Positions 1-64,000 of a DNA stretch of 64,000 nucleotides are shown here, one piece after another (position 1 is the stretch's first letter; each line of letters begins with the position of its first letter). A program made the translations under genes and the position numbers. The notes beneath the pieces were generated by a model. That model searched no databases, was not told the origin of the DNA, and saw only the letters and a list, made by a program, of their open reading frames with translations. The stretch is from Cryobacterium gelidum (GTDB lineage: Bacteria; Actinomycetota; Actinomycetes; Actinomycetales; Microbacteriaceae), in assembly GCF_004403985.1 (NCBI RefSeq), contig NZ_SOHL01000020.1, forward strand, positions 1 through 64,000. The letters run 5' to 3'.

Positions 1-84
1 TCGGACGCACCCGACTTCAGGCCCTACTGGGCTGTCGCTCCGGGGCAACTTGTCTAACTTACCCACCCGGCCAGTCCCTGTCAA
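1..84 (-). promoter_or_regulatory. rRNA operon promoter and leader (operon continues left of window)
   Basis: On the minus strand a perfect -35 box TTGACA (79-84) is followed by 17 bp and a -10 box TAAGTT (56-61). The transcribed leader then reads toward the left edge and ends in GGGTGCGTCCGA, which resembles the conserved leader just before 16S rRNA in actinobacteria. No rRNA sequence itself lies inside the window, so the identity of the operon is inferred from promoter strength and leader wording. Confidence 0.65.
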
Positions 85-422
85 ATCGGCCACACCCAGC
101 AATTTCCGGCCCCAAAAAGACACCACAAACACTCGGACAACACGACCCAACCAGCAACACACACCCGATGGAGGCTTACAATCCTAGCCCAACACCAGAG
201 AACTTGAAACAAGAACCCAACATTGATCTGACTAGAAGACGGTCCCACGTGAGGCCGAAAAGCACTGCGGCTTTCCGCACCTTTGGGGTACGTATAGATA
301 CATTACGGTCCCCCAGCCCACCCGTCAAAACGCCCCCCACCCGGGCGTGTCGCACCCCCAGCAACCACCCCCACCAACACAAACCAGCCCGCGCACCCGG
401 CATCGACCGTTTAGAAAGCCGG
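85..422. other. Non-coding stretch upstream of the rRNA promoter
   Basis: I see no convincing gene here. On the minus strand there is a weak possible upstream promoter (TTTCAA at 204-209, 17 bp, TAGGAT at 181-186). A small hairpin, TGCGG/CCGCA at 266-279, is followed shortly by TTTT and could terminate the acetyltransferase transcript. Both are weak matches. The region is rich in runs of C on the plus strand. Confidence 0.35.
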
Positions 423-962
423 TTACGACTCGGGGGCGACGGCCGCGAAGAGTTCGCTCACGGAGTTGTAGTACTTGTCGGTTCTGCCGTTGTGCGTCAT
501 TCCGATGCGCAGGCAGACCCGTTGCGACGGGCGATTACTCGGAGTCGTCACGGCAACCACTCGGTCAAGGCCGGTCTTCCAGCCTTCAGCCAGTACAGCT
601 GACGCTGCTTCGGTCGCGTAGCCGTGGTGCCACGCGTTCGGGTGAAAATGCCAGCCGATCTCGGTGTCCCCCGATGGCTCGAGCGGTGTCACCGCGCTCG
701 ATGCTGGGATGGACTTGAGCAGCAGATTGCCGAAGATCTCGCCGGTGTCGGCATCCGTTACCGCCCTGATGGCGTGAATGGGATGCTCCATACCCTGCCA
801 GCGCGAGATGACGGCGATCGCCTCGGCCCGGTCGGTCATGACGCGCGGATGCAAGCCGATGTGTTGTTGCACGGACCAGAGCGAGTAGAGCCCGAAAACA
901 AAGTCGGTGTCATCCAGGGTCCAGGGGCGCAGCAGCAGGCGTTCGGTTCGAAGAGTTTCCAC
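423..962 (-). CDS. GNAT-family N-acetyltransferase (RimJ/RimL-like)
   Basis: A protein of about 179 residues opening with the family hallmark ETLRTERLLLRPW and carrying GNLLLKS and EIGWHFHPNAWHHGYATEAA, the latter covering the acetyl-CoA-binding region. Such proteins transfer an acetyl group from acetyl-CoA to an amine; the acceptor is unknown. I chose the GTG at 962 because it places the conserved TERLLLRPW near the N terminus. An upstream GTG at 1001 would add 13 residues that look unlike the family. The gene lies about 55 bp after the tyrS stop on the same strand, so it is probably read through from tyrS. Nothing suggests horizontal transfer. Confidence 0.8.
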   Translation of the reverse strand: METLRTERLLLRPWTLDDTDFVFGLYSLWSVQQHIGLHPRVMTDRAEAIAVISRWQGMEHPIHAIRAVTDADTGEIFGNLLLKSIPASSAVTPLEPSGDTEIGWHFHPNAWHHGYATEAASAVLAEGWKTGLDRVVAVTTPSNRPSQRVCLRIGMTHNGRTDKYYNSVSELFAAVAPES

Positions 963-1018
963 GACGTCATCTTGCCACCCGCACCTGCTGACCCCCTGCA
1001 CCGCACCCGCTGGAACAG

Positions 1019-2320
1019 CTACTCGACGAAAATCCCCGCGAGCGTCTTCTTGCCACGGCGCAGTACCGCCACTCCCCCGGGAAGCACCGATCCTTCAATG
1101 GTCAGGTCGACACTCGTGACCTTTTGGTTGTTCAGGTACACCCCACCCTGCTGCACCGCTCGACGGGCATCGCCGAGACTCTTCGACAGTTCGGTGTCGA
1201 CGAGCAGCTGCAGCACGGTCGCGTGCGGTGCCGTCGTCGTGTGCGGGAGTTCGCGAAGTGCGGCCTCGAGCGTGTCGGGGTCGAGTTCGGCGAGGTCACC
1301 CTGGCCAAAGAGCGCCTCGGCGGCGTGGATGGCCGCATCCGTTGCCGCTTGACCGTGCACAAGGCTGGTCACCTCAAGGGCGAGCCGGCGCTGCGCTTCG
1401 CGGCGGAACGGTTCGCTTTCGACGAGCTCGGCGAACCGCTCGATTTCACCACGGGAGAGAAAAGTGAACACCTTCAGCCGAAAGATGACGTCGGCATCGT
1501 CGGTGTTGAGCCAGAACTGATAGAAGGCGTACGGGCTGGTGAGGTTCGGGTCGAGCCACACCGCGTTGCCCTCGCTCTTGCCGAACTTGGTGCCGTCGCT
1601 GTTGGTGATGAGCGGGGTACCGATGGCGTGCACGGTGCCGCTTTCGGCGCGACGGATGAGATCGGTTCCGCTCGTCAGGTTGCCCCACTGATCGCTGCCG
1701 CCGGTTTGCAGCACGCAGCCGTAGCTGCGGAACAGTTCGAGGTAGTCGAGGCCCTGCAGAATCTGGTAACTGAATTCGGTGTAGCTGATGCCAGCGTCGG
1801 AATTCAAGCGCGCGCTGACGGCATCCTTCTTGAGCATGGTGCCCACACGGTAGTACTTACCGATTTCGCGTAAGAAATCGATGGCAGACAACGGTGCGGT
1901 CCAGTCGAGATTGTTCACCAGGGTGACGGCGTTGTCGCCTTCGGAGCTGAGGAACCGCGAGACCTGCGCCTGCAGGTAGCCAACCCATTCCGCGACGGTG
2001 TCCACGGGGGTCAGCGTGCGCTCGGCGGTGGGGCGCGGATCACCGATGAGTCCGGTCGAACCGCCGACCAGTCCCAGCGGATGATGCCCGGCCAGTTGCA
2101 AGCGCCGCATCAACAGCAGCTGCACGAGGTTGCCGAGGTGCAGGCTCGGCGCGGTCGGGTCGAATCCGCAGTAATAGGTTATCGGGTCACCATCGAGCAG
2201 CGCCTTGAGCTCGGTCTCGTCGGTGGAGACGTGCACGAGGCCGCGCCAGTTGATCTCCTCCCAAACCGAGTCGAAGGAGGGATCATTGGTCTGCTGGGCA
2301 AGAATGGTGGGGTCTGACAC
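1019..2320 (-). CDS. tyrS: Tyrosyl-tRNA synthetase
   Basis: A cytoplasmic class I aminoacyl-tRNA synthetase that charges tRNA-Tyr. The 433-residue protein has the HIGH-type motif HLGN at residues 61-64 inside DPTAPSLHLGNL. The KMSKS-type motif KFGKS is at 245-249, and the tyrosine/ATP pocket signature GGSDQWGN is near 207-214. The C terminus (about 360-430) looks like an S4 RNA-binding domain. Length and motif order are normal for bacterial TyrS. The start is a GTG with no strong ribosome binding site. The gene lies between the arginine cluster and the rRNA operon; I see no T-box or other leader upstream. Confidence 0.97.
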   Translation of the reverse strand: MSDPTILAQQTNDPSFDSVWEEINWRGLVHVSTDETELKALLDGDPITYYCGFDPTAPSLHLGNLVQLLLMRRLQLAGHHPLGLVGGSTGLIGDPRPTAERTLTPVDTVAEWVGYLQAQVSRFLSSEGDNAVTLVNNLDWTAPLSAIDFLREIGKYYRVGTMLKKDAVSARLNSDAGISYTEFSYQILQGLDYLELFRSYGCVLQTGGSDQWGNLTSGTDLIRRAESGTVHAIGTPLITNSDGTKFGKSEGNAVWLDPNLTSPYAFYQFWLNTDDADVIFRLKVFTFLSRGEIERFAELVESEPFRREAQRRLALEVTSLVHGQAATDAAIHAAEALFGQGDLAELDPDTLEAALRELPHTTTAPHATVLQLLVDTELSKSLGDARRAVQQGGVYLNNQKVTSVDLTIEGSVLPGGVAVLRRGKKTLAGIFVE

Positions 2321-2374
2321 GCGTTCAGATTACCAGCCGGGTCCGCCGCGCCGAATCGCGCAGTATTCGTTCCC

Positions 2375-2404
2375 TGGTCAGGCAATCAGGCTGGAGCCTA
2401 TAAT
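2375..2404 (+). promoter_or_regulatory. Promoter of the SatD-like operon
   Basis: TGGTCA (2375-2380), an 18-bp spacer and a perfect TATAAT (2399-2404) form a good housekeeping promoter reading into the gene at 2462. The predicted start of transcription falls just before the palindrome at 2413-2430. Confidence 0.6.
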
Positions 2405-2412
2405 CGGCTTGA

Positions 2413-2430
2413 TTTAGCCTGTGAGCTAAA
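2413..2430. promoter_or_regulatory. Palindromic operator TTTAGC-N6-GCTAAA
   Basis: A perfect 6-bp inverted repeat with a 6-bp spacer begins 8 bp after the TATAAT box, overlapping the expected transcription start. A repressor bound here would block the promoter. The encoded regulator (2462-3094) is the obvious candidate for autoregulation, but this is inference. Confidence 0.55.
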
Positions 2431-2461
2431 TTACACTGAATGAAGGACGGAGCCTCACACC

Positions 2462-3094
2462 ATGTTTGTTATCACTGCTGACCAGATTGACAGTCGCAAC
2501 GATCACGATCGGGCGCGCGAGATGATCGCGCGCCTCGTGGCACCGAGTCCGAACGGGTTCAGCTTGCCGCCCGACCAGACTGCCGGCGATGAGATCCAGC
2601 TGCTGGTGTCGGAGGCCGAGCCGACACTCGACGCGATACTCGCCCTGCACCGTTCCGGTCATTGGAGCGTCGGGCTCGGCGTGGGCACCGTGCGCACTCC
2701 CCTGCCGCCGTCGACCAGGCAGGCCACCGGCGGCGCGTTCATCGCGGCCCGCGACGCCGTGCTGCGGGCGAAAAGAACCGAGGCACACTTTGCCCTCGAA
2801 GTCGGTCACACAAATGATGCCTCCCCCGGCATCGAAGCGCTCCTGACCATGCTCCTGCTACTGCGTCAGCGTCGCACCCCCCAGGGCTGGCAGGCCGGCG
2901 ATCTGTTTGAAAGCGGACTGGCCCAGACCGAAATCGCCGCGTCGCTCGGCATCACCACCGGGGCCGTGAGCCAGCGGCTCAAGGCGGCGCAGTACCGCGT
3001 TGAGCAGGCGGCACGGCCGGCGTTGGTTAGGCTGCTGGAGCAGCTCGACCACGGCCCAGACCGTGGCCCGAACGAAACGGACACTACCGCATGA
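2462..3094 (+). CDS. SatD-like DNA-binding protein
   Basis: A 210-residue protein resembling the SatD family: an N-terminal domain opening MFVITADQIDSR with FSLPPDQTAGDEIQ, and a C-terminal helix-turn-helix (about residues 153-185, with TEIAASLGITTGAVSQRLKA). The family is poorly characterised; the architecture suggests a sensor or effector domain fused to a DNA-binding domain. AAGGACGGAG precedes the ATG. Its stop overlaps the start of the next gene by 4 bp (ATGA), so the two are translationally coupled and probably act together. The strong promoter and palindrome upstream point to autoregulation. Confidence 0.65.
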   Translation: MFVITADQIDSRNDHDRAREMIARLVAPSPNGFSLPPDQTAGDEIQLLVSEAEPTLDAILALHRSGHWSVGLGVGTVRTPLPPSTRQATGGAFIAARDAVLRAKRTEAHFALEVGHTNDASPGIEALLTMLLLLRQRRTPQGWQAGDLFESGLAQTEIAASLGITTGAVSQRLKAAQYRVEQAARPALVRLLEQLDHGPDRGPNETDTTA

Positions 3095-3690
3095 CCTTCA
3101 CCGTTCTCACGTTTCTCTACTGGGTCGCCCTGCTCCTGGTCACGCTCGCCTCGCTCACCTGCGCCGCGATCGCCTTCAAACTGCATCGGCAGCTCTTCGC
3201 GATCTGGGCCATGGCCGGTCTCGTCGTTGCCCTCGTGCTCGCCGCGGTGCCCGTTGGCACCGGCCCGAGCGCCTTCGGCATCGTGATCGGCATGCTCGCC
3301 CTCGCCCTCGCCGTGATCGGGGGCGGCCCGATCGCTGTGCTGGCGCTCGATCTCGCCACCAACAACTCGGTACCACCGGGCCAGCACGGCGGAATCATGG
3401 TGCTCAACGCCGGCAAACCAGCCCCGACCATGGCCGGGGTGAGCGACCTGGAGACCCACGAGGTGCTGCGCGGCGGCGTGACCATCGGCATCCTGGAACG
3501 CCTCGCAGTGGCCGGCGCGATCCTGGCCGGTTTTCCCGAAGCGATCGCCGTGGTCGTGGCCATCAAGGGCGTGGGCCGCTTCACTGAGCTGGCCGCGGCC
3601 GAATCGCGCGAGCGGTTCATCATCGGCACCCTGTCGAGCCTGATCTGGGCGTGCGCCTGCGCCGCCCTCGTACCGATGGCCCTGGCCTAA
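3091..3690 (+). CDS. Integral membrane protein, partner of the SatD-like gene
   Basis: A 199-residue membrane protein with about five hydrophobic segments (roughly residues 5-25, 38-58, 62-88, 138-160 and 178-198). Between the third and fourth is a hydrophilic loop containing two charged/polar stretches. The best-defined part is the C-terminal half, GGVTIGILERLAVAGAILAG followed by AIAVVVAIKGVGRFTEL. This wording recurs, as I recall, in membrane proteins encoded next to SatD-type genes. Function is unknown. The ATGA overlap with the upstream regulator shows a two-gene operon. I see no catalytic motif. Confidence 0.7.
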   Translation: MTFTVLTFLYWVALLLVTLASLTCAAIAFKLHRQLFAIWAMAGLVVALVLAAVPVGTGPSAFGIVIGMLALALAVIGGGPIAVLALDLATNNSVPPGQHGGIMVLNAGKPAPTMAGVSDLETHEVLRGGVTIGILERLAVAGAILAGFPEAIAVVVAIKGVGRFTELAAAESRERFIIGTLSSLIWACACAALVPMALA

Positions 3691-3705
3691 CGAGCCGGCT
3701 TAACT

Positions 3706-3761
3706 GCGTGCCGGCACAGGTGCGTGCCGGCATAGGCGCGTGCCGGCATAGGCGCGTGCCG
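3706..3761. repeat. 16-bp tandem repeat, 3.5 copies
   Basis: Units start at 3706, 3722 and 3738, with an 8-bp partial copy at 3754. The core is GCGTGCCGGCAYAGGY, and copies 2 and 3 are identical. It lies between the convergent ends of the membrane-protein gene and argH. Each unit contains the small palindrome TGCCGGCA. Confidence 0.85.
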
Positions 3762-3770
3762 CCGAGACGC

Positions 3771-3793
3771 CGAAAGGATGCCTCCCGGCATCC
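3771..3793 (-). terminator. Possible terminator of the arg operon
   Basis: A perfect 7-bp stem GGATGCC/GGCATCC (3776-3782 and 3787-3793) with a 4-nt loop. Read on the minus strand it is followed by TTTC, a weak U-tract. It lies about 120 bp beyond the argH stop and between convergent genes. Confidence 0.4.
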
Positions 3794-3914
3794 ACAAGCG
3801 CCACGGTAGGCGATTCCTCGCCGAAGCCGCTCACGCCGGTGTGTGGCCCGTCACGAAGATCCCGCACCGCACCGGCACGTCGCATCGAACGGTGAGCGGC
3901 GCAAACGGCACGGA

Positions 3915-5360
<1,446 letters not shown>

Positions 5361-6560
5361 CTACTTGCCGTTGGCGTCGCGGCGGGCCGCGATCTTGCTC
5401 GGCAGCGACCACAGTTCGATGAATCCCTTGGCCATGGACTGGTCGAAGGAGTCGCCGGTGTCGTAGGTGGCGAGGTTGAAGTCGTACAGGCTGGTCGTGC
5501 TCGAGCGACCGGTGACGACGGCGGTGCCGGCGTGCATCTTCAAGCGGATATCGCCCGTCACGTGCTTCTGGGTGTCCTCGATGAACACGTCGAGGCTCTT
5601 CTTCAGACCCGAGAACCAGAGACCGTCGTAGACGAGCTCGGCCCACTTGCTCTCGACGCCGCGCTTGTAGCGGGCGACGTCACGTTCCACGGTCATGTTC
5701 TCGAGTTCCTCGTGGGCGGCAATCAGTGCGATGCCGGCCGGAGCCTCGTAGATCTCGCGGCTCTTGATGCCGACGAGGCGGTCCTCGACGATGTCGATGC
5801 GGCCGACACCCTGATCGCCGGCAAGACGGTTCATCAGCTGAATCATCTGCAGCGGGGTGACCTTTTTGCCATCAATGGCAACGGGCACACCCTGCTCGAA
5901 GGAGATGACCACCTCGGTGGGGTCCCGGGTGACCGAGGGGTCCTGCGTGTAGGTGTAGAGATCTTCGATCGGCGCGTTCCACGGGTCTTCGAGGAATCCG
6001 GTTTCCACGGCGCGACCCCAGACGTTCTGGTCCACCGAGTACGGGCTCTTCTTGGACTGCACGATGGGCAGGTCGTGCTTGGCGGCGTATTCGATGGCTT
6101 TGTCGCGGGTCAGTGCGAAGTCCCGCACCGGCGCGAGCGAGGTCAGGTCGGGCGCGAGGGCGGCGACGGCCGCTTCGAACCGAACCTGGTCGTTGCCCTT
6201 GCCGGTGCATCCGTGGGCGACGCTGTCGGCGCCGAGCTCCTTGGCGGTGGAGGCCAGGTACTTGGCGATCAACGGACGGCTGATGGCCGAAACGAGCGGG
6301 TAGCGCTTCTGATACAGGGCGTTCGCCTTGAGCGTCGGCACGATGTAGTCGTTGGCGAACTCGTCTTTCGCGTCGATGACGATGGACTCGACGGCGCCAC
6401 AGTCGAGGGCGCGCTGACGGATCACGTCCATGTCTTCGCCCTCCTGACCGACGTCGACGGCGAGGGCTACGACCTCTTTACCGGTGGCATCCTTGAGCCA
6501 GCCGATACCGACCGAAGTATCCAGTCCGCCCGAGTATGCGAGTACAACGCGTTCCGCCAT
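5361..6560 (-). CDS. argG: Argininosuccinate synthase
   Basis: Joins citrulline and aspartate using ATP to form argininosuccinate. The 399-residue protein starts [16 protein letters not shown], the ATP-binding P-loop of the N-type ATP pyrophosphatase family. It retains the conserved [15 protein letters not shown] segment. It is preceded by AGGGAGAACC, a fair ribosome binding site. The gap to argF is only 56 bp; in many actinobacteria argR lies exactly here, but there is no room for it in this window. Confidence 0.97.
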
Positions 6561-6616
6561 GGTTCTCCCTAAATCTTGATCTGTCTAAAGTTTACGTGCT
6601 GGGGCGCTAGGCCCGG

Positions 6617-7546
6617 TCAGGCCGCGTTCCGCGCGAGCAGCCAGACCAGCAAAGCCTTCTGGGCGTGCAGGCGGTTCTCGGCCTCGTCCCAGATGATGCT
6701 CTGCGGCCCGTCGATGACGTCGGCGGTCACCTCGTAGCCGCGGTCGGCCGGCAGGCAGTGCATGAAGTGCGCGCCCGGCTTGGCCAGGCCCATCAGAGCA
6801 GCGTCGACCCGATACTGACCGAGGTCGCCGAGCCGGGTGGCCTTCTCTTCTTCCTTGCCCATCGAGACCCAGGTGTCGGTGACGACCACGTCGACCCCCG
6901 TGACAGCTTCGCGAGGGTCGGTGAACAGGGCGACCGAACCGCCGGTGCGGGCGGCGATGGCCGTCGCATCCGCTACTACCTGGTCGGTCGGGGTGTAGCC
7001 CACCGGTGACGCGATGCGCACGTGCATGCCGGCGGTAGCGCCGGCGAGCAGGTAGGACTGGCCCATGTTGCAGGCGCCGTCACCGAGAAAGGCGAGGGTC
7101 TGGCCGGCGAGGTCGCCGCGGTGTTCGCGGATGGTGAGCAGGTCGGCGAGCAGCTGGCAGGGGTGGAAGTCATCGCTAAGCGCGTTGATGACGGGCACGG
7201 TCGTGCCGAGTGCCATTTCCTCGAGTCCGGCCTGGCCGTAGGTGCGCCAGACAATCGCGGCGACCTGGCGTTCGAGCACGCGGGCCGTGTCGGAGGCGGT
7301 CTCCTTGCCACCGAGCTGACTGTTCGCGGTGCTGATGATGAGGGGGCTGCCGCCGAGGTCGGCGATACCGACCGCGAAGGACACCCGGGTGCGCGTTGAG
7401 GACTTGTCGAAAATGACCGCGACAGTCTGCGGGCCGGCGAGCGGGCGCACCGCAAATCGGTCACGCTTCAGCTCCAGGGCCAGATCGAGAATCTCGGCCT
7501 GTTCGGCCGGGGAGATGTCGTCGTCGCGCAGGAAATGGCGGGTCAC
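6617..7546 (-). CDS. argF: Ornithine carbamoyltransferase
   Basis: Condenses ornithine and carbamoyl phosphate to citrulline. From the GTG at 7546 the protein is 309 residues and opens [13 protein letters not shown], the normal start for the family. An in-frame TTG 36 bp upstream is less likely. The carbamoyl-phosphate motif STRTR is at 50-54, and HPCQ and HCLP, both active-site motifs, follow in the right order. It lies in the arg run about 105 bp after argD. Confidence 0.96.
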
Positions 7547-7651
7547 GGTGTCACTTTCTCTTGGAGTGTGTTCAAAAGGCAAGCGGATGCCGCTCCCCGG
7601 TTAGACCCGCCCGCGCCGCCCGAAGCCTGCGCAAAGTGGGATTCGTCCAGC

Positions 7652-8845
7652 CTAGAGGCTGGCGAGGGCGCGCCCGAACCGCGCTTGGAAGTCGCCGAGT
7701 TCGGCGTCGCCCACGATCAGCGGCGGCGCGATACGAATGCTGGTCTCGTTGGCGGCGTTGACGATGAGACCCTGGGCCAGCGCGGCCGCGCCGAGCTTCA
7801 ACGCGACCGGTTCGGTCAGCCCGACGCCGAGCAGCAGGCCACGTCCGCGTACCTCTTCGATCAGCGGTGAGTGAAAGCCGAGAATGATCTCGCGCAGCTG
7901 GTGACCGCGGCGGGCGGCGTTGGCGGCCAGATCGTCACGTTCGATCACGCCGAGCACGGCGTTGGCGGTCGCCGTCACGAGCGGGTTGCCGGCGAACGTC
8001 GAGCCGTGCTGGCCGCGACGGAACAGCTCGGAGGCCCAGCCGAAGGTGACGAGCGCGCCAATGGGGATGCCGCCGCCCATCCCCTTCGCGATGGTGACAG
8101 CATCCGGAAGAATGTCAGCATGGTTGTAAGCGAACCAGGCGCCGGTGCGGGCGATGCCGGTCTGGATTTCGTCGAGGACCAGCAGCACGCCGTGCTCGGT
8201 GCACAGCTCACGGGCACGCTTAAGGAACCCCTCCGGCAGGTCGATGACGCCCGCCTCGCCCTTGACCGGTTCCAGAAACAGGGCGGCGACGGTGTCGTCG
8301 ATGGTGGCCTCGAGGGCTGTGATCGTGCTGTCGATGTGTTCGACACCACCGGGCACGGGTTCAAAGGCCTCGCGCATGTGCGGCTTGCCCGAAAGGGCGA
8401 GCGCGCCCATCGTGCGACCGTGGAAGGAGTCGTGCAGCGAAATGATGCGGGTGCGGCGGGCGCCCGTCACGTTCAACCTGGCCAGTTTGAACGCAGCCTC
8501 GTTGGCCTCCGCGCCGGAATTGCAGAAATAGACGCGGCCCGTGTCGCCGGCGCCGGTGATGCGCTTGAGGCGTTCAGCCAGTTCAATCTGCGGCGGCGTG
8601 GCGAAATAGTTGGAGACGTGGCTGATCGTGCCGATCTGCTTGGTGACGGCATCAACGACCTCGGGATGCGCGTGGCCAAGCGAATTCACGGCGATGCCGG
8701 CGAGAAAGTCGAGATACTTCGTGCCCTTCTCGTCCCAGACGTAGCAGCCCTCACCGCGCACGAGCATGGCCAGTGGCGGGCTGAACGTGCGCATCATCGA
8801 ATCGGCGAACCGATCTTGCCAGGGTTTCTCTTCGGGCGTGGTCAT
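7652..8845 (-). CDS. argD: Acetylornithine aminotransferase
   Basis: PLP-dependent enzyme converting N-acetylglutamate semialdehyde to N-acetylornithine. The 397-residue protein has [28 protein letters not shown] and [11 protein letters not shown] with the Schiff-base lysine, all standard for subgroup-III aminotransferases. Its ATG overlaps the argB stop by 4 bp (ATGA), indicating translational coupling. Confidence 0.96.
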
Positions 8846-9762
8846 GCCGGTACTACCTCCGTGCCGATGCCGCTTCCAGTGAAAATTTCGAGCAGGATCG
8901 AGTGCGGCACTCGCCCGTCGATGATCGCGGCCTTGGCGACGCCACCGTCGACGGCATCGAGGCAGGCCGTCATCTTGGGAATCATGCCCGATTCCAGCTC
9001 GGGCAGCAGACCGCGCAACTCGAGCACATTGATGATCGACACGAGCGAATCCCGGTTCGGCCAGTCGCGATAGAGCCCGGCGACGTCGGTGAGAATCACT
9101 AGCTTGGCCGCGCCCAGCGCGATCGCGAGCGCGGCAGCAGCAGCGTCGGCGTTGACGTTGAGGGACTGGCCCGGAACATCCATATCGGGAGCGATCGAGG
9201 AGACCACCGGTATGCGGCCGGCCGCGAGCTGGGCGAGCACCGCTTCCGGGTCGACGCCGATGACATCGCCGACGAGCCCGAGATCGACCTCTTCGCCGTC
9301 GACGACCACGCCGCGCCGACGCCCGCGAAACAGGCCGGCGTCTTCACCGGAGAGTCCGGCGGCGAGCGGGCCGTGCTGGTTGATGTGGCTGACCAGGTCA
9401 CGGTTGATCTGGCCGGTGAGCACCATGCGCACCACGTCCATCGCTTCGGGCGTGGTCACCCGGTAGCCGCCACGAAACTCGCTCTCGATGCCGAGGCGCG
9501 CCAGCATGGCCGAGATCTGCGGGCCGCCGCCGTGCACCACGACCGGTCGGATGCCCGCATACCGCAGGTAGACCATGTCTTCGGCGAAGGCGCGTTGCAG
9601 TTCTTCGCTCACCATGGCGTTGCCGCCGAACTTCACGACAATGATCTGGTCGTGAAAGCGCTTGAGCCACGGTAACGCTTCGATCAGCGTCGCCGCTTTG
9701 ACGGATGCTTCGGCCTGGCTGGTCTCGTCGGCTGCGGCAGCCGGGGTGTCGATGTCGGTCAT
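8842..9762 (-). CDS. argB: Acetylglutamate kinase
   Basis: Phosphorylates N-acetylglutamate. I chose the ATG at 9762 ([13 protein letters not shown]), giving 306 residues. The open frame extends further upstream, but into argJ coding sequence and without family similarity. Visible motifs are [10 protein letters not shown] (phosphate-binding lysine), [10 protein letters not shown] and [13 protein letters not shown]. The start lies 2 bp after the argJ stop. In actinobacteria this enzyme is often feedback-inhibited by arginine, but inhibition cannot be read from the sequence here. Confidence 0.95.
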
Positions 9763-9764
9763 GA

Positions 9765-10946
9765 TCAGCTTGAGTATGCGCTGTTCTCTTCGACATAGTC
9801 GTGGGTGAGGTCGTTGGTCCACAGGGTGGCGGTTGCGCTGCCGGCATGCAGGTCGATGAGCACAGTCACGCCGCGGCCCGAGAGGTCGACGAGTTCGCGC
9901 GGCTGGTCGGGCTCGCCCGCGGTACACACCTGAACGCCGTTGATGGCGACATCGATGCCGTACGGGTCGAAGGCGGCGTCGTCGACCGGCACCGTTCCGA
10001 CGGCGGCGAGCACGCGGCCCCAGTTCGGGTCGTTGCCGAAGATGGCCGACTTGAACAGGTTGCTGCGCGAGACAGCACGGGCCACGGTCACCGCCTCATC
10101 GTCGGAGACCGCGTTGGTGACGGTGATCGCCACGTCGTGCGCGGCACCCTCGGCGTCTCCCTGTAACTGCAAGACGAGGTCGCGGCAGATCTCGATGAGG
10201 GCGATGCTGAATTCGTCCTTGTCGGCGGCGACGCCGCTCGCACCGGAGCAGAGCAGGCTCACGGTGTCGTTGGTCGACATGCAGCCGTCGGAATCGAGGC
10301 GATCGAAGGTGACCCGGGTCGCCGCGCGAAGCGCCGTGTCGAGGTCGGCCGAGTCGAGCACGGCGTCGGTCGTGATGACCACGAGCATCGTGGCCAGGCC
10401 CGGAGCGAGCATGCCGGCACCCTTGGCCATGGCGCCAATGCTCCAACCGGCGGCAGAGGTGTGCGCGGCCTGCTTGGGGCGGGTATCGGTGGTCATGATC
10501 GCCTGCGCGGCCAGGAGGCCGGCGGCGGGCGTGGTTGCGGCATCCGTTTTGAGGAAGAGGGTGGCGTCCCACACTCCGGCGGTGAGGAGGTCGAGGTCGA
10601 GCTGTTCACCGATCAGGCCGGTGGAACAGACCAAAACGTCCCCTGAGGAGATGTCGAGGCGGGTCGCGACAGCTTCGGCGGTGGCGTGCGTGGTCTGAAA
10701 GCCGATGCTGCCGGTATAGCAGTTGGCGCCGCCGGAGTTGAGTACGATCGCGCTGACCCGGCCGTCGCTCATGACTTGGGTGCTCCAGATGACGGGGTTG
10801 GCCTGGCAGCGGTTGCTGGTGAACACCGTCGCGGCGTTCTGCAGCGGACCGAGGTTGTGCACGAGGGCGAGGTCGAGCCCGCCGGACTTCTTCAAGCCGG
10901 CGGTGACGCCGGCAGCAGCAAAACCGGCGGGAAGGGTGACACTCAC
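9765..10946 (-). CDS. argJ: Bifunctional glutamate N-acetyltransferase / N-acetylglutamate synthase
   Basis: Recycles the acetyl group from N-acetylornithine to glutamate. The 393-residue precursor contains [15 protein letters not shown], the self-cleavage site between Ala and Thr that yields alpha and beta subunits, the Thr being the nucleophile. DGCMSTND follows. It starts at a GTG overlapping the argC stop by 4 bp (GTGA). The gene supports a cyclic acetyl pathway, so no separate argE is required. Confidence 0.96.
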
Positions 10947-11989
10947 GGAGCAACTCCATTCATGGCCAGACCGAGCGTTTCGGTCAGGCCGAGGGCAATG
11001 TTGGCGGACTGGATGGCGGCGCCGGCGGTGCCCTTGACAAGATTGTCGATGGCCGTAACCGTGACAACGCGGCCGGCTGCTTCATCGACGACCAGTCCGA
11101 TCAGCGCGGTGTTGGCACCGAGAACGTCAGCCGTGCGCGGAAAATGTCCCTCAGGGAGCAGGTGCACGAAGGGTTCATCGGCGTAGGCACTCTCCCAGGC
11201 GGCCCGCACGGCGGCGGCGCTTGTTCCGGGTACCAGCCGGGCGGTCGACGTGGCGAGGATGCCGCGCGACATGGGCACGATCACCGGTGTGAACGAGATG
11301 GTGGCGTCGGTAGCGCTTCCGGCCCAACGCAACGACTGCACGATCTCGGGAATGTGCCGGTGGGTGCCGCCGACGTCGTAGGGGTTGGCCGAGCCGAGGA
11401 TCTCGGCCGCGAGGTTGGCCACTTTGAGGCTCTTGCCAGCACCGCTGGGGCCGACCGCGAGTACGGCGACGAGGTCCTGCGCCTGGATCACGCCGGCGTG
11501 GATGCCGGGGGCCAGTGCGAGGGCGACCGTGCTGGCGTTGCAGCCGGGCGCGGCGATACGGCGCGCGCCGACGAGGCGGCTGCGCTGCTTGCCTTCAGAC
11601 GTGGAAAGTTCAGGCACGCCGTAGGTCCACGCGCCGAAGTAGTCCCCGCCATAGAACGCGGCCCAGTCGTCGGGGTTCTCGAGGCGGTGGTCGGCGCCGC
11701 AGTCCACCACGAGGGTATCCTTCGGCAGGTGCGCCGTCAGCTCGCCGGATTTTCCATGCGGCAGGGCAACGAAGACCACGTCGTGCCCGCTGAGATTCTC
11801 CGGTGTCGTATCGACGAGCACCAGGTGGGCGAGGGAACGCAGCTGCGGTTGCAGGTCGACCAGGCGCTGCCCGGCGTTGCTGTGCGCGGTGACCGTGCGC
11901 ACCTCAAATTCAGGGTGACCGGCGAGCAGCCGCAGCAGTTCGCCGCCCGCATACCCGCTCGCGCCTGCCACTGCCACCGAAAAAACCAT
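10943..11989 (-). CDS. argC: N-acetyl-gamma-glutamyl-phosphate reductase
   Basis: NADPH-dependent reduction of acetylglutamyl phosphate; first gene of the arg run. The 348-residue protein has the N-terminal dinucleotide motif [14 protein letters not shown] and the active-site segment [13 protein letters not shown] with the catalytic cysteine. No Shine-Dalgarno sequence precedes the ATG. A TAGGTT lies 6 bp upstream of it, so transcription may begin at the start codon (leaderless); this is inference. I could not find a convincing ARG box upstream. Confidence 0.96.
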
Positions 11990-12127
11990 GGGTTAAACCT
12001 AGCGCGGCCCCGGCGGCCCCGTTTCCGCGCTCGCGCGGGGCGTCACGCGTGCGGCGGGTATCCGTTGGCCGTCGCTGCCCTCGGTAGAGTTCGGGCACCC
12101 CCTTTGGTTCGCGGCACCCCCTTTTGG

Positions 12128-12175
12128 TTCGCGGCACCCCCAACTAGAAGTGCCGGTTTCCCCAATGAGTGCCGC
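12128..12175 (+). repeat. 48-bp repeat, copy R0
   Basis: Begins TTCGCGGCACCCC and ends GAGTGCCGC; the most diverged of four equal-length copies. Its ends TTCGCGGCA and TGCCGCGg make it partly palindromic. It is followed, as in copy R3, by GGATGCCGCGGG. It lies 102 bp before copy R1. Confidence 0.65.
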
Positions 12176-12229
12176 GGCGACGGATGCCGCGGGCCGGCCC
12201 CCAGGCGCGACTCGCGGCACGCGTTAGTG

Positions 12230-12277
12230 TTTGCGGCACCCCTGACACCAAGCGCCCGCGTCCCGAACGAGTGCCAC
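12230..12277 (+). repeat. 48-bp repeat, copy R1
   Basis: Matches copy R2 (13533-13580) at 43 of 48 positions, including an identical final 24 bp (12254-12277 and 13557-13580). It lies left of the AbiEi-like gene, in direct orientation to R2 and R3 on the right. Confidence 0.85.
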
Positions 12278-12382
12278 GAGAGTCGGAGCATCCGCTCTCT
12301 GCACAGTGCATGCCCGTGCCGAGTTCCACACAGTTGTTGCGCCAAACGAGGACCGGCTCCCGTTCTGCGGCAGGGTGGGGAC

Positions 12383-13366
12383 ATGTTGGAGGCCTTGGAA
12401 ACGCAGGATGTGCTCGGCGACGGCCTCATCACGGCCGATGCCCTCCGTGTGGCCGGTATGAATGCGCACGCCGTGGACCTGCTGGTGAGACGCGGCGAGC
12501 TCCGGCGTCTTCGACGCGGTTGGTACGCCCTCGGCGCAAAGTGGCAGGCGTGTGGTCTCGATGGGCAATACCGCCTGTTCGCGCGTGCCACTGCCGGTGC
12601 GGCCAAACGACCATTCGTGCTTTCGCATCATTCCGCCGCGGCCATGCACGGACTGCCGATGATTGGCGCCTGGCCCGCCACGGTGCATGCCCTCGTCCCC
12701 GATGCCCATGGCGGCAGCAGTCAGCGCCTCCTCACCACGCATCGCGCCGTCGCCGATCCGAATGCAACACTTATCACCGGTGTCGCGGTGACCAGCCTCG
12801 CCCGTACCCTTGTCGATATGGCTGCTGGGGGCAGTTTTCTTGCCGGAGTGACAATGATCGACCACGTGCTCCACCAGGAGAGCAGGCGGGTGGTGCCCGG
12901 CACGGGGAATCCGGGCGTTCCGGCGATCACGAAGGCGGTGCTCTTCGCGGAACTGGACGCGGTGCGTCCCCGTACGGGGCGGCAGGCCGCCGAGCGGGCC
13001 ATCACCTTTGCCGACGAACTCTCGGCCAACGCTGGCGAGTCACTCAGCAGAGTGCGGTTCGAGGAACTGAAGTTCGAGATTCCCGAACTGCAGGTGCGTT
13101 TCGACGTCGCTGGCCGCTCGTACTTCGTGGACTACTTTTGGCGGGGTGTGCGCAAGATCGGAGAGTTTGACGGGCACATCAAGTACACCCGCGCGGCGGT
13201 CATGAACGGGAAGGACGTGGTGGGGGTGGTCGTGGCTGAGAAGGATCGGGAGAGCGCACTTCGCCCATTTGTGACCAGTTTCAACCGGTGGGGGTGGAAC
13301 CTGGCCCTCAACGCCGTCGAGTTCTACCGGTTCCTCTGCGAAAAGGGTGTACCGCGCGCCCGCTGA
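12383..13366 (+). CDS. Solitary AbiEi-type antitoxin-domain protein with nuclease-like C terminus
   Basis: A 327-residue protein. The N terminus (about 1-60) is a winged-helix with GLITADALRVAG and LVRRGELRRLRRGWYAL, typical of type IV toxin-antitoxin AbiEi antitoxins. The middle (about 75-140) has LSHHSAAAMHGLP and VTSLARTLVDMA, also typical. The last ~110 residues (GESLSRVRFEELKFEIPELQ, YFVDYFWRGVRKIGEFDGHIKY) resemble a DUF559/Vsr-like endonuclease fold with acidic residues. GGTGGGG precedes the ATG. No AbiEii toxin is adjacent. Such lone proteins are common in actinobacteria and their role is unknown. The long in-frame extension upstream to 11144 is antisense to argC and I excluded it. 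Confidence 0.8.
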   Translation: MLEALETQDVLGDGLITADALRVAGMNAHAVDLLVRRGELRRLRRGWYALGAKWQACGLDGQYRLFARATAGAAKRPFVLSHHSAAAMHGLPMIGAWPATVHALVPDAHGGSSQRLLTTHRAVADPNATLITGVAVTSLARTLVDMAAGGSFLAGVTMIDHVLHQESRRVVPGTGNPGVPAITKAVLFAELDAVRPRTGRQAAERAITFADELSANAGESLSRVRFEELKFEIPELQVRFDVAGRSYFVDYFWRGVRKIGEFDGHIKYTRAAVMNGKDVVGVVVAEKDRESALRPFVTSFNRWGWNLALNAVEFYRFLCEKGVPRAR

Positions 13367-13380
13367 CGCTGCACCCTGCG

Positions 13381-13551
13381 TTCGCGGCGCCCGTTGCGGT
13401 TCGCGGCAACTACAGAGGTTCGCGGCACCCCTTGGGGTCCGCGGCACCCGTTGGGGTTCGCGGCACCCGTTGGAGTTCGCGGCACCTCCAGAGGCTCGCG
13501 CCACCCGTCGGGGTTCGCGGCACCTCCGGAGGTTCGCGGCACCCCTGGCAA
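13381..13551. repeat. 19-bp-period minisatellite, 9 units
   Basis: The core TTCGCGGCA recurs with exact 19-bp spacing at 13381, 13400, 13419, 13438, 13457, 13476, 13495, 13514 and 13533 (variants TCCGCGG at 13438 and CTCGCGC at 13495). Segments between cores are mostly small inverted repeats, such as ACCCCTTGGGGT and ACCTCCGGAGGT. It starts about 15 bp after the AbiEi-like gene stop and runs into repeat copy R2. Confidence 0.9.
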
Positions 13552-13580
13552 CGAGTGCCCGCGTCCCGAACGAGTGCCAC
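13533..13580 (+). repeat. 48-bp repeat, copy R2
   Basis: Its first 19 bp are the last unit of the minisatellite. The last 24 bp are identical to those of copy R1 on the other side of the gene. It is followed 104 bp later by R3. Confidence 0.85.
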
Positions 13581-13636
13581 CACAAGCGGATCCCGCGCGT
13601 CCACCTGATGGGGACGACTCACGGCACTCGTCACAG

Positions 13637-13684
13637 TTCGCGGCACCCCGGGCACTGAGTGCCCACCTCCCGGACGAGTGCCGC
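13637..13684 (+). repeat. 48-bp repeat, copy R3
   Basis: Matches R2 at 41 of 48 positions. It has clear inverted-repeat ends, TCGCGGCAC (13638-13646) and GTGCCGCGA (13678-13686), and an inner palindrome GGGCACT-G-AGTGCCC. The copies therefore behave like palindromic extragenic elements. Confidence 0.8.
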
Positions 13685-13689
13685 GACCA

Positions 13690-13717
13690 GCGGATGCCGC
13701 GGGACGCGGGCATCCGC
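13690..13717 (-). terminator. Possible pheT terminator hairpin
   Basis: A perfect 9-bp inverted repeat GCGGATGCC/GGCATCCGC with a 10-nt interior lies 28 bp beyond the pheT stop on the minus strand. There is no U-tract, so it may be only a repeat-derived hairpin. Confidence 0.35.
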
Positions 13718-13744
13718 TGCACGCGAGACACAGGCCCCGGCGGC

Positions 13745-16357
13745 CTATTCGCGCAGGGTTGCTCCGAAGCGATCCGCGGCGACCGCGACGCCGGACAGGC
13801 GCGCAGCGCTCGCCTCGGCAGCGGTCAGCGTGCGCTCCGTGCCGCGAAAACGCAGCGCAAAGGTGAGCGATTTCCGACCGGGTTCAACGCCGGCGCCGCG
13901 GTAGTCGTCGACCAGCTCGATGCTCTCGAGCAGGTCACCGGCGCCCTCGGCTACGGCCGCGCGCAGGGCCGCAGCCGGTACGGATGCCGAGACGACGAGC
14001 GACAGGTCCTGCGTGGCTGCCGGCATCGTGCGAATCGGCGTGACAGTGAGGTCCTCGGCAGCGTGCAAGAAGACGAGCGCAAGGTTGATCTCCGCGACGG
14101 CGACGACAGCGGGCAGGTCGTAGTCGTCGGCGACTGCCGGCAGCAGTTCGCCGGCGAATCCGACGGACACCGTCGAGGCCGCGGCTGTCGCAGCGCCGGT
14201 GACGGTGACGAAAAGCTCCGCGGTACGACCCGGGTGCATCGCCGGGTGCAGGCCTTGGCGCACCTCGATGCGCGCGCCGGTGGCCAACGCCACTTGCTGC
14301 ACGGCGGCCAGCGCCGACTGCCAGCCGGCGGGGACAGCGGGCTGTCCCGGCTGGTGCCGCACGTCGTTGCCGACGAGGACGACCCCGACCAGGAGTGGTT
14401 GCGGCACAATTCCCGCGTTCAGCGCCGCCTCAGCCTCATCGCTCGGGCGCGTCGCTCCGGCGGGGAGCACGGCCGTGCCGTAGGTCATCCCGGCTTGGGG
14501 GCGAAAGACCAGTCCCTGCTCGTAGATAGCGACATCGACCAGGCCGCGTGAGCGGTTGCGGTGCGCGATCTGCAACATGCCCGGCAGCATCGAGGTGCGC
14601 AGGAACGGCGCTTCGCCGTCAAGCGAGTTGGCGACCTTCATCTGCGGCACCGAAACCGGCACAGCGGATGCCGCGCCCGGGCCGGCCACGGTCGCGCCGG
14701 CATCCGCTTCAGTCGACATCACGGCCACGCCGAACAGGTTGTTCGCCTGCTCCGACACGAACGGGTAGGTCAAGACTTCGGTGTGACCGGTGGCGGCCAG
14801 GGTCTGCGCGACGGTCCGGCGCAAAGTCTGCGTGCGGGTCAGGCCGCGGCCGGGCGGGGCGACGGGCAGCACGGAGGGGATGCGGTCGTAGCCGACGATG
14901 CGGGCGACCTCCTCGGCGAGCGTCCACTTGTCGGTGAGGTCGGGGCGCCAGCTCGGCGGGGTGACCTGCAGGTCGCCGTCGGCTTCGACTAACGAAGCTC
15001 CGACGTCGACGAGGGCATCGCGCACCTCGTCGCCGGTGTAATCGAGGCCGATGAGGCCCGACACGAACCCGGTCGGCAGCAGAATCGGTTGTGGGGCCGG
15101 AGCCTCGTCGTAGACCGATCCGAGGTCGTCGGCGGCTCCTCCGGCAAGGTCGACGAGCAGCTGCACCACGCGGGCGGCGGCAACGGCAGCAACGCGGGGG
15201 TCGACGCCGCGTTCGAACCGTTTGCTCGCCTCGCTCGGCAGCTTGTGGCGGCGGGCCGAGCGTGCGATCGACACCGGGTCGAAGTTGGCGGCCTCGACGA
15301 GCACGTTGACGGTCTGCGCGGTGATCTCGGTGCTCGCCCCACCCATCACGCCAGCCAGGCCGATCGGCCCGGATTCGTCGGTGATCAGCAGATCCTCGAC
15401 GTTGAGCGTGCGGGAGACCGCGTCGAGCGTCGTGAATTTCTCCCCGGCGGTCGCGCGCCGCACGATGATTCCGCCGGCCAGCTTGTCGAGGTCGTAGCCG
15501 TGCAACGGCTGACCGAGCTCGAACATCACATAGTTGGTGACGTCGACGATGAGGGAGATCGAGCGGATGCCGACCAGCCCGAGCCGGGCGATCATCCACG
15601 CCGGGGTCGGGCGGGTCGGGTCGACGCCGCGCACGACGCGGGTGACGAACACGGTCGCGCCGGTTTGCTCGCGAATCGGAGCCTGGTCGTCGATCGTGAC
15701 GGGGAACCGGGTGACCGGCGCCACCACGGTCAGGGCGAGCGCAGGGTCGCGAAACGGCACGCCGGTGGCGTGCGAGTATTCGCGGGCGACGCCTCGAATG
15801 GAGAAGGCGTAGCCGCGGTCGGGGGTGACGTTGATCTCGACGGCGCTGTCATCCAGGCCGAGCAGGGCAATCGCATCCGTTCCGACCGGGGCGTCGATGC
15901 CAAGGTTCTTCAGCAGCAGAATGCCGTCGTGCTCGTCGCCGAGGCCGAGCTCACGGGCCGAGGCGATCATGCCGTCGGACGTGTGGCCGTAGGTTTTGCG
16001 CGCGGCGATGGGAAAGGGGCCCGGCAGCGAAGCGCCGGGCAGGGTCACGACGACCTTGTCGCCGACGGCGAAATTGTGTGCGCCGCAGACGATGCCATGG
16101 ATGGCCGGGCCGCCGTCGGCGGCGAGTTCGTCGCCCGGCGCAACTCGCACCTGGCACCAGTTGATGGTCTTGCCGTTGGTCTGCTCTTCGCCCACGAAGT
16201 CGAGCACTTCGCCGACCACGATCGGTCCGGACACCTCGAAGCGGTGGATGTCTTCCTCTTCGAGGCCGACGCTCACGAGGGCAGCATGGACGTCTTCCGG
16301 CGTGGTGCCGGGGGCGAGGTCGACGAATTCGCCGAGCCAGGAAAGTGGCACCCGCAT
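13745..16357 (-). CDS. pheT: Phenylalanyl-tRNA synthetase beta subunit
   Basis: Beta chain of the alpha2-beta2 enzyme that charges tRNA-Phe. The 870-residue protein opens MRVPLSWLGEFVDL. An EMAP/OB tRNA-binding domain follows (about 40-150), then B3/B4 editing and B5 domains in the middle, and the C-terminal ferredoxin-fold anticodon-binding domain (about 775-870, with YRGAGVEPGRKSLTFALRFR). Its ATG overlaps the pheS stop by one base (TGATG), coupling translation. Length is normal. The 3' side faces the repeat region. Confidence 0.96.
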   Translation of the reverse strand: MRVPLSWLGEFVDLAPGTTPEDVHAALVSVGLEEEDIHRFEVSGPIVVGEVLDFVGEEQTNGKTINWCQVRVAPGDELAADGGPAIHGIVCGAHNFAVGDKVVVTLPGASLPGPFPIAARKTYGHTSDGMIASARELGLGDEHDGILLLKNLGIDAPVGTDAIALLGLDDSAVEINVTPDRGYAFSIRGVAREYSHATGVPFRDPALALTVVAPVTRFPVTIDDQAPIREQTGATVFVTRVVRGVDPTRPTPAWMIARLGLVGIRSISLIVDVTNYVMFELGQPLHGYDLDKLAGGIIVRRATAGEKFTTLDAVSRTLNVEDLLITDESGPIGLAGVMGGASTEITAQTVNVLVEAANFDPVSIARSARRHKLPSEASKRFERGVDPRVAAVAAARVVQLLVDLAGGAADDLGSVYDEAPAPQPILLPTGFVSGLIGLDYTGDEVRDALVDVGASLVEADGDLQVTPPSWRPDLTDKWTLAEEVARIVGYDRIPSVLPVAPPGRGLTRTQTLRRTVAQTLAATGHTEVLTYPFVSEQANNLFGVAVMSTEADAGATVAGPGAASAVPVSVPQMKVANSLDGEAPFLRTSMLPGMLQIAHRNRSRGLVDVAIYEQGLVFRPQAGMTYGTAVLPAGATRPSDEAEAALNAGIVPQPLLVGVVLVGNDVRHQPGQPAVPAGWQSALAAVQQVALATGARIEVRQGLHPAMHPGRTAELFVTVTGAATAAASTVSVGFAGELLPAVADDYDLPAVVAVAEINLALVFLHAAEDLTVTPIRTMPAATQDLSLVVSASVPAAALRAAVAEGAGDLLESIELVDDYRGAGVEPGRKSLTFALRFRGTERTLTAAEASAARLSGVAVAADRFGATLRE

Positions 16358-17439
16358 CAGACCGTCATCCCATACTGCTGGCTGAACCGAATATCGCCTT
16401 CGACCATGTCGTGCATGTCCTTTACGTCATTTCTAAACATCACTGCTCGTTCCACGCCCACACCGAACGCGAATCCGGAGTACACCTCGGGGTCGATGCC
16501 GGCCGAGCGCAGCACGTTGGCGTGCACCATGCCGCAGCCGCCCCACTCGATCCAGCGTGCGCCGTCTTTGAAGGTGGGGTGCCAGACGTCGAGCTCGGCG
16601 CTCGGCTCGGTGAACGGAAAGTAGTTCGGGCGCAGCCGCACCTTGGCTTCTGGACCGAACAGGGCCTGCACGAAGTGGTCGAGAGTGCCGCGCAGGTTGG
16701 CCATGGTGAGGCCCTTGTCGATGGCGATGCCCTCGATCTGGTGAAAGACCGGTGTGTGTGTTGCGTCGAGTTCGTCGGTGCGAAAAACGCGTCCGGGCGC
16801 GACCACGTACACCGGCAGTTCCCGGCTGAGTAACGCGCGCAGCTGCACGGGTGAGGTCTGCGTGCGTAGAACGAGGTGCGCATCCGTCGGTTCGACGAAA
16901 AAGGTGTCCTGCATGGCGCGGGCCGGGTGGTCCTCATCGAAGTTGAGTCCGTCGAAGTTGAACCATTCGCTCTCGAGCTCCGGCCCTTCGGCCACCTCCC
17001 AGCCCATGGCCACGAAGACGTCGGCTGCCCGCTCGGTGAGCAGCGAGATCGGATGCCGCGCCCCAGGCTTCCACGCGGACGCTGCGGCAGTCACGTCGAC
17101 CGTTTCGGCGAGCAGCCGGGCGGCCGCTTCAGCGGTGCCGATCTCGTCTTCACGAGCGGTCAACGCCTTCGTGACGGCGCCGCGCGCCTGGCCGACGAGC
17201 TTGCCGGCTGCAGCCTTCTGGTTGCCGGGCACGCTGCGCATCAGGGCATTGAGCTTCGACAGCGGCGAGGACTCCCCCGCGTGCTCACTGCGCACGCGCC
17301 TGAGGGCGGCAGTCGTGTCGGCGGCAGCAATGGCGGCCAGAGCGGCGTCAACCGCGGCGTTGACGGCGGCTTCGGAGATCAACGGCTCTGCTGGCTCGAC
17401 TGACGTGGTGGGCTCTGGGGGAACGCTGGGATCAGACAC
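16357..17439 (-). CDS. pheS: Phenylalanyl-tRNA synthetase alpha subunit
   Basis: Catalytic alpha chain of PheRS, a class II synthetase. From the GTG at 17439 (MSDPSVPPEP) it is 360 residues; a TTG three codons upstream is the alternative. It has the N-terminal coiled coil, GARHPISLL, HTPVFHQIEGI (motif 2 area) and GFAFGVGVERAVM (motif 3). It forms an operon with pheT. No attenuator-like leader is evident in the short gap to gluD. Confidence 0.95.
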   Translation of the reverse strand: MSDPSVPPEPTTSVEPAEPLISEAAVNAAVDAALAAIAAADTTAALRRVRSEHAGESSPLSKLNALMRSVPGNQKAAAGKLVGQARGAVTKALTAREDEIGTAEAAARLLAETVDVTAAASAWKPGARHPISLLTERAADVFVAMGWEVAEGPELESEWFNFDGLNFDEDHPARAMQDTFFVEPTDAHLVLRTQTSPVQLRALLSRELPVYVVAPGRVFRTDELDATHTPVFHQIEGIAIDKGLTMANLRGTLDHFVQALFGPEAKVRLRPNYFPFTEPSAELDVWHPTFKDGARWIEWGGCGMVHANVLRSAGIDPEVYSGFAFGVGVERAVMFRNDVKDMHDMVEGDIRFSQQYGMTV

Positions 17440-17459
17440 AAGGCTCAAGTTTAGCGGCC

Positions 17460-18389
17460 TTAGACGACGCCACCGGCCGTGCTCTGAGCGCCCAGTGCGT
17501 TCGAGTAGATCAGGTTGGGGTCGGCCGGTTTCGACGGCGGCGCGGTCGAGCCTGTCGGCTTGACCCCACCACCGTTCGAGCCGGTGCGACGAGCGATCAC
17601 GCGGGCGAGCCAGGACAGCGACAGGTTCATCGCGAGGTAGATCGCGAGCACGATGAAGAAGAACGAGAACGAGTATCGGTTGCCGAAGAACTGCGACAGG
17701 TTGTAGTTTCCGCTGCGCAACAGCTCGTTATACCCGACGACGAAGGCCAGGGACGTGTCCTTCAGCAGCACGACGAGCTGCGCGATGATGATCGGCAGCA
17801 TCTGGCGGAACGCTTGCGGAAACTCGATACGAAACCTGGTCGCGATCGGCGTGAGGCCGATGGCAAGGCCCGCTTCGCGTTGACCGCTCGGCAGCGCCTT
17901 GATACCGGCGCGAAGCGCCTCCCCGATGATGGCGCCGTTGTAGACGGCCAAGGCAGCGACTCCCGCCCAGAACGACCCGGTCGAGAACACCAACAAGATG
18001 AAAAGCATCATGAGCAGCACGGGCATGCCGCGGAAGAATTCCAGGATCACCGTGGTGGGAACGCGCACCCAGGCGTTTTCCGATGCCCGGCCGAAGGAGA
18101 AGAGGATGCCGATCACGAGGGCCAGGATGGCGGCCACAGCGGCCATGCGCAGCGTGTTCAGCGCGCCGATGCCCAGAGTTCGCCACACCTGCAGGTCGTT
18201 GAAGACATCCCACCGGGACGCGTCCCAGAGCCCGGGCTGCACCGCACCGTTGGCGCTGGCTTTGGGCAGTCCGAGCACGACGACGAGAGCGATCAGAGCC
18301 GCGACGATGAGCACGATGCCGAAGACTGAGATGACTCTGGACCGGGCCCGCGCTTTGGGGCCAGGAACGTCGTAGAGTACGGAGGTCAT
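17460..18389 (-). CDS. gluD: Glutamate-type ABC transporter permease
   Basis: Inner-membrane permease of a polar amino-acid importer, 309 residues. After an N-terminal membrane anchor come the usual five helices, with the ATPase-contact EAA loop GEALRAGIKALPSGQREAGLAIGL. The C terminus is a polar, proline-rich tail of about 40 residues beyond the last helix. Its ATG overlaps the gluC stop by 4 bp. The gene symbol follows the Corynebacterium gluABCD order; substrate specificity for glutamate is inferred from that order. Confidence 0.88.
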   Translation of the reverse strand: MTSVLYDVPGPKARARSRVISVFGIVLIVAALIALVVVLGLPKASANGAVQPGLWDASRWDVFNDLQVWRTLGIGALNTLRMAAVAAILALVIGILFSFGRASENAWVRVPTTVILEFFRGMPVLLMMLFILLVFSTGSFWAGVAALAVYNGAIIGEALRAGIKALPSGQREAGLAIGLTPIATRFRIEFPQAFRQMLPIIIAQLVVLLKDTSLAFVVGYNELLRSGNYNLSQFFGNRYSFSFFFIVLAIYLAMNLSLSWLARVIARRTGSNGGGVKPTGSTAPPSKPADPNLIYSNALGAQSTAGGVV

Positions 18390-19033
18390 CGGAGTACCGC
18401 CACCTTCTTCTCGATCCGTCCGGCAATGACGCCGAGCGGGATGGTGATGATGAGGTAAAACACAGCGACCGCGAGCAGGATCGCGATGACGGCATCGCCA
18501 CGCTCATTGGTTATCTGCCGCGCAGCTCCAAAGAGCTCAAACACGAAGAAAGCACCGGCGACCGAGGTGTTCTTGGCGAGGGCAATGAAGACGTTGATCA
18601 GCGGCGGAACAACCATGCGAATGGCCTGCGGCATGACGATGAACGACAGAGTCTGCCCGAAGGTCAGGCCGATACTGCGCGCAGCCTCGGCCTGACCGAC
18701 GTGGACACCGTTGACGCCCGAACGCAAGGCTTCGGCGACGAATGGCGAGGTGTAGACCGTCAGGCCGATCGCGGCCAGTTGAAAGTAGCCCGGGCTGAAC
18801 TGCAGGTACGGAAGTAAGTACGCGCAGAAGAACAGCACGAGGGTGAGCGGAGTGTTGCGCACGATCTCGGTGTAGATCGTCGCGAAGGCACGAAACGATC
18901 CCACGGGCGAGATGCGCATCGCTGCGATGACGATGCCGAGGATGAATGCGCCGATCCCGGCGAGGGCGAGGAGGCCCAGGGTGTTCCGGAAGCCTTCCAG
19001 GAACGTCGGCAGGTTGTCGATAACTGCGTCCAC
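18386..19033 (-). CDS. gluC: Glutamate-type ABC transporter permease
   Basis: Second permease of the importer, 215 residues. The EAA loop reads AEALRSGVNGVHVGQAEAARSIGL, and four to five hydrophobic helices are evident. It starts at a GTG preceded by a strong ribosome binding site (GAGGAGGTGA). It is separated from gluB by 130 bp containing a large hairpin, a layout that usually lets the binding protein be made in excess over the permeases. Confidence 0.9.
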   Translation of the reverse strand: MDAVIDNLPTFLEGFRNTLGLLALAGIGAFILGIVIAAMRISPVGSFRAFATIYTEIVRNTPLTLVLFFCAYLLPYLQFSPGYFQLAAIGLTVYTSPFVAEALRSGVNGVHVGQAEAARSIGLTFGQTLSFIVMPQAIRMVVPPLINVFIALAKNTSVAGAFFVFELFGAARQITNERGDAVIAILLAVAVFYLIITIPLGVIAGRIEKKVAVLR

Positions 19034-19093
19034 AACTCACCTCCTCTTCTTCTGTCTGTGGTGAAACACGTGTTCTGGGTCGAATACTCACCG

Positions 19094-19125
19094 GGATGGC
19101 CCGTCCGATAACGAACGGGCCATCC
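19094..19125 (-). terminator. Intra-operon hairpin between gluB and gluC
   Basis: An 11-bp perfect stem GGATGGCCCGT/ACGGGCCATCC with a 10-nt loop lies 38 bp after the gluB stop. There is no U-tract in either direction, so it is more likely an mRNA-stabilising or partial-termination element than a full terminator. Confidence 0.55.
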
Positions 19126-19163
19126 TGGCTTAGTGCGCGTGCCGCGCTGAGGTGGACTGTCGT

Positions 19164-20033
19164 CTAGTAGCGGTCGACGGCGGGCGGCTCTGGGGTGTCC
19201 AGAACCTTCCCGGCGGTGGACTTCCAGGCGTCAACCCAGGCTCCGTCCTTGTAGGACTCTTCGAGTACGTCGTTGATAAAGGTACGGAACTCGGTGTCCT
19301 CGAGTGCGAGACCAATACCGTAGGGCTCTTCCGTGAACGGGTTGTTGACGACCTCGAACTCGCCCTCGTTCTGGTCGGCGATTCCGGCGAGGATCACGTT
19401 GTCGGTGGTGACGGCGACGACTTCACCGCTGCGCAGCGGGCCGAGGCAGTTGGAGTACGTGTCCGTGGCGATGACGTTTGTCGTGTATGCCGCGATATTC
19501 TTCTCCGACGTCGACCCACTCACCGTGCAGACCGGCTTGTCGGTGAGGTCCTCGGGGCCTTGGATGCTGTCGGGGTTGCCCGCAAGGACGAGCAGGTCCT
19601 GGCCGGCGGAGTAGTAGGGCCCCGCGAAGGAGACAACCTGCTTGCGGGTGTCATTGATCGTGTAGGTAGCGACGACGAGGTCGACCTGACCGTTCTGAAT
19701 GAACGGTTCGCGGTTCGCCGAGACGGTCTCTGTCCACTTGATCTTGTCGGGGGCGATGCCGAGTTTGGCAGCGATGAGCTTGCCGATTTCAACGTCGAAA
19801 CCCACGGGAATGTCGCCGGGGCCGCGAAGGCCGAACAGCGGCTGGTCAAACTTGGTACCGATGGTCATCGTGCCGGCTGCCGCAAGATCGGCCATCGTCG
19901 TACCCGCTGCGAATTCGGGTGCCTTCTCGACGGGGGCAGCCTCCGGCGCGGCGCCAGAGTCGGTGCAGCCGCTGAGCACGAGGGCACCAGCGAGGGCAAT
20001 GGCCGAGAACATTAGGCCTTTTTTGAGTCTCAT
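19164..20033 (-). CDS. gluB: Glutamate-type ABC transporter substrate-binding lipoprotein
   Basis: A 289-residue extracellular solute-binding protein (SBP_bac_3 family). A positively charged N terminus and hydrophobic stretch end in the lipobox LSGC, with Cys23 the lipidated residue. The core has GTKFDQPLFG, GFDVEIGKLIAAKLG, VDLVVATYTIND and PYGIGLA, typical of glutamate/polar amino-acid binders. It lies 50 bp after gluA. Confidence 0.9.
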   Translation of the reverse strand: MRLKKGLMFSAIALAGALVLSGCTDSGAAPEAAPVEKAPEFAAGTTMADLAAAGTMTIGTKFDQPLFGLRGPGDIPVGFDVEIGKLIAAKLGIAPDKIKWTETVSANREPFIQNGQVDLVVATYTINDTRKQVVSFAGPYYSAGQDLLVLAGNPDSIQGPEDLTDKPVCTVSGSTSEKNIAAYTTNVIATDTYSNCLGPLRSGEVVAVTTDNVILAGIADQNEGEFEVVNNPFTEEPYGIGLALEDTEFRTFINDVLEESYKDGAWVDAWKSTAGKVLDTPEPPAVDRY

Positions 20034-20083
20034 GGACGTGCTCCTGATTGCTGTGAGGTGCTGCTGATGAGCCTGCTCACCGA

Positions 20084-20872
20084 TTAGTGGGCAAGGATTT
20101 TGGAGAGGAAGTCCTTCGCTCTCGTGCTTTGGGGATTGGTGAAGAATTCCTCGGGAGTGGTCTCCTCCACGATCTCGCCCTCCGCCATGAAGATGACACG
20201 GTCTGCGGCCTTGCGCGCGAAGCCCATCTCGTGCGTGACGACGATCATCGTCATGCCGTCGTTGGCAAGGTCGACCATGACCTCGAGCACCTCGTTGATC
20301 ATCTCCGGGTCAAGGGCACTAGTCGGCTCGTCGAGCAGGATGAGCTTCGGTTCCATGGCTAGCGCCCGGGCGATTGCCACGCGCTGCTGCTGACCACCGG
20401 AAAGTTGGGCCGGCATCTTCTTGGCCTGGTTGGCCACGCCGACGCGCTCGAGCAGGGCCATGGCCTTCTTCTCGGCATCCGCTTTCGACAGGCCGCGTAC
20501 TTTGATCGGGCCGAGCGTGACGTTCTCGAGCACCGTTTTGTGCGCGAACAGGTTGAACGCCTGAAAGACCATACCGACGTCTGCGCGCAGTGTGGCCAGG
20601 GCGCGGCCCTCGGCCGGTAGCTTCACACCGTCGATGGTGATGAGGCCGTCATCGATGGTTTCGAGACGGTTGATGGCCCGGCAGAGGGTGGATTTGCCCG
20701 ACCCACTCGGTCCGATGACTACGACCACCTCGCCCCGGTTGACCACGGCGTTGATGTTCTTGAGAACGTGCAGTTCTCCGTAGTGCTTATTGATGTCTTT
20801 TACGACGACTAGCGGTTCGCCCCGACGAACGGTGATGTTCGAGGTGGCCGGGGACGAATCTGTTGGCTCCAT
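20084..20872 (-). CDS. gluA: Glutamate-type ABC transporter ATP-binding protein
   Basis: The 262-residue ATPase of the importer. It has Walker [10 protein letters not shown], signature [17 protein letters not shown], Walker [13 protein letters not shown] and the switch histidine in [10 protein letters not shown] chose the ATG at 20872 ([11 protein letters not shown]); the frame is open 126 bp further but that part lacks family similarity and overlaps a palindromic region. It is first in the operon gluA-gluB-gluC-gluD. Confidence 0.94.
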
Positions 20873-20898
20873 ACTTTCCAACTTAGGACAGAACGCGT

Positions 20899-20949
20899 GT
20901 CTGGGCATGCCAAATGCCCGGACAGTAACGCATTTGTGACAGTCCGGGC
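20899..20949. promoter_or_regulatory. Overlapping inverted repeats upstream of gluA
   Basis: Two nested palindromes: GTCTGGGCA-N7-TGCCCGGAC (20899-20923, one mismatch) and GCCCGGAC-N18-GTCCGGGC (20916-20949, perfect). The second could terminate the RNA methyltransferase gene that ends at 20976. The first, 27 bp upstream of gluA, could be an operator. I cannot assign a regulator. Confidence 0.45.
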
Positions 20950-20975
20950 CTCGGGCAGTGGTGCTGCGTAGCGGG

Positions 20976-21776
20976 TCAGGCGCGCTGGGCGAACGCACTC
21001 TCGTACAGGCACACGGATGCCGCGGTCGCCAGGTTCATCGACTCGGCTTCGCCATAGATCGGCACGCTCACGCTGCGGTCGACCCGAGCGAGGTCTTCGT
21101 CGGTCAGGCCGCGAGCTTCGTTGCCGAACAGCCACACGGTCGGAGCGGCAAGCAAGCCTTCGTTGCGCGCGGTCAGCAGGTCTGAACCCTTGATGTCGGC
21201 GGCAAACAGCTGCAGGCCGGCGGCCCTGGCACGGTCGAGCACATCGGAGAGGTCGGCCGCGATGGCGACGGGCAGGTGAAAAATGGAGCCGGTCGAGGAA
21301 CGGATGACCTTGGGGTTGTACAGGTCGACGCTGCGACCGGTGAGGATGACGGCATCCGCGCCAGCGGCATCCGCTGCCCGAATGATGGTGCCGGCGTTGC
21401 CGGGGTCGCGCACCTCTTCGAGGATGGCGACGAGCTTGGGTTCGGCGTTGAAGATTTTCTTCACGGAGGTCGGGAACTGGTGACAGATAGCCACGAAGCC
21501 CTGCGGGGTGACCGTGTCGGCCATGGCCTCGAGCACCTCTTCGGAGACGAATTCCACCTCGACCTGGGCGTCGATCGCCTTCTGGGCCAGGTCGGTGTAG
21601 CGGTCGAGCGCGGTGGGCGTGGCGAACAGCTCCACGACGAGTTCCGGACGAAAGGTGAGGGCTTCGGAGACGGCCTGCGGGCCTTCGAGCAGAAAAAGAC
21701 CGGACTCGAGGCGCGCGTCGCGCTTGGCAAGTTTTGCGACGGCACGGACGCGCGGTGAACGTGGATTATCAAGCAT
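20976..21776 (-). CDS. TrmH/SpoU-family RNA methyltransferase
   Basis: A 266-residue SPOUT-class 2'-O-ribose methyltransferase, probably acting on 23S rRNA or tRNA. The N-terminal substrate-binding part is followed by the three family motifs: [31 protein letters not shown] and [20 protein letters not shown]. The last forms the trefoil knot that binds S-adenosylmethionine. It sits just after the rplT terminator, as is common in actinobacteria. The target nucleotide cannot be told from sequence. Confidence 0.9.
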
Positions 21777-21796
21777 GATGCTCAGTTTACGTGCAG

Positions 21797-21827
21797 AAAA
21801 GGAGCGGGCGACCAGGTCGCCCGCTCC
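21797..21827 (-). terminator. Terminator of the infC-rpmI-rplT operon
   Basis: An 11-bp perfect GC-rich stem (GGAGCGGGCGA/TCGCCCGCTCC) with a 5-nt loop is followed on the minus strand by TTTTCTG. It lies about 100 bp after the rplT stop and before the methyltransferase gene. Confidence 0.85.
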
Positions 21828-21928
21828 TCACTGTGCAAATCGAAATTGCCTGGAACTCGTAACTATCGATCTGATCACCACGTTCACGCCCAGGAGGCAG
21901 CGGGTGGTGAGCCGATCGGGTTGAAGCC

Positions 21929-22321
21929 TTACGCCGTGACGGCAACCTTCGGTGCCGAGGTGTCTGCGGGCAGTGCTGCCTTGGCGCTCTCGACGAGGGC
22001 GGCGAACGTGGCTGCCTCGTTGACCGCGAGGTCGGCGAGGATACGACGGTCAACCTCGATGCCGGCCAGGCCGAGGCCCTGGATCAGACGGTTGTAGGTG
22101 AGGCCGTTGGCGCGCGACGCAGCGTTGATCCGCTGGATCCACAGGCGACGGAAGTCACCCTTGCGTGCACGACGGTCACGGTAGCTGTAGGTGAAGGAGT
22201 GTGTGAGCTGCTCCTTGGCCTTGGTGACCAGGCGTGACCGCTGGCCGCGGTAGCCCTTGGCGCGTTCGAGAATAACGCGGCGACTCTTGTGGGCGTTTAC
22301 GGCCCTCTTTACTCTTGCCAT
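21929..22321 (-). CDS. rplT: 50S ribosomal protein L20
   Basis: The 130-residue L20 opens [30 protein letters not shown], here cited in part; it is strongly basic as expected for an early-assembly 23S-binding protein. It ends with a short alanine-rich tail. It is the third gene of the standard infC-rpmI-rplT operon and is followed by a strong terminator. Confidence 0.98.
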
Positions 22322-22370
22322 TTTTTACAAATCCTTATTCGTTGACGAGGCCGGGTTATGGACCTAAAAA

Positions 22371-22557
22371 TTACAGACCGAGAAGCTTCTTGATGGTCTT
22401 CTGATCCGACTTGGCCAGCACCTGATCCTGGTTCAAACGGGACTTGCGCTGCGTGCTCTTGACCTCGAGATTGTGACGAAGTCCGGCCTGCTGCTTCATG
22501 ATCTTTCCGCTTCCGGTGACCTTGAAACGCTTCTTGGTTCCGGAGTGGGTCTTCATC

Positions 22558-22565
<8 letters not shown>
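22371..22565 (-). CDS. rpmI: 50S ribosomal protein L35
   Basis: A 64-residue basic protein opening [20 protein letters not shown]. The ATG at 22565 is the true start: it matches the family and has AGGAGGAA upstream, lying within the last codons of infC. The two genes overlap by 8 bp, so translation is coupled. Confidence 0.97.
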
Positions 22566-23184
<619 letters not shown>

Positions 23185-23472
23185 GCGTCTCTCCTCTTGG
23201 TTAACTTCGTGATCACAACCAGACAGCGGATGCCGACTGGGACGAAGAGAGGAAAATCACGCGTTTTCCAGGCCAACTATTTCATTGACCTGCATTACAC
23301 GCCACCCTGTCTACCCTCGCTGTGTCACCTTCCCGAAGGAGGCGGCAATGCGACGGCGGAGTGCAATCTACCCGGTAACCTTGATGAAGCGGTATGCGCG
23401 GGTGGGAGATTCTCCACTTTCGTACCGAGACTAATGTCCCGGAACCAAAGATGAGCCTAGCAGAGGAATGCA

Positions 23473-23838
23473 GTGAGCCAAAGTTTTGAGCACGATACGG
23501 GTTTTGAGCAAGATGCGGCGCAGGCGACACGCGATATCGCCGACGTGGCCGCCGTGGAGATCATCACCACGGCCGCCGTACACCTCATGAGCGCGGCCGC
23601 CGTGAAGTGCGGCCTCGCCGACGACCCCGACGCCCAGATCGACCTCGACGAGGCGCGCAAACTCATCACGGCTCTGGCCGGACTGGTCACGGCGGCCGCT
23701 CCCGACATCGCCGACATGCACGCGCGCAGCCTGCGCGACGGCCTTCGTTCCCTGCAGCTTGCGTTCCGCGAGGCCTCTACCATTCCCGACGCGATCGGCG
23801 AGGGCCCCGGCGAGAAGTACACCGGCCCCGTCAACTAG
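23473..23838 (+). CDS. DUF1844-family protein
   Basis: A 121-residue acidic, helical protein with no membrane segment. AAQATRDIADVAAVEIITT, HLMSAAAVKCGLA and DLDEARKLITALAGL match the DUF1844 family, found in actinobacteria next to infC. Its function is unknown. The GTG start has GAGGA 5 bp upstream. It is divergent from infC across 288 bp in which I found no convincing promoter or RNA motif. It ends 19 bp before the convergent glycosylase gene. Confidence 0.75.
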   Translation: MSQSFEHDTGFEQDAAQATRDIADVAAVEIITTAAVHLMSAAAVKCGLADDPDAQIDLDEARKLITALAGLVTAAAPDIADMHARSLRDGLRSLQLAFREASTIPDAIGEGPGEKYTGPVN

Positions 23839-23856
23839 CTCGTTCCGTCTAACAGC

Positions 23857-24645
23857 TCAGGTCTGACAGCGTGGACACCGGTAGGTATCCCGCAGCTCCA
23901 GCTCGTTACGACCGAGGCGCCCGCGCGCAATGCGACTGCCACACCGACGACACGGCTGGCCGGCCCGCCCGTAGACCCACAGTTGGGCTCCACGGCGCAG
24001 GTTTCCGGTCGTCGTGCGCTCGTCGCGGTCTTTGTTGGCCAGGATCAGGCGGCGGGCGAGGTGCACGAGCCCGGCGAGGTCGCCGACTTCGGCCACGGCC
24101 CGCTCCGGCGATAGTCCGCGCAGAAAGCACAGCTCGTTGACGTAGACGTTGCCGAGCCCGGCGAGATTGCGCTGGTCGGCGAGGGCAACGATGATCGGGC
24201 GCTCCGGCATCGCTGCGATGCGTGCCGCGGCTTCGGCGCTGTCAGCGGCGCCCCAGCTGACGCCGAGCAGATCGGGTCCGAGGTAGCCGACGATCTCCGA
24301 CTCCGTTCGGGTCGGCACCAGCTCCAGCAGGCCGAGCTCGAACCCGACGGCGACCCACTGCGCTGTGTGCAGCACGATGCGCGCCTGAAACGTCGGGCGC
24401 TGCCACCGCGTGCCGGGCCGATAGAGGTGCCAGGCGCCCTCCATTTTGAGATGTGAGTGGATGCTCGTGGTACCGACCCGGTGCAGCAGGTGTTTGCCGC
24501 GACTGACAACCTCGTGCACGGTTTGCCCGGTCAGATCGACGGTTGCGAAAGCGGGTACCCGGACGTCGCAGCCGGTCAGGATGCTGCCGCGCAGGGCCTG
24601 GTCGAGGGTACGCGCGGTGCGATAGACGGTATCGCCCTCAGGCAC
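23857..24645 (-). CDS. Fpg/Nei-family DNA glycosylase (Nei2-type)
   Basis: Base-excision repair enzyme of 262 residues that removes oxidised bases. It begins (after fMet) PEGDTVYRTA, carrying the catalytic N-terminal proline and Glu3. The H2TH region has NLAGLGNVYVNELCFL, and the C-terminal zinc finger is CRRC...CPRC (last ~30 residues). The GTG start overlaps the stop of the helicase gene by 8 bp, so the two repair genes are coupled. The actinobacterial context suggests an endonuclease VIII-type (Nei2) enzyme rather than Fpg. Confidence 0.9.
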   Translation of the reverse strand: MPEGDTVYRTARTLDQALRGSILTGCDVRVPAFATVDLTGQTVHEVVSRGKHLLHRVGTTSIHSHLKMEGAWHLYRPGTRWQRPTFQARIVLHTAQWVAVGFELGLLELVPTRTESEIVGYLGPDLLGVSWGAADSAEAAARIAAMPERPIIVALADQRNLAGLGNVYVNELCFLRGLSPERAVAEVGDLAGLVHLARRLILANKDRDERTTTGNLRRGAQLWVYGRAGQPCRRCGSRIARGRLGRNELELRDTYRCPRCQT

Positions 24646-27600
24646 GCAGCCTCAGTCCTTTCGGGGTCTCGGTGAATCCGGCGGCGCGCAGGGCCGCGCC
24701 CACGTCGGTGCCGATCACGAACACACCGTTGACCGTTTCCACCGCTATCCTCTGCACGCGACCGTTGGTGACCAGGGCGGCCAGGCTCACGGTGGCCGCC
24801 GTGAGCACCTGCTCATCCGTTTCAAAAGCAACCACGGTTTTACCGCCGCGCTCGACATACAGCACGAGGGCACCGTCGACAAGAACGACGAGTGCACCCG
24901 CCTTCCGGCCCGGTCGGTGGGTGGTGTCGCCAGGCAGGGTCGGCCAGGGCAGCGCGGCGCCATAGGCGTTCGCCGGGTCCGTTGCGGCCAGGGCCACCGC
25001 GGCCAGGGGCGCGGTGTTCCTCACGTCCACGGAAGTCTGGGACGCTCCCACAGCGAAGGTGCGAAGCCGGTCGATGGTGCCGCCGGTAGCGAACTGGGCT
25101 GCGCCGAGCCCCTCGATGAAGTAGCCACGGCGGCAGCGGGCCATCTCTTCAAACCCGGTGAGGGTGCGGTAGACGAGTGAGAAGCCGCCAATCACACTCT
25201 CCGCCATTACCGCCCCCCGGGTCACCACGCCATAGCGTTCGAGCAGCGTCTCCCCCAGGGCGTGCGCGCGACGCGTTGGCGACTCGTCGGCCACCGGAAG
25301 GATCGACCAGCGACCCGACACCGTCGGCGGACCACTGCGACTCGGCAGGTTCGGCCGCGGCATCGACCGCCCGCGATGCAGACGGGCGCGCGGCGCGGCC
25401 CGGCTCTGCCGGTGGGCCGTGTGCCCGCCAGCCAGCAGCGACCGCACCGGAGCGAACGTGTCATTGTTGATCAGACCGGCCCAGACCAGGTCCCACAACG
25501 CCTGCACCAGTACGGCGTCGTCCTGGCTGCCGACGGCGTCAGACAGCTGTCGAAAGAAATATGCACCGCCACCGCCCAGGGTCGTCAGGATCTCCTGCTG
25601 TAGCGGCGTCGTCTCCACATCGATGGGAAGCGGCAGGGTGAGTTGGGCCGTTTCGGCCAGGTGCAGACTGACCCAACCATCATTGCCGGCGAGGGTTCCC
25701 GCGCCCGCCCAGAGCACCTCCCCTGCGTTGGTGAGCTCGTCGAGCATGCCCGGTTGGTAGTCGCTCACCCGGGCCGGCAGAATGAGCGTCTCCCAGGCGG
25801 ACGCCGGAATTCGCGCCCCTTCGAGCTGTTCGACAACGGATGCGACGCCATCGATTCCGCGCAGCTTGCCTCCCACGTGCTGCCAGACCGGCAGGAACCG
25901 TCCAATGGCCTGCTGGTCCACCGGTTCCACCTCGTGCCGAAGCGCCGCGAGGGAACGCCGACGCAGGCGCCGCAGCACCTCGGCGTCGCACCATTCCAAG
26001 CCGGTGCCGTTCGGCCGGAATTCGCCGGCTACGACACGCCGGGCGTCGGCGAGGCGTCCGAGGGCAATCTGCACGACGGCGGTGCCGAGGCCGAACCGGT
26101 CGGCGACGGCGCCGGTGGTGAATGGTCCGTGCGAGCGTGCGTAGCGGCTCACCAGATCGCCCAGCGGGTCAGCCACGGATTCGGTGAACGCTGCGGGTAC
26201 CCCGATCGGCAGGGGGACTCCGAGCGCGTCGCGCAACCGGCTGGCGTCTTCCACCGCTACCCAGCGTTCCTCGCCCCCGATGCTCACGCGCATGGCGCGG
26301 CGCGCGTCGACGAGGCTGAGCAGGGCTTCCTCGGCGAGGATGCGGCCTGGCTCGTCGGGCACGCGCGACGCGTCGGGCGTCGGCATGAGCATCCGCTCGG
26401 TGACCTCGCTCGTGCTAAGCGGGCCGAGGGTGCGCAACAGATCGGCGATGCCCTCCACTCCCTTGGCCAGGTAATCCCGCGCGAGCCGCTGCAGTTCCCG
26501 GTCGGTCTGGTCGATGACGGCCGGATCGAGAAGTTCCCGAAGTTCGACCCGGCCCAGGAGTTCGGCGAGCAGGCTCGAGTCGATCGCGAGGGCGGTGGCG
26601 CGTCGTTCAGCCAGCGGGGTGTCGCCCTCGTACATGAAAGCGGCAACGTAGCCGAAGAGCAGGGTGCTCGCGAACGGGCTGGCAGTGTCGGTCGCAGTCT
26701 CAACCAGGCGCAGTTCACGGGAGGCGATCTGCCGGGCCAGACCGGTGAGGGCCGGCAGATCGTAAACGTCTTGCAGGCATTCCCGCAGGGTCTCGAGAAT
26801 GACCGGGAAGGTCGGAAAGGTGCGTGCCACGTCGAGCAGTTGCGCGGCCTTTTGTCGTTGCTGCCAGAGCGGCGAGCGCGAACCGGGCTTGTAGCGCGGC
26901 AGGAGCAATGCTCGGGCGGCGCACTCCCGGAATCGGGACGCGAACAGGGCGGAGCCGCCGACCTCGTCGGTGACCAACTGTTCGAGCTCGTCAGGGTCGA
27001 ACACGAACAGTTCACTGCCGGGCGGTTCGGTCTCGGTGTCGGGAATGCGCACGACGATACCGTCGTCGCTTGCGACACACGAGCCATCGATTCCATAGCG
27101 TTCACGCACCCGGGCGCCGACCGCGAGCGCCCACGGTGCGTGCACCGGCGTACCGAACGGGGAGTGCAGCACGACACGCCAATCCCCCAGTTCGTCGCGG
27201 AACCGTTCCACTACGAGGGTGCGGTCGGTCGGCAGTTGCCCGGTTGCGGCGCGCTGCTCGTCTAGGAAGGCCAGCAGGTTGCTGATCGCCCGCTCATCGA
27301 GACCGCCAACGGCGCAGCGAGACCGGGCCTGATCGGGCGGCAAATTGCCCACCTCGCGCACGAAAGCACCGATGGCCTGGCCCAGTTCAGCCGGGCGGCC
27401 GAGGCCATCACCCTTCCAGAACGGTAGCCGCCCGGGCTGCCCGAAAGCGGGCACGACCAGCACCCGGTCGTGGGTGATCTCCTGTATGCGCCAACTCGTG
27501 GTGCCGAGCGCGAAGACATCGCCCACGCGCGACTCGTAGACCATCTCCTCGTCGAGTTCGCCGACCCGTTTGCCGGTGATCTGTTCGCCGCCGACCATGA

Positions 27601-29395
27601 AGACGCCAAACAGGCCGCGGTCAGGAATTGTGCCGCCGCTTGTGACGGCCAGACGTTGCGCTCCGGGGCGCCCGGTGAGGGTGCCGGCGTCGCGATCCCA
27701 GACGATGCGCGGGCGCAACTCGGCGAACTGGTCAGATGGGTAACGGCCAGCGAGTAGGTCGAGGGTGGCCTCGAAGGCGGAGCGGGGCAGGGTCGCGAAC
27801 GGTGCACTGCGCCGCACTGTGTCGAACCAGGTTTCCACGTCGATCGGCTCGAGCGCGCAGGCCGCGACGGTCTGCTGGGCCAGGATGTCGAGCGGGTTGG
27901 TGGGCACCCGCAGCGATTCAATGGCGCCGGCCACCATGCGCTCGGCGGCGACCGCCGCGTGGATCAGGTCGGCCCGGTGTTTGGGGTAGATCACTCCGCG
28001 GGAGACCTCGCCGACCTGGTGCCCGGCCCGGCCGAGCCGTTGCAGCCCGCTCGACACCGACGGCGGCGATTCAACCTGCACGACCAGGTCGACGGCGCCC
28101 ATATCAATGCCGAGTTCGAGGCTGGACGTGGCGACGACACAGCGCAGCCGGCCCGATTTCAGGTCGTCTTCAATGAGCGCACGCTGCTCCTTGCTGACCG
28201 AACCGTGATGCGCGCGCGCCAGCAGCGGTTCGGCGCCCAAGCTCTGGCCACTCGCACCCATCAGTTCGGCCGGCGGACGAGCTGCTGGCAGGGTGCCCAC
28301 CAGACCGTTCACACCCGAAGCCCCTTGCACCGATGGCGCAGGCAGCGCAAGCGCAGGGACCAACAGCGCAGGCTCCGATAGTGCTGGCTCCGACAGTGCA
28401 GGTTCCAACAGTGCAGGCTCTGACAGTGCAGGAGACACAACCGATGCCTCCTCCTCCTCCTTCTCGGCCAGCCGTTCGGCATAAATCTCGTTGAACCGGG
28501 CCGTGAGCCGTTCAGTGAGCCGCCGGGAATTCGCGAACACGATGCTCGACGAGTGCGCGAGTACCTCGTCGACGATGGCTTCTTCGACGTGCGGCCAGAT
28601 GGAGCCGGTCTGGGGCGCGGCGGCCGACGTGGCCCCCTCGCGCTGAGGTACCGGTCCGAGGTCGCTCATGTCGTCGACCGGAACGACCACGCGCAGGTCA
28701 AACCGTTTGTGCGCGGGCGGCGCCACGATCTGCACCGGGGCGGCCCCACCGAGGAACCGGGCGACTTCACTGGCCGGGCGCACGGTGGCCGAGAGCCCGA
28801 TGCGTTGGGCTGGCCGAGTCAACAGTGCGTCGAGGCGCTCGAGAGAGAGGGCCAGGTGCGCGCCCCGCTTGCTCGCGGCCACCGCGTGCACCTCGTCGAT
28901 GATGACCGTCTGCACGCCTCTCAACGACTCGCGGGCCGCCGACGTCAGCATGAGGAACAACGATTCCGGGGTGGTGATGAGAATGTCAGGCGGCGCCGTG
29001 ACCAGCCGGCGCCTGTCGGCGGCCGGAGTGTCTCCTGAGCGCACTCCGACCGTGACCCGTGGCGGCTCCAGACCGAGCCGCTGGGCCGCACGGGTGATAC
29101 CCACGAGGGGAGCGGTCAGGTTGCGTTCCACGTCGACGCCGAGTGCCTTGAGCGGCGAGATATAGAGCACGCGCGTGCCGGGCACGGCCGGGACGGCGGA
29201 GTCGGTAGCCAGCCGGTCGATGGCCCACAAAAACGCGGCGAGGGTTTTGCCCGATCCCGTCGGAGCCACGACGAGGGCGTGCGATCCCAACGAGATGGCG
29301 TTCCACGCGCCGAGCTGCGCTGCCGTCGGCGCGGCGAAAGCCTCGGTGAACCAGGCTCGGGCGGCCGAGGAGAATCGTTCGAGAACGTCGCTCAT
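24638..29395 (-). CDS. lhr: Lhr-type ATP-dependent DNA helicase
   Basis: A 1585-residue 3'-5' superfamily-2 helicase implicated in DNA repair. Walker A APTGSGKT is at about 44-51. IIDEVHAVAASKRGAHLALS (DEVH), GLSATVRP, and QRLGRAGHQVGEVSRGVIYP (motif VI) follow. A winged-helix and the long Lhr C-terminal region complete it. I chose the ATG at 29395 (MSDVLERFSS); 354 bp of open frame upstream is non-homologous. Residues about 322-347, between the two helicase lobes, are a low-complexity insert encoded by 15-bp repeats. It is cotranscribed with the glycosylase gene. Confidence 0.92.
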   Translation of the reverse strand: MSDVLERFSSAARAWFTEAFAAPTAAQLGAWNAISLGSHALVVAPTGSGKTLAAFLWAIDRLATDSAVPAVPGTRVLYISPLKALGVDVERNLTAPLVGITRAAQRLGLEPPRVTVGVRSGDTPAADRRRLVTAPPDILITTPESLFLMLTSAARESLRGVQTVIIDEVHAVAASKRGAHLALSLERLDALLTRPAQRIGLSATVRPASEVARFLGGAAPVQIVAPPAHKRFDLRVVVPVDDMSDLGPVPQREGATSAAAPQTGSIWPHVEEAIVDEVLAHSSSIVFANSRRLTERLTARFNEIYAERLAEKEEEEASVVSPALSEPALLEPALSEPALSEPALLVPALALPAPSVQGASGVNGLVGTLPAARPPAELMGASGQSLGAEPLLARAHHGSVSKEQRALIEDDLKSGRLRCVVATSSLELGIDMGAVDLVVQVESPPSVSSGLQRLGRAGHQVGEVSRGVIYPKHRADLIHAAVAAERMVAGAIESLRVPTNPLDILAQQTVAACALEPIDVETWFDTVRRSAPFATLPRSAFEATLDLLAGRYPSDQFAELRPRIVWDRDAGTLTGRPGAQRLAVTSGGTIPDRGLFGVFMVGGEQITGKRVGELDEEMVYESRVGDVFALGTTSWRIQEITHDRVLVVPAFGQPGRLPFWKGDGLGRPAELGQAIGAFVREVGNLPPDQARSRCAVGGLDERAISNLLAFLDEQRAATGQLPTDRTLVVERFRDELGDWRVVLHSPFGTPVHAPWALAVGARVRERYGIDGSCVASDDGIVVRIPDTETEPPGSELFVFDPDELEQLVTDEVGGSALFASRFRECAARALLLPRYKPGSRSPLWQQRQKAAQLLDVARTFPTFPVILETLRECLQDVYDLPALTGLARQIASRELRLVETATDTASPFASTLLFGYVAAFMYEGDTPLAERRATALAIDSSLLAELLGRVELRELLDPAVIDQTDRELQRLARDYLAKGVEGIADLLRTLGPLSTSEVTERMLMPTPDASRVPDEPGRILAEEALLSLVDARRAMRVSIGGEERWVAVEDASRLRDALGVPLPIGVPAAFTESVADPLGDLVSRYARSHGPFTTGAVADRFGLGTAVVQIALGRLADARRVVAGEFRPNGTGLEWCDAEVLRRLRRRSLAALRHEVEPVDQQAIGRFLPVWQHVGGKLRGIDGVASVVEQLEGARIPASAWETLILPARVSDYQPGMLDELTNAGEVLWAGAGTLAGNDGWVSLHLAETAQLTLPLPIDVETTPLQQEILTTLGGGGAYFFRQLSDAVGSQDDAVLVQALWDLVWAGLINNDTFAPVRSLLAGGHTAHRQSRAAPRARLHRGRSMPRPNLPSRSGPPTVSGRWSILPVADESPTRRAHALGETLLERYGVVTRGAVMAESVIGGFSLVYRTLTGFEEMARCRRGYFIEGLGAAQFATGGTIDRLRTFAVGASQTSVDVRNTAPLAAVALAATDPANAYGAALPWPTLPGDTTHRPGRKAGALVVLVDGALVLYVERGGKTVVAFETDEQVLTAATVSLAALVTNGRVQRIAVETVNGVFVIGTDVGAALRAAGFTETPKGLRLRA
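28356..28430 (-). repeat. 15-bp tandem repeat inside lhr, 5 units
   Basis: Units at 28356, 28371, 28386, 28401 and 28416 (core GGCTCCGACAGTGCA on the plus strand) encode SEPAL-like pentapeptides (SEPAL, LEPAL, LVPAL) in the helicase. The period is a multiple of three, so copy-number change keeps the frame. Confidence 0.9.
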
Positions 29396-29451
29396 ACGCT
29401 CATTGTCGCCTAAACCACCGACAGCGCCATATTCACACCCAGTGTCACAAA

Positions 29452-30327
29452 CTACGTCGAAGCGACGAGCTTCACCCGCAGCGAATCGACACCGGTCGTG
29501 ATGATCGCGCTCTCCGACCATCGCGTGCCGAGCCGGCTCAAAATCGCGTCGAGGTCGTGTTGGGTGAGGCCATCGACCAATTCCAGCTGCACGACCAGTT
29601 CGGGGCCCTCCAGTCGCGCCTGGGGATCGCCAGCGACGAGCTGAACGGTCAGTATCGAAAGCTCCGTAGCGATCGACGCGGTGAATGCGTCGGCGACCTC
29701 GTGACTGGCATAACTCGGCGTCCACGGCAGCGACTGCGCGATCGCCCACAGCGCCGGCCGCCGGATGACATATTCGCCGGGCGACGTCGGGTCAAGCACG
29801 ACGAGGTCGGTATTTTCCTGCGCGGCGGCCAGGGCGACGCGCACCGCATCCGCTGGAACAGGTCGCGCGCGAGGATTCCAAGCCGTCATGGCCGCCGTCG
29901 AGGAGAAAGCCGGCAGTACCGTGCGACCATCGGGGCCCGCCACCGTGATGATCGACAGTTCCTGGGTTTTGTCAATTGTGTGGCCGCGCCCGTTCAGGGC
30001 GGAGTCGCCGAGCTTGGTCACGAGCGGGATGAGCAAACGGGACCCGCGGATGGCATCGATGACGCTTTCTTCGCCGGTCTCCCGAGCCTGAAAGCGGGCA
30101 AGCGCCTCGGCGAGAGCGGCCGGAGCCGCTCCGTCGTCGCCAGCATCCAGATTGGCTTCGAACTCACGCCCGGCCCAGGGTTGGCCCGCCGAGTCAGCCG
30201 TGTTGGCCACGCCCGGTGCGCCGGGCTGGTCGGGCTGGTCGGGCTGGTCGGGCTGGTCGGACGGCGCCGGTACACCCGGTCGACCCGAGGGATCGCCCGT
30301 GGAACCGAGGTTGCGCGCCCTGGACAT
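29452..30327 (-). CDS. SseB-family protein
   Basis: A 291-residue protein. The N terminus is disordered, with four DQP repeats at residues 24-35 encoded by 9-bp units (30223-30258). The rest has the SseB fold signatures LAEALARFQ, LLIPLV, LPAFSSTAAMTAWNP and DLVVLDP. The C-terminal half (about 200-291) is a second SseB-type domain. Function is uncertain; the family is often encoded beside hisA/priA in actinobacteria, as here. Its ATG overlaps the hisA stop by one base (TAATG). Confidence 0.8.
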   Translation of the reverse strand: MSRARNLGSTGDPSGRPGVPAPSDQPDQPDQPDQPGAPGVANTADSAGQPWAGREFEANLDAGDDGAAPAALAEALARFQARETGEESVIDAIRGSRLLIPLVTKLGDSALNGRGHTIDKTQELSIITVAGPDGRTVLPAFSSTAAMTAWNPRARPVPADAVRVALAAAQENTDLVVLDPTSPGEYVIRRPALWAIAQSLPWTPSYASHEVADAFTASIATELSILTVQLVAGDPQARLEGPELVVQLELVDGLTQHDLDAILSRLGTRWSESAIITTGVDSLRVKLVAST

Positions 30328-31073
30328 TACGACCCCGAGACGTCCAGGGCCTCGGCCAGGGTGAACGCGCCAGCGTAGAGCGCCTTGCCCACAATCGCCC
30401 CTTCGAGGCCGAGCGGTACGAGGTCACGCAGGGCCTGAATATCATCGAGGCTGGAGATGCCGCCGGAGGCGATGACCGGCTTGCGGGTGCGATCGAGCAC
30501 CTGGCGCAGCAGGTCAATGTTGGGGCCCTGCAGGGTGCCGTCCTTGGTGACGTCGGTCACAACGTAGCGGGCACAGCCGGCCGCTTCGAGCCGTTCGAGC
30601 ACCTGCCAGAGGTCTCCACCCTCCTTGGTCCAGCCGCGGGCGGCGAGGGTGGTTCCGCGTACGTCGAGGCCCACGGCAACGGCGTCGCCGTACTGCGCGA
30701 TGACGCTCGCCGCCCACTCCGGGTTTTCGAGTGCCGCAGTGCCCAGGTTGATGCGTTTGACGCCCGTGGCCAGAGCCGCTTCGAGTGACTCGTCATTGCG
30801 GATACCACCGGAAAGCTCGATGTTGACACCCGTGACCTGATGGATGACCTTCTCGATCACTCCGGTGTTGTTGCCCCGGCCGAATGCCGCGTCAAGGTCC
30901 ACGAGATGTATCCACTCGGCACCCTGGCGGGCCCAGTCGGCCGCAGCATCGACGGGATCACCGTAATTCGTTTCGGTGCCAGCTTCACCCTGCGTCAGGC
31001 GAACAGCTTTGCCGCCAGCCACGTCGACGGCGGGCAGGAGGACGAGCCTCGGTGTCTTGTTGAACTCGCTCAT
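30327..31073 (-). CDS. hisA: ProFAR isomerase, probably the bifunctional HisA/TrpF (PriA) type
   Basis: A TIM-barrel isomerase of histidine synthesis, 248 residues from the ATG at 31073 ([10 protein letters not shown]). [19 protein letters not shown] carries the first catalytic aspartate and [13 protein letters not shown] the second. In actinobacteria the same protein (PriA) usually also performs the tryptophan-pathway TrpF reaction. That is known of the group, not visible here. It lies 138 bp after hisH. Confidence 0.93.
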
Positions 31074-31211
31074 TGATGTCCTTGCTTGGTGCGGTCGCGT
31101 GCTGCGGCCAATGTCATGGAATATGCCGATGATGTCCATGGGGACGTCCGGGGGTGCAGGGTGGGAAGTAAAGACGTACTGAGGGCCAACTGCGCAGCTC
31201 GCCGCAGGGAC

Positions 31212-31844
31212 CTAACGGTTGAGAGTGCCGATCCAGTTCTTCAACAAGCGGATGCCCGCCGCCCCCGATTTTTCTGGGTGAAACTGGGTGGCGCTCAGCG
31301 GACCGTTCTCGATAGCTGCGAGAAAGGGTGCGCCGTGTTCGGCCCAGGTCAGTCGCGGTTCGGGAAACGGCGGCATAACCTCCAGCGTCCACGACTGGGC
31401 AGCGTACGAGTGCACGAAATAGAACCGTTCCTCTTCGATCCCTCGAAAGAGTTCGGAGTTGGGAGCGCTCCTGACGGTGTTCCAGCCCATGTGCGGCAGG
31501 ATCGCGGCGGGAAGCTCGGTGACCGTTCCGGGCCATTCGCCGAGGCCTGGCGTGTCAACGCCGCGTTCGACGCCGTGTTCGAACATGACCTGCATGCCCA
31601 CGCAGATGCCGAGCACGGGGCGGCCGCCGGCGAGGCGACGATCAACGATGTCATCGCCACGTACCGCCGTGAAGGCAGCCATGACGGCGCTGAACGCACC
31701 GACGCCGGGCACGACGAGGCCGTCGGCTTCGAGCGCGGTCTTGCGGTCGCTCGTCAAAGTGACGTCAGCCCCAGCCAACTCGAGGGCCTTGACGGCCGAG
31801 TGCACATTACCGGTGCCGTAGTCGAAGACAACAACCTGGGTCAC
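31212..31844 (-). CDS. hisH: Imidazole glycerol phosphate synthase, glutaminase subunit
   Basis: Class I glutamine amidotransferase, 210 residues, which feeds ammonia to HisF. The nucleophilic cysteine is in [13 protein letters not shown], and the His-Glu pair is in [12 protein letters not shown]. Its start overlaps the hisB stop by 4 bp. hisF is not in this window. Confidence 0.95.
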
Positions 31845-32464
31845 AGTGCTCCCTTGGTCGACGGGATGCCCAGCACGAACGGGTCGAGAGCCTTGGCCAG
31901 GCGGAACGCGCGGGCGAAAGCCTTGAACTCGGCTTCAGCGATGTGGTGGGGGTCGCGACCGCCCAAGACGGTGACGTGCACGGTGAGACCGGCGTGGAAG
32001 GTAATGGCCTCGAAGACATGACGCACCATGGATCCGGTGAAGTGTCCGCCGATGAGGTGAAATTCGAAGCCGGCCGGCTCGCCGGTGTGCACGAGGTAGG
32101 GGCGGCCGGAGATATCGACGACGGCCTGGGCGAGCGCCTCATCGAGCGGGACCAGGGCGTCGCCGTAGCGGGAGATTCCCGACTTATCACCGAGGGCCTG
32201 ACGGATAGCCTGACCGAGCACGATTCCCACATCTTCGACGGTGTGGTGCACGTCGATTTCGATGTCGCCGGAGGCGCGCACGGTGAGGTCGGTGAGCGAG
32301 TGTTTAGCGAACGCCGTGAGCAGGTGATCGTAGAAGGGCACCGAGGTGTGGATATCGCTGACGCCGCTGCCATCGAGGTTCAGCGAGAGGTCGATGCTGG
32401 ATTCACTCGTCTCCCGTTGCAGGCGTGCGACGCGGGGCGCGATGATACCGACAGTTGAACTCAT
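31841..32464 (-). CDS. hisB: Imidazoleglycerol-phosphate dehydratase
   Basis: Monofunctional IGPD of 207 residues, dehydrating imidazoleglycerol phosphate. It contains the metal-binding histidine-rich segments [23 protein letters not shown] and the C-terminal [13 protein letters not shown]. It lies between hisC (9 bp) and hisH (ATGA overlap). No phosphatase domain is fused; a candidate phosphatase (hisN-like) is at 55401. Confidence 0.95.
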
Positions 32465-32473
32465 GGCACTAGC

Positions 32474-33598
32474 TTATTCGGCTCGGGCCGGCGGCGCTTG
32501 ACCGCTCACTTCGGTGCGCCCCAGCCGGGCCAGGGCATTCAAAAACAGCGTCGTCTCGTGCTCGGTCCCCGCGGTCACTCGCAGATGGCCGGGGATGCCG
32601 ACATCGCGAATGAGAATTCCCTCCGCGAGCAGTGCCTCGAAGGTCGCGTGCGGGTCGGCCACTCCCCCGAACAGTACGAAGTTGCTCCAGCTGCGGTGGG
32701 GGGTATAGCCCAGGCGGGACAGCTCAACCACGAGCCGGTCACGCTGCCCCCGAATGTCATCGACCATAGCGAGCATCTCGGCGCTGTGCGCCAGTGCCGC
32801 GTTCGCGGCGGCCTGAGTCAGGGCGGAGAGGTGGTACGGCAGGCGGACCAGGCGCAGGGCGTCCGTGACTGCCGGATCCGCGGCCAGATACCCCACCCGG
32901 GCACCGGCGAAGGCGAAGGCCTTGCTCATCGTGCGCGAGACGAGCAGACGCTCCCGGCCGGGCAGCAGGGTGAGCGCACTCGGCGTGCCGGTCGGCGCGA
33001 ACTCCGCGTAGGCCTCGTCGACGACGACGATGCCGTCGGTCGCGTCGTAGGCGGCGGCGATGGTCTCGAGGGAGAGCGGGGTGCCGGTGGGGTTGTTCGG
33101 AGAGCAGAGAAAAATGATGTCGGGGTTGGTGCGTGCGATCTCGCTCACGGCGGTGGCCGGCGAGAGCTCGTAGTCGGCGTCGCGCGTGCCCGCAATCCAG
33201 GTGGTGTCTGTTCCCGAGGCGAGAATCGAGTACATCGAATAGGTCGGGGCAAAGCCGAGCAGACTGCGTCCGGGCCCGCCAAAAGCCTGCAACACCTGCT
33301 GCAGTACTTCGTTGGAGCCGTTGGCCGCCCAGATGTTGTCGGCGATGAGTCCTTCGCCGAGGTACCGGGCCAGTGCCTCGCGCAGGGCGGTGAATTCACG
33401 GTCGGGATACCGGTTGACCGTGCGGATGGCCTCGGCCAGGTCGGCGAGGATATCGCGAGCAACCGCCTCGGGAACGGGATGCGTGTTCTCGTTGACGTTC
33501 AGTGCCACCGGAACGTGCAATTGCGGAGCTCCGTAGGGTGTCAAGCCTTGCAGGTTGGCGCGGAGCGGAAGATCTTCGAGACTGGTCACAGGTTCCAT
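32474..33598 (-). CDS. hisC: Histidinol-phosphate aminotransferase
   Basis: PLP-dependent transaminase of 374 residues. It opens with ANLQGLTPYGAPQLHVPVAL and has ANGSNEVLQQVLQAF, FLCSPNNPTGTPLS, VVDEAYAEFA and SRTMSKAFAFAGARVGY with the PLP lysine. First gene of the hisC-hisB-hisH-hisA-sseB run. The LysM gene ends 64 bp upstream on the same strand, so some transcripts may come from the SOS promoter. Confidence 0.94.
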   Translation of the reverse strand: MEPVTSLEDLPLRANLQGLTPYGAPQLHVPVALNVNENTHPVPEAVARDILADLAEAIRTVNRYPDREFTALREALARYLGEGLIADNIWAANGSNEVLQQVLQAFGGPGRSLLGFAPTYSMYSILASGTDTTWIAGTRDADYELSPATAVSEIARTNPDIIFLCSPNNPTGTPLSLETIAAAYDATDGIVVVDEAYAEFAPTGTPSALTLLPGRERLLVSRTMSKAFAFAGARVGYLAADPAVTDALRLVRLPYHLSALTQAAANAALAHSAEMLAMVDDIRGQRDRLVVELSRLGYTPHRSWSNFVLFGGVADPHATFEALLAEGILIRDVGIPGHLRVTAGTEHETTLFLNALARLGRTEVSGQAPPARAE

Positions 33599-33662
33599 GC
33601 TACGACCCTCTACTACGCGCCGTGTTCCGGCTCCGTGCCCGTGCCTCGCACGGCTTTGCCTG

Positions 33663-34091
33663 TTACGAGTTGGCGGGGACCTGCAGGCGCTGGCCCGGCT
33701 GCAGGGTTTCGACGGCCAGGGCGTTCAATCGCTTAATCTCCGCCACAACGTCGCGCGGGTCGGCAGCCGGAGAGATCTCTTCGGCGAGGTCCCAGAGGGT
33801 CTGGCCGGGCTCGACCGTCATGAAGACGGCGGAACCGACGTCGGTGGGCGAGTATGCCAGCGTCGCGACAACGCCGGATTCGGTCGTGTACGACATGAGA
33901 TCAACCCCCGTGGCCGAATCCGACGCGCCGGCCGGTCCCCCGTTGAGGGAGAAGACGACGGCAGCGAGCACGAGCGGCACGGCAGTGAGGGCCGTCAGCA
34001 CTACTCGACCACGACGGGTGAGGCGCAGACGGGTGACGGGTGTGTGCGCTGCGGCAGAGAGCGGTGATGCGGTTGCAGATGCTGTGGTCAT
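33663..34091 (-). CDS. LysM-domain protein divergent from lexA (YneA/DivS/ChiZ-like)
   Basis: A 142-residue protein with a short cytoplasmic N terminus, one membrane helix (about 29-47) and a C-terminal LysM peptidoglycan-binding domain (about 88-138, VEPGQTLWDLAEEIS to LQPGQRLQVPA). The ATG at 34091 has GGAGG upstream. Small LysM or anchored proteins divergent from lexA are the SOS-induced division inhibitors YneA (Bacillus), DivS (Corynebacterium) and Rv2719c/ChiZ (Mycobacterium). This protein's position and the SOS boxes support the same role by analogy. Confidence 0.8.
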   Translation of the reverse strand: MTTASATASPLSAAAHTPVTRLRLTRRGRVVLTALTAVPLVLAAVVFSLNGGPAGASDSATGVDLMSYTTESGVVATLAYSPTDVGSAVFMTVEPGQTLWDLAEEISPAADPRDVVAEIKRLNALAVETLQPGQRLQVPANS

Positions 34092-34239
34092 GTCAAACCT
34101 CCAAGGTTGGCGGGCTGCGAGTCTCGTATCCGGCCCTCGGCCGGGAGGGCCGAATGCGAAACTATGTTCCGAATATAACTTCGAACAATCGAACATGCAA
34201 GCTTTTTCTGGTTTTAGCCCGGAATTTCGCGCGACACAC

Positions 34240-34255
34240 TCGAATAAGTGTTTGT
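34240..34255. promoter_or_regulatory. LexA (SOS) box 1
   Basis: TCGAAT-AAGT-GTTTGT matches the actinobacterial SOS box TCGAAC-N4-GTTCGA at 9 of 12 positions. It sits between the divergent LysM and lexA genes. Confidence 0.6.
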
Positions 34256-34285
34256 TTCAGGGGCGAGAACTGGATAAACTTTCGA

Positions 34286-34301
34286 TAGAACGATTGCTTG
34301 A
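34286..34301. promoter_or_regulatory. LexA (SOS) box 2, weaker
   Basis: TAGAAC-GATT-GCTTGA matches the SOS box at 9 of 12 positions and lies closer to lexA. Half-site-like TCGAAC words also occur at 34181 and 34189. The region is noticeably AT-richer than its surroundings. Confidence 0.45.
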
Positions 34302-34382
34302 TTCATACTCAACCAGACACCACCGACATCCCCGCGACACGTCTGCTCAGACCGTGCGGGACCGACCTCAGGAGCGCTCATC

Positions 34383-35087
34383 GTGACACGAGACACCAGC
34401 GGCACCCGCGACAAAGGCGGCACTCGGCGCCGTAAGAGTTTGAGCCAACGCCAGCTCGCCATTCTCGACGTGATTCAACGGTCGGTGAGCTCGCGCGGCT
34501 ACCCGCCGAGTATGCGCGAGATCGGTGACGCCGTCGGTCTCGCTTCGCTGTCGAGCGTGACCCATCAGCTCAACCAACTCGAGCTCAGCGGGTATCTGCG
34601 CCGGGACCCGAATCGACCGCGGGCACTCGAAGTGCTGATCGAAATTCCACGTGCCCCCGAAGACGTCGCCAGCAGCGACCAGGACAGCTTCCACCCGGGC
34701 GTGCAGGTCGGTGATGCCGCAATGGTTCCGCTCGTCGGCCGCATTGCCGCTGGCATCCCCATCACAGCAGATCAGCAGATTGACGAGATTTTCCCGCTCC
34801 CCCGTCAGCTCGTGGGCCAGGGCGAGTTGTTCATGCTCAAGGTTGTCGGCGAGTCGATGATCGATGCCGCGATTTGCGACGGCGACTGGGTGGTCGTGCG
34901 CCAGCAGAAGACCGCAGAGAACGGCGAGATCGTTGCGGCCATGCTCGACAACGAGGCCACGGTGAAGGTTTTGCGCAAACGCGACGGCCACACCTGGCTA
35001 CTGCCGCGCAACAGCAACTTCGAACCCATCGTCGGAGATTTCGCCGACATCCTCGGCAAGGTCGTCGCGGTACTGCGCTCGGTTTAG
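34383..35087 (+). CDS. lexA: LexA repressor
   Basis: SOS master repressor, 234 residues. An N-terminal winged helix (about 20-85) contains [17 protein letters not shown]. The self-cleavage bond is Ala123-Gly124 in GRIAAGIPI. The Ser-Lys dyad is Ser158 (VVGESMIDA) and Lys195 (ATVKVLRK). The GTG start has AGGAGC upstream. It is divergent from the LysM gene across two SOS boxes, so it should repress itself. Confidence 0.96.
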
Positions 35088-35121
35088 CTTCCTGATTTCA
35101 GGCAACACGACAGGCAGTCCA

Positions 35122-35153
35122 GAGGCCCGACCACCGACCGGTGATCGGGCCTC
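35122..35153 (+). terminator. lexA/metE convergent terminator hairpin
   Basis: A 9-bp perfect stem GAGGCCCGA/TCGGGCCTC encloses a CACCG/CGGTG inner helix, 34 bp after the lexA stop and 33 bp after the convergent metE stop. No U-tract is present. Confidence 0.6.
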
Positions 35154-35186
35154 AAGACTGTCCGTCGGAGCGTGCGGCGGGTCGAG

Positions 35187-37529
35187 TCAGACGCTGACCC
35201 GCGCGCCGCGGCGTTCGCGAACCACTCGGGTCGCGGCGAGCATGTTGTGCAGCGACTGCACGGTCTCCTCGTAGCCGCGCGTTTTCAGCCCGCAATCCGG
35301 GTTCACCCAAACCTGACGCTCGGGGATGGATTCCAGGGCGGTGTCGAGCAGCGTCGTCAGTTCATCGACGCTCGGCACCCGGGGCGAGTGGATGTCGTAG
35401 ATGCCAGCCCCGATGCCGTGGTCGAACCCGCCGGCCTTGATCTCACGCACGACCTCCATGCGCGACCGAGCCGCTTCAATGCTCGTGACGTCCGCGTCGA
35501 GGTTTCGGATGGCTTCGATGACAACGCCGAACTCCGAGTAGCAGAGGTGTGTGTGTATCTGGGTCGCATCCGCTACCCCGGAAGTGGCGAGCCGGAATGA
35601 GCCGACCGACCAGTCCAGGTAGTCGGCGTGGTCCTTCGCCTTCAGCGGCAACAATTCGCGCAGGGCTGGCTCGTCGACTTGAACGATCCGGATGCCCGCA
35701 GCCTCGAGGTCGCCGATCTCATCGCGCAGAGCGAGGGCCACCTGGCGTGCCGTCTCGCCGAGTGGCTGGTCATCGCGCACGAAGGACCAGGCCAGTATCG
35801 TCACCGGCCCGGTGAGCATGCCTTTGACGGGCTTGGCAGTGAGGCTCTGCGTATATACCGACCAGTCCACCGTGATCGGTGCCGGGCGCGACACGTCGCC
35901 CCACAGAATGGATGGCCGGGTGCAGCGGCTGCCATAGGACTGTACCCAGCCGTTCTCGGTCACGGCGAACCCGTCGAGGTTCTCGGCGAAGTACTGCACC
36001 ATGTCGTTGCGTTCGGGTTCGCCGTGCACGAGCACGTCGAGTCCGATCTCTTCCTGCAACGCCACGACTCGGCCGATCTCGGCACGCATCAGGTCGCGGT
36101 AGTCGTCGGCGGCGAGCGTTCCCGTGAGGTACCGGGCGCGTGCCCGGCGAATGTCCGCGGTCTGCGGGAACGATCCGATCGTGGTCGTTGGCAGCGGCGG
36201 CAGCTGCAGCGCCGCGTCTTGGGCGCTCAGGCGATCGGCGTAGGCTCCACGAGTGAAGTCGGTGTTGGTTAGTGCGGCGGCACGGGCACGCACGGCTCCG
36301 TCGCGCACCCCGGGAGCGCTCCGCCGCGCTGCCAGGGCCGCCTCGGCCTCCGCCAGCGAGGCCGCAATGGCGGCCCGCCCGGCGGTGAGGCCGAGCGCGA
36401 GCGTCGCGACCTGGCCGACCTTTTGGTCGGCGAAGGCCAACCAGCTCACCAGCGTGCCTGGGAGAGACGTTTCATCGAGCACATCGTGCGGCACGTGCAG
36501 CAGGGACGTCGAGGTGGACACCGAAACGGAGTCGGACAACGTCCGCACGCTCTCGGCGGCTTCGAAGGCGGCGGCCAGGTCGCCGCGCCAGATGTTGTGC
36601 CCGTCGATCACCCCGGCGACCAGAGTTTTCCCGGCCAGCCCGGGCACCGCCTCCGGCAGGGTGCCCCGCACCAGGTCGAGGCCAATCGCTTCAACGGCGG
36701 TGGCGGCGAGTTCCGGCAGGGCGTCATCGAGGCTGCCGTAGGGCGCCGCGACGAACAGGGAGGGCCGGCCGGTCAGCCGTCCGAGTACCCCGTAAGCGGA
36801 TGCGACGGCCGCGAGTGTATCGGCGCGCGGCCCCTCGATGCTCTCGCTGACCAGTCCCGGCTCGTCGAGTTGCACCCACTCGGCGCCGGCATCCGCCAGT
36901 CGGGTCAGCAGTGCCGCATAGACCGGTATGAGGTCATCGAGTCGCGACAGCGGGGAGAATCCGGCCGGGGCCGCGTCGCTGGCCTTACTCAGCAGCAGGA
37001 ACGTGACCGGGCCAACCAGAACCGGGCGCGTGAGGAACCCGGCCGCTTTCGCCTCGAGGAATTCGCGCACGATGCGGTCGCCAGCCAGCGAGAACACGGT
37101 TTCCGGGCCAATTTCGGGCACGAGGTAGTGGTAGTTGGAGTCAAACCACTTGGTCATTTCAAGTGGCAGGTTCTCGCCCTCGCCGCGAGCCAGGGTGAAG
37201 TAGCCAGCCAGGTCGAGGCTGCCGTCGGCGGCGACGAGCGCGGCGAACCGGGTGGGGATCGCTCCGACAGCGACGATGGTGTCGAGCACCTGGTCATAGA
37301 GCGAGAACGACTCGGGAATCGACGAATCGGTTTGGCCGAGCCCGAGGGCAACGAGCCGGTCGCGGCTGGACTGGCGCAACCCGGTGGCGACATTTTCGAG
37401 GGCCGTGGCATCGATCTTTCCCGACCAGAATGCTTCCACGGCCTTCTTCAGCTCCCGCCGTCGGCCGATGCGTGGGTAACCAAGGATGGTGCCGGTGGGG
37501 AAGGCGGGGGATGCGGACGAAATGGGCAT
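35187..37529 (-). CDS. metE: Cobalamin-independent methionine synthase
   Basis: Transfers a methyl group from 5-methyl-tetrahydrofolate (polyglutamate) to homocysteine. The 780-residue protein opens (after a short lead) GTILGYPRIGRRRELKKAVE. The C-terminal catalytic half contains HTHLCYSEFG and NPDCGLKTRG, which supply zinc ligands. GAAGGA precedes the ATG. metF, which supplies its substrate, lies 102 bp upstream on the same strand. Confidence 0.96.
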   Translation of the reverse strand: MPISSASPAFPTGTILGYPRIGRRRELKKAVEAFWSGKIDATALENVATGLRQSSRDRLVALGLGQTDSSIPESFSLYDQVLDTIVAVGAIPTRFAALVAADGSLDLAGYFTLARGEGENLPLEMTKWFDSNYHYLVPEIGPETVFSLAGDRIVREFLEAKAAGFLTRPVLVGPVTFLLLSKASDAAPAGFSPLSRLDDLIPVYAALLTRLADAGAEWVQLDEPGLVSESIEGPRADTLAAVASAYGVLGRLTGRPSLFVAAPYGSLDDALPELAATAVEAIGLDLVRGTLPEAVPGLAGKTLVAGVIDGHNIWRGDLAAAFEAAESVRTLSDSVSVSTSTSLLHVPHDVLDETSLPGTLVSWLAFADQKVGQVATLALGLTAGRAAIAASLAEAEAALAARRSAPGVRDGAVRARAAALTNTDFTRGAYADRLSAQDAALQLPPLPTTTIGSFPQTADIRRARARYLTGTLAADDYRDLMRAEIGRVVALQEEIGLDVLVHGEPERNDMVQYFAENLDGFAVTENGWVQSYGSRCTRPSILWGDVSRPAPITVDWSVYTQSLTAKPVKGMLTGPVTILAWSFVRDDQPLGETARQVALALRDEIGDLEAAGIRIVQVDEPALRELLPLKAKDHADYLDWSVGSFRLATSGVADATQIHTHLCYSEFGVVIEAIRNLDADVTSIEAARSRMEVVREIKAGGFDHGIGAGIYDIHSPRVPSVDELTTLLDTALESIPERQVWVNPDCGLKTRGYEETVQSLHNMLAATRVVRERRGARVSV

Positions 37530-37631
37530 GATAGATCCTTCACTGGTGCAATGGGCGCTGGGACGGTCGGTGAATGGTCGGCGAGAATGAACGTGGTGGG
37601 GCGGGCCTACGCCGGAAGCCGGGCGTGAGGC

Positions 37632-38597
37632 CTAGGGCATGGCAACGGGCACCGCCAGCGCCCCACACCCCTCCAACACCTCGAGCACGGTGTCGTGCTG
37701 GTTGAAAGCGTAGAGATGGAGCCCGGGGGCGCCACCGGCGAGTACGTCCCGGCCGAGGCGCACGGCATAGTCAACGCCGATCTGGCGCTGCCCTTCCTCG
37801 GTCGGTTCAACTTCCAGCTCGATCGAGAGTTCGGCGGGCAGTTTCTCGCCGGAGAGCTGCACAATGCGCCGCAACCGGTTCGGGCTGGTCACCGGCATGA
37901 TGCCGGGAAGAATAGGAAAGAGCACCCCGGCGGAGCGGGCCCGCTGGATAAAGCTCAGGTAGTCGTCGGCGTGGAAGAACAGCTGGGTGATGGCGAGGTT
38001 TGCCCCGGCGGCCTGCTTGGCCAGCAGGGTGTCGATGTCCTGGCTGACCGAGCGAGAGCTGGGGTGACCATTCGGGAAGGCCGCAACTCCGATGCGCACC
38101 TTGCTGCGTTCGGTTTTCACCCCACGGGCGCCCGGCAGACCGGGAATCACCGTCTCGGTGTACGGCACCCGTTCGGTCTGCACGCGGTGGATGAGCTGCA
38201 CCAATTCTCCCGCGCTGTGCAGGTCGCCCAGAAAGGTGCTGTCTCCTTCGACTGCACCCTGGGGTGCGTCGCCGCGCACGGCCAGGAAGCTGCGAATTCC
38301 GGCGTCGAGAAATTCCCGGATGAGGCGGCTCGCCTCGGCGTGCGAGGAGCCGACGCAGGTGAGGTGCGCCATCGCATCCACGGTCGTGTGGTCCTTGATG
38401 TAGCGCAGAACGTCGAGTGAGGACCTGCGCGACGAACCGTTGGCTCCGTAGGTGACCGAGATAAACTCTGGACCGGCGGCGGCCAGGTGATCGATGGTGC
38501 GGGTGAGAGCGGCTGCTGCGACCGTCGATTTCGGCGGGTACACCTCGAACGAGAACGCCGGGCGGACGTCACACGCGGAAATCCCAATCTCGGTCAT
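37632..38597 (-). CDS. metF: Methylenetetrahydrofolate reductase
   Basis: Makes 5-methyl-tetrahydrofolate for MetE. A 321-residue TIM-barrel flavoprotein opening PAFSFEVYPPKS, with HLTCVGSSHAE and ALRGDAP-like LAVRGDAPQG and the FFHADDY segment. GAGGAA lies 5 bp before the ATG. A 286-bp leader upstream has some S-box-like wording (see separate entry). Typical length; no defect. Confidence 0.94.
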   Translation of the reverse strand: MTEIGISACDVRPAFSFEVYPPKSTVAAAALTRTIDHLAAAGPEFISVTYGANGSSRRSSLDVLRYIKDHTTVDAMAHLTCVGSSHAEASRLIREFLDAGIRSFLAVRGDAPQGAVEGDSTFLGDLHSAGELVQLIHRVQTERVPYTETVIPGLPGARGVKTERSKVRIGVAAFPNGHPSSRSVSQDIDTLLAKQAAGANLAITQLFFHADDYLSFIQRARSAGVLFPILPGIMPVTSPNRLRRIVQLSGEKLPAELSIELEVEPTEEGQRQIGVDYAVRLGRDVLAGGAPGLHLYAFNQHDTVLEVLEGCGALAVPVAMP

Positions 38598-38643
38598 GTT
38601 TCCTCATTCGGCAGAAGCGGTGGTGGCCGGGCGGCCGCGGACA

Positions 38644-38704
38644 CGCCAAGACTGGCGGTACTTCGCGGGCGGATGCCGGGCTCGGCTGTCGCTCCATGCC
38701 GGGG
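38644..38704 (-). promoter_or_regulatory. Possible SAM-riboswitch-like element in the metF leader
   Basis: On the minus strand the metF leader contains GGAGCGACAGCCGAGCCCGG followed by CATCC, recalling the S-box core (GGAGGGAC ... CCGGCAACC). A short hairpin CGCCA-N4-TGGCG (38644-38657) follows in the place of a P4-type arm. Several expected conserved bases are absent, including GGCCC.GATGAA. A degenerate or unrelated leader is as likely. Confidence 0.25.
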
Positions 38705-38883
38705 AACGAATTCCGTCGGCAACGATTGATTAGACACTAACAACACCGCCGCCGGCGTGGGCGAATGTGACAGTTCGTGTCATCGGTGCTGCATTAGGGC
38801 GGCTCAGCGCTGCGGCGGACAGCGCGAAACCGCCCCAGACCGCCCCAGACCGATGCCGCTTCAACGCCAACGGCGAACAGCAG

Positions 38884-40464
38884 TTAGGCGGAGAGCGCGG
38901 GCAGAATGACGAACGGGGCGAACTGCGGCTCGATCTCGGGGGTGACGAACGCCGTCACATGGGTGCCGGTCTCCACATATTCGGTCGTCTCGATGCGGCC
39001 TACGTCGTGCAGCACAGCGATAAGGTCGCCGCGGTCGTAGGGAATGAGCAGGTTCAGTTCGATCTGCGGCGTCGGCAGCAGCAGCGCCACTGCGGCGAGC
39101 ACGGTGTCGATGCCCTCGCCGGTGCGGGCCGACACGAACGTCGCCTTCGGCTCCAGGCCTCGCAACACGAGCCTGTCGTCGTCGCTGATCAGGTCACTCT
39201 TGTTGAAGACGACGAGTTCGGGAATGTCGCGGGCACCCACCTCGGAGATGACATCGCGCACGGTGGCGAGTTGCGCGACCGGGTCGGGGTGGGAGCCGTC
39301 GACGACGTGCACGATGACATCAGCGTCGGCGACCTCTTCGAGAGTTGAGCGAAAGGCTTCGACCAGTTGGTGCGGGAGGTTGCGTACGAAGCCGACCGTG
39401 TCGGTGAGGGTATACAGGCGTCCGTCAGTGGTCGTCGATTTGCGCACGGTGGCGTCGAGCGTCGCGAACAGGGAATTCTCGACGAGCACGCCGGCCTTGG
39501 TGATCCGGTTGAGCAGGCTGGACTTGCCGGCGTTGGTATAGCCCACGATGGCCACCGAGGGAACGGCGTTGCGCTTGCGGTTGGCGCGTTTGGCCTCGCG
39601 GGCCGGCTTCATCTCGACCATTTGCTTGCGCAGTTTGGACATCCGGGTATGGATACGACGTCGGTCGAGTTCGATCTTCGTCTCACCGGGGCCACGGGAG
39701 CCCATGCCGGCGCCGGCGCCACCGACCTGGCCACCGGCCTGGCGGGACATCGAGTCGCCCCAGCCGCGCAGGCGGGGAAGCATGTAGGCCATCTGGGCCA
39801 GTTCGACCTGCGCCTTGCCCTCGCGGCTCTTGGCGTGCTGGCTGAAAATATCGAGGATCACTGCGGTGCGGTCGATGACCTTGACCTTGACCACGTCTTC
39901 GAGGGCGCGCCGCTGGCTGGGTGCGAGTTCGGTATCGGCGATGACGGTGTCGGCACCGAGCGCTTTCACGATGTCGGCGACTTCTTGTGCCTTGCCCTTA
40001 CCGAGGTAGGTACTGGGGTCGGGGGTGGCCCGACGTTGCAGTAGGCCATCGAGCACCGTGGCGCCGGCCGTTTCAGCAAGGGCGGCGAGCTCACGCATGG
40101 AGTTTTCAGCGTCGTCTACGGTGCCGTGGGTGTACACGCCCACCAAAACGACGTTTTCGAGGCGCAGTTGGCGGTACTCGACCTCGGTGACGTCTTCGAG
40201 CTCGGTGGAGAGCCCGCCGACGCGGCGCAGGGCGTTACGATCGGCACGTTCGGACTGGTCGCCGTCGTGGTCGCTGCCGTCATACTCACCCGAGGACTGC
40301 TCGTGCAGAGCCTGCGCCGATCCGCTCCGGAACAAGGAGTAGCCGGCAGCCTTGCTGTCGGCGCTGGCCAGCACCCGCGCGACGACATCGTCTGGGTCGA
40401 GGGCAGCGTTTGCGGCCACGTTTTCTACTGCGTCGTTGCCGCGGGGCTCCGTTGGATCATTCAT
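38884..40464 (-). CDS. hflX: Ribosome-associated GTPase HflX
   Basis: A 526-residue Obg-related GTPase that rescues or splits stalled 70S ribosomes. The N-terminal HflX domain ends with GGAGAGMGSRGPGETKIELD and a coiled segment. The G domain begins with Walker A GYTNAGKS at 308-315, followed by TDTVGFVRNLP (G3) and FNKSDL (NKxD). It is divergent from the methyltransferase gene at 40504 across 39 bp. Confidence 0.94.
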   Translation of the reverse strand: MNDPTEPRGNDAVENVAANAALDPDDVVARVLASADSKAAGYSLFRSGSAQALHEQSSGEYDGSDHDGDQSERADRNALRRVGGLSTELEDVTEVEYRQLRLENVVLVGVYTHGTVDDAENSMRELAALAETAGATVLDGLLQRRATPDPSTYLGKGKAQEVADIVKALGADTVIADTELAPSQRRALEDVVKVKVIDRTAVILDIFSQHAKSREGKAQVELAQMAYMLPRLRGWGDSMSRQAGGQVGGAGAGMGSRGPGETKIELDRRRIHTRMSKLRKQMVEMKPAREAKRANRKRNAVPSVAIVGYTNAGKSSLLNRITKAGVLVENSLFATLDATVRKSTTTDGRLYTLTDTVGFVRNLPHQLVEAFRSTLEEVADADVIVHVVDGSHPDPVAQLATVRDVISEVGARDIPELVVFNKSDLISDDDRLVLRGLEPKATFVSARTGEGIDTVLAAVALLLPTPQIELNLLIPYDRGDLIAVLHDVGRIETTEYVETGTHVTAFVTPEIEPQFAPFVILPALSA

Positions 40465-40503
40465 CCCATTAACCTTAGTTCAACGAAGTTGAAAGGTTCC
40501 CTT

Positions 40504-41112
40504 ATGTCGTCCGATCATTATTTCTCTCCGGCGCCCGGCACCGTACTGAAAACTCGCCAGATCACGGTGCAGTTACACGGGCAGGATCGTGAACTGACGA
40601 CCGCCAACTCGGTGTTCAGCCCCGCGCACATCGACACCGGCACCGAAGTTCTGCTCAAGTACGCCCCTCAGCCACCCGTCGACGGTCACTTTCTCGATCT
40701 CGGCTGCGGCTGGGGTCCGATTGCGCTGCACTTGGCGCTCGCCTCCCCTGGCGCTACCGTCTGGGCTGTCGACGTCAACGAGCGGGCGCTCGACCTCGTG
40801 CGCACCAACGCCGCTGCCCTCGGCCTGACCAACATCAACGCGGTACTGGCTCTTGACGTACCCGCGGATATCAGCTTTCGCACCATCTGGTCGAACCCGC
40901 CCATCCGGGTCGGCAAAGACGAACTGCACGGTCTCATGCAGACCTGGCTGCCGCGCCTTGAATCAGAAGCGGATGCCTGGCTCGTCGTGCAGCGCAACCT
41001 CGGCTCGGACTCGCTCCAGCGTTGGCTCTCCGACGAACTCCCGGCCACTTTTGAGACGACGAGGGAGGCCATCAGCAAGGGCTTTCGCGTGCTCCAGGTG
41101 CATCACGACTAA
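40504..41112 (+). CDS. RsmC-like class I SAM methyltransferase
   Basis: A 202-residue methyltransferase. The SAM-binding motif I is [16 protein letters not shown], and SNPPIRVG is the NPP[Y/I] motif of N6/N2 methyltransferases such as RsmC/Rlm[21 protein letters not shown] is the family's typical lead-in. GAAAGG precedes the ATG at 40504. It probably methylates a guanine of rRNA. Its stop overlaps the convergent dapF stop by 4 bp. Confidence 0.88.
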
Positions 41113-41990
41113 CCGAGGTTGAGCACCCCGTCGAAAACCAGCTCCGCCGGCCCGGACAACGACACATGCTCGCCGTCCTCGGCCGGGAACATCCGCACCC
41201 CGAGCACGCCGCCCGGCAGTTCTACCCGCCATTGGTGCGGCGCCGACGTGCCGGCCCAGTGCCGGGTGGCGAGGGCGGCCGCGGCTGCACCGGTACCGCA
41301 GGACAAGGTCTCCCCGCTGCCGCGCTCGTGCACGCGCATGCGAAACCGGCCAACGCCGTTGACAACGAGCGGATCGTTCGGCAGCACGAATTCAATGTTG
41401 ACGCCGCCGCCCGGTTCCGGATCGAGCTGCGGAATGAAGGTGAGATCGGCCGCATCGAGTTCATCGTCGTCGGCGAGGGCGACGACCGTGTGCGGGTTTC
41501 CGACGTTGATACCGAGGCCCGGACGCGCCACGGGCAGGTTCTTGGTGCGCACAAGCGGATCGATGCCGTCGAGCTTCCACCGGCCGAGGTCGACCTGAAA
41601 CCCCGAGGCATTGCGCTGCACGTCGCGCACGCCGCCACGGGTGCCGATTGTGAGGGTGTCGCCGGGCTGCAGCTCAGCCAGGTCGTTCTCAATCAAAAAT
41701 TTGGCATACACACGGATGCCGTTACCGCACATCTCTGAGACGGTACCGTCGGCATTCCAGTAGTCCATGAACCACTCGGCCGCGTCGTCTTCGGCGAGGG
41801 ACGCCGCACCGTCTGGCAGGTTTTTGCTGCGCACCGCACGGATGATGCCGTCGGCGCCGACACCGAATTTGCGGTCGCACACGGCGCGGATCTGCCCCGG
41901 GGTGAGCTCCATCGTTCCGTCGGGGTCGGCGAACAGCACAAAGTCGTTACCCGTGCCGTGGCCCTTGGTGAAGTTCAATGTGATGCCCAT
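41109..41990 (-). CDS. dapF: Diaminopimelate epimerase
   Basis: Converts L,L- to meso-diaminopimelate for peptidoglycan and lysine, cofactor-free, using two cysteines. The 293-residue protein has [17 protein letters not shown] at the N terminus, the first active-site cysteine in [10 protein letters not shown] and the second in [13 protein letters not shown]. It lies 52 bp after miaA. Confidence 0.95.
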
Positions 41991-42042
41991 GCCTCCAGTT
42001 TACGGGGCGGTGGCTGCACATTGTCCGGGGCGGGCCGAACCG

Positions 42043-43017
42043 TCAACGGGGTGAGGGGACGGAGGCGATCCCCCGCTCGACGTGCGCGAGGGCGTCGTCG
42101 ACCCGCCCGGCCGCATCGGATTCAATCCAGTGAGTGTGTGCGTAGCGTTTGAACCAGCTCACCTGCCGCCGCGCATACCGGCGAGTGAGCTGCTGAGTGG
42201 CTTCGATAGCTTCGACCTGACTGAGGGTGCCGTGCACCTGACCCAACGCCTGGGCGTAGCCGATCGCGCGGCTCGCCGTGACACCGTTCTCGATGCCACG
42301 CGCGAGCAGACCGCGCGCTTCATCGACGATGCCGGCCTCCCACATCCGCTCTACCCGGGTATCGAGCCGGGGGGTGAGTTGTTCTCGCGGGGTGCGCAGG
42401 CCAAGCAGCACACTGGATTGCCAGTACACGGGGTTTTCCGGTAAAGCGGCCACGTGCGGAGCGCCGGTCAGTTCGACGATCTCCAGCGCGCGCACGAGTC
42501 GGCGCCCGTTGCGCGGGCCGATACGCAGGGCGGCCTGCGGGTCGACGGCGTGCAGTCGGGTGTACATCAGCCCCGGTCCAGCGTCGATCAACTCAGCTTC
42601 CAGCCGGCCACGCAGCACTGGATCGGTGCCGGGAAAGCGAAAATCAAACACGACCGAGGAGACGTAGAGTCCGGAGCCGCCGACCAGAATCGGCACGGCC
42701 CCCCGCGCAACGATCGCGGTGACAACCGCGCGGGCATCCCTTTGGTAGTTGCTGACTGTCGCCTCATCCGTCACCTCGAGCACGTCGAGCAGGTGGTGGG
42801 GAATGCCACGACGTTCGGCCAGGGTGAGTTTTGCTGTGCCGATGTCCATGCCGCGGTAGAGCTGCATGGCGTCGGCGTTGACGATCTCCACCGACTGCCC
42901 GCGGGCGATGAGCCGCTCGGCCAGGTCGAGCGACAGCTCCGATTTGCCCGTGCCGGTCGAACCGACAATTGCGATCAGCGCCGCAGTTTCGACGGGCGCC
43001 TCTGGTTCAGACGACAC
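42043..43017 (-). CDS. miaA: tRNA dimethylallyltransferase
   Basis: Adds a dimethylallyl group to A37 of tRNAs reading UNN codons. The 324-residue protein has the P-loop [36 protein letters not shown] and [19 protein letters not shown] start, 5 bp after miaB, whose product performs the next step (methylthiolation) on the same base. Confidence 0.95.
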
Positions 43018-43022
43018 CGTTC

Positions 43023-44666
43023 CTAGCGCTCGTCGTCGTTCACGTTGTAAATGGGAATGGTGGTCGATCCGCCATCGAGGCGCAGCCCGATCGTCGGCAG
43101 CCCGATCGTCGGCAGCCCGATCGTCGGCAGCCCCAGGGAAATCGGACCGGCCCCGCCGGATGCATTGGATGCGCCGCCGTGGGCGGGGACTCCGCAGGAT
43201 TCCGCTTCCATGCGGTCCCAGGCATCCCCGGCACGCGTCGACCGGATGCGCAGGGGCGCGCCGTCTGTCGAGTCGGCGATGAGGTGGAACGGTGCTGCCT
43301 GGGTGACGATGACGGTGACCATGTCGCCGGGACGGGGGCGGGCCGAACCGGCCGGAACATCAAAGTGTACGAGGCGGCTATCGGGGGCGCGTCCGCTCAG
43401 GCGATGGGTATCACTGTCTTTGCGGCCGCCGTTGGCGACGAGTAATTCGACCTCACGGCCGATGATCGCTTCGTTCTCTTCGAGGGAGATGCGTTCCTGC
43501 AGGGCCGCGAGACGCTCATAACGGTCCTGCACGATGACCTTGGGAACCTGGTCGGGCATGGTCGCGGCCGGAGTTCCGGGACGAATGGAGTACTGGAAGG
43601 TGAATGCCGTCGCGAACCGCGCTTGCTCGACGACGCGCAGGGTCTCCTGAAAGTCTTCCTCGGTCTCTCCGGGGAAGCCCACGATGATGTCGGTGCTGAT
43701 GGCCGCGTTGGGCATCTGCGCACGCACCCGGTCAAGAATTCCGAGGAACTTCGCCCCGCGGTAGGAGCGGCGCATCGACTTGAGGATGCGGTCCGAGCCG
43801 GACTGCAGCGGCATGTGCAGCTGCGGCATGACGGCGGGCGTTTCGGCCATGGCATCGATGACGTCATCGGTGAAGGCTGCGGGGTGCGGACTGGTGAAGC
43901 GGATGCGCTCCAGCCCCTCGATTTTGCCGGCCGCGCGCAACAGCTTGCCGAAGGCGAGGCGGTCACCGAACTCGACCCCGTAGGAGTTGACGTTCTGGCC
44001 GAGCAGGGTGACCTCGATGGCGCCGTCGTCGACGAGTGCCTGAATTTCGGCGAGGATCTCACCCGGACGGCGGTCTTTTTCTTTGCCGCGCAGGGCCGGC
44101 ACGATGCAGAAGGTGCAGGTGTTGTTGCAACCGACGGAGATGGAGACCCAGCCGCTGTAGCTGGAGTCCCGCTTGGTCGGCAGGGTGGAGGGGAAGGTCT
44201 CGAGCGCTTCGAGAATTTCGAGCTGAGCCTCGCCGTTGTGCCGTGCACGCTCCAGCAGGCTGGGCAGGGAGCCCATGTTGTGGGTGCCGAAGACCACGTC
44301 GACCCACGGCGCCTTCTCGAGGATGGTGGTTTTGTCCTTCTGGGCGAGGCAACCGCCGACGGCGATCTGCATGCCGGCGTGCTTGCGCTTGACCGAGGCG
44401 AGGTAGCCGAGGTTGCCGTAGAGCTTGTTGTCGGCGTTCTCGCGCACCGCGCAGGTGTTGATCACCACGATGTCGGCTTCGCCGCCGTTTGCCGAGACAT
44501 AGCCGGCAGCTTCGAGCGAGCCGCTGAGCCGTTCGGAGTCGTGCACATTCATCTGGCAGCCGAAGGTGCGTACCTCGTAGGTGCGCGCGCGCCCCGAGTC
44601 GTCGATCGCGGCTGCCGAGGGGGTGATCACGGTACGGCGGGCTTGTTCGGGGGCGACGATACTCAT
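43023..44666 (-). CDS. miaB: tRNA-2-methylthio-N6-dimethylallyladenosine synthase
   Basis: Radical-SAM methylthiotransferase of 547 residues. The N-terminal domain ligates a cluster with Cys37, Cys72 and Cys106. The radical-SAM motif CNNTCTFC provides Cys180, Cys184 and Cys187. The TRAM domain follows about residues 410-475. The final ~70 residues are an extension, with three identical pentapeptides around residues 514-528 encoded by 15-bp repeats and ending NDDER; this tail is outside the usual family length of about 500. Confidence 0.95.
43083..43127 (-). repeat. 15-bp tandem repeat in the miaB tail, 3 identical units
   Basis: Units at 43083, 43098 and 43113 (CAGCCCGATCGTCGG) are identical and encode repeated GLPTI in the MiaB C-terminal extension. 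Identity of the copies indicates recent slippage. Confidence 0.95.
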
Positions 44667-44727
44667 AGTGGGTATAGTTTACGCGAGCAATTCGGTGTGC
44701 GGGCCGTGTGCGCTGAGTGACCCGGTA

Positions 44728-45549
44728 TCAGCGGAATCGCACGCGGGAGGCGCCACCGCCGCCGCGGCTGTCCATGGCGGCCTTCACCGCGAGTCGAACC
44801 AGTGTCGAGCTGTAACCCTTGCGCATCAGAAAACCGGTGAGGCGGCGGTCGATGGTCTGGTCGTCGAAGCGTTCCATTTGCGCGATGCGCTTGGTGGCCA
44901 GGTCGATCGCGCGTTCGGCTTCATCGTCGGGAAGTTCTTCGAGCTTGTCCAGCATGACGCCCGGGTCGAGCTTGCGCCGACGCATCTCGGCTTCAACGCC
45001 GGTGCGGCCGAGGCCCTTGCGCACGTTGTGGCTGTGGATGATCTGATCGGCGAGCCTGGCCTCATCGAGGTAGTTCATTTCAAGGAACTTCTCGATGATC
45101 TCACTCGCCTCACCGGAGTCGACCCCGGTGGTGCCGAGCACCAGGAGGGCCTCGACCGTGGAAAGGGAGCGGCCCCGCAGCCGGTGCAGCAGTACCTTTT
45201 CAGCCCGCTCACGCTCGTCGAGCGCGTCGGCGGCGAAGTCGGCCTCATCGTTGGCGTCTTCGTCGATGTGGTCGCTGGTTCTTGGGTCCGTGTCGGACTC
45301 ATCGGCGGCAGCGGCGGCCTCCGCGGTAGCAGCGGCCGCGGTAGCAGCGGCCGCGGTAGCAGCGGCCTCCGCGGTAGCAGCGGCCTCAGCACCAGCAGCG
45401 CCTTCGATGTCGGTGACGCCGTCAACGGGCCGCGGCTGCAGCGGTGAACGACGTTTCATACCCGGTGCCGCCCCGGGCAGGTAGGTCACGGGGGCCAAAC
45501 CGGCGTCTGCGCGTTCTGTTGCATCATCCTGGGGTTCAAAATGAACCAT
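44728..45549 (-). CDS. recX: Regulatory protein RecX
   Basis: Modulates RecA filament activity. The C-terminal ~150 residues have the three-helix RecX repeats (LLHRLRGRSLSTVEALLVL, EMNYLDEARLADQIIHSHN-like, RKGYSSTLVRLAVKAAM). The N-terminal ~110 residues are an unusual extension, with an alanine-rich stretch at about 51-76 coded by a GGTAGCAGCGGCC-type repeat and a following acidic segment. It lies 47 bp after recA on the same strand. Confidence 0.9.
   Translation of the reverse strand: MVHFEPQDDATERADAGLAPVTYLPGAAPGMKRRSPLQPRPVDGVTDIEGAAGAEAAATAEAAATAAAATAAAATAEAAAAADESDTDPRTSDHIDEDANDEADFAADALDERERAEKVLLHRLRGRSLSTVEALLVLGTTGVDSGEASEIIEKFLEMNYLDEARLADQIIHSHNVRKGLGRTGVEAEMRRRKLDPGVMLDKLEELPDDEAERAIDLATKRIAQMERFDDQTIDRRLTGFLMRKGYSSTLVRLAVKAAMDSRGGGGASRVRFR
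45321..45399 (-). repeat. Alanine-encoding repeat in recX (15/18-bp units)
   Basis: About five units built on GCAGCGGCC(TCC)GCGGTA encode AAATAEAAATAAAATA-type sequence in RecX. Units differ by 3 bp (15 or 18), always preserving the frame. Confidence 0.85.
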
Positions 45550-45596
45550 TCCCGTGACCTGCCTTTCGGTGTGTGTAATAGTGCCGTGTTGCTCTG

Positions 45597-46745
45597 TTAC
45601 GCGCTCTTGCGGGCGGCCGGGGCCACCTTGGTGACGATCGGGCCGCCGCTGAGTAGGGTCGCAGCATCCGCTTCGGCCTTGGCCTTGGTTTCGGCCTCCA
45701 GCGCAATGGCCGCAGCGGCCTTCTCGGCCGCCTTGGCCGCGATGCCTTCGGGACCGATGCCGAGCTTGATCAGAATCTTGCGCTCGATCTCGTTGGCCAT
45801 ATCAGGGTTCCTGAGCAGGAAGTTGCGCGAGTTTTCTTTACCCTGGCCGAGCTGGTCGCCGTCATAGGTGTACCAGGCGCCCGACTTCTTGACGATCCCC
45901 TGGTCGACACCGAAGTCGATCAGGCTGCCCTCACGGGAGATGCCGATGCCGTAGATGATGTCGAACTCGGCCTGCTTGAAGGGCGGCGCCATCTTGTTCT
46001 TGACAACCTTCACCCGGGTACGGTTGCCGATGGCCTCTGTTCCGTCTTTCAAAGTCTCAATGCGACGGATGTCGAGGCGCACCGAAGCGTAGAACTTGAG
46101 TGCCTTACCGCCCGAGGTAGTCTCGGGGCTGCCGAAGAACACGCCGATCTTTTCGCGCAGCTGGTTGATGAAGATCATGGTGGTGTTGGTCTGGCTGAGG
46201 CCACCGGTGAGCTTGCGCAGGGCCTGGGACATGAGGCGGGCCTGGAGGCCGACGTGGGAGTCACCCATCTCGCCCTCGATCTCGGCGCGCGGCACGAGGG
46301 CGGCAACGGAGTCGACGACGATGAGGTCGATGGATCCGCTTCGCACGAGCATGTCGGCGATTTCGAGGGCTTGCTCACCGGTGTCGGGCTGCGAGACCAG
46401 GAGGGCGTCGATGTCGACGCCGAGCTTCTTGGCGTATTCCGGGTCGAGGGCATGCTCGGCGTCGATAAAGGCGGCAATGCCACCATTCTTCTGCGCATTT
46501 GCGATGGCGTGCAGGGTGAGCGTGGTCTTTCCCGAGGATTCCGGGCCATAGATTTCAACGATGCGGCCGCGCGGCAGCCCGCCGACGCCGAGCGCGACAT
46601 CCAGGGCGATCGACCCGGTCGAAATGGTTTCAACGGGAGCGCGCTCGTCGCTGCCGAGGCGCATCACCGATCCCTTGCCGAACTGACGGTCGATCTGCGC
46701 GAGGGCAGTTTCGAGGGCTTTTTCGCGGTTCGCTTGTGATGCCAT
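45597..46745 (-). CDS. recA: Recombinase RecA
   Basis: Strand-exchange protein and co-protease for LexA, 382 residues from the ATG at 46745, which has AGGAGAAA upstream. [20 protein letters not shown] opens it. Walker A GPESSGKT is at 67-74, and the L2 loop [16 protein letters not shown] is present. The C-terminal ~45 residues are an Ala/Lys-rich tail. It is driven by the SOS-boxed promoter at 46962-46990, giving a leader of about 210 nt, and is followed by recX. Confidence 0.97.
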
Positions 46746-46961
46746 GGTCGTTTCTCCTGGGTTCTGCGCGGTCGTCGTGACGATGTGCATGGTGGCGCCT
46801 ATAGGCTGTCGACCCGCACACCGGGAGGACCCCGATGCCCGTTTCGACAAGGCAAATGCTGACTTTCTCGGACAAATTCGACTGTACGCCGCACCTCCGA
46901 CATTGGCCGGGAGCACGTTCGAACGGTACACAATCTGTCAGATCGTCTGCTGTAGAGGAGC

Positions 46962-46990
46962 CTATCAAGCCCGAACAGGTATTCGAGCAA
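46962..46990 (-). promoter_or_regulatory. recA promoter
   Basis: TTGCTC (46985-46990), 17 bp, TGATAG (46962-46967) on the minus strand. The spacer contains most of the SOS box, so LexA binding would occlude RNA polymerase. Confidence 0.55.
46971..46986. promoter_or_regulatory. LexA (SOS) box of recA
   Basis: CCGAAC-AGGT-ATTCGA matches TCGAAC-N4-GTTCGA at 10 of 12 positions. It is placed between the -35 and -10 boxes of the recA promoter and is the best SOS box in the window. Confidence 0.75.
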
Positions 46991-47051
46991 CGCCAGGGAT
47001 ATTTTGCGGCGTGTCGAAATGCCAGCCGAAGGCGAAGCAACCCAATTGGCG

Positions 47052-47276
47052 CTACTGGCGGGGCGCTGGAGTGCCGGCACCGTACCAGCGGCTGCGGGGA
47101 ACGTCGACCTCGGCGCAGAGCGCCAACCAGACTTCGCGGGCGGGAACACCGGCGGCGAGGGCTTGGTCCGCGGTTCGACCCCCAAGCGGAGTAAGCACAA
47201 GGTCGCCGGTGAGAACGCGCCCGTAGGCGTCGCCGAACTCGTTTTTCATCGCGGTGCGAAATTCACTCAGTCGCAC
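47052..47276 (-). CDS. DUF3046 protein
   Basis: A 74-residue actinobacterial protein of unknown function: MRLSEFRTAMKNEFGDAYG, LTGDLVLTPLGGRTADQAL and VPAREVWLALCAEVDVP. The GTG at 47276 is the start: it gives the family N terminus and has AGAAGGAG ideally spaced. The family is typically found between clgR and recA, as here. Confidence 0.85.
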   Translation of the reverse strand: MRLSEFRTAMKNEFGDAYGRVLTGDLVLTPLGGRTADQALAAGVPAREVWLALCAEVDVPRSRWYGAGTPAPRQ

Positions 47277-47334
47277 GACGCTCCTTCTACCTGGCTCTGG
47301 TACACAGTCGCTCCTGAAATGACAATGCTCCCGA

Positions 47335-47377
47335 CATGACACCACCGCCGACACGCAGTGTCGGCGGTGGTGTCATG
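47335..47377. terminator. Perfect 19-bp palindrome downstream of clgR
   Basis: A 19-bp perfect stem, beginning CATGACACC and containing ACCGCCGACA, with a 5-nt loop CGCAG. It lies 26 bp after the clgR stop and 58 bp before DUF3046. No U-tract follows on either strand, so it may act as a rho-assisted terminator or RNA-stability element. Confidence 0.6.
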
Positions 47378-47402
47378 ATGTGGTTCCTCAAGCGGTTCCT
47401 GA

Positions 47403-47711
47403 CTACCGCACCATGAAATCGACATCGAACGTGTTGACGAGCTCGTCCGGCACGGTATCCGGGAACTGGTCGACTCCTTCGATGACGGCGAGACGGTCAC
47501 CAACTTCGCGCATGATGACCGAGATCGGGGTGTCTAATGCGTCGGCAACAGACGCGAGGATCTCCGAGGAGGCCTCTTTCTGTCCACGTTCTACCTCACT
47601 GAGGTAGCCGAGCGCGACACTGGCTTTGCTTGCGACCTGACGCAGGGTACGCCCCTTTTGCAGGCGGAAGTCCCTGAGCACATCGCCGATTTCCTGACGA
47701 ACAAGAATCAT
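47403..47711 (-). CDS. clgR: XRE-family regulator ClgR
   Basis: A 102-residue helix-turn-helix protein (LRDFRLQKGRTLRQVASKAS, GYLSEVERGQKEASSEIL) that in actinobacteria activates clp protease and other stress genes. AAGGAGG lies 6 bp before the ATG. The order cinA-clgR-DUF3046-recA is as expected. I see no clear ClgR operator upstream. ClgR is itself degraded by ClpP in characterised species via its C-terminal tail. Confidence 0.85.
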   Translation of the reverse strand: MILVRQEIGDVLRDFRLQKGRTLRQVASKASVALGYLSEVERGQKEASSEILASVADALDTPISVIMREVGDRLAVIEGVDQFPDTVPDELVNTFDVDFMVR

Positions 47712-47868
47712 CGGAACCTCCTTCTAATGCCTAATAGCTTGAGCCTATGACAACCGGACTGCCGTGCTGGACGCTTACAATACTGCATTCATCCGACTCG
47801 ATGACATTACCGAGAATCACTGGGCTTTGCTTGTGAATGTCCTCGATGTAACCAGCCCGTAAGAGGAA

Positions 47869-48447
47869 CTATTCCGCGTCCCCGTGCCCTATCAGCGCAC
47901 GCACAGCATCGATGGCCTGCCGCACTGTTTCGGCGCGAATTTCGGCTCGGTTGCCGCCAAGATGTAGCGACACAGCCCAGGAAGCGGTGCCTTTGGACAG
48001 GCCGATAAACACCGTTCCGGCCGAGTGTCCGTCGGCGGAGCCGGGCCCGGCCACGCCGGTAGTAGACACGCCGATATCGGCGCGCACCTCGTTGACCGCG
48101 AGCAGGGCGCGCACGCCGACCGCCATCTGCTTGGCGACATCGGCGTGCACGGGGCCGTGCACGTTGAGCACACTGCTGTCGACGTGGAGCAGACTGCGTT
48201 TAAGAGAGGTGTCGTACGCGACCACTCCCCCGCGCAGCACAGCGGATGCGCCGGGGATACGCACGAGTTCGGCCACAAGCAGGCCCCCGGTCAATGACTC
48301 AGCGACGGCGATGGTGAGACGGCGGGCGGTGAGCTCCGCGATCAGCTCGGCCGCCGCATCCACCTGACCAGCCGCCGGCCCGGCTGATTCAGGCGAGTGA
48401 ATGACGGGCATTGACGACGTGATCGGAGCAGAGTCAGGCAACGTCAT
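47869..48447 (-). CDS. cinA: CinA C-terminal-type nicotinamide-nucleotide amidase (PncC)
   Basis: A 192-residue protein made only of the CinA C-terminal domain: ESLTGGLL, RGGVVAYDTSLKRSLL and STTGVAGPGSADG. This domain deamidates nicotinamide mononucleotide in pyridine-nucleotide recycling. The N-terminal competence-type domain is absent, as in most actinobacteria. Its start overlaps the pgsA stop by 14 bp. The usual name for this stand-alone form is PncC or CinA-family. Confidence 0.88.
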   Translation of the reverse strand: MTLPDSAPITSSMPVIHSPESAGPAAGQVDAAAELIAELTARRLTIAVAESLTGGLLVAELVRIPGASAVLRGGVVAYDTSLKRSLLHVDSSVLNVHGPVHADVAKQMAVGVRALLAVNEVRADIGVSTTGVAGPGSADGHSAGTVFIGLSKGTASWAVSLHLGGNRAEIRAETVRQAIDAVRALIGHGDAE

Positions 48448-49027
48448 GCTTTCGCAGTCGCCAGGCCGAGACGAGGTAGTCGAGGCCGGATGCCACGGTC
48501 AGGACGAGAGCAATGGTCATGGTGGCCGTGTTGACCCAGTCCACCCAGTCGCCGAAGACCAGCTGGAACGGGAGCAGCGCGAGCGCGATAGCCACAGACT
48601 GGGCAATGGTCTTGAGCTTGCCGCCGCGGCTGGCCGGAATGACCCGGTCACGCAGCATGACGAACCGAAACACGGTGATGCCGATTTCGCGCAGAAGAAT
48701 GACGATGGTCACCCACCAGGGCAGCTCGTCGAGGATGGACAGGCAGACCAAGGCACCACCGGTGAGGATCTTGTCGGCGATCGGGTCGAGAATCTTGCCG
48801 AGGTCAGTCACCAGATTATGTCGCCGGGCGATCATGCCGTCGATACCGTCGGTAGCGATCGCGATGATGAACAGCACGGCGGCCGCCCAGCGCAGGGCGT
48901 CATGGGCGCCATTGTCGGCCAGCAGCATCCAGATGAAGACCGGAGCGAGCAGAATGCGCACGACCGTGATCAGGTTGGGCACGTTCCAGTTGCTGGGGCG
49001 GGTGACGGATTCGTGCGGTGTCGCCAT
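48434..49027 (-). CDS. pgsA: CDP-diacylglycerol-glycerol-3-phosphate 3-phosphatidyltransferase
   Basis: Membrane enzyme making phosphatidylglycerol phosphate, 197 residues with four to five helices. The CDP-alcohol phosphotransferase motif is DGIDGMIARRHNLVTDLGKI followed by LDPIADK, with the four invariant aspartates. It starts 3 bp after the ftsK stop. Confidence 0.93.
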   Translation of the reverse strand: MATPHESVTRPSNWNVPNLITVVRILLAPVFIWMLLADNGAHDALRWAAAVLFIIAIATDGIDGMIARRHNLVTDLGKILDPIADKILTGGALVCLSILDELPWWVTIVILLREIGITVFRFVMLRDRVIPASRGGKLKTIAQSVAIALALLPFQLVFGDWVDWVNTATMTIALVLTVASGLDYLVSAWRLRKHDVA

Positions 49028-49030
49028 GGT

Positions 49031-51919
49031 TCAGTCCCTGCCGGTTAGTTTCCAGGCGTCCTCGTCGTCCTCGGCGCCATCCACCTCAGAATACCCCTGT
49101 GACATTTTCTCCACCGGGTCGTCGGCATAGCGAGCGTCGGGCGCTGAATCGACGGACTGCGCCTTCAGAGCATGCTGTTCGTCGTCGGACCCGCGCAGGC
49201 GGGCGAGCACGCTCGGCAGCTGTTCAGCCGTCACGAGCACGTCGCGGGCTTTGGAACCCTCGGACGGGCCGACGATCTCGCGGGATTCGAGCAGGTCCAT
49301 CAAACGGCCGGCCTTGGCGAAACCGACCCGCAGCTTACGCTGCAGCATCGAGGTCGACCCGAACTGGGTCGAAACGACGAGTTCGGCCGCAGCGAGGAGC
49401 ACCTCAAGGTCGTCGCCGATATCAGAGTCGATCTCCTTGCGCGGAGCAACCATGGAGACGTCGGGCCGGTAGTCCGGCCGGGCCTGCAGGGTGACGTGCT
49501 TGACAACCTTCTCGATCTCATCCTCGGTGACCCAGGCGCCCTGCACGCGTACGGCTTTGGAGGCGCCCATCGGCAGGAACAACGCGTCACCCTGACCGAT
49601 GAGCTTGTCGGCGCCGGGCTGGTCGAGGATGACCCGGGAGTCGGTGACGCTCGTGACGGCGAAGGCCAGCCGCGACGGCACATTGGCCTTGATCAGCCCG
49701 GTGACAACATCGACGCTGGGCCGCTGGGTGGCCAGCACGAGGTGGATGCCGGAGGCGCGGGCGAGCTGGGTGATGCGCACGATGGAGTCTTCAACGTCGC
49801 GCGGGGCGACCATCATGAGGTCGGCCAACTCATCGACGACGACCAGTAGATAGGGGTACGGCTTGAGCTTGCGTTCGCTGCCGACCGGCAGCACGAGCTC
49901 GCCGTTGACGACGGCCTTGTTGAAGTCGTCGATGTGGCGAAAGCCGAAGCTCGCGAGGTCATCGTAACGCATGTCCATCTCTTTCACGACCCACTGCAGC
50001 GCCTCGGCCGCCTTCTTCGGGTTCGTGATGATGGGGGTGATGAGGTGCGGCACGCCGGCGTAGGCGGCGAGCTCGACCCGTTTCGGGTCGATGAGCACCA
50101 TGCGCACGTCGCTCGGTTTGGCACGCATGAGCAGGCTCGTGATCATGGAGTTGACGAAGCTGGACTTGCCAGAGCCCGTCGAACCGGCCACGAGCAGGTG
50201 GGGCATTTTCGCGAGGTTGGCAATGACGAAACCGCCGCCGACGTCTTTGCCGACGCCGATGGTCATCGGGTGGGTGGCGTTGGTGGCGGTGCTCGATCGC
50301 AGCACGTCACCGAGGGTGACGATTTCGCGGTCGGTGTTGGGAATCTCGATACCGATGGCGCTCTTGCCGGGGATGGGCGAGAGAATGCGCACTTCGTTGG
50401 AGGCGACCGCGTAGGAGAGGTTCTTGCTCAGGGCGGTGACCCGCTCCACCTTGACGCCCGGGCCAAGTTCGATCTCGTACTGGGTGACCGTGGGGCCACG
50501 GGAGAATCCGGTGACCTTCGCATCGACCTGGAACTGGCGCAGCACCTCGGTGATCGACTTGACGACCTCGTCGTTGGCGGCCGAGCGGGCCTTGGCTGGC
50601 GGTCCGGCGGTGAGAGTGGATGCCGCGGGCACGAGATACGGAATGGCCGGGTGCGGGCCGGCCAGATCGGAATCGGAGCCTGCGAGCGGCGGCAGGGCCG
50701 TGCCGGAGGCATCCACTGCCTGGCTCAGTTCGGGAAAGACATCGTCGAAGCCGGGAAGGACATCGGTGTGCCCGGCCGGGTCGTCGGAGCGCAGGCCGGT
50801 GGACGTGCCGAGGTCGACCTCGCCGGTGAAGCGTTTGACGGCGAGTTCGGCCTTACGCAGGTCTTCGAGCACCTCGGTACCGTAGTGATCTCGTTCGGGC
50901 AGCACGGTATGGTCGGTGACTTCGGGCTCGATGGCGCTGTCGAAACCGCCCCGCGACTGACCACCGCCCAGGAGCACGCTGAGCGGGTCAGTGGCATCGG
51001 GAGCGACCGTAGCTTCAGTCGACAGGGCACCGCCGAAGTCGGGGTCTTCCTCCCGCTTGCTATTGTTCCGGCGCCACCACGGGAGCGCGCCCTCTGGTTC
51101 ATCGTCGACGCCGTCCAGCTCAACCTGCGCGGTCGTGCCCGGCTTACCACCCGTGGACTTTTTCGCAGCGGCTCGTTCTTCGTCATCGGTCAGCTGCGCG
51201 CCGAACAGCCACTCATACAGCTCGCGGGAACGCTGACCAACCCGGTTCGGCGGGGTTTTGGTGATGATGAACAAACTCAGCAGCAACAACAGGATGACGA
51301 CGATCGTGGCGCCGATCGACGTGGTCAGCAGGATCAGCGGGGCGGCAATCATCCACCCGATCACCCCGCCGGCCAGCGCGAGCGCTGGCATGCCGTCTTG
51401 CGGCTCTGGCTGCACACCGAAAATGTGGCACAGCCCCGAAATGGTCACGAGGAGCAGGCTCAGCCCGATGCCGATGCGGCCGTTGTCGTGCACGGAACTG
51501 GGTTTGCGGAACAGCCAGACAGAGAACACCAGCAGAATGACCGGCAGGGCGAAGGCGACCCGGCCGAATAATCCGCCGAAGGTGTAGGCGTCGAGCTTCT
51601 GGGCGACGACATCGTTGATCAGGAACCATTCGACGATGGCTCCCGAGATGGCGAGCAGCACGAGAAAGAACGGAAGTCCGTCGCGACGTTCGTCTTTGGA
51701 GAGTTTTTCGGGGCCGAGGGCGCGGGCCGCGCCGCCGGTGAGGTGGGCCAGGCCCATCCAGGCGCGGGCACCGAGGCTCGGTTTCACGTCGACGGCGGTG
51801 AATTTGACGGTCTTCTGCGCGGCGGTCGCGCCGGCCCCGCGGGTTGCCGGTTTGCGCGCCGGGACGCCCTTCGTTGCCGGAGTGCGGGCACGCCCGGACG
51901 ACTTAGTGCTCGTAGCCAT
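49031..51919 (-). CDS. ftsK: DNA translocase FtsK
   Basis: A 962-residue septal DNA pump. Four to five membrane helices lie in the first ~240 residues (for instance [20 protein letters not shown]), followed by an acidic linker. The RecA-like motor has Walker A STGSGKSS and Walker [14 protein letters not shown]. The C-terminal gamma winged helix, which reads chromosome-orienting sequences, covers about residues 850-915. It heads the ftsK-pgsA-cinA run. Confidence 0.95.
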
Positions 51920-52040
51920 GAAATAACGCTACCAAGCACCGGCGACATTCCCCCGACCCCACGCCCATGGTCGGTGCGACTGGCGAGCGGACAGATGCCG
52001 AATGCCGCGCGGCGCATCCGCTCGTGCGCACCCGTTGGTA

Positions 52041-53267
52041 CTAATAGCGGATAGCGTCGATCACCTTCACCCGCACCGCTACCAGCGCGGGAATCAGCCC
52101 GGCCAGGGCGCCGACGACCGTCGCGCAGACCAGGCCGAAGATGGCCGCTTCGACCGGGAACGGTGGAAAATCGGTGACCTGGCCCTGGCTGATGAAATTC
52201 TCAACGATCGGGCTTTTCACGATGAGCACGGCGGCGATCACCCCGACAATTCCGGCCACGACGGTCGCGACGACGCTTTCCATCATGACGGCGAAGAACA
52301 CCCGGGCGGCGGTTGCGCCGAAGCTGCGTCGAATGCCGATCTCCCGAATGCGCTGCTTGAGGGTGACCAAGGCGATGTTGACCAGGCCGAGGGCGCCGAG
52401 AAGCAGCACGAGTCCGGCGATGGCGCCGACGGTGAGTTTGAGCGAGAGGTACGGGTCGCCATCCATGTACGCCCCGAAGTCCTGTCGGTTCAGCTGAACG
52501 GATGCCTCACTCCCCAAAGCACCCTGCACGTCACGCTGCAGGGCGGTAACCAGCTGTTCGGACACGTCGACGGGCACCCACAGCTCGTAGGACGGTGGTC
52601 CGAATTGCTGGTTCGGGTCGGTGACGACCGGCGTGATGGCGGTGAGCGCGTCGGCGAGCATATACATGGCCGGTTCGGTCTCCCACGAGAGTGCGGGGTA
52701 GACACCCGTGACGACGGCCGTCGTGGTGCGTTCGCCCACCAGGGTCGCGGTTGGGTGGGTGCGCAGGTCGGGTCGGCCGAGGCGGTCCCAGAAGATGGAG
52801 TTGACCAGCACGGCTGGCGCGAGCCGGGCCTGGTCATCGTCGGTAAACCAGACGCCCTTCTCGAGGGTGATGCGGTGCATGGTGCCGTAGGGCGGATCGA
52901 TGCCGAGGGTCTGCACCGGGACGGCGCCGTCGGCGAATTGCACCGTCTGGCTGGTGTTGATCACCCGGCTGGCATAGTCGATTTGGTAGCGTTCGAGCGC
53001 CGTGCGCCAGATTTCGGTCATTTCAGTCGGGGTGGAGCCATCGTTCATCGACACGAATAGGGAGAGGCTGGCGGCGCGCCCCCCCGACCGCTCGCTCGAT
53101 TCGAGGGTCGCCTGCTGGGCGACCGCGCCGAGTCCGACGACGGTGGTGATGGCGCAGACGGCGACGGCCACGCCGATCAGTGAAAGCATGACGCGGGTCT
53201 TGTGGATTCTCACCTCCTGCCAGGCTTCGATGACGGAGCCAACCAGGTTGCTCGCGGCGCGCTTCAT
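52041..53267 (-). CDS. MacB-like ABC transporter permease
   Basis: A 408-residue FtsX-type permease: one helix near residue 30, a large extracytoplasmic MacB_PCD-like domain (about 55-270), and three C-terminal helices with TLKQRIREIGIRRSFGATAARV, the FtsX signature. Its start overlaps the ATPase gene stop by 4 bp. Last gene of a three-gene export system. Likely exports a peptide, lipid or toxic compound; the substrate is unknown. Confidence 0.85.
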   Translation of the reverse strand: MKRAASNLVGSVIEAWQEVRIHKTRVMLSLIGVAVAVCAITTVVGLGAVAQQATLESSERSGGRAASLSLFVSMNDGSTPTEMTEIWRTALERYQIDYASRVINTSQTVQFADGAVPVQTLGIDPPYGTMHRITLEKGVWFTDDDQARLAPAVLVNSIFWDRLGRPDLRTHPTATLVGERTTTAVVTGVYPALSWETEPAMYMLADALTAITPVVTDPNQQFGPPSYELWVPVDVSEQLVTALQRDVQGALGSEASVQLNRQDFGAYMDGDPYLSLKLTVGAIAGLVLLLGALGLVNIALVTLKQRIREIGIRRSFGATAARVFFAVMMESVVATVVAGIVGVIAAVLIVKSPIVENFISQGQVTDFPPFPVEAAIFGLVCATVVGALAGLIPALVAVRVKVIDAIRY

Positions 53268-53959
53268 GCCGGCACCGCGCTTACGACCCGGAGCACGCCA
53301 TGGTCGAGCCGCAGGTGCCGGGTGGCTCGGGCGGCGATGGCTGGATCGTGGGTGATGGTGACGAGGGCGGCCCCGGATTCGGTGGCGACCTCATCGATCA
53401 AGTCCATCACCGTTTCCCCGGTTTCCAGGTCGAGTGCTCCGGTGGGTTCGTCGGCGAGAATCAGACGGGGGCCGCGCACCAGCGAGCGGGCGATCGCCAC
53501 GCGCTGCTGTTCACCGCCGCTCAATCGGTCGGGCAGTGCACCGAGCCGGTCACTGAGGCCGACCCGTTCGAGCATCTCGGTGGCGATTCGGGCGCGCTGC
53601 CAGAACTGACGACCTTCCGCGTAGAGCAGCGGAGTCATCACGTTTTCGAGGGCGGTGCGGCCCTGCAGCAGGTTGAACTGTTGAAAGATGAAGCCGACCT
53701 CACGCCCGCGCAACCGGTCCCGGGCGCCGGAGGACAGCGAATGCACCGGGCGGTCTTCGAACAGCATGGTGCCGCTCGTGGGGTTGTCGAGCAGCCCGAG
53801 CAGGTTGAGCAGGGTGGTTTTGCCCGAACCGGACCGGCCGACGATCGACACGCGGTCGCCCACGTCGACGTCGAGGTCGACGCCGGAGAGGATGGTGAGA
53901 GGCGGCGCATCGATGAGCTGCACGGTGCGGGTCACGCCCTCAAGGTGCAGCAGGGTCAT
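53264..53959 (-). CDS. MacB/LolD-like ABC transporter ATPase
   Basis: A 231-residue ATPase with Walker A GRSGSGKTT, Q-loop IFQQFNLLQGRTALENV, signature [15 protein letters not shown], Walker B LILADEPTGALD and the switch His in VTITHDPAIA. The sequence belongs to the LolD/MacB class that works with FtsX-type permeases. It overlaps both neighbours by 4 bp. Confidence 0.92.
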   Translation of the reverse strand: MTLLHLEGVTRTVQLIDAPPLTILSGVDLDVDVGDRVSIVGRSGSGKTTLLNLLGLLDNPTSGTMLFEDRPVHSLSSGARDRLRGREVGFIFQQFNLLQGRTALENVMTPLLYAEGRQFWQRARIATEMLERVGLSDRLGALPDRLSGGEQQRVAIARSLVRGPRLILADEPTGALDLETGETVMDLIDEVATESGAALVTITHDPAIAARATRHLRLDHGVLRVVSAVPA

Positions 53960-55020
53960 TTGGAGATCCCGCTGCTGGAGAGGCTGTCTCCGAAGCAGAC
54001 CGTGCTGCCGTCGGGTTGCAGATCGCAGCCCTCGCCGCCGGGGCTGACAGCGGTGGCGCCCGGAACGAACTGGTTGATCAGGTCGCCCTCGAGGATTCCG
54101 TCGATGACCTGGACGTTCACTCCGTCGGTCATGCCGAGCGTTACCGGGCGCTCTTCGGTGCCGCCGTCCGGCAACACGAACCAGACGACGCCGGTCTGGG
54201 CGGAGCCCTTCACCGCGGTGGTGGGCACGATGAGTATGTTTTCGGCCAGGCCTGCAGCGATCGTGATCTGGGCGGCCAGACCGGAGAAGACGGTCACTTC
54301 GGCCGGAATCGCGCAGGTGACGGTGGTGCCGCTCGAGCCGGTCTCGCCGCCGGATACGCCGTCAGCACCGGCCGCGGCACCGGCCAGCGGGGTGGTGATG
54401 GTCAAGCCGGTGCAGGTGAACGGCGCCGGCCCGTTGGTGATGGCGACGGATGCCTCGGTCGGCTTGCTCAGCAGGCGGTATTGCTGCTCGGGGCTGAGGG
54501 CGCCGCTCACGGAAAAGCTCGGTGGTGCGACCTGGCCGGTGGCATCCCCCACGGCTACGCTCTGGCCGTGGATGACGCCGAGCGAGCTCAGGGTGCCGGT
54601 GATCGGGGCCAGCACTTTGACGAAGGTGATCACCGGTTTCGGCTGGGTGATGGTGATGTTGCCATCGGCATCCGTTGATTCGACCGGGTCTTTGATTGTT
54701 TCGACCCGGATGTCGTAGATCTTGTCGTTTTTGTTCACCGTTTGTCCGGCTGCGAGGAAGATCTCGTCGACCGTGCCGATGGCGGTCGCTTTGACGGCGA
54801 CGGCTGGATCGGCCGTGACCGTGCCGGGCAGGGTCACGTCGTTGCTGATCGTGCCGAGGGCGACTGGAATCTGGGGTTCGACGATGACTCCGGTCGGTTC
54901 AGCCGGGTTGCTGTCTGCCGCGTTGTCGGGGTAGAACGCAACCTTGACGAGCGCCACCGCGATGGCCGCAATCACGACCAGTCGAAGGATGGGAAAGATC
55001 CATTTGCGTGCAACGTTCAT
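53956..55020 (-). CDS. Membrane-anchored efflux adaptor (HlyD-like) of the ABC system
   Basis: A 354-residue protein with an N-terminal membrane anchor (LRLVVIAAIAVALVKVAFY) and an external part with biotinyl-lipoyl-like and barrel segments (GTVDEIFLAAGQTVNKNDKIYD, VLAPITGTLSSLGVIHGQSV, LIVPTTAVKG). Two cysteines flank an insert near residue 220-255 (TCTG...TCAI) and two more are at the C terminus. I chose the ATG at 55020; the longer frame runs into the tRNA gene. First gene of the export operon. Confidence 0.8.
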   Translation of the reverse strand: MNVARKWIFPILRLVVIAAIAVALVKVAFYPDNAADSNPAEPTGVIVEPQIPVALGTISNDVTLPGTVTADPAVAVKATAIGTVDEIFLAAGQTVNKNDKIYDIRVETIKDPVESTDADGNITITQPKPVITFVKVLAPITGTLSSLGVIHGQSVAVGDATGQVAPPSFSVSGALSPEQQYRLLSKPTEASVAITNGPAPFTCTGLTITTPLAGAAAGADGVSGGETGSSGTTVTCAIPAEVTVFSGLAAQITIAAGLAENILIVPTTAVKGSAQTGVVWFVLPDGGTEERPVTLGMTDGVNVQVIDGILEGDLINQFVPGATAVSPGGEGCDLQPDGSTVCFGDSLSSSGISK

Positions 55021-55154
55021 GACACTCCCCCGCCGGCTGACCCACCCTGGTCGAGCTCGATGGGCTGAGCCTAGCGCTGTATGAGCCGAGAAGCCCCAGT
55101 TGGTTGCTGCGTGTGAAACGGCATGCCCGGCTCGCGCGTCAACCGAAACGAACA

Positions 55155-55194
55155 CAAAAAACCCGCCGACACTGCGCGAGACAGTGACGACGGG
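55155..55194 (-). terminator. Terminator of tRNA-Lys
   Basis: A 13-bp stem (CCCGTCGTCACTG/CAGTGTCGGCGGG, 11 Watson-Crick pairs) is followed on the minus strand by TTTTTT, 6 bp after the tRNA CCA end. A strong intrinsic terminator. Confidence 0.9.
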
Positions 55195-55199
55195 ATTGC

Positions 55200-55275
<76 letters not shown>

Positions 55276-55400
55276 CTGTGCGGCAGTGGAACAACCCGCG
55301 GCAACGTGTAACCCTAACACCCCAAGCAGGCTCGATGCCAATCGAGGCCGAAAAGGGCCCACGACCGGCATCCGTGCGTGAAATTACTATCCTTGGGAGG

Positions 55401-56222
55401 GTGACCGAACAGCGAATGTATTCCCTTTCCGAGGACCTCAACCTGGCACTCGCCCTCGCCGATGCCGCCGACACCATCTCACGTGCGCGCTTCACCGCGC
55501 TCGATCTCGTGGTGACGACGAAGCCCGACCGCACGCCGGTGACAGACGCCGACCAGGCCGTTGAGCGTGCGATCCGCGGTTTGCTGGCCGAGCAGCGCCC
55601 CGACGACGGCATTCTCGGCGAAGAGTTCGGCATCATCGGGTCGACGACCCGCCAATGGATCATCGATCCCATCGATGGCACCGCCGGATTCCTCCGCGGC
55701 ATACCAATCTGGGCCACCCTTCTCTCCCTCGCCGTGGATGGCGTACCGGTGCTCGGCGTGGTCAGTGCCCCCGCGCTCGGCAAGCGTTGGTGGGCCGCGG
55801 CCGGCAGTGGCGCCTGGTCGATCGATACGCGCACCGCGGATGACACCCCCCTGCGCCTGCGCGTCTCCGGCATCGACACGCTCGCCGAGGCATCCATCAG
55901 CTATGGCAGCCTGCAGCAGTGGGATGCGGCCGGGCACCTCGACGAGCTCGTGGACCTCTCCCGGCAGGTCTGGCGCACCAGGGCCTACGGCGACATGTGG
56001 TCGTACATGCTGCTCGCCGAGGGCCACCTCGACGTGGCCGGCGAATTCGACCTGCAGCCCTACGACATGGCCGCCCTCGCGCCGATCGTGCAGGAGGCCG
56101 GCGGCACGTTCACCTCGGTCGACGGCCAGCCTGGCCCCTGGCACGGCAGCGCCCTGGCCACAAACGGGCTGCTGCACGCGGCGACGCTCGCCGTGCTGAA
56201 CCCGGGCCAGGCATTGTCTTAA
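55401..56222 (+). CDS. hisN: Inositol-monophosphatase-family phosphatase, probable histidinol-phosphatase
   Basis: A 273-residue metal-dependent phosphatase with the family metal motifs GEEFG, WIIDPIDGTAGFLRGIPIWATLL and the C-terminal PYDMAALAPIVQEAGG. In actinobacteria this subgroup often supplies histidinol-phosphatase, and no HisB phosphatase domain exists here; the substrate is inferred. The start is uncertain. The GTG at 55401 lies 10 bp after TACTAT (55385-55390) and could be leaderless. The ATG at 55416 is the alternative. Confidence 0.75.
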   Translation: MTEQRMYSLSEDLNLALALADAADTISRARFTALDLVVTTKPDRTPVTDADQAVERAIRGLLAEQRPDDGILGEEFGIIGSTTRQWIIDPIDGTAGFLRGIPIWATLLSLAVDGVPVLGVVSAPALGKRWWAAAGSGAWSIDTRTADDTPLRLRVSGIDTLAEASISYGSLQQWDAAGHLDELVDLSRQVWRTRAYGDMWSYMLLAEGHLDVAGEFDLQPYDMAALAPIVQEAGGTFTSVDGQPGPWHGSALATNGLLHAATLAVLNPGQALS

Positions 56223-56225
56223 CAG

Positions 56226-56984
56226 TCAGACCGAAGCACCCGGATCGTCCGGAAAGTTGCCGTTGCGAGCGTTGCGCGCATCGAGCCGGCGCTGGCGCTG
56301 GCGCCAGGCCCGGGGGTTCAGCAGCAGAATCGGCTTCGGAATGCGCAACGCGTACCCGGTCGGCAGAACCCAGCCGTAACGTTTGGCCAGCAGCGACAGC
56401 GCGGCGCCGCTGAGAATGGCCACGCCGGTGCCGACCGCCACGAACCCGAGCTGGCTCAGGATCACCATCTCGGTGCTCGCCAGCAGGGCACTCGTGGCAT
56501 AGAGCGTATTGCCGCCGAAGATCGTCGGCACCTTGAGCAGCATGATGTCGCGCACCATACCGCCGCCGACCGCGGTGATCATGCCGAGCAGAATGGCGGG
56601 CAGCCAACCGAGACCGGCATCGAGCGCCTTCTGCACCCCCACCGCCGCCCAGCATCCCACGGCGAGCGCGTCGGTCAGCAACAGCACGCGTCGGGTCCAC
56701 CGGCCGTTGAACGTCACGAAGAAGGCGATGACACCGCCGAGGATGGCAATGATCAGATAGGCCGGGTCGAGCAGTGCCGCCGGGCTGCCCTGCTGAAGCA
56801 GGGTGTCGCGGATCATGCCGCCGCCGAGCCCGCTCATGATGGCAAGTACCACGAAGCCGACAATGTCGAGGCGGGCCGTGCGCGCGGCGACTCCGCCGAG
56901 AATGGCGTTGGCGAGCACGCCAGCCAGGTCCACGAAGCGGATTACCTCAAACAGTGTCTCCGACTCAGTGTTCACTTGCCCCAT
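56226..56984 (-). CDS. TRIC-family (YadS-like) cation channel protein
   Basis: A 252-residue membrane protein made of two homologous halves, each three helices with a conserved loop: GLGGGMIRDTLL in the first and AVGGGMVRDIMLLKVPTIF in the second. Bacterial TRIC homologues form trimeric monovalent-cation channels. The last ~50 residues are polar and basic. Convergent with hisN (4 bp apart). Confidence 0.85.
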   Translation of the reverse strand: MGQVNTESETLFEVIRFVDLAGVLANAILGGVAARTARLDIVGFVVLAIMSGLGGGMIRDTLLQQGSPAALLDPAYLIIAILGGVIAFFVTFNGRWTRRVLLLTDALAVGCWAAVGVQKALDAGLGWLPAILLGMITAVGGGMVRDIMLLKVPTIFGGNTLYATSALLASTEMVILSQLGFVAVGTGVAILSGAALSLLAKRYGWVLPTGYALRIPKPILLLNPRAWRQRQRRLDARNARNGNFPDDPGASV

Positions 56985-57030
56985 TCTCTCTCATCTCGGC
57001 GCAGGCGACGGGCGCAATTACAGTTGAACC

Positions 57031-57474
57031 ATGAGGATCAACGCTTTTTCCGACGTGTGCCTGCGGATCGTCATGCTGCTCTGTGCGGCGCCGCACGGCG
57101 TGACCTTCACCTCGCGAGTGGTTGCCGCCGAGGTCGGCACTCCCTACAACCATGTGAGCAAGGCGCTGTTGCGCCTCCGCGAGCTCGGCCTGGTCGAGGC
57201 CATTCGGGGGCGGAGCGGCGGCGTGCGCATCAGCCCGCTCGGGCGCGACGTCACCGTCGGGGCACTCCTGCGCCAGCTCGACACGCGCACCGACCTCGCC
57301 GCCTGCGACTCCCCCAACGATCCCTGCCCATTATTGAGCGGATGCGGCCTCCGCGGCAGCCTGCGCCGGGCCAGGGAAGCCTTTTACCGCGAGCTGGATA
57401 GCCTCGTCATCGCCAGCCTCCCGCACGGAAAGCCGAATGGACCGATCCTCGTGGAACTGGGATCGGTGCGGTAG
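57031..57474 (+). CDS. nsrR: Rrf2-family nitric-oxide-sensing repressor NsrR
   Basis: A 147-residue winged-helix repressor. The cluster ligands Cys92, Cys99 and Cys105 (ACDSPNDPCPLLSGC) have spacing close to the C-x5-7-C-x5-C of NsrR (known to bind a [4Fe-4S] cluster that NO destroys). RSGGVRISPLGRDVTVGALL is the usual post-helix segment. It lies immediately upstream of hmp, its classic target. Confidence 0.9.
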   Translation: MRINAFSDVCLRIVMLLCAAPHGVTFTSRVVAAEVGTPYNHVSKALLRLRELGLVEAIRGRSGGVRISPLGRDVTVGALLRQLDTRTDLAACDSPNDPCPLLSGCGLRGSLRRAREAFYRELDSLVIASLPHGKPNGPILVELGSVR

Positions 57475-57488
57475 GACTAAAGTCCCTA

Positions 57489-57509
57489 CTTTCTACGACT
57501 AGTAGAAAG
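57489..57509. promoter_or_regulatory. Perfect palindrome upstream of hmp
   Basis: CTTTCTAC-N5-GTAGAAAG: an 8-bp perfect inverted repeat 15 bp after the nsrR stop. It may be an operator or a short hairpin ending the nsrR transcript. Confidence 0.5.
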
Positions 57510-57518
57510 CATCCGTTT

Positions 57519-57541
57519 AATTGGCATATCAAATGCTACTT
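57519..57541. promoter_or_regulatory. Candidate NsrR operator of hmp
   Basis: Read on the minus strand, AAGTAGCATTT-G-ATATGCCAATT resembles the 11-1-11 NsrR consensus (AAGATGYATTT-N-AAATRCATCTT); by eye it agrees at 16 of 22 positions. It is 50 bp upstream of the hmp start in unusually AT-rich DNA. Confidence 0.5.
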
Positions 57542-57590
57542 TTGTGGAAGGCCCCCACAAACGGGAGTCGGTCACATAGAAGGAGTATTC

Positions 57591-58754
57591 ATGCTTTCGG
57601 CCCAGTCCCTCCCCCTCATCGAAGCCACCCTGCCGCTGGTCGGTGAGCGGATGCCCCAGATCGCACGGAACTTCTACAAGCGCATGCTCACCGCCCACCC
57701 CGAATTGTTCGATGGGTTGTTCAGCCGCTCGAACCAGAAGAACGGCACGCAGCAGCAGGCTCTCGCCGGCAGCATCGCCGTCTTCGCGACCCACATGGTA
57801 AAGAACCCCGACATCACGCCGGAGGCCATGCTCTCCCGCATCGCCCACAAGCACATCTCCCTCGACATTCAGCCCGAGCAGTACGACATCGTCTACAAGT
57901 ATTTGTTCGAGGGCATCGCCGACGAACTCAGCGACGTCATCACGGCCGAGATCGCCGCCGCCTGGACCGAGGTCTACTGGCTGATGGCCCATGCGTTGAT
58001 CAAGATGGAGAAGGGCCTCTACGCCGGACTCGCCAGCGACAAGCCGCTCGCCCCCTGGATCGTCGTGAAGAAGGAAGCGGCCGGAACCGACGCCGTCACG
58101 TTCACCCTCGAACCGGCCGACGACACTCCAGTGACGCCCGCCTTGCCGGGCCAGTACGTCAGCGTCACCGCCACCATGCCCGACGGTATCCGCCAAGTGC
58201 GTCAGTACTCCCTTTCAGCCGGCACGGCCACGACGCGAGTCTTCACCACCAAGCTCGACGCCGACGGCGAGGTCTCCCCCGTGCTGCACCGCGACGTGCA
58301 GGTCGGCGATACGCTCATCCTCTCCGTGCCGTGCGGCGATATCACCCTCGATGCGGGCACCGGCCCGCTGATCCTGGCCTCGGCCGGAATCGGCTGCACG
58401 CCCAGCGCCTCCATCCTGCGCTCCCTGGTGGACACGGGATCGAAGCGTGAGGTGCTCGTGCTGCATGCCGAAAGCAACCTCGAGCGCTGGGCGCTGCGCG
58501 AACAGATGAATGAGGACGTCGCGCTCCTGGAGGCGGCCGAACTCGAGCTCTGGCTGGAGATCCCGAGCGAGGGCCACCACGAGGGTTTCATGTCGCTGGC
58601 GAACGTGGCCATCCCGGAGGATGCCTCGGTGTACCTCTGCGGTCCACTCCCGTTCATGCGCAGCCTGCGCTCCCAGGCACTGCAGTCCGGCGTGCCGGCC
58701 GATCGCATCCACTACGAGATCTTCGGCCCCGACCTCTGGCTCGCCAACGCCTGA
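57591..58754 (+). CDS. hmp: Flavohemoglobin (nitric oxide dioxygenase)
   Basis: Oxidises NO to nitrate with NAD(P)H. 387 residues. The globin domain (1-137) has Tyr29 in FYKRML, and the proximal heme histidine in AHKHISL (His88). The FAD domain contains RQYSLS, and the NAD domain GIGCTP. The C terminus is IFGPDLWLA, as in E. coli Hmp. AAGGAG precedes the ATG. Expression should be released when NsrR loses its cluster. Confidence 0.95.
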   Translation: MLSAQSLPLIEATLPLVGERMPQIARNFYKRMLTAHPELFDGLFSRSNQKNGTQQQALAGSIAVFATHMVKNPDITPEAMLSRIAHKHISLDIQPEQYDIVYKYLFEGIADELSDVITAEIAAAWTEVYWLMAHALIKMEKGLYAGLASDKPLAPWIVVKKEAAGTDAVTFTLEPADDTPVTPALPGQYVSVTATMPDGIRQVRQYSLSAGTATTRVFTTKLDADGEVSPVLHRDVQVGDTLILSVPCGDITLDAGTGPLILASAGIGCTPSASILRSLVDTGSKREVLVLHAESNLERWALREQMNEDVALLEAAELELWLEIPSEGHHEGFMSLANVAIPEDASVYLCGPLPFMRSLRSQALQSGVPADRIHYEIFGPDLWLANA

Positions 58755-58780
58755 GCGTCGGCCCACGCTAGGTTTGGATC

Positions 58781-60298
58781 GTGGATGCTAACGGTGGTAT
58801 CGAGATAGAACGCAAGTTTGACGTCGACGAACTGGCCGTGCTGCCTCCCTTGATCGACCTGCCGGGCGTGCAGGCCATCGCCGAGCCGGTGGTTCACGAC
58901 CTCGAGGCCGTCTATTTCGACACGAACGATCTCGTACTCAGCGCCGCACGTATCACGCTGCGCCGGCGTACCGGCGGCGACGACGCGGGATGGCACCTCA
59001 AACTGCCACAAAACGCCGGCCGTCGCCGTGAGATCCACGCGCCCCTCGGCCGAGACAGGCAGGGCGAAGCCGATGCCGTACCCGAGTCGCTCGCGCAACT
59101 CGTGCGGGTCTACGTGCGCGCCGCACCGCTCGTTCCCGTGGCACGCCTCACCACCATCCGCGTCGTGCATGCCCTGATCGGTGCGGGTGGTGAAACCCTC
59201 GCCGTGCTCTGCGACGATCGGGTGCAGGCCGAGCGGCTCGTTCACGAACCGGCCTCAGCAGCCTGGCGCGAATGGGAGTTCGAGCTCGTCGACGCACCGG
59301 AAGACCTGCTGGACGCGGGGCAGGCTGTGCTCGCGGTCGCCGGCATCCTCGTGTCAGGGCACGCGTCGAAACTGGCGCGTGCCCTCGGCGACCGGTTGAC
59401 TGCGGAATCGCCCCGGAATCGGCAGCGCCCGACGCCCACCGGACCGGCCGGGAACGTCCTACTGGCCAGCCTGGGCGAGCAGATCGGCGTCATTCGCGCG
59501 CAGGACCCGCGGATTCGCCAGCACACGCTCGGCTCCGTGCACGCGATGCGTGTCGCCTTACGCCGGCTGCGCTCGGTGCTGGCCACCTATCGATCCCTCG
59601 TCGACCCGACCGTCGTGCAACACCTCCGCACCGAACTCGGCTGGCTCGCCGCCGTGCTCGGCGGCTCCCGCGACGAGGAGGTGCTGCAACGCCGCCTCGC
59701 CGGCCTGCTCGACCGCGAGGATCCCGCAGTGCTGCTCGGCTCCATCCGCGACCGCCTGACGACCCGCTCCGCAGCGGATGCCGCCACCGCCCGACACACG
59801 CTCGTCGTCGCCCTCGACAGCCACCGCTACTTTCGGCTGCTCGACGCCCTCGACGCCCTCGCCGCCTCGCCGCCGTTCACGGCCACGGCCGGTCAGGACG
59901 CCCGCGTGGTCGTGCCCGCCCTGGTCACGAAGGAATGGAAGAAACTGCGCCGCGCCGTGCGCCGCGCCACCGGGACCGTGCCGGGGCCGGAACGTGACCT
60001 CGCCCTGCACGAGGTGCGCAAGCGCGCCAAGAGGCTGCGCTACGCGGCCGAGACGGCGCATCCGCTCAACCCGAAGCGTGCCGCGCGGGTGAGCGGATTC
60101 GCCCAGAAACTGCAGACCATTCTCGGTGACCAGCACGACAGTGTCATCGCCCGCGAGCGCCTGCTGCGCCGCGGCGGGGTCGACGCCTACCTTCGCGGCG
60201 AGAACACCTTCAGTTACGGCCGCCTGCACGCCCTGGAACAGCAGAAAGCAGCGGATGCCGAGGCTCTCTTCTGGAAGGCCTGGTCGCACCGCCCCTGA
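58781..60298 (+). CDS. CYTH and CHAD domain protein
   Basis: A 505-residue fusion. The N-terminal CYTH domain opens GGIEIERKFDVDE (the ExExK motif), typical of triphosphate-tunnel enzymes. The C-terminal CHAD domain (about 245-500) is helical and rich in histidine, arginine and aspartate, with VHAMRVALRRLRSVLATYR and ALHEVRKRAKRLRYAAETA. CHAD domains bind polyphosphate. The pair is probably involved in polyphosphate or triphosphate metabolism. It follows hmp by 26 bp and is likely read through. GTG start. Confidence 0.88.
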   Translation: MDANGGIEIERKFDVDELAVLPPLIDLPGVQAIAEPVVHDLEAVYFDTNDLVLSAARITLRRRTGGDDAGWHLKLPQNAGRRREIHAPLGRDRQGEADAVPESLAQLVRVYVRAAPLVPVARLTTIRVVHALIGAGGETLAVLCDDRVQAERLVHEPASAAWREWEFELVDAPEDLLDAGQAVLAVAGILVSGHASKLARALGDRLTAESPRNRQRPTPTGPAGNVLLASLGEQIGVIRAQDPRIRQHTLGSVHAMRVALRRLRSVLATYRSLVDPTVVQHLRTELGWLAAVLGGSRDEEVLQRRLAGLLDREDPAVLLGSIRDRLTTRSAADAATARHTLVVALDSHRYFRLLDALDALAASPPFTATAGQDARVVVPALVTKEWKKLRRAVRRATGTVPGPERDLALHEVRKRAKRLRYAAETAHPLNPKRAARVSGFAQKLQTILGDQHDSVIARERLLRRGGVDAYLRGENTFSYGRLHALEQQKAADAEALFWKAWSHRP

Positions 60299-60302
60299 CA
60301 GA

Positions 60303-61283
60303 TCAGCTCCAGAGCGCCACGTGCACCTTGGAGCCGCGCCGGGCGACGCCGCGTGATCCACCGGGGGCGAGCATCGCCGCGGTCGCCTCGGCGGTCGTGA
60401 CGAAACGTTGCAGGGTGCGCGCGGGGGTCGACGCCCGTCCGTGATCGAGGGTGCTCGCGCACCACAGCCCCGCGATCGGCGTATTCGGCACCGGCAGCAC
60501 CACGAGCGACCCGGCCGTGACCTCGGCCCGCACGATGTGCATGAACGCGAGCATGATCCCTTCGCCGGCGCGAACCGCAGCGAGGGCATCTGTTTCGCTG
60601 CTGAGCGGCACGATCTCCGGAACGCCGAGCGCAGAGGCAAGGAATGCTGCTGCCAGCCAGCTGCTCTCGGCCGTGAACTCTTCAACCCCGGCCGGACCGG
60701 TGAACCACGGCTCCCCCAGCAGGGCGGCGAGCGGCAACGACTGCTTCCGCTGGCCAAGCGGATGCCCCGGCGCGGCCACCAGCACCCGCTGGTAGCGCAA
60801 GAATGGCACCACTTCGAGCTGCGTTCCCTGCGGTGGCCGGGAGCCGAGAGCCACGTCGTAGGCATGGTCCTGCAACAGCGACCCGATGTCATCGGCGGAC
60901 TCGACCACCACGTCAATCCCGCCGGAGTGGACAGGAACCCGGCGGGTGAACGCGTCGAGCAGCCGGCCGGCCGCGTGTTCGGCGAAGCCCGCAGTGGCAA
61001 CGACGCGCAGGCACGCCGCGGACTCCGCGGCGTGCGAGACCTCCCAGCGCACCTGGTCGGCCAGGCCGACGATCTCCTGGGCGTGATCGGCGAGCGCCCG
61101 ACCGCCGGCCGTCAGGGCGATCCCCGACCCCGACCGCCTGACCAGGGCGTCCCCGAGGTCCAGGCGAAGCGCGGCGAGCGACGACGATACCGCCGGTTCG
61201 CTGATTCCGAGCACGGCCGCAGCGGCACGCAGCGACCCGAGGCGAGCCACGAGGGCGAAGGCCCTCAGCTGGTTCAGCGTCAT
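60303..61283 (-). CDS. LysR-family regulator (CutR-like)
   Basis: A 326-residue LysR protein from the ATG at 61283 (a GTG 6 bp upstream is possible). The N-terminal helix-turn-helix is LNQLRAFALVARLGSLRAAA and GISEPAVSSSLAALR. The substrate-binding domain follows (about 90-295). A LysR regulator (CutR) is divergent from the CO-dehydrogenase genes cutBCA in Mycobacterium. Here the same class of regulator sits near a CoxM-type gene (63336), so the role is inferred to be its control. Confidence 0.85.
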   Translation of the reverse strand: MTLNQLRAFALVARLGSLRAAAAVLGISEPAVSSSLAALRLDLGDALVRRSGSGIALTAGGRALADHAQEIVGLADQVRWEVSHAAESAACLRVVATAGFAEHAAGRLLDAFTRRVPVHSGGIDVVVESADDIGSLLQDHAYDVALGSRPPQGTQLEVVPFLRYQRVLVAAPGHPLGQRKQSLPLAALLGEPWFTGPAGVEEFTAESSWLAAAFLASALGVPEIVPLSSETDALAAVRAGEGIMLAFMHIVRAEVTAGSLVVLPVPNTPIAGLWCASTLDHGRASTPARTLQRFVTTAEATAAMLAPGGSRGVARRGSKVHVALWS

Positions 61284-61290
61284 TGTCACA

Positions 61291-61385
61291 GCTCATAACC
61301 TTTCGCTTAGGTCGATAGTGACAGCCATGGGAGTGCGGAGCAAGCTGCGGCCCACACCAGTGTCGCGCACCGATGCGCGGCGCCG
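61291..61385. repeat. Direct repeat A, regulatory region between LysR gene and SulP
   Basis: 95 bp starting GCTCATAACCTTTCGCTTAG and ending GCGCGGCGCCG; about 80 of 93 aligned positions match repeat B, with one 2-nt gap. It starts 7 bp upstream of the LysR start codon. It includes a GTGACA (61319-61324) and a GCGCA-N4-TGCGC palindrome (61365-61378), both with counterparts in B. Confidence 0.9.
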
Positions 61386-61400
61386 GTCACTCCGGCCTCG

Positions 61401-63140
61401 TCAGGCGTCCGTGTCCCACTGGGTCCCGTCGAGGTCGCCGCGCAGCGTTCCGGTGGCCTCATCGACAGCCTCTCCGACAGTGCCCGCGAACCGCTCGGGA
61501 GGAAACCGCCCGCTCAATCCGTAGTCACGCAGGTGATCTTTCACCGGGCCTTTCATCTCGGCAAAGACGAGCGTGATGCCGCGGGAAACCAGGAAATCGT
61601 CGAGTTCGAGCAGTTCCTCCACGGCGGTCGTGTCGATGTCGGTGATGGGCTCCGCCGCGAGGATGACCGTGTGTACCCCACTACCGGCAGCCGCGACCGT
61701 GACCCGCACATAGTCGTCGAAGATCCCCCCGTTGGCGAAGAAGAGCGGCGCGTCGAAACGAACGATGACGATGCCGGGTAGGCGTTCGCCCTCGGGATGC
61801 CGCGACAGGTCGTGGTAGCCGCGAAGACCGCGGATCCGGCCGAGTTCGGCCCGATATGGTTGCCAGGCCTGGCTGACGAATGCGCCGAGCGAGAGAATGA
61901 TTGCCACGACGATACCCTCGATCACGCCGACCACCAGCACCCCGAGAAAGGCCGCGAGCGAGAGCGTGGCATCGACTTTGTTCATGCGCACGAGCGCGAT
62001 GAACCCTTTCACATCGACGAGCCCGGCAGCGGCGACGATGACGACCGCGGCGATCGCCGCCGAGGGCAGGAAATCCGTGAGGCCGGGCGCGAATAGCATG
62101 AAGGCCAGAACGAGGGCGGCGCCGACGACTCCGGTGAGCTGGGAGCGAGCCCCCGCCTTCTCGGCGACGGGGGTGCGCGAGGACGACGCCGAGACGGGGA
62201 ATCCACCAAGCAGTCCGCTCGCGATGTTCGACGCGCCGATCGCCCTCATCTCCTGGCTGCCGTTGACATTCTCTCCGCCGCGGGCAGCAAACGATCGCGA
62301 AAGCACGGCGGTGTCGGCGAAGGCGATGAGCGCGATGCCCAGTGCCGGAGCCACCAAGGCCGCCGCATCCGCCCACTGCACACCATTGAGCGCGGGTGCG
62401 GGGAGGCCCCGGGGCAACGCACCGACGACGGGCAGGGCATCCCGCAGCCCGAAGACCGCGGTCACCGCCGTCGCGAGTACGACCGCCGCGAGCACGCCCG
62501 CCGCGAGCACGCCCGGAATCCGGGTTCTGCGCCACGACAGGACGACAATGACGGCCAGCGAACCGAGGCCGAAAAGCGTCGCGGTCAGGTTGACCTGACC
62601 CCCGGCGATTCCGACGAATATCCCGATCGCGTCGCGCAGCGCCGAGTCCGCTGAGATAGAGAAGCCGAAAAGGGTGGGCAACTGCGAAACGATGACCAGC
62701 ACGGCGAGAGCGTTGAGGTAGCCAACGCGGATAGGTTTGGAGAGCAGGTCGGTCACGAACCCGAGGCGCAGAATGCCACCAAGCGCGAGAATCACTCCGA
62801 CCATGATGGCCAGGAGCCCGGCGAGGCCGACCATGCGTGCATCATCGCCGAGAGCGAGAGGCACGATCGCGGCCGCGATGATCGGCGCCAGTGCCGAATC
62901 GGGGCCGAGCACGAGGATGCGCGACGGTCCGAAGACGGCATAGGCGGCCAGGGGAATGATCGTGGCGTACAGGCCCGATGCCGGCGGAAGCCCCGCCACC
63001 TCGGCATAGCCGATGCCGACCGGTATAAGTAGAGCGGTCAGGACGACGCCCGCACGCAGGTCGGGCAGTAGCCAGGCGCGCCGGTAGCCGAGCGCCCTAT
63101 CGATTCCCGGCACCCACCTCCGCAGCCACGCCGCAGCCAT
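61401..63140 (-). CDS. SulP-family inorganic anion transporter with STAS domain
   Basis: A 579-residue secondary transporter. The N-terminal ~420 residues contain about ten to twelve helices (AEVAGLPPASGLYATIIPLAAYAVFG and ASSSRTPVAEKAGARSQLTG-type loops). The C-terminal STAS domain (about 440-560) has ADIDTTAVEELLELDDFL-like sequence. SulP members carry sulfate, bicarbonate or molybdate-like anions; the substrate is not readable here. It is inserted, reversed, between the LysR gene and coxM, and flanked by repeats A and B. Confidence 0.88.
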   Translation of the reverse strand: MAAAWLRRWVPGIDRALGYRRAWLLPDLRAGVVLTALLIPVGIGYAEVAGLPPASGLYATIIPLAAYAVFGPSRILVLGPDSALAPIIAAAIVPLALGDDARMVGLAGLLAIMVGVILALGGILRLGFVTDLLSKPIRVGYLNALAVLVIVSQLPTLFGFSISADSALRDAIGIFVGIAGGQVNLTATLFGLGSLAVIVVLSWRRTRIPGVLAAGVLAAVVLATAVTAVFGLRDALPVVGALPRGLPAPALNGVQWADAAALVAPALGIALIAFADTAVLSRSFAARGGENVNGSQEMRAIGASNIASGLLGGFPVSASSSRTPVAEKAGARSQLTGVVGAALVLAFMLFAPGLTDFLPSAAIAAVVIVAAAGLVDVKGFIALVRMNKVDATLSLAAFLGVLVVGVIEGIVVAIILSLGAFVSQAWQPYRAELGRIRGLRGYHDLSRHPEGERLPGIVIVRFDAPLFFANGGIFDDYVRVTVAAAGSGVHTVILAAEPITDIDTTAVEELLELDDFLVSRGITLVFAEMKGPVKDHLRDYGLSGRFPPERFAGTVGEAVDEATGTLRGDLDGTQWDTDA

Positions 63141-63214
63141 GTCGTTCCTCTCCCGGACCCATCTCGGTGCCTGGCTGGTTCGTGCTCCGCGCGAAATAAA
63201 CAGCGAGGGCGCAC

Positions 63215-63307
63215 GCTCATAAGCTTTCGCTTAGGACGATGTTGACAGCCAACGGAGCGGGGAGCAAGCTGTGGCACGACAGTGTCGCGCAACGATGCGC
63301 GGCGCCG
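63215..63307. repeat. Direct repeat B, promoter region of coxM
   Basis: 93 bp matching repeat A. It has a perfect TTGACA (63242-63247) where A has GTGACA, and TAAG-N6-CTTA (near 63219-63233), a LysR-box-like inverted repeat. The GCGCA-N4-TGCGC palindrome (63287-63300) is conserved. It ends about 29 bp before the coxM start codon. Confidence 0.9.
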
Positions 63308-63335
63308 TGGAACCTTCTTTCGTGAGGAGAAGCCC

Positions 63336-64000
63336 GTGCAGATTCCGGCTCCGTTCGATTACGTTCGCGCCAGTTCGGTTGACAATGCCCTCGCCCTGCT
63401 TGATCGCCACGGGGCCGAATCCCGGGTGGTCGCCGGCGGACACAGCCTGCTTCCCATGATGAAGCTGCGCCTCGCCCGCCCGGACTGGCTCATCGATATC
63501 AACGACCTGTACGAGCTGGATTACTTGCTTGTCGATGGCCCCGTGTTACGCATCGGCGCGATGACCCGGCACACGACCCTGCTCGAATCCGACGACGTGC
63601 GGCGTCTGTTCCCCATCATCACCGACGCCGAACACGTCATCGCCGATCCGATCGTGCGCAACCGCGGCACCATCGGCGGCTCCCTCTGCCAGGCCGACCC
63701 GGCCGAAGACCTCTCCACGGTGTGCCACGTTCTTGACGCGGTGGCCGTCGTGCGCGGGCCGGCCGGCGAACGGATGCTGTCGATGGCCGAATTCCACCGC
63801 GGCCCCTACGAGACGGCCGTTGCCCAGAACGAACTGCTCATCGAGGTGCGCGTTCCCATTCGGGCCGGTTCCGGCAGCGCCTACGAGAAGGTGGAACGGC
63901 GCGTCGGAGACTGGGCTGTTGCCGCGGCCGGTGCGAGCGTGACGCTCGCCGCCGACGGCACGATCAGCAAGGCGACCGTCGGCCTCACCGCGGTCGGACT
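63336..64000 (+). CDS. CoxM-type FAD subunit of a xanthine/CO dehydrogenase, partial
   Basis: The first 221 residues of a molybdenum-hydroxylase medium subunit; it runs off the right edge. GTG start with GAGGAGA upstream. VVAGGHSLLPMMKLRLARP and RNRGTIGGSLCQADPAEDL bind FAD, with AGGHSLLP near 33-40 and TIGG near 112-115. KVERRVGDWAVAAAGASV follows. The wording is closest, as I recall, to actinobacterial CoxM/CutB proteins rather than generic xanthine dehydrogenase. Small and large subunits would lie to the right. Confidence 0.85.
   Translation, partial: MQIPAPFDYVRASSVDNALALLDRHGAESRVVAGGHSLLPMMKLRLARPDWLIDINDLYELDYLLVDGPVLRIGAMTRHTTLLESDDVRRLFPIITDAEHVIADPIVRNRGTIGGSLCQADPAEDLSTVCHVLDAVAVVRGPAGERMLSMAEFHRGPYETAVAQNELLIEVRVPIRAGSGSAYEKVERRVGDWAVAAAGASVTLAADGTISKATVGLTAVG

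Follow-up and report, generated by a model that had tools for sequence, protein, structure and literature searches.

The locus analysed here, from a cold-living Cryobacterium, raises two questions: how a transporter gene came to lie between a LysR-type regulatory gene and the genes for CO oxidation, and what the two similar control regions flanking it are for. The window, by which we mean the whole 64,000-nucleotide stretch of DNA, ends inside coxM and carries CHAD on the plus strand, LysR on the minus strand, repeat copy A, SulP on the minus strand, copy B and coxM on the plus strand, in that order, as assigned from open reading frames and Pfam (Table 1). LysR was read from a GTG at 61289 (an alternative ATG lies at 61283) and coxM from a GTG at 63336. 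Beyond coxM the contig continues with coxS, coxL, an XdhC-like gene, a MoxR-like AAA gene, a CoxE-like VWA gene, CoxG, a second XdhC-like gene and PIG-L, then SmpB, FtsX, FtsE and PrfB; the first XdhC-like gene, SmpB, FtsX, FtsE and PrfB were labelled by eye on the basis of their translations. Cryobacterium supplied the closest named relatives (seven of the 11 loci compared).

Table 1. Features of the LysR-SulP-coxM locus, in window coordinates.
Feature	Position	Strand	Basis
DNA source	Cryobacterium gelidum, GCF_004403985.1, NZ_SOHL01000020.1, positions 1-64,000	forward	
CHAD	58781-60298	+	Pfam
LysR-type regulator, CutR-like	60303-61289	-	Pfam HTH_1 and LysR_substrate; CutR match
Repeat copy A, control region directly upstream of LysR	61291-61385	+	alignment to copy B
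Operator box, copy A, CATAACCTTTCGCTTAGG	61294-61311	+	one of two zero-mismatch sites in the genome
Altered -35 element, copy A (GTGACA)	61318-61323	+	sequence
SulP family anion transporter with STAS domain	61401-63140	-	Pfam Sulfate_transp and STAS
Repeat copy B: operator, coxM promoter, start of coxM leader	63215-63307	+	alignment, conservation
Operator box, copy B, CATAAGCTTTCGCTTAGG, TAAG-n6-CTTA, T-n12-A	63218-63235	+	comparison of cox loci
-35 element of coxM promoter, TTGACA	63242-63247	+	conservation
Proposed -10 element, CAAGCT, 17 bp after TTGACA	63265-63270	+	position, conservation; inferred
Leader hairpin GCGCA-ACGA-TGCGC	63287-63300	+	predicted in coxM leader
coxM, CO dehydrogenase medium subunit	63336-64000, leaves window	+	Pfam FAD_binding_5 and CO_deh_flav_C

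An AYXCSFR motif in coxL is the mark of form I CO dehydrogenase. The coxL gene of this contig, which lies beyond the window, passes the equivalog model TIGR02416 (1394.7 bits, cut-off 991.15) and its translation contains AYACSFR, and by these two sequence features the CO dehydrogenase at the locus is of the form I, aerobic type. The best match of the LysR protein in the PDB was 9VVU, followed by 9VVT (E 3.5e-48, residues 3-328). Both entries are CutR of Mycobacterium sp. JC1, described as an activator of the CO dehydrogenase genes of that organism (PMC12609908). The two proteins share 112 of 293 aligned residues over the first three alignment blocks, and three of the four named ligand-site residues of CutR are kept (Y164, E204 and W269); S97 is replaced by threonine, and A30 of CutR by proline. 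With a full-length match that is closest to CutR, the LysR protein classes as CutR-type. Regulators of this type are rare, being present in 9 of 398 genomes of the family (that of C. gelidum included) and in 10 of 57 of the genus.

CutR sites in JC1 are reported as two inverted repeats of the form TTAAG-n6-CTTAA, of the T-n12-A type, upstream of cutR and of cutB, and for other mycobacteria that have a single CO dehydrogenase copy, cutR is described as lying upstream of orf13 (PMC12609908). The window has in common with the published cutR/cutBCA system a LysR-type regulator of CO dehydrogenase, a T-n12-A inverted repeat, and a site upstream of the regulator gene as well as one upstream of the medium subunit gene (PMC12609908). 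However, IR1 and IR2 of JC1 are given as about 180 bp apart, with a CRP site present (PMC12609908), whereas the sites here fall in duplicates of 93-95 bp separated by 1.9 kb that include a transporter gene, and one region serves both genes in most relatives.

The first-pass annotation had described a direct repeat of about 93 bp matching at some 80 of 93 positions, and its coordinates proved exact: 81 of 95 aligned columns are identical (85.3%, E 4.0e-24). The blocks it listed as shared are also present, including GTGACA in copy A against TTGACA in copy B. The edges of the repeat are sharp, since ungapped agreement outside it falls to two of ten bases on the left and two of ten on the right. 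It had been considered that the repeat might be widespread in the genome as a generic element, but a search of the whole assembly (3,468,075 bases) recovered copies A and B only. The same annotation took the divergence of the copies, about 14%, to suggest that the event is not recent or that the copies came from different lineages, and on age we agree as to direction; two copies are likewise present in C. ruanii and C. luteum. Three parts can be distinguished within the repeat: an operator box, a promoter core and a leader with a hairpin. An Rfam search of 60000-64000 gave no match up to E 1.

The operator box follows the consensus CATAAsCTTTCGCTTAGG in both copies and contains an inverted repeat, which is TAAG-n6-CTTA in copy B and TAAC-n6-CTTA, with one imperfect arm, in copy A. 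Copies A and B hold the only zero-mismatch boxes in the genome; a further ten matches have two to three mismatches each, and a reversed-pattern control returned 12 matches in all. Comparison of 18 cox loci shows that the box is present with 0-2 mismatches in all 13 that carry this LysR gene, whereas the five LysR-less loci of the C. gelidum clade (G009, G068, G035, G074 and G078) all have 8-9 mismatches, within the range of 5-10 obtained from 900 shuffled upstream regions. The LysR-bearing loci are those of eight clade members, G017, G067, Glaciihabitans, Diaminobutyricibacter and Arthrobacter, and in two-copy genomes the box at coxM was scored. The association gives a Fisher p of 1.2e-4, for loci that are related and represent about four loss lineages in the clade; G003, which has CHAD and HMP without LysR, is a possible extra one. 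Four further genomes of the family with the LysR gene have the box at three mismatches, with the qualification that two of the six other-genus loci in the family survey apparently repeat the Glaciihabitans and Diaminobutyricibacter loci. Another 16 LysR-less cox loci of Cryobacterium have 7-10 mismatches; no CHAD, HMP, SulP or SmpB gene was seen in the fetched stretch of 15 of them, so that these 15 loci are at another place or have been reordered, and a box may never have been present in them.

The joint loss of box and regulator across loci is good comparative support for the box as the operator of this LysR. This agrees with the earlier proposal that the regulator may bind two sites, one at its own promoter and one at coxM, both of which are zero-mismatch boxes. 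The same co-loss points, though only indirectly, to the LysR protein as a putative box-binding activator of the CO dehydrogenase genes, and the box would then be an operator, defined at sequence level, of a CutR-like regulator of aerobic CO oxidation from beyond the mycobacteria. The loci from which both have gone amount to natural knock-outs, which make the regulation directly testable. All five LysR-less clade loci retain coxL and the same TTGAC-CAAGC core, and their cox operon seems to live without this LysR, which weakens the step in which LysR is a needed activator.

The coxM promoter core proposed in copy B, TTGACA-N17-CAAGCT, rests on conservation, because a strict consensus scan of 61200-63400 for sigma-70 promoters and terminators reported neither. 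TTGAC is found in all 18 coxM upstream regions of the box comparison and in the 16 further Cryobacterium cox loci. Separately, the LysR-less promoters of L138-L153 carry CACTAT in 12 of 16 cases, against CAAGCT or CAGGCT in the LysR-linked promoters of the clade; the idea that a better -10 element replaces the activator fails for the five LysR-less clade promoters, which keep CAAGC. A second hairpin, CTTCTT-TCGT-GAGGAG at 63314-63329, is predicted in the coxM leader and covers the ribosome-binding site. When 34 coxM leaders were folded whole the mean z was -0.95, with 19 below -1, and several of the more distant leaders were no more stable than shuffled sequences.

The two copies have fared differently in the four two-copy genomes. 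The -35 element of copy A is altered in each (GTGACA twice, CTGGCA and TTGGCA), so that TTGACA is absent from copy A also in C. ruanii, C. luteum and PH31-O1, and in the last two copy A is recognisable over 54-58 bp only. Copy B in these genomes keeps TTGACA and is recognisable at 85 to 93 of 93 positions, and the operator box is intact in both copies. We infer that copy A has kept what LysR needs and copy B what coxM needs, in which case the locus would be an example of a divergent control region divided between two copies. What counts against such a division of labour is that the right part of copy A, for which no use is evident, is undecayed in the window and in C. ruanii: of the rightmost 33 bases, 30 agree with copy B in the window, and copy A is 90.5% identical between the two genomes.

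How SulP came to lie between the copies can be approached through the relatives. LysR and coxM on either side of a single control region, without SulP, are found in Cryobacterium flavum, C. aureum, PH31-L1, Y82, G017 and G067, and likewise in a Glaciihabitans MAG, Diaminobutyricibacter, Arthrobacter SF27 and four further genomes of the family, and this is the common form of the cox cluster. The first-pass annotation had supposed that an arrangement of this kind was split by a segment carrying SulP. The arrangement is indeed common, but the invasion is not supported, since relatives show what the annotation had itself named as refuting, namely SulP at this place without the repeats. Outside the clade 23 genomes have SulP at 75% identity or more; loci were fetched from 12, and in all 12 the gene occupies the same interval with no repeat, beside HMP, CHAD or IMP, and with SmpB on its other side within the stretch in 11 (the exception is G025). 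SulP at these loci shows 74-84% identity, and unlike the window they have no LysR, repeat or cox genes there; coxL is elsewhere in nine of the 12 genomes and absent from three. Three additional SulP copies, in the clade members PH31-O1 (G013), Y82 (G020) and G035, are in other places. Vertical descent was not rejected in the SulP tree (p-AU 0.49 and 0.29). We conclude that SulP is probably an old resident of the CHAD-SmpB interval and not an insert.

The explanation that we prefer, with a probability of about 0.64, is a duplicated CutR-type control region split between LysR and coxMSL, with activation via copy B, SulP as a resident and the gene order produced by recombination. In the usual cox cluster one region serves both divergent genes, LysR and coxMSL. 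Copy A would have stayed with LysR, serving the regulator's own control; by sequence it has lost the consensus -35 element found at coxM, and the copies of C. luteum and PH31-O1 have lost the right part as well. Copy B would have remained at coxM; by analogy with CutR, the regulator bound there, immediately in front of the -35 element, most likely switches on coxMSL. The cox cluster would have come into the interval of the long-standing SulP, and recombination of the SulP locus with a LysR-control region-cox locus, which is probably the origin of the LysR-A-SulP-B-coxM order, would have left LysR and copy A on one side of SulP and copy B and the cox genes on the other.

It is unlikely, although this alternative keeps some weight, that SulP was inserted or re-inserted into an intact LysR-control region-coxM locus and that the control region was duplicated in the event. 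The wide occurrence of the SulP-less form would fit such an insertion, as would the single control region of SulP-less, LysR-bearing clade members, which by eye is nearer to copy A at several places, and the best SulP tree, which places the clade inside the G006 group without support. In G067 and G003 the cox genes adjoin CHAD and there is no SulP match at E 1e-60, which counts against residence of SulP throughout and makes its return into a SulP-less locus possible. Against insertion stand the repeat-free residents and the vertical descent described above, and with SulP filling 61401-63140 of the interval 61386-63214, a transposase gene could not be accommodated. Losses are moreover visible as scars in G009, G010 and G032. 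Remnants of the LysR 3' end remain there between CHAD and SulP, identical at 89 of 104, 84 of 103 and 90 of 104 bases, respectively, with scores of 111-134 against a best of 33 from 300 shuffles, and remnants of the CoxG 3' end precede XdhC in G010 (85 of 100) and G032 (60 of 69). By sequence these are marks of later loss, and SulP, LysR, or LysR together with coxMSL have each gone from relatives. G010 and G032 have neither a trace of copy B nor, at E 1e-250, a coxL match; coxM to CoxG are deleted from both loci (L078 and L079), which thus bear the scars of lost CO oxidation genes.

Slightly less probable still is a tandem duplication of SulP-LysR-control region with subsequent loss of one copy each of SulP and LysR, which would yield the swapped order with two control regions. 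Same-direction repeats and a swapped order would both be explained in this way without an inserted element, much as tandem duplication-random loss, in the form described for animal mitochondria, could reorder genes and leave a second control region behind. Unlike that model, however, the window locus shows no intermediate or relic. No intermediate order, and in particular no SulP-LysR-control region-coxM order, was seen among the loci mapped, and no LysR or coxM remnant was found next to the copies, where scores as high as those of the candidate relics came from 416 and 498 of 500 shuffles, and in C. luteum from 446 of 500.

A further alternative leaves the history aside and holds that SulP, too, is under the control of copy B and would form with coxMSL a LysR-controlled divergent pair serving CO oxidation, with SulP supplying molybdate, sulfate or bicarbonate; we regard it as quite improbable. 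Control of SulP by copy B is itself possible, because the box lies between the divergent genes, 77 bp upstream of the SulP start, and SulP has no internal stop in any of the five genomes with the SulP-B-coxM order. Yet SulP also stays open where the box is gone (G009 and G068) or the cox genes are gone (G010 and G032). A survey of 57 Cryobacterium genomes, that of C. gelidum included, in which SulP was scored at at least 75% identity and the counts were made by hand, found SulP in 31, coxL in 31 and both in 21, so that ten of the 31 SulP genomes lack coxL and ten of the 31 coxL genomes lack SulP. Although Pfam Sulfate_transp and STAS are matched, SulP scores below the cut-offs of all three NCBIfam models that it approaches (TIGR00815, 349.7 of 380.45 bits; DauA, 111.8 of 614; BicA, 66.2 of 880), leaving its substrate unassigned by these curated models. 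The link to CO oxidation through bicarbonate or molybdate/sulfate supply, raised speculatively in the first-pass annotation, finds no support in this analysis. SulP probably has its own promoter and is probably a neighbour of the CO-oxidation pathway and not a part of it. A related view, to which we give marginally less credence, is that duplication of the operator put the resident SulP under the CO-oxidation regulator with control of LysR and coxMSL unbroken, and that the direct repeats then served as a recombination handle for the loss of SulP in relatives. Transposon insertion with target duplication, which would call for a transposase or IS ends and a short target repeat, finds no support in the gene content of the interval or in the repeats, which are 93-95 bp long at 85% identity.

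In the rpoB tree the three full merged-order genomes fail to group as a clade (p-AU 0.012), and the presence of SulP needs three changes among 14 genomes (G015 not counted and G078 not in the tree), and therefore the locus has changed several times or has been exchanged between species; repeated loss and exchange look alike here. In the LysR tree the full merged-order genomes group with PH31-O1 (95/94), and a coxM clade test gave p-AU 0.067 for the five SulP-B-coxM genomes and 0.16 when G078 was added. The CO-oxidation locus has been joined, split and lost among closely related Cryobacterium. A TerC-family gene, identified by Pfam, lies beside CHAD in C. luteum, C. aureum, G068, G035 and G074 (L036, 6585-7772; L080, 9688-11133, minus strand) and is 93-100% identical to that of G035; at these loci LysR is absent from G068, G035 and G074, and SulP from C. 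aureum, G035 and G074.

PH31-O1 (G013) has both repeat copies, with starts 104 bp apart and no SulP between them. Since the LysR tree places it as sister to C. luteum (100/99), SulP was probably lost from its cox locus. A SulP remnant in its spacer is suggestive only: of seven targets, three aligned at the same SulP codons and were equalled by 4, 5 and 2 of 300 shuffles, but 187, 79, 73 and 69 shuffles equalled the remaining four, the aligned place varied against all 32 SulP sequences, and a profile search gave 0.7 bits. PH31-O1 carries another SulP gene (79%) about 16 kb away on the same contig (L083, 8125-9828), which groups with that of G077 and is perhaps a later gain.
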